Assembly: GCA_002721875.1 (NCBI GenBank)
Contig: PBLU01000022.1
Span: 20,232-27,613 of the forward strand
Source of the DNA: Chloroflexota bacterium
GTDB lineage: Bacteria > Chloroflexota > Dehalococcoidia > UBA1151 > TMED-70
Direction: 5' to 3'
DNA length: 7,382 nt
Each line of letters opens with the position of its first letter. Positions within the stretch are counted from its first letter, which is position 1. The notes beneath the pieces were generated by a model. It was not told where the DNA came from. It did not search any database and was given only the letters and a program-made list of their open reading frames with translations. Below are positions 1-7,382 of this stretch, piece by piece. The position numbers were made by a program, and so were the translations under genes.

Positions 1-392
1 CCACCTGCAATATCTTTATCCATTGCAAGCACACGGTAGAAACTTTCATTAGTAAAAACTATATCACTATCAATCCACAATTGATAATCATAGTTTAGTT
101 TGCCATCCCAAGGTAATTGATCAGGTCCTCGTAATACATTTGCACCTAAAACCTTACATCTAGCAAAGTTTACCATAGAACTATAGTCTTGTGCTATTTG
201 TATATTTGCTCCGTTCTGTACCAACTCAAAGCAGAGTGATACGAAATTCTTTAGAAAGATATATGAGACACCTCTGCCTGGTAAACAAAATACAATACTT
301 TTACCTTTGAGAAGTTCCTTTGTCTTTTCAATATCAAAAGCACCTTCTTTCGCAGTAGGTGATTTAGATACCACCTTAAATCCTTTAGCCAT
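1..392 (-). CDS. Glycosyltransferase, GT-A-like (N-terminal part, runs off left edge)
   Basis: This partial gene begins at the ATG at 390-392 and is open for 130 codons to the window edge, where it is cut off. A hydrophobic strand and loop at residues about 33-42 (SIVFCLPGRG) is followed by a helical stretch, an NFARCK segment near 80, LRGPD near 91, and a WIDSDIVF segment near 111-118. The last contains a DxD (DSD) motif, the metal and nucleotide-sugar binding signature of GT-A fold glycosyltransferases. Marine T4-like phages commonly carry proteins with this arrangement in their sugar-modification islands. The likely role is transfer of a sugar from a nucleotide-sugar donor to a glycan or other acceptor; donor and acceptor cannot be told. 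No clear Shine-Dalgarno sequence precedes the ATG, but a strong promoter lies just upstream (414-442), so the gene probably has its own transcript rather than depending only on the SGNH/carbamoyltransferase run. Confidence 0.75.
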   Translation of the reverse strand, partial: MAKGFKVVSKSPTAKEGAFDIEKTKELLKGKSIVFCLPGRGVSYIFLKNFVSLCFELVQNGANIQIAQDYSSMVNFARCKVLGANVLRGPDQLPWDGKLNYDYQLWIDSDIVFTNESFYRVLAMDKDIAG

Positions 393-413
393 AATTACAG
401 TTCAGTCATAATC

Positions 414-442
414 ATTATAACACTTTATATAGCGTCTATCAA
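414..442 (-). promoter_or_regulatory. Strong sigma70-type promoter for the leftward glycosyltransferase gene
   Basis: On the minus strand TTGATA (442-437) is followed by a 17-base spacer and a perfect TATAAT (419-414). The spacer ends in TGT, giving an extended -10 (TGnTATAAT). The predicted start point is near 407, leaving a leader of about 15 bases before the ATG at 392. The promoter overlaps the last codons of the SGNH hydrolase gene. It resembles the host-type promoters used for phage early genes. The match is seen directly; activity is inferred. Confidence 0.75.
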
Positions 443-1069
443 CTCAATGATTTTATTTGCTATTGCTTTATGTCCTTCTGCACTTGGATGCCCACCATCT
501 AGACCATTTGCATAATAGTTTGGATTATCTCTTGTATGTTTAAATAAATCCATATGCGTCCACACTGGTTTATAATCTTTACACAAACTTCTCCAATATC
601 CTATTTTGTTACGATAGAATTTTTCTGGTCTTCTTAGTGTGGGTTCATAGTGATCTGCTATAATAGACACATATTTTTGACCAATGCTCTTGCAAAACGA
701 ATCAAATAAAAATATATTCTTCCACAAATTCTCATTACCTAATACATCATTGTATACTCTTGTATAGTAATATCTCTGTTTCATACTACTTACCCTTTGT
801 GGTGTCCACGATAGAGGATCTCCATTTTCAACATAATACTCTATTCTTGAAGTCACGGTATATTGTATGACAGCTATGTCTGCTTTATTATTCTGAAGGT
901 AATTAATTGAGTTTCTTACAATGCAATCATTACTGATGCCACATTCTGATAAGTTAGTGTGTTGAGATTTATAATGATTAGAGACAAGTGTGCTGAACCT
1001 TTCATTATGTCTGTCTTTTAATTCATCTCCCCATGTTATGCTACACCCACTAAAAAACAGTGACATCAT
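425..1069 (-). CDS. SGNH/GDSL-family hydrolase (esterase or acyltransferase), 214 aa
   Basis: The protein opens with FFSGCSITWGDEL, the block I motif of SGNH hydrolases; the nucleophile is Ser10 (numbered from the start chosen here). A GISND segment near 44-48 fits block II with its Gly and Asn, IQYTVTSRIEYY near 68-79 fits block III, and DGGHPSAEGH at 191-200 supplies the DxxH pair (Asp191, His194) of the catalytic site. The order and spacing suit an active enzyme of usual length for short phage members. Family members remove or move acyl groups on carbohydrates and lipids; here O-acetyl editing of a glycan is likely but unproven. The reading frame stays open to an ATG at 1093, but the ATG at 1067-1069 is preferred: TGAGGA lies six bases upstream and it places the GCS motif at the usual distance from the N terminus. 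The gene overlaps the end of the carbamoyltransferase gene by 20 bases, which suggests coupled translation. Confidence 0.82.
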   Translation of the reverse strand: MMSLFFSGCSITWGDELKDRHNERFSTLVSNHYKSQHTNLSECGISNDCIVRNSINYLQNNKADIAVIQYTVTSRIEYYVENGDPLSWTPQRVSSMKQRYYYTRVYNDVLGNENLWKNIFLFDSFCKSIGQKYVSIIADHYEPTLRRPEKFYRNKIGYWRSLCKDYKPVWTHMDLFKHTRDNPNYYANGLDGGHPSAEGHKAIANKIIELIDAI

Positions 1070-2426
1070 ACTTTTCCTCAAATAATTTTGCATCTTGAAT
1101 TGTATTTACCATGGGTTTTCCCTTTATATTCAGAGATGTATTCAATAATACAGGACATCCAGTACGTTCGTACCAGCACTCCAGTATGGGTCTTAGAATA
1201 CTGTCTGAGTCTTTTGGTACTGTTTGTACCCTAGCAGACCCATCGACGTGTATACAGGCAGGTATCGCCCTTGGTTGCTTACATTTATAAACGTAAGACA
1301 TATACCTTGATTGTTTAGGCATGTCAAAGTAATCTTGACAGTGCTCTTCAAGTATAGCAGGTGCGAAAGGTCTGAACAAATCTCTTTTCTTGATGTTGTT
1401 TACTAAGTCTTTTGTTTCTGCTTGTCTCGGATCCGCCAGAAGACTTCTATTGCCGAGAGCACGAGGACCAAACTCAGCACGACCATTCGCAACCCCCACG
1501 ACTCTTTTTTCGAGGAGTGCATCAACAACTCTCCTTGGATCACAGAACTTTTGTATATTATATCCTAGGTAGGGACTGAAGGCAACCTTCTTACCATATG
1601 CTAGACATGCTGCCCCCAGAGCACCCCCTGCGTCACCAGGACAAGGCATAATCCACATGTTATACATTTCCCTCAATCCAGTGTTTACGACACAGTTGAG
1701 AGCAACACCACCCCCATAGCAGATATTCTTACTGTATGTTGATGCTCTTGCAAATATATTGTTGAGTTCTAATTGTAGTATTCTCTCTGCACTCTTTGCG
1801 ATATCACACTTATCATAGTCACCCAATCTCGCTCCCTTGTGATTATTCTTATGTAACTGCCTTTCTACCACGTTCATATTCACAGGATTACCAAACGCTG
1901 CCATACCCATAAAGATATACTCTTCATCTAAAGGACGCAATCCCGCCCACTTTGTGAGTGCTGAGTACCATAAACCTATAGATTGCGGATACCACTGCGA
2001 CCATCTCTTTTTATATACTGCTTTTCCGTCTTTATATTCCGCAGTCCATATTGATGTAGTATCCCATTCTCCTATACTATCAACCACTACACATGCTGCT
2101 TGTTCAAACGGAGAGGTTTGAAACGCTGCTGCTGCATGAGACTTATGATGACTGTGATACTCAGTGGGTTGAAGTGATAGATTCCTAGGTCTATACCATG
2201 CCTTCTGACCTGCAAAGAACTGTCTAGTCCTCTTCAACCAAGGTCTCTCATAGAACGCTATCTTACCATCAGTAGAAATCAATAGTGCTGTAGACGCTGC
2301 TGTCAGATCAAGATGCTTGTCATGCTTTATCTTTGAGTATCTCTCTGAGTGTGCTGCATAACAAATTTTACCATTGTTGACTACAGCGACTGCTGCGTCA
2401 TGGAATCCTTCAGCGAATCCAATCAT
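1050..2426 (-). CDS. Carbamoyltransferase, NodU/CmcH/TobZ family, 458 aa
   Basis: Enzymes of this family move a carbamoyl group from carbamoyl phosphate, through an adenylated intermediate, onto a hydroxyl of a sugar or other acceptor. The Kae1-like N-terminal domain is clear: GFHDAAVAVV near 7-16, an HSERYSKIKHD segment near 26-36, the metal-binding HHKSHAA (His93 and His97) and VVVDSIGEWDT near 113-123 with Asp116. CYGGGVALN (237-245) and PCPGDAGGALGAA (261-273) close this domain. The C-terminal domain shows GRAEFGPRALGNRSLLADPR (315-334), FRPFAPAILEE and CPVLLNTSLNIKGKP (424-438). All main motifs are present, so it is probably active. It is shorter than NodU/CmcH proteins (usually about 540-600 aa), mostly through a compact middle and a clipped tail after NTIQDA. 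The start follows a good AGGGGA site, and the first codons overlap the upstream gene by 17 bases. Its G+C content is visibly higher than that of its upstream neighbours. Confidence 0.93.
   Translation of the reverse strand: MIGFAEGFHDAAVAVVNNGKICYAAHSERYSKIKHDKHLDLTAASTALLISTDGKIAFYERPWLKRTRQFFAGQKAWYRPRNLSLQPTEYHSHHKSHAAAAFQTSPFEQAACVVVDSIGEWDTTSIWTAEYKDGKAVYKKRWSQWYPQSIGLWYSALTKWAGLRPLDEEYIFMGMAAFGNPVNMNVVERQLHKNNHKGARLGDYDKCDIAKSAERILQLELNNIFARASTYSKNICYGGGVALNCVVNTGLREMYNMWIMPCPGDAGGALGAACLAYGKKVAFSPYLGYNIQKFCDPRRVVDALLEKRVVGVANGRAEFGPRALGNRSLLADPRQAETKDLVNNIKKRDLFRPFAPAILEEHCQDYFDMPKQSRYMSYVYKCKQPRAIPACIHVDGSARVQTVPKDSDSILRPILECWYERTGCPVLLNTSLNIKGKPMVNTIQDAKLFEEKYDVTVF
1075..1080 (-). 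promoter_or_regulatory. Ribosome-binding site deciding the SGNH hydrolase start
   Basis: The minus-strand sequence TGAGGA, with core GAGG at 1079-1076, sits six bases before the ATG at 1069. It lies inside the coding sequence of the upstream carbamoyltransferase. It also lies downstream of the alternative ATG at 1093, so it can only serve the shorter start. Confidence 0.65.
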
Positions 2427-3519
2427 ATATTCTTCCCCTTTTTCTCATATCTTTCATTTTTCTCATTGTAACATACTCTTTCGCCAATCGCTCATAATAT
2501 TTACGTTCGGGGTAATTACCAGGATGTGTAGCAGTTCGTGGTAGACTGTTATTATCAAAACCAAAGAATTCTTTGTAATCGTCTCGATCCATATTAAAAT
2601 AAATTGGTTCCAAACCTCTTTCTTGAAAATACCATTCAATTCTTCTTAGATTTTTTACGATATTATCAAAGTAATTCCATACTACGCTTTTGTCGATTTT
2701 TGATATATCTGAAATATCCTCAGTAGACATTCTTTCTAATACATGTTTATTACTAAATCTTTTTAATTTACTGGCAAGACAATCAATTATATCTTCTTTG
2801 TATGGAATGATATTTTTTCTTTTCTTAAATATTTTTAGAACATATTTTTCAAGATCACTTATATCTGACATATTCATATTCATACTACCTATCATTTTTC
2901 TACCCATCACATGAAAGGGTTCAATGATTATATCAGCATCTAACAACTCATCCAAACAAGGCAAAATATATTTTGTATTATTCTCCATATATGGATCTAA
3001 AAATGAATTTAGATAGTTTCTACATGGTGATACTGGAAAATACTTGAGCAAATCGCAAAAATATTTGTCAGTAAAGAATACTTCAACAGGATCTTTATCT
3101 TTCATCAAAGTATCTGGAGGTCTTCTTTCTTCAACACCTCCAAAGTACTTTTTCATCAAATCACCCCCTTTTTCAAGAGTATTAGAAGTAAGTTTGATTC
3201 TTAGTCCTAGCATTTCGTCTTCATCGGGATTATTCGATAAAGAATTTACAACCTCTAGGTATTCATGTAATTCTGGACATATTACACCTTTTGATTCTTG
3301 ACCAAACGTTGTTTTGGTTTTTACAGGTGTTTCTACCTCATTTTTTCCTTTTCTTACAACATAAGACTTCTCTATTCTTACACTGTAGTCATTTGGGTCA
3401 TGCGTCTGTTTATAAAAGAAATATGGGAACTTATTTTTTACATATGACTTTTTATTGATTTCTATAAGTTGCATCAAGTGCATTTTACCCATATTGGGTA
3501 TTGCCCAATAATTAATCAT
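2410..3519 (-). CDS. Protein of unknown function, 369 aa, in the glycan-modification operon
   Basis: I do not recognise this protein. It is hydrophilic, rich in Lys, Asp, Glu and Tyr, with no signal peptide or membrane segment, so it is probably cytoplasmic. Visible points are an N-terminal hydrophobic strand with a glycine turn (INYWAIPNMGKMHL), a central DADIIIEPFHVMGRKMIG stretch near 195-212, a helical segment before YFNMDRDDYKEFFGFD near 307-322, and a basic C terminus (MRKMKDMRKRG). The strand, turn and helix at the start and the Asp/Tyr-rich end are loosely like the sulfotransferase-type neighbours, but no RDPxRR motif is present, so kinship is only a guess. The frame is open back to a GTG at 3573, but that codon lacks a ribosome-binding site and would cover a separate 29-codon gene. 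The ATG pair at 3522/3519 directly after GAGG overlaps that gene's stop codon and is preferred; M29 at 3489 is another option. Confidence 0.7.
   Translation of the reverse strand: MINYWAIPNMGKMHLMQLIEINKKSYVKNKFPYFFYKQTHDPNDYSVRIEKSYVVRKGKNEVETPVKTKTTFGQESKGVICPELHEYLEVVNSLSNNPDEDEMLGLRIKLTSNTLEKGGDLMKKYFGGVEERRPPDTLMKDKDPVEVFFTDKYFCDLLKYFPVSPCRNYLNSFLDPYMENNTKYILPCLDELLDADIIIEPFHVMGRKMIGSMNMNMSDISDLEKYVLKIFKKRKNIIPYKEDIIDCLASKLKRFSNKHVLERMSTEDISDISKIDKSVVWNYFDNIVKNLRRIEWYFQERGLEPIYFNMDRDDYKEFFGFDNNSLPRTATHPGNYPERKYYERLAKEYVTMRKMKDMRKRGRIYDWIR
2434..2439 (-). promoter_or_regulatory. Ribosome-binding site of the carbamoyltransferase gene
   Basis: The minus-strand sequence AGGGGA, within a longer purine run, lies seven bases before the ATG at 2426 and inside the last codons of the upstream 369-aa gene. 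It supports this ATG even though the family motif GFHD then begins only seven residues in. Confidence 0.65.
3492..3510 (-). other. Small hairpin at the start of the 369-aa gene
   Basis: A perfect 7-bp stem, TATTGGG pairing with CCCAATA, with a 5-base loop, lies nine bases after the preferred ATG (3519) and just before the in-frame ATG at 3489. It could slow or position ribosomes near the start. It is too short and lacks the U-run needed for a terminator. Confidence 0.4.
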
Positions 3520-3601
3520 CATCCTCGTAAATGTAAGGATCTTGGCGACGCAATTTCCATAATTTATACTCACCTTTGATCCAATTCCAAAGTTTTTTCA
3601 T
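3512..3601 (-). CDS. Mini-protein, 29 aa, coupled to the sulfotransferase-like gene
   Basis: An ATG at 3601 overlaps the TGA of the upstream sulfotransferase-like gene in an ATGA junction, and the frame runs 29 codons to a TAA at 3512-3514. The product begins MKKLWNWIKGEY, has a strongly basic, Trp-rich amphipathic middle (three Trp; KLWKLRR), and ends DPYIYEDDD, an acidic tail of a style often seen at the ends of small marine phage proteins. Its stop overlaps the start region of the 369-aa gene, so it fits neatly between its neighbours. No Shine-Dalgarno is visible; translation would rely on coupling. Its role is unknown; a small binding partner or adaptor for an adjacent enzyme, or a peptide that keeps ribosomes loaded for the next gene, are possible. 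Confidence 0.6.
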   Translation of the reverse strand: MKKLWNWIKGEYKLWKLRRQDPYIYEDDD

Positions 3602-4479
3602 TTTTTCAACCATAACTGAGGTATATATCCAAATTCTTTTTGGAAGTTGTTATAAACCCATTCTAACTTATTTCTACCGTATTGTAAATCATTATTTGAC
3701 AAATCTTGCATATCTGAACTCCACTGATCTCTGAGACCTTTTATTTCTGGTCTTTTTGTTCCTCTCTCTGGAAAATATACATTATCATGCATTTTTTCAA
3801 TTTTCATGCCTATAAAGTCAGACAATCCACTTGGATCTTCCCATACTTCTTCCATAATAACAGGATACACTTTTTTGAAAGCGGATTTCCAATTATTCAA
3901 GTTTTTAATGTAATCTGGCACCAAAAAAGGTTCAGGGCGATCTAATTTTGATTTCCAATAAGAAATACTGTCAGGATACTGCTTTTTTATCATCTGCCAC
4001 TCAATATGATCTTCAGAACTCATTTTATACTTTTTATACTTCGCTGAAAGATGTGAATATGATCTACGCACAGGATCCCTCCAAATCATCGTAACTCTTA
4101 CATCAAATTCTTCTTCTAATGCAGGTGCTATCTCTTTGAGGAAGTAATCTGGTAGATCACCGTTGCTATTTGAGAAATCACAAACACCTCTATGACTATC
4201 CTTTACTTTACTCTTCATATACTGAATATACCATAGCAATGTGGTATTTTTTCTTATAAAATCAAACTTTCTATGTTTTTGTTTATTGTGCCATATGCTT
4301 TTCGCTAAAACTGGATTATATTTACTCTCATACAAGTAGTGTAACATATGAGGTTCTGTAATCGATTTATCACCTGATAAATTATGATGAACATAACCCA
4401 CTTTATCAAAAGTGTAGCATAATGGTTTTGTGGCAGACCAACCAACACCTGCGTTTATGTGAAGAATCGGTTTGGTCAT
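3598..4479 (-). CDS. Sulfotransferase-like protein 1, 293 aa (leftward paralogue)
   Basis: Sulfotransferases move sulfate from PAPS to a hydroxyl or amine. The N-terminal strand and loop ILHINAGVGWSATKPL (5-20) sits where the 5'-phosphosulfate loop is expected, though in altered form. CDFSNSNGDLP (100-110) occupies the place of the GE/GD-x-SP segment of carbohydrate sulfotransferases. VRVTMIWRDPVRRSYSHL (127-144) is a good match to the 3'-phosphate-binding strand and helix with the RDPxxR...S pattern. A conserved IMEEVWED (208-215) and FPERGTKRP follow. The closest relative in the window is the divergent gene at 4511-5431 (DFSNSN, LKEIAPALE, RDPVRRSYS and DQW-SD are all shared). The frame is open back to 4599, but the first 40 codons would be antisense to that gene; the ATG at 4479 matches the paralogue's N terminus. 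No ribosome-binding site is obvious. It heads the leftward run. Confidence 0.75.
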   Translation of the reverse strand: MTKPILHINAGVGWSATKPLCYTFDKVGYVHHNLSGDKSITEPHMLHYLYESKYNPVLAKSIWHNKQKHRKFDFIRKNTTLLWYIQYMKSKVKDSHRGVCDFSNSNGDLPDYFLKEIAPALEEEFDVRVTMIWRDPVRRSYSHLSAKYKKYKMSSEDHIEWQMIKKQYPDSISYWKSKLDRPEPFLVPDYIKNLNNWKSAFKKVYPVIMEEVWEDPSGLSDFIGMKIEKMHDNVYFPERGTKRPEIKGLRDQWSSDMQDLSNNDLQYGRNKLEWVYNNFQKEFGYIPQLWLKK

Positions 4480-4565
4480 AATATTTTTAATTTCAGGTAT
4501 ATATAAATTTATGAAGGTAAGAACTCCTCTTATAATTGGTGCAGGGACTGGTTGGTGTGCTACAA
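4428..4565. repeat. Imperfect inverted repeat: P-loop codons of the divergent paralogues
   Basis: TTGTGGCAGACCAACCA at 4428-4444 is the reverse complement, with two mismatches, of TGGTTGGTGTGCTACAA at 4549-4565. Both arms encode the modified phosphosulfate loop of the two divergent sulfotransferase-like genes. The repeat is therefore a trace of inverted duplication rather than a regulatory site. Confidence 0.55.
4480..4510. promoter_or_regulatory. 31-bp spacer between divergent sulfotransferase-like genes
   Basis: This very AT-rich spacer separates two divergent starts (4479 on minus, 4511 on plus). A perfect palindrome ATAAATTTAT (4503-4512) creates TATAAAT on the plus strand (4502-4508) and CATAAAT on the minus strand (4513-4507), both close to the T4-type late -10 element TATAAATA. 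The minus-strand copy would start RNA about 20 bases before the leftward ATG, which is plausible. The plus-strand copy is too near the ATG at 4511 unless that message is leaderless. I see no good TTGACA/TATAAT pair on either strand. Promoter assignment is inference. Confidence 0.4.
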
Positions 4566-5431
4566 GTCCGCTTTTTATGACTTTGCAGTGCTTCCACAAG
4601 TGTGCTCATGTTGGTTTACAAAAAGAGGATCATCTTTTATACCATGTATACACTGATGATGCTTGGAAGTGGAGAAAACCCAGTTATGAGAAAGTTATAA
4701 GATCTTCTATGAGTCCAGTTTCTAAAGAGGAGTGGGGAAGACAGTGTAAATATGCTTTTCATCAAAATCTTGACGAAATTCATGAATTATTCCAAAAACC
4801 GACGTTAGAAACTTATATTAAGTATTATACAAGACATTATCAGAGAGTAAAACACGAATATCAGTATGTTGCTGATTTTTCTAACAGTAATTCTGAATTA
4901 CCAGTTAGTTTTTTACAAGAAATCGCACCAGAACTCAAAAAACACTTTGATATCAAGGTTTTAATAATTTTTAGAGATCCAGTTCGCAGATCGTACAGCG
5001 AAATGTCTGCAATCTACCAAAAATTCAAAAATATTCGTGAAAAATACCCAACATCTAAAGATTATTGGAGAAGTTATCTTAAGATGAAATATTATAGCAT
5101 GAATTTCGAGTATGTCAAGAGGATAAAGTATTATAAGTCGGTTTTTAGTACGTTACCCATCGTTTCTGAGGATCTTTGGGGTGGAAAAAACGATTCTTTA
5201 GCAAAACTTAGTAATTTTTTACAATATGACATCAAAAAACTATGGCCAAATTGCTATTATCCTGAAATGGGAACAAAAACACCTGTTCTTGAAAGAAAAT
5301 GGAATCTTAGTGACCAGTGGGGATCTGATTTAGAGGATTTAACTGATGAAGACTTGAGTTTTGGTCGAAAATACCTTGAAAAATACTATGATGAGTGGTA
5401 TAATGAGTTTGGAACAACTCCTTGGGGGTGA
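4511..5431 (+). CDS. Sulfotransferase-like protein 2, 306 aa (first rightward paralogue)
   Basis: The order of motifs follows PAPS-dependent sulfotransferases: LIIGAGTGWCATSPL (7-21) in the place of the phosphosulfate loop, ADFSNSNSELP (121-131), then DIKVLIIFRDPVRRSYSEMS (147-166) as the 3'-phosphate-binding strand and helix. SEDLWGG (219-225) and FLQYDIKKLWPNCYYPEMG correspond to the family's late E-D-L/FL segment. The protein is about the usual length for short bacterial members, has no signal peptide or membrane span, and should be cytoplasmic. It pairs most closely with the leftward gene at 3598-4479. The frame is open from 4472, but the ATG at 4511 is preferred because it aligns with the other copies and keeps the spacer free. 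A weak AGG lies 13 bases upstream. The TGA overlaps the next gene's ATG by one base. Confidence 0.78.
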   Translation: MKVRTPLIIGAGTGWCATSPLFMTLQCFHKCAHVGLQKEDHLLYHVYTDDAWKWRKPSYEKVIRSSMSPVSKEEWGRQCKYAFHQNLDEIHELFQKPTLETYIKYYTRHYQRVKHEYQYVADFSNSNSELPVSFLQEIAPELKKHFDIKVLIIFRDPVRRSYSEMSAIYQKFKNIREKYPTSKDYWRSYLKMKYYSMNFEYVKRIKYYKSVFSTLPIVSEDLWGGKNDSLAKLSNFLQYDIKKLWPNCYYPEMGTKTPVLERKWNLSDQWGSDLEDLTDEDLSFGRKYLEKYYDEWYNEFGTTPWG

Positions 5432-6345
5432 TGATTGAGCAAAATATCACTCCTAGACACCCAAAAATGCTACTAATAGCTGGATGGCGTTGGGCAGCGA
5501 CCTCGCCATTGATCTATACTCTACAAAGATACTCAAAATATGCACATTTTGGTTATACAAAGCGGTTCACATCTAGTTTAAATACCGATATCTACGAACG
5601 TGTATGCAATAATACATGGGAAAACTATAAAAGTTATGAACCATCCAGTCATCGAATGAATCTCACTGTTGATCTTGAGCCTCTTCATGATTTTTCTACC
5701 ACACATTTTACTCGACTCATGGCAGGTGACCATACTATATCAAAGCAAATTGATTTTTTTCATGCACTTCATGATCATGTCCTTACTAAAGGTTATAAGT
5801 CTGTGGGTATCATGTTGACAGATGAACAAAAATATAGTGAATTACTCATGTCTGAGTTTGATATCAAGGTTCTTTGGATTGCAAGAGATCCTGTTCGTCG
5901 TGCCTTTTCAGAATTTCTTCACCACTCTAAAATAAATTGCGATTTCTATCGTTTAAACGAAAAAATGTGCTTATTCTTTCGTTTTCATGTTATTGATTAT
6001 ATAAAAAAGATCAATAAATTAAATAAAAAATTTGGTGAGGATAAAACTCATATAGTTGTTATGGAAGAACTATGGGAAGGAGATGGCACTGCTAAAAAAG
6101 AACTTTCAGAGTTCTTAGACCACCCTATTACAGACCTTTGGAAAAACCTTTACTGTCCTGATAGAGGACACCATGTAAAATACGACAAAGATGTCCCTTG
6201 TCAAGCATATGGACAAGACTTATTTGAACTTACACCTGATTTATACAATAATATAAAAAAACAATATCAACATATCTACGATGATTGGGAGAATCATTTT
6301 GGTTCTCTTCCTCTACATTGGGGACAACCAGTAGCGTATTCATGA
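5431..6345 (+). CDS. Sulfotransferase-like protein 3, 304 aa, with altered motifs
   Basis: This copy keeps the strand, turn and helix AGWRWAATSPLIYTLQR (17-33), the NLTVDLEPLHDFS segment (77-89), DIKVLWIARDPVRRAFS (144-160) and the C-terminal VMEELWEGDGTAKKEL region (210-225). It is closest to the next gene, with long near-identical stretches. Two differences stand out. The loop reads GWRW where the other copies read G-x-G-W, and the GDYNYRSN-type segment before the PAPS-binding strand is shortened to GIMLTDEQ, losing the conserved Asp and Asn. Activity may therefore be reduced, or specificity changed. The start is the ATG at 5431 in a TGATG junction with the upstream gene, next to a run of five G; an upstream in-frame TTG at 5422 is unlikely. 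An ATG at 5467 is a further option that would match the N termini of the paralogues more tightly. Confidence 0.72.
   Translation: MIEQNITPRHPKMLLIAGWRWAATSPLIYTLQRYSKYAHFGYTKRFTSSLNTDIYERVCNNTWENYKSYEPSSHRMNLTVDLEPLHDFSTTHFTRLMAGDHTISKQIDFFHALHDHVLTKGYKSVGIMLTDEQKYSELLMSEFDIKVLWIARDPVRRAFSEFLHHSKINCDFYRLNEKMCLFFRFHVIDYIKKINKLNKKFGEDKTHIVVMEELWEGDGTAKKELSEFLDHPITDLWKNLYCPDRGHHVKYDKDVPCQAYGQDLFELTPDLYNNIKKQYQHIYDDWENHFGSLPLHWGQPVAYS
5783..5804 (+). repeat. 22-bp direct repeat shared with 6682-6703
   Basis: A stretch of 22 identical bases encoding TKGYKSV occurs here in copy 3 and again at 6682-6703 in copy 4. It is one of the conserved blocks left by tandem duplication of these genes. Confidence 0.7.
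5839..5864 (+). repeat. 26-bp direct repeat shared with 6759-6784
   Basis: Twenty-six identical bases encode ELLMSEFDI just before the RDPxRR motif in copy 3; the same string is found at 6759-6784 in copy 4. Differences either side are mostly at third codon positions, so the protein is kept while the DNA drifts. Confidence 0.75.
6061..6086 (+). repeat. 26-bp direct repeat shared with 6984-7009
   Basis: Twenty-six identical bases encode MEELWEGDG in copy 3 and recur at 6984-7009 in copy 4, 923 bp away. The whole following segment stays similar to the ends of both genes. These identical blocks would allow recombination that deletes or adds a gene copy. Confidence 0.75.
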
Positions 6346-7268
6346 AACCAAAAATGCTGATATGGGGTGGGTTTGGTTGGTGTGCAAGTTCTCCTCTCGT
6401 ATACACACTTCAAAGAAATGCGAAGTATGCTCATTTTGGTTATACAAAAGTATGGAACTATTTTAAAGAAGAAAATAAAGGTATGTTGGATTTTTACCAA
6501 GTTTTTGATGGAACTTGGGAAAACTATAAGAGTCATGAAGAACCATCTCATCGATTGAATCTTACAGTTGATCTTGAACCTCTTCGTGATTTCTCTCTTT
6601 CACACCTTAAAAAACTTATGGAGAGTGAAAGGACAGAAAAAAACTTGATAGATTTTTATCACGCACTTTATGATCATGTTATTACTAAAGGTTATAAGTC
6701 TGTAGGTGATTATAACTACCGTAGTAATTGTGTCAAAGGTGATGAAAAAAAATATAACGAATTACTCATGTCTGAGTTTGATATTAAGGTTCTTGCAATT
6801 GTAAGAGATCCTATTCGTCGTACTTTTTCACGCTATCTTAATAAAAAGCGTATGGCAGAAACTGAAAATCTGCTTCTCAGTAATCTTAATTGGAAGGGAA
6901 CTACGATGAAGATTACTGATTATACGAAGAAGATAAATGCACTCTATGAAACATTTGGTAGAGATAGAACTCATGTTACTGTCATGGAAGAACTATGGGA
7001 AGGAGATGGTACTGCCAAGAAAGAACTCTCACAGTTCCTAGACCACCCGATTACAAATCTGTGGAAAAACCTTTATGCTCCAGACAGAGGTCACCTTGTA
7101 GAGTATGATAAGGATGTACCCTGTCAGGCATATGGACAGAACTTAGCAGAACTTACACCTGAGATGTATTATCAGTATCGTAAGGAGAATGATCACATAT
7201 ATCAAGCATGGAAACAGGAATTTGGATCACTTCCTTTACATTGGGGAGAACCAATTGAATATAGTTGA
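6342..7268 (+). CDS. Sulfotransferase-like protein 4, 308 aa (last rightward paralogue)
   Basis: The N terminus MLIWGGFGWCASSPL (5-19) carries the modified phosphosulfate loop, and DIKVLAIVRDPIRRTFSRYL (147-166) carries the 3'-phosphate-binding motif. GDYNYRSN (122-129) resembles the GD-x-SP-x-Y segment of carbohydrate sulfotransferases and is intact here, unlike in the previous copy. NLTVDLEPL (73-81), VMEELWEGDGTAKKELSQFL (214-233) and a C-terminal FGSLPLHWG (294-302) are shared with that copy, which marks a tandem duplication. The preferred ATG at 6342 overlaps the upstream TGA as ATGA, indicating coupled translation; the longer frame from a TTG at 6285 lies within the upstream gene and is rejected. 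The stop codon lies inside the -35 box of the promoter that follows. PAPS would have to come from the host or from a gene outside the window. Confidence 0.78.
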   Translation: MKPKMLIWGGFGWCASSPLVYTLQRNAKYAHFGYTKVWNYFKEENKGMLDFYQVFDGTWENYKSHEEPSHRLNLTVDLEPLRDFSLSHLKKLMESERTEKNLIDFYHALYDHVITKGYKSVGDYNYRSNCVKGDEKKYNELLMSEFDIKVLAIVRDPIRRTFSRYLNKKRMAETENLLLSNLNWKGTTMKITDYTKKINALYETFGRDRTHVTVMEELWEGDGTAKKELSQFLDHPITNLWKNLYAPDRGHLVEYDKDVPCQAYGQNLAELTPEMYYQYRKENDHIYQAWKQEFGSLPLHWGEPIEYS

Positions 7269-7293
7269 CAAGTATATGAAGAGGTGTTATACT
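7265..7293 (+). promoter_or_regulatory. Consensus sigma70-type promoter facing right, out of the cassette
   Basis: TTGACA (7265-7270) is a perfect -35 box, followed by a 17-base spacer and TATACT (7288-7293). The spacer ends GTGT, giving an extended -10 of TGnTATACT. The predicted RNA start is near 7300. The -35 box contains the TGA stop of the last sulfotransferase-like gene. It should drive the gene beyond the right edge. The sequence match is excellent; activity is inferred. Confidence 0.82.
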
Positions 7294-7298
7294 ATATT

Positions 7299-7382
7299 TG
7301 TTGGACGCAACATGGGAGTGACTGAATAAACTTACTGGCAACTGCTGGTTAAGGTGATGAGACACAGGTGGTGCTGCTACGA
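7299..7382 (+). other. Probable structured 5' leader RNA (cut by right edge)
   Basis: No convincing coding start is seen in the bases after the promoter. The expected transcript would open with a 5-bp hairpin, TGTTG pairing with CAACA around a GACG loop (7299-7312), at or next to the 5' end. A second possible stem, ACTGGC with GCTGGT around AACT (7334-7349), includes two G-U pairs. A G-rich segment with repeated GGTG follows (7353-7372). Only a five-codon micro-ORF (ATG at 7312) and an unclosed eight-codon frame (ATG at 7357) are present. A leader of at least 80 bases is unusually long for this compact genome and could be a regulatory RNA, but I cannot name a class. Confidence 0.4.

Follow-up and report, generated by a model that had tools for sequence, protein, structure and literature searches.

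Why a contig with phage baseplate genes should carry several sulfotransferase-like genes side by side, how these copies arose and what their products might modify are the questions raised by the 7,382-bp stretch of DNA analyzed here (the window), which is part of a 38,186-bp contig. The explanation that we favor, at about even confidence, is that its four such genes (Table 1) form part of a variable array of cassettes upstream of gp25 that encodes predicted PAPS-dependent sulfotransferases modifying a surface glycan. It builds on the observed homology, the fold of copy 2, the position of the genes, their variation in copy number and strand, and purifying selection.

Table 1. Features of the window, in positions of the 7,382-bp stretch.
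Feature	Position	Strand	Length	Description
cl11	3-392	-		Cut by window edge; phrog_1574 E 1.3e-49
SGNH/GDSL-like protein	425-1093	-		Start uncertain; PF00657 E 0.0023, sub-threshold
NodU/Nol-like carbamoyltransferase	1050-2426	-		PF16861 E 1.5e-53, PF02543 E 5e-33, phrog_1601 E 1.4e-92
cl2	2410-3522	-		Unnamed family adjoining the array; multiplied in relatives too
Copy 1	3598-4479	-	293 aa	Sulfotransferase-fold protein, group B
Spacer of divergent copies 1/2	4480-4510		31 bp	Between the two starts
Copy 2	4511-5431	+	306 aa	Anchor sulfotransferase, group A; divergent to carbamoyltransferase, orientation fixed
Copy 3	5431-6345	+	304 aa	Sulfotransferase-fold family member, group C
Copy 4	6342-7268	+	308 aa	Sulfotransferase-fold family member, group C
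Sigma-70-like promoter	7265-7293	+		TTGACA-17-TATACT; consensus, 0 mismatches
manA RNA RF01745, 5' part	7299-7382	+		Cut by window edge; 74.9 bits against a cut-off of 55.2

A sequence-only reading had described four paralogues, one leftward and three rightward, and the gene coordinates and pairwise protein identities confirmed this. Copies 3 and 4 are indeed the closer pair (59% identity, E 2e-130). Copies 1 and 2 stand head to head across the short spacer and are each other's closest match inside the window (36%, E 2e-54), as had been stated, and both contain the motifs DFSNSN, EIAP-L, RDPVRRSYS and DQW-SD. The four cross pairs of copies 1 or 2 with copies 3 or 4 reached 24-29% identity with E-values from 8e-12 to 2e-24. 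Such E-values place common descent of the copies far beyond chance. Copies 2 and 3 overlap by 1 base and copies 3 and 4 by 4 bases, and a fifth copy is located ca. 2.4 kb past copy 4, outside the window.

The proposed sulfotransferase identity was borne out by fold and profile matches and by the Pfam matches of relatives. In a Foldseek search copy 2 matched the sulfotransferase fold, and its closest matches were glycan enzymes. The nearest known enzymes are heparan-sulfate 3-O- and N-sulfotransferases (PDB 6xkg, 1t8t, 1nst) and the bacterial sulfotransferase 3rnl, with an aligned identity of 14-19%; the likeness to the heparan-sulfate enzymes is a best fold match and does not assign the array proteins to that family. 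Profile comparison also matched 3rnl (E 3.9e-8) and 1t8t (E 6e-6). PF00685 was matched by 17 of 84 family members at E <= 0.01. The Pfam search gave no match for copies 1 and 2 and sub-threshold matches for copies 3 and 4, with copy 4 matching PF00685 at E 0.0076, below the cut-off, and O-FucT outscoring the sulfotransferase models for copy 3.

In PAPS sulfotransferases the Arg and Ser that bind the 3'-phosphate are part of an R-x-P-x-x-R-x-x-S stretch, and a glycine-rich 5'-phosphosulfate loop carries a basic residue. The former stretch is conserved in the array family (R155 and P157 in 82/82 aligned members, R160 in 80/82, S163 in 73/82) and aligns with that of 3rnl and 1t8t. The glycine-rich loop is present as well (G12 77/82, A17 76/82, P20 79/82). 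Unlike the heparan-sulfate enzymes and 3rnl, the array proteins are encoded by phage genes in arrays and have no conserved Lys or Arg in this loop among the 82 members; K38 (77/82) is located further on. Since APS kinase was found in 0 of 28 records, the PAPS supply must be the host's.

Copy 1 lacks the near-invariant Lys-38 and copy 3 lacks the loop bearing Asp-122, and by these deviations at near-invariant positions both may be inactive. Together with a broken copy in locus L014 and the dN/dS of copy 3, the highest found (0.42), this would fit an array in which laterally acquired genes accumulate and do little at present, as ballast or in decay, with neutral changes in copy number. For cyanophage LPS genes the question of stuffer DNA is raised in the available text of Sullivan et al. 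2010 (PMC3037559). However, the open frames of 280-330 codons and a dN/dS of 0.16-0.42 across 6/6 pairs indicate purifying selection, and we consider this explanation improbable.

The earlier suggestion of a phage was upheld: the contig also carries T4-like baseplate genes. The gene order gp25-gp6-gp7-gp8 and the related proteins agree with a T4-like cyanophage. psbA occurred in 2 of the 28 records, AG-345-D19 and, as an incomplete match at its end, G024, the contigs being fragments; it was not found in G001, itself a contig fragment. Relatives were present in only 3 of 50,697 phage records, all three representing one single-cell virus carrying psbA. The carrier is most likely an uncultured T4-like, cyanophage-related myovirus, with a host inferred from relatives. 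P-SSM2 and S-SSM7 encode a T4-GC 102 protein close to gp25, and cl11 is 76-78% identical to it over its own length. In cyanophages a hot spot extends from gp46 to gp25, according to the available text of Sullivan et al. 2010 (PMC3037559); judged by the T4-GC 102-like gene adjoining gp25, the array has the same location. Going by this gene content, its site is the known hot spot beside gp25. The 20 kb upstream in P-SSM2, S-SSM7 and S-SRM01 include no annotated sulfotransferase and contain mostly small unknown genes.

The operon next to the array runs from the carbamoyltransferase through the SGNH-like protein, a glycosyltransferase-like protein, gp25 and gp6 to gp7. All 19 related loci that contain both a copy-2-type anchor and the carbamoyltransferase-gp25-gp6 operon have the anchor directed away from the operon, the presence of the anchor being partly by construction since the loci were found mostly with copy 2 as query. 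Between anchor and operon these loci carry 0 to 7 further sulfotransferases in either orientation, so that copy number and strand vary among related loci. Related contigs have up to 8 copies, and L055 gave nine open-frame hits. Records found with copy 4 (L023, L024, L026-L029) contained no anchor-group gene. The map omits loci whose contig is already represented (L001, L005-L007, L010, L013, L016, L019-L022, L025), and L054-L074 were mapped separately and left unassigned to groups. In many loci of a 40-locus set (L057-L066, L070-L073) the sulfotransferase stands without the other island families, except that L058 carries two others. Of eight contigs analyzed, G005, G007, G010 and G015 are incomplete, and G004 and G005 share 79% DNA identity over 16.8 kb, which shows that they are not near-identical siblings. 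Unrelated methylase-like genes occur elsewhere in G010 and G005.

Descent of the copies was examined with a tree of 106 of the 113 family members; four G001 copies near-identical to those of the window and three pieces of <230 aa (L003, L014, L032) were left out. The sequence-only reading had derived copies 1 and 2 from a local inverted duplication. Their mutual best match inside the window would agree with this, as would a sister relation of their wider groups, which the AU test on the full set allowed (p 0.235). Against it, each copy has orthologues of 80-90% identity in other contigs, where the two form separate groups, and joining copies 1 and 2 was rejected (AU p 3e-62, using 56 of the tree's 106 rows). 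A local inverted duplication is thus practically ruled out; copies 1 and 2 are old paralogues, and an ancient duplication may lie behind both groups. Orthologues of copy 1 are present in other contigs and missing from L002 and L003. Copies 3 and 4 may stem from the proposed tandem duplication: constrained to one clade with their L002 orthologues they were compatible with the 56-row data (p 0.70), while the 106-row tree did not resolve this clade. Such a duplication would, however, predate the divergence from L002, a close relative.

In the array reading, a fixed copy-2-type anchor would face away from the carbamoyltransferase-to-gp7 operon in a plastic site upstream of gp25. Further sulfotransferases would be gained, lost, moved and inverted between anchor and operon, and some, such as copies 3 and 4, placed behind the anchor. 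We infer that each enzyme transfers sulfate from host PAPS onto a sugar hydroxyl or amine and that, jointly with the carbamoyltransferase and SGNH-like proteins, it modifies a surface glycan. The target would most likely be the LPS or capsule of the infected host, acting against superinfection or masking receptors, and cassette exchange would alter which position or sugar receives sulfate. Diversification of substrate or sulfation position is plausible, and the array suggests that viruses of this kind vary surface chemistry gene by gene.

The enzymes might instead decorate the virion itself, with sulfate placed on glycans or side chains of co-produced tail fibres or baseplate proteins and variation changing adhesion. 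The array adjoins baseplate genes, its left arm (copy 1, cl2, carbamoyltransferase, SGNH-like protein, cl11) lying immediately upstream of gp25-gp6-gp7 on the same strand. A protein target is conceivable, tyrosylprotein sulfotransferase 9wwe (E 8.5e-5) having ranked almost level with the sugar enzymes in Foldseek. However, copies 2-4 are transcribed in the opposite direction. Late-promoter-like CTAAATA/ATAAATA motifs precede gp25 and three other tail genes by 20-35 bp and were found nowhere in the window, a comparison made without shuffle control, which hints that the array is timed separately. We regard virion decoration as rather unlikely.

Phage carbamoyltransferases can act on DNA bases, and one adjoins the array; furthermore, cytosolic-type (SULT) sulfotransferases have the same fold as the array enzymes. 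Small molecules or nucleic acid as targets, in a metabolite or DNA-modification route, would nevertheless conflict with the best fold matches being glycan enzymes, and no DNA-modification gene set was recognized among the mapped island genes. Such a route is highly improbable. For cl2, a fold search gave no convincing match.

Sulfotransferases are the most multiplied family of this variable island beside baseplate genes; they fall into orthologue groups, include an anchor and show gain and loss. The array thereby offers a testable case for viral sulfation of bacterial surfaces, and such a fast-changing locus could determine which ocean phages infect the same cell. Tentatively, it may represent a combinatorial sulfation locus of uncultured T4-like marine phages, in which a fixed sulfotransferase and up to seven exchangeable others in either orientation rewrite, differently in each phage, the sulfation pattern of glycans on the host surface (or the virion). 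It would then act similarly to O-antigen seroconversion, except that sulfate would be used together with carbamoyl and acyl-type groups.

Other marine phages also have sulfotransferase-fold genes (S-SCSM1, P-SSM7, OM43-phage contigs). Copy 2 matched the fold of the sulfotransferase of the cultured cyanophage S-SCSM1 with E 4e-5 and 13% identity. The tblastn searches did not find the cultured-cyanophage and OM43-phage enzymes at cut-offs of E 1e-5 for copy 2 and E 0.01 for copy 4. A sulfotransferase of S-SRM01 is named in PMC10580990, the available text of which describes no array for the cyanophage and OM43-phage enzymes. The pelagimyophage host recognition cluster is likewise a hypervariable island with glycan genes in the structural region, read as changing the host surface against co-infection; it differs in extending from VrlC to gp14 and in its glycosyltransferases, and the word sulfotransferase is absent from the available main text (PMC7029224).

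Promoter-like matches as in Table 1 are commonplace in this DNA (32 against 16.6 expected). The manA RNA forms the right flank of the array, and the whole element in the contig scored 188.6 bits (cut-off 55.2). This RNA is known from cyanophages. The available text of Weinberg et al. 2010 (PMC2864571) names mannose/fructose, nucleotide, chaperone and photosynthesis genes; unlike in those contexts, the RNA here edges a sulfotransferase array.

The array of sulfotransferase genes is real, and it is larger than the sequence-only reading reported. In the window its four open frames, one leftward and three rightward, have the positions and strands first read, and copies 1 and 2 were confirmed to lie head to head with 31 bp between them. 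Judged from codon substitution, purifying selection acts on the array; dN/dS was 0.25 and 0.25 for copy 1, 0.21 and 0.16 for copy 2, 0.42 for copy 3 and 0.24 for copy 4. Copy 3, which has the highest value of the four and is missing the near-invariant Asp-122 loop, is perhaps an altered or failing enzyme.

Coordinates of array genes and other features
Feature	Sequence	Position	Strand	State
cl2	window	2410-3522	-	
copy 1	window	3598-4479	-	open frame
copy 2	window	4511-5431	+	open frame
copy 3	window	5431-6345	+	open frame
copy 4	window	6342-7268	+	open frame
promoter-like match and manA RNA	window	7265-7382		
complete manA RNA	L034	14975-15160		
SGNH-like genes and fifth sulfotransferase	L034	15475-18179		
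tandem genes with PGSGWAK loop	L033	521-2033		
lone distant family member	L062	7986-8909		
cytidylyltransferase, SIS-like, HAD-like genes	L035	3080-9002		
cytidylyltransferase, SIS-like, HAD-like genes	L030 (AG-345-D19)	5913-8734		

Pairwise protein identity was 59% between copies 3 and 4, 36% between copies 1 and 2, and 24-29% across the pairs. A tree of 106 rows divided the copies among three groups: copy 2 fell in one with 20 members, copy 1 in one with 12, and copies 3 and 4 together in one with 17. Constraint tests were done with 56 rows under LG+G4. Forcing copies 1 and 2 together was 374 log units worse (p 3e-62), which rejects the earlier view of them as a local inverted duplication and makes its dating wrong; in a test on the full set of rows, their larger groups as sisters were not rejected (p 0.235). 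Of the proposed tandem pair of copies 3 and 4, a grouping that includes their orthologues from locus L002 was not rejected (likelihood higher, p 0.70), but pairing them without these orthologues was rejected (p 1e-5).

The window matched a stretch of the 38,186 bp IMG/VR contig 3300020467_000015 (G001) with 99.5% identity (39 mismatches in 7382). Leftward from the array this contig carries a gene of the unnamed family cl2, a carbamoyltransferase, an SGNH-like gene, cl11, gp25, gp6, a gp7-like gene (2758 aa) and further tail genes; the names gp7 and gp8 were assigned from position and gene order in P-SSM2. For gp6, Marine virus AG-345-D19 was closer, at 63% identity, than the cyanophages, at about 50%. 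The cl11 protein, encoded next to gp25, has T4-GC 102 proteins as counterparts in S-SSM7 (78% identity) and P-SSM2 (76%), where they are likewise encoded near gp25. This likeness places the array in the gp46-gp25 interval, which Sullivan et al. 2010 (PMC3037559) list as a hot spot. P-SSM2 and S-SSM7 share this neighbor with the window contig, but neither they nor S-SRM01 have an annotated sulfotransferase in the 20 kb upstream. Among 50,697 phage records relatives of copies 2 (E 1e-5) and 4 (E 0.01) were found in three, all AG-345-D19. One of these contains psbA, so at least AG-345-D19 has the look of a cyanophage; for the window itself the host is inferred from relatives.

IMG/VR scans gave 19 loci with copy 2 and 11 with copy 4, on partly shared contigs, and together with AG-345-D19 these held 113 family members. 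The copy 2 group gene, or anchor, was directed away from the carbamoyltransferase in all 19 loci holding both (the window and G001 form one entry; L009 is similar to G007 and L015 to G012), while the number of other sulfotransferases in the gap between them ranged from zero to seven.

Other sulfotransferases in the gap, by hand tally from the gene-order map
Number	Loci
0	L002, L003, G004
1	window
2	G012, L011, L015
3	L008, L012, L017
4	G005, G007, L009
5	L004, L014 (one fragment counted), L018
6	G003, G010
7	G015

The later-mapped loci L054, L055 and L056, mapped without grouping, are consistent with this pattern (4, 4 and 2), and G010 has a second anchor-group gene. Against a universal rule count the copy 4 loci L023, L024 and L026-L029, where no anchor-group gene was found, and the lone sulfotransferase in many of the later-found, more distant loci. 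Group C genes, the kind of copies 3 and 4, lie within the gap and point leftward in G003, G005 and L004, whereas in the window and in L002 they follow the anchor and point rightward; genes therefore switch side and strand. With 85-90% identity to the window, L002 and L003 nevertheless lack copy 1; the match still covers 16 bp at the 3′ end of this gene and then stops, which favors its loss in these loci. Gp6 of G004 and of G005 agree at 97% of residues, yet the DNA of the two is only 79% identical across 16.8 kb, and their gaps contain none and four sulfotransferases. Clustering of eight contigs, four of which are incomplete, with three AG-345-D19 records (11 sequences in all) gave 48 sulfotransferases, 37 SGNH-like genes and 18 copies of cl2. 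The cl2 model (pLDDT 89) had no convincing fold match and resembled P-loop proteins and Stf0 sulfotransferase only weakly. The component parts are of known kinds; a multi-copy, shuffling sulfotransferase arrangement was not met in the literature searched.

A lone, more distant member in L062, 39% identical to copy 2, lies near nrdA-, nrdB-, phosphomannomutase- and transaldolase-like genes. Two tandem genes of another family in L033, whose products begin with a region that carries a PGSGWAK loop, look sulfotransferase-like by eye only and had no Pfam match.

In the best reading host PAPS would supply the sulfate that the enzymes transfer to a surface glycan, which would also receive carbamoyl and acyl-type groups, and exchange of cassettes would alter the sulfation pattern. 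For a glycan target speak the fold ranking, the carbamoyltransferase, the cytidylyltransferase and aldolase in G010, and, in AG-345-D19, a family member directly before a cytidylyltransferase that belongs to the same cluster as the one in G010. None of 28 records held an APS kinase. Two arguments favor the host surface over the virion. Glycan genes of marine myophages are read as surface remodelling in PMC7029224 and PMC9602691, and late-promoter-like CTAAATA/ATAAATA motifs occur 20-35 bp upstream of gp25 and of three other tail genes in G001, but an exact match is absent from the whole window (motif searches without shuffle control). Both arguments for the host surface are weak, so decoration of the virion, although less likely, keeps appreciable weight beside it.

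Cytidylyltransferase, SIS-like and HAD-like genes, possibly a CMP-sugar route, occur in L035 and L030, in the latter directly behind a sulfotransferase-family gene.

Behind copy 4 there is a perfect TTGACA-17-TATACT match, although across the whole region such promoter-like sequences turn up twice as often as in shuffles. The manA RNA (RF01745) directly after the last sulfotransferase runs past the end of the window, but the contig contains all of it. This RNA, known from cyanophages and marine samples and described as of unproved function (PMC2864571, PMC9964418), occurred in 11 of the 25 loci searched for it, which correspond to 11 of 20 distinct records, and is cut at a contig end in two (L008, L041). 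It starts 30-31 bases behind the sulfotransferase stop in L034, L008, L023 and L041, whereas in L011 and L045 a sulfotransferase frame follows it at a distance of about 200 bases. In L034 it is followed by three consecutive SGNH-like genes and a fifth sulfotransferase.
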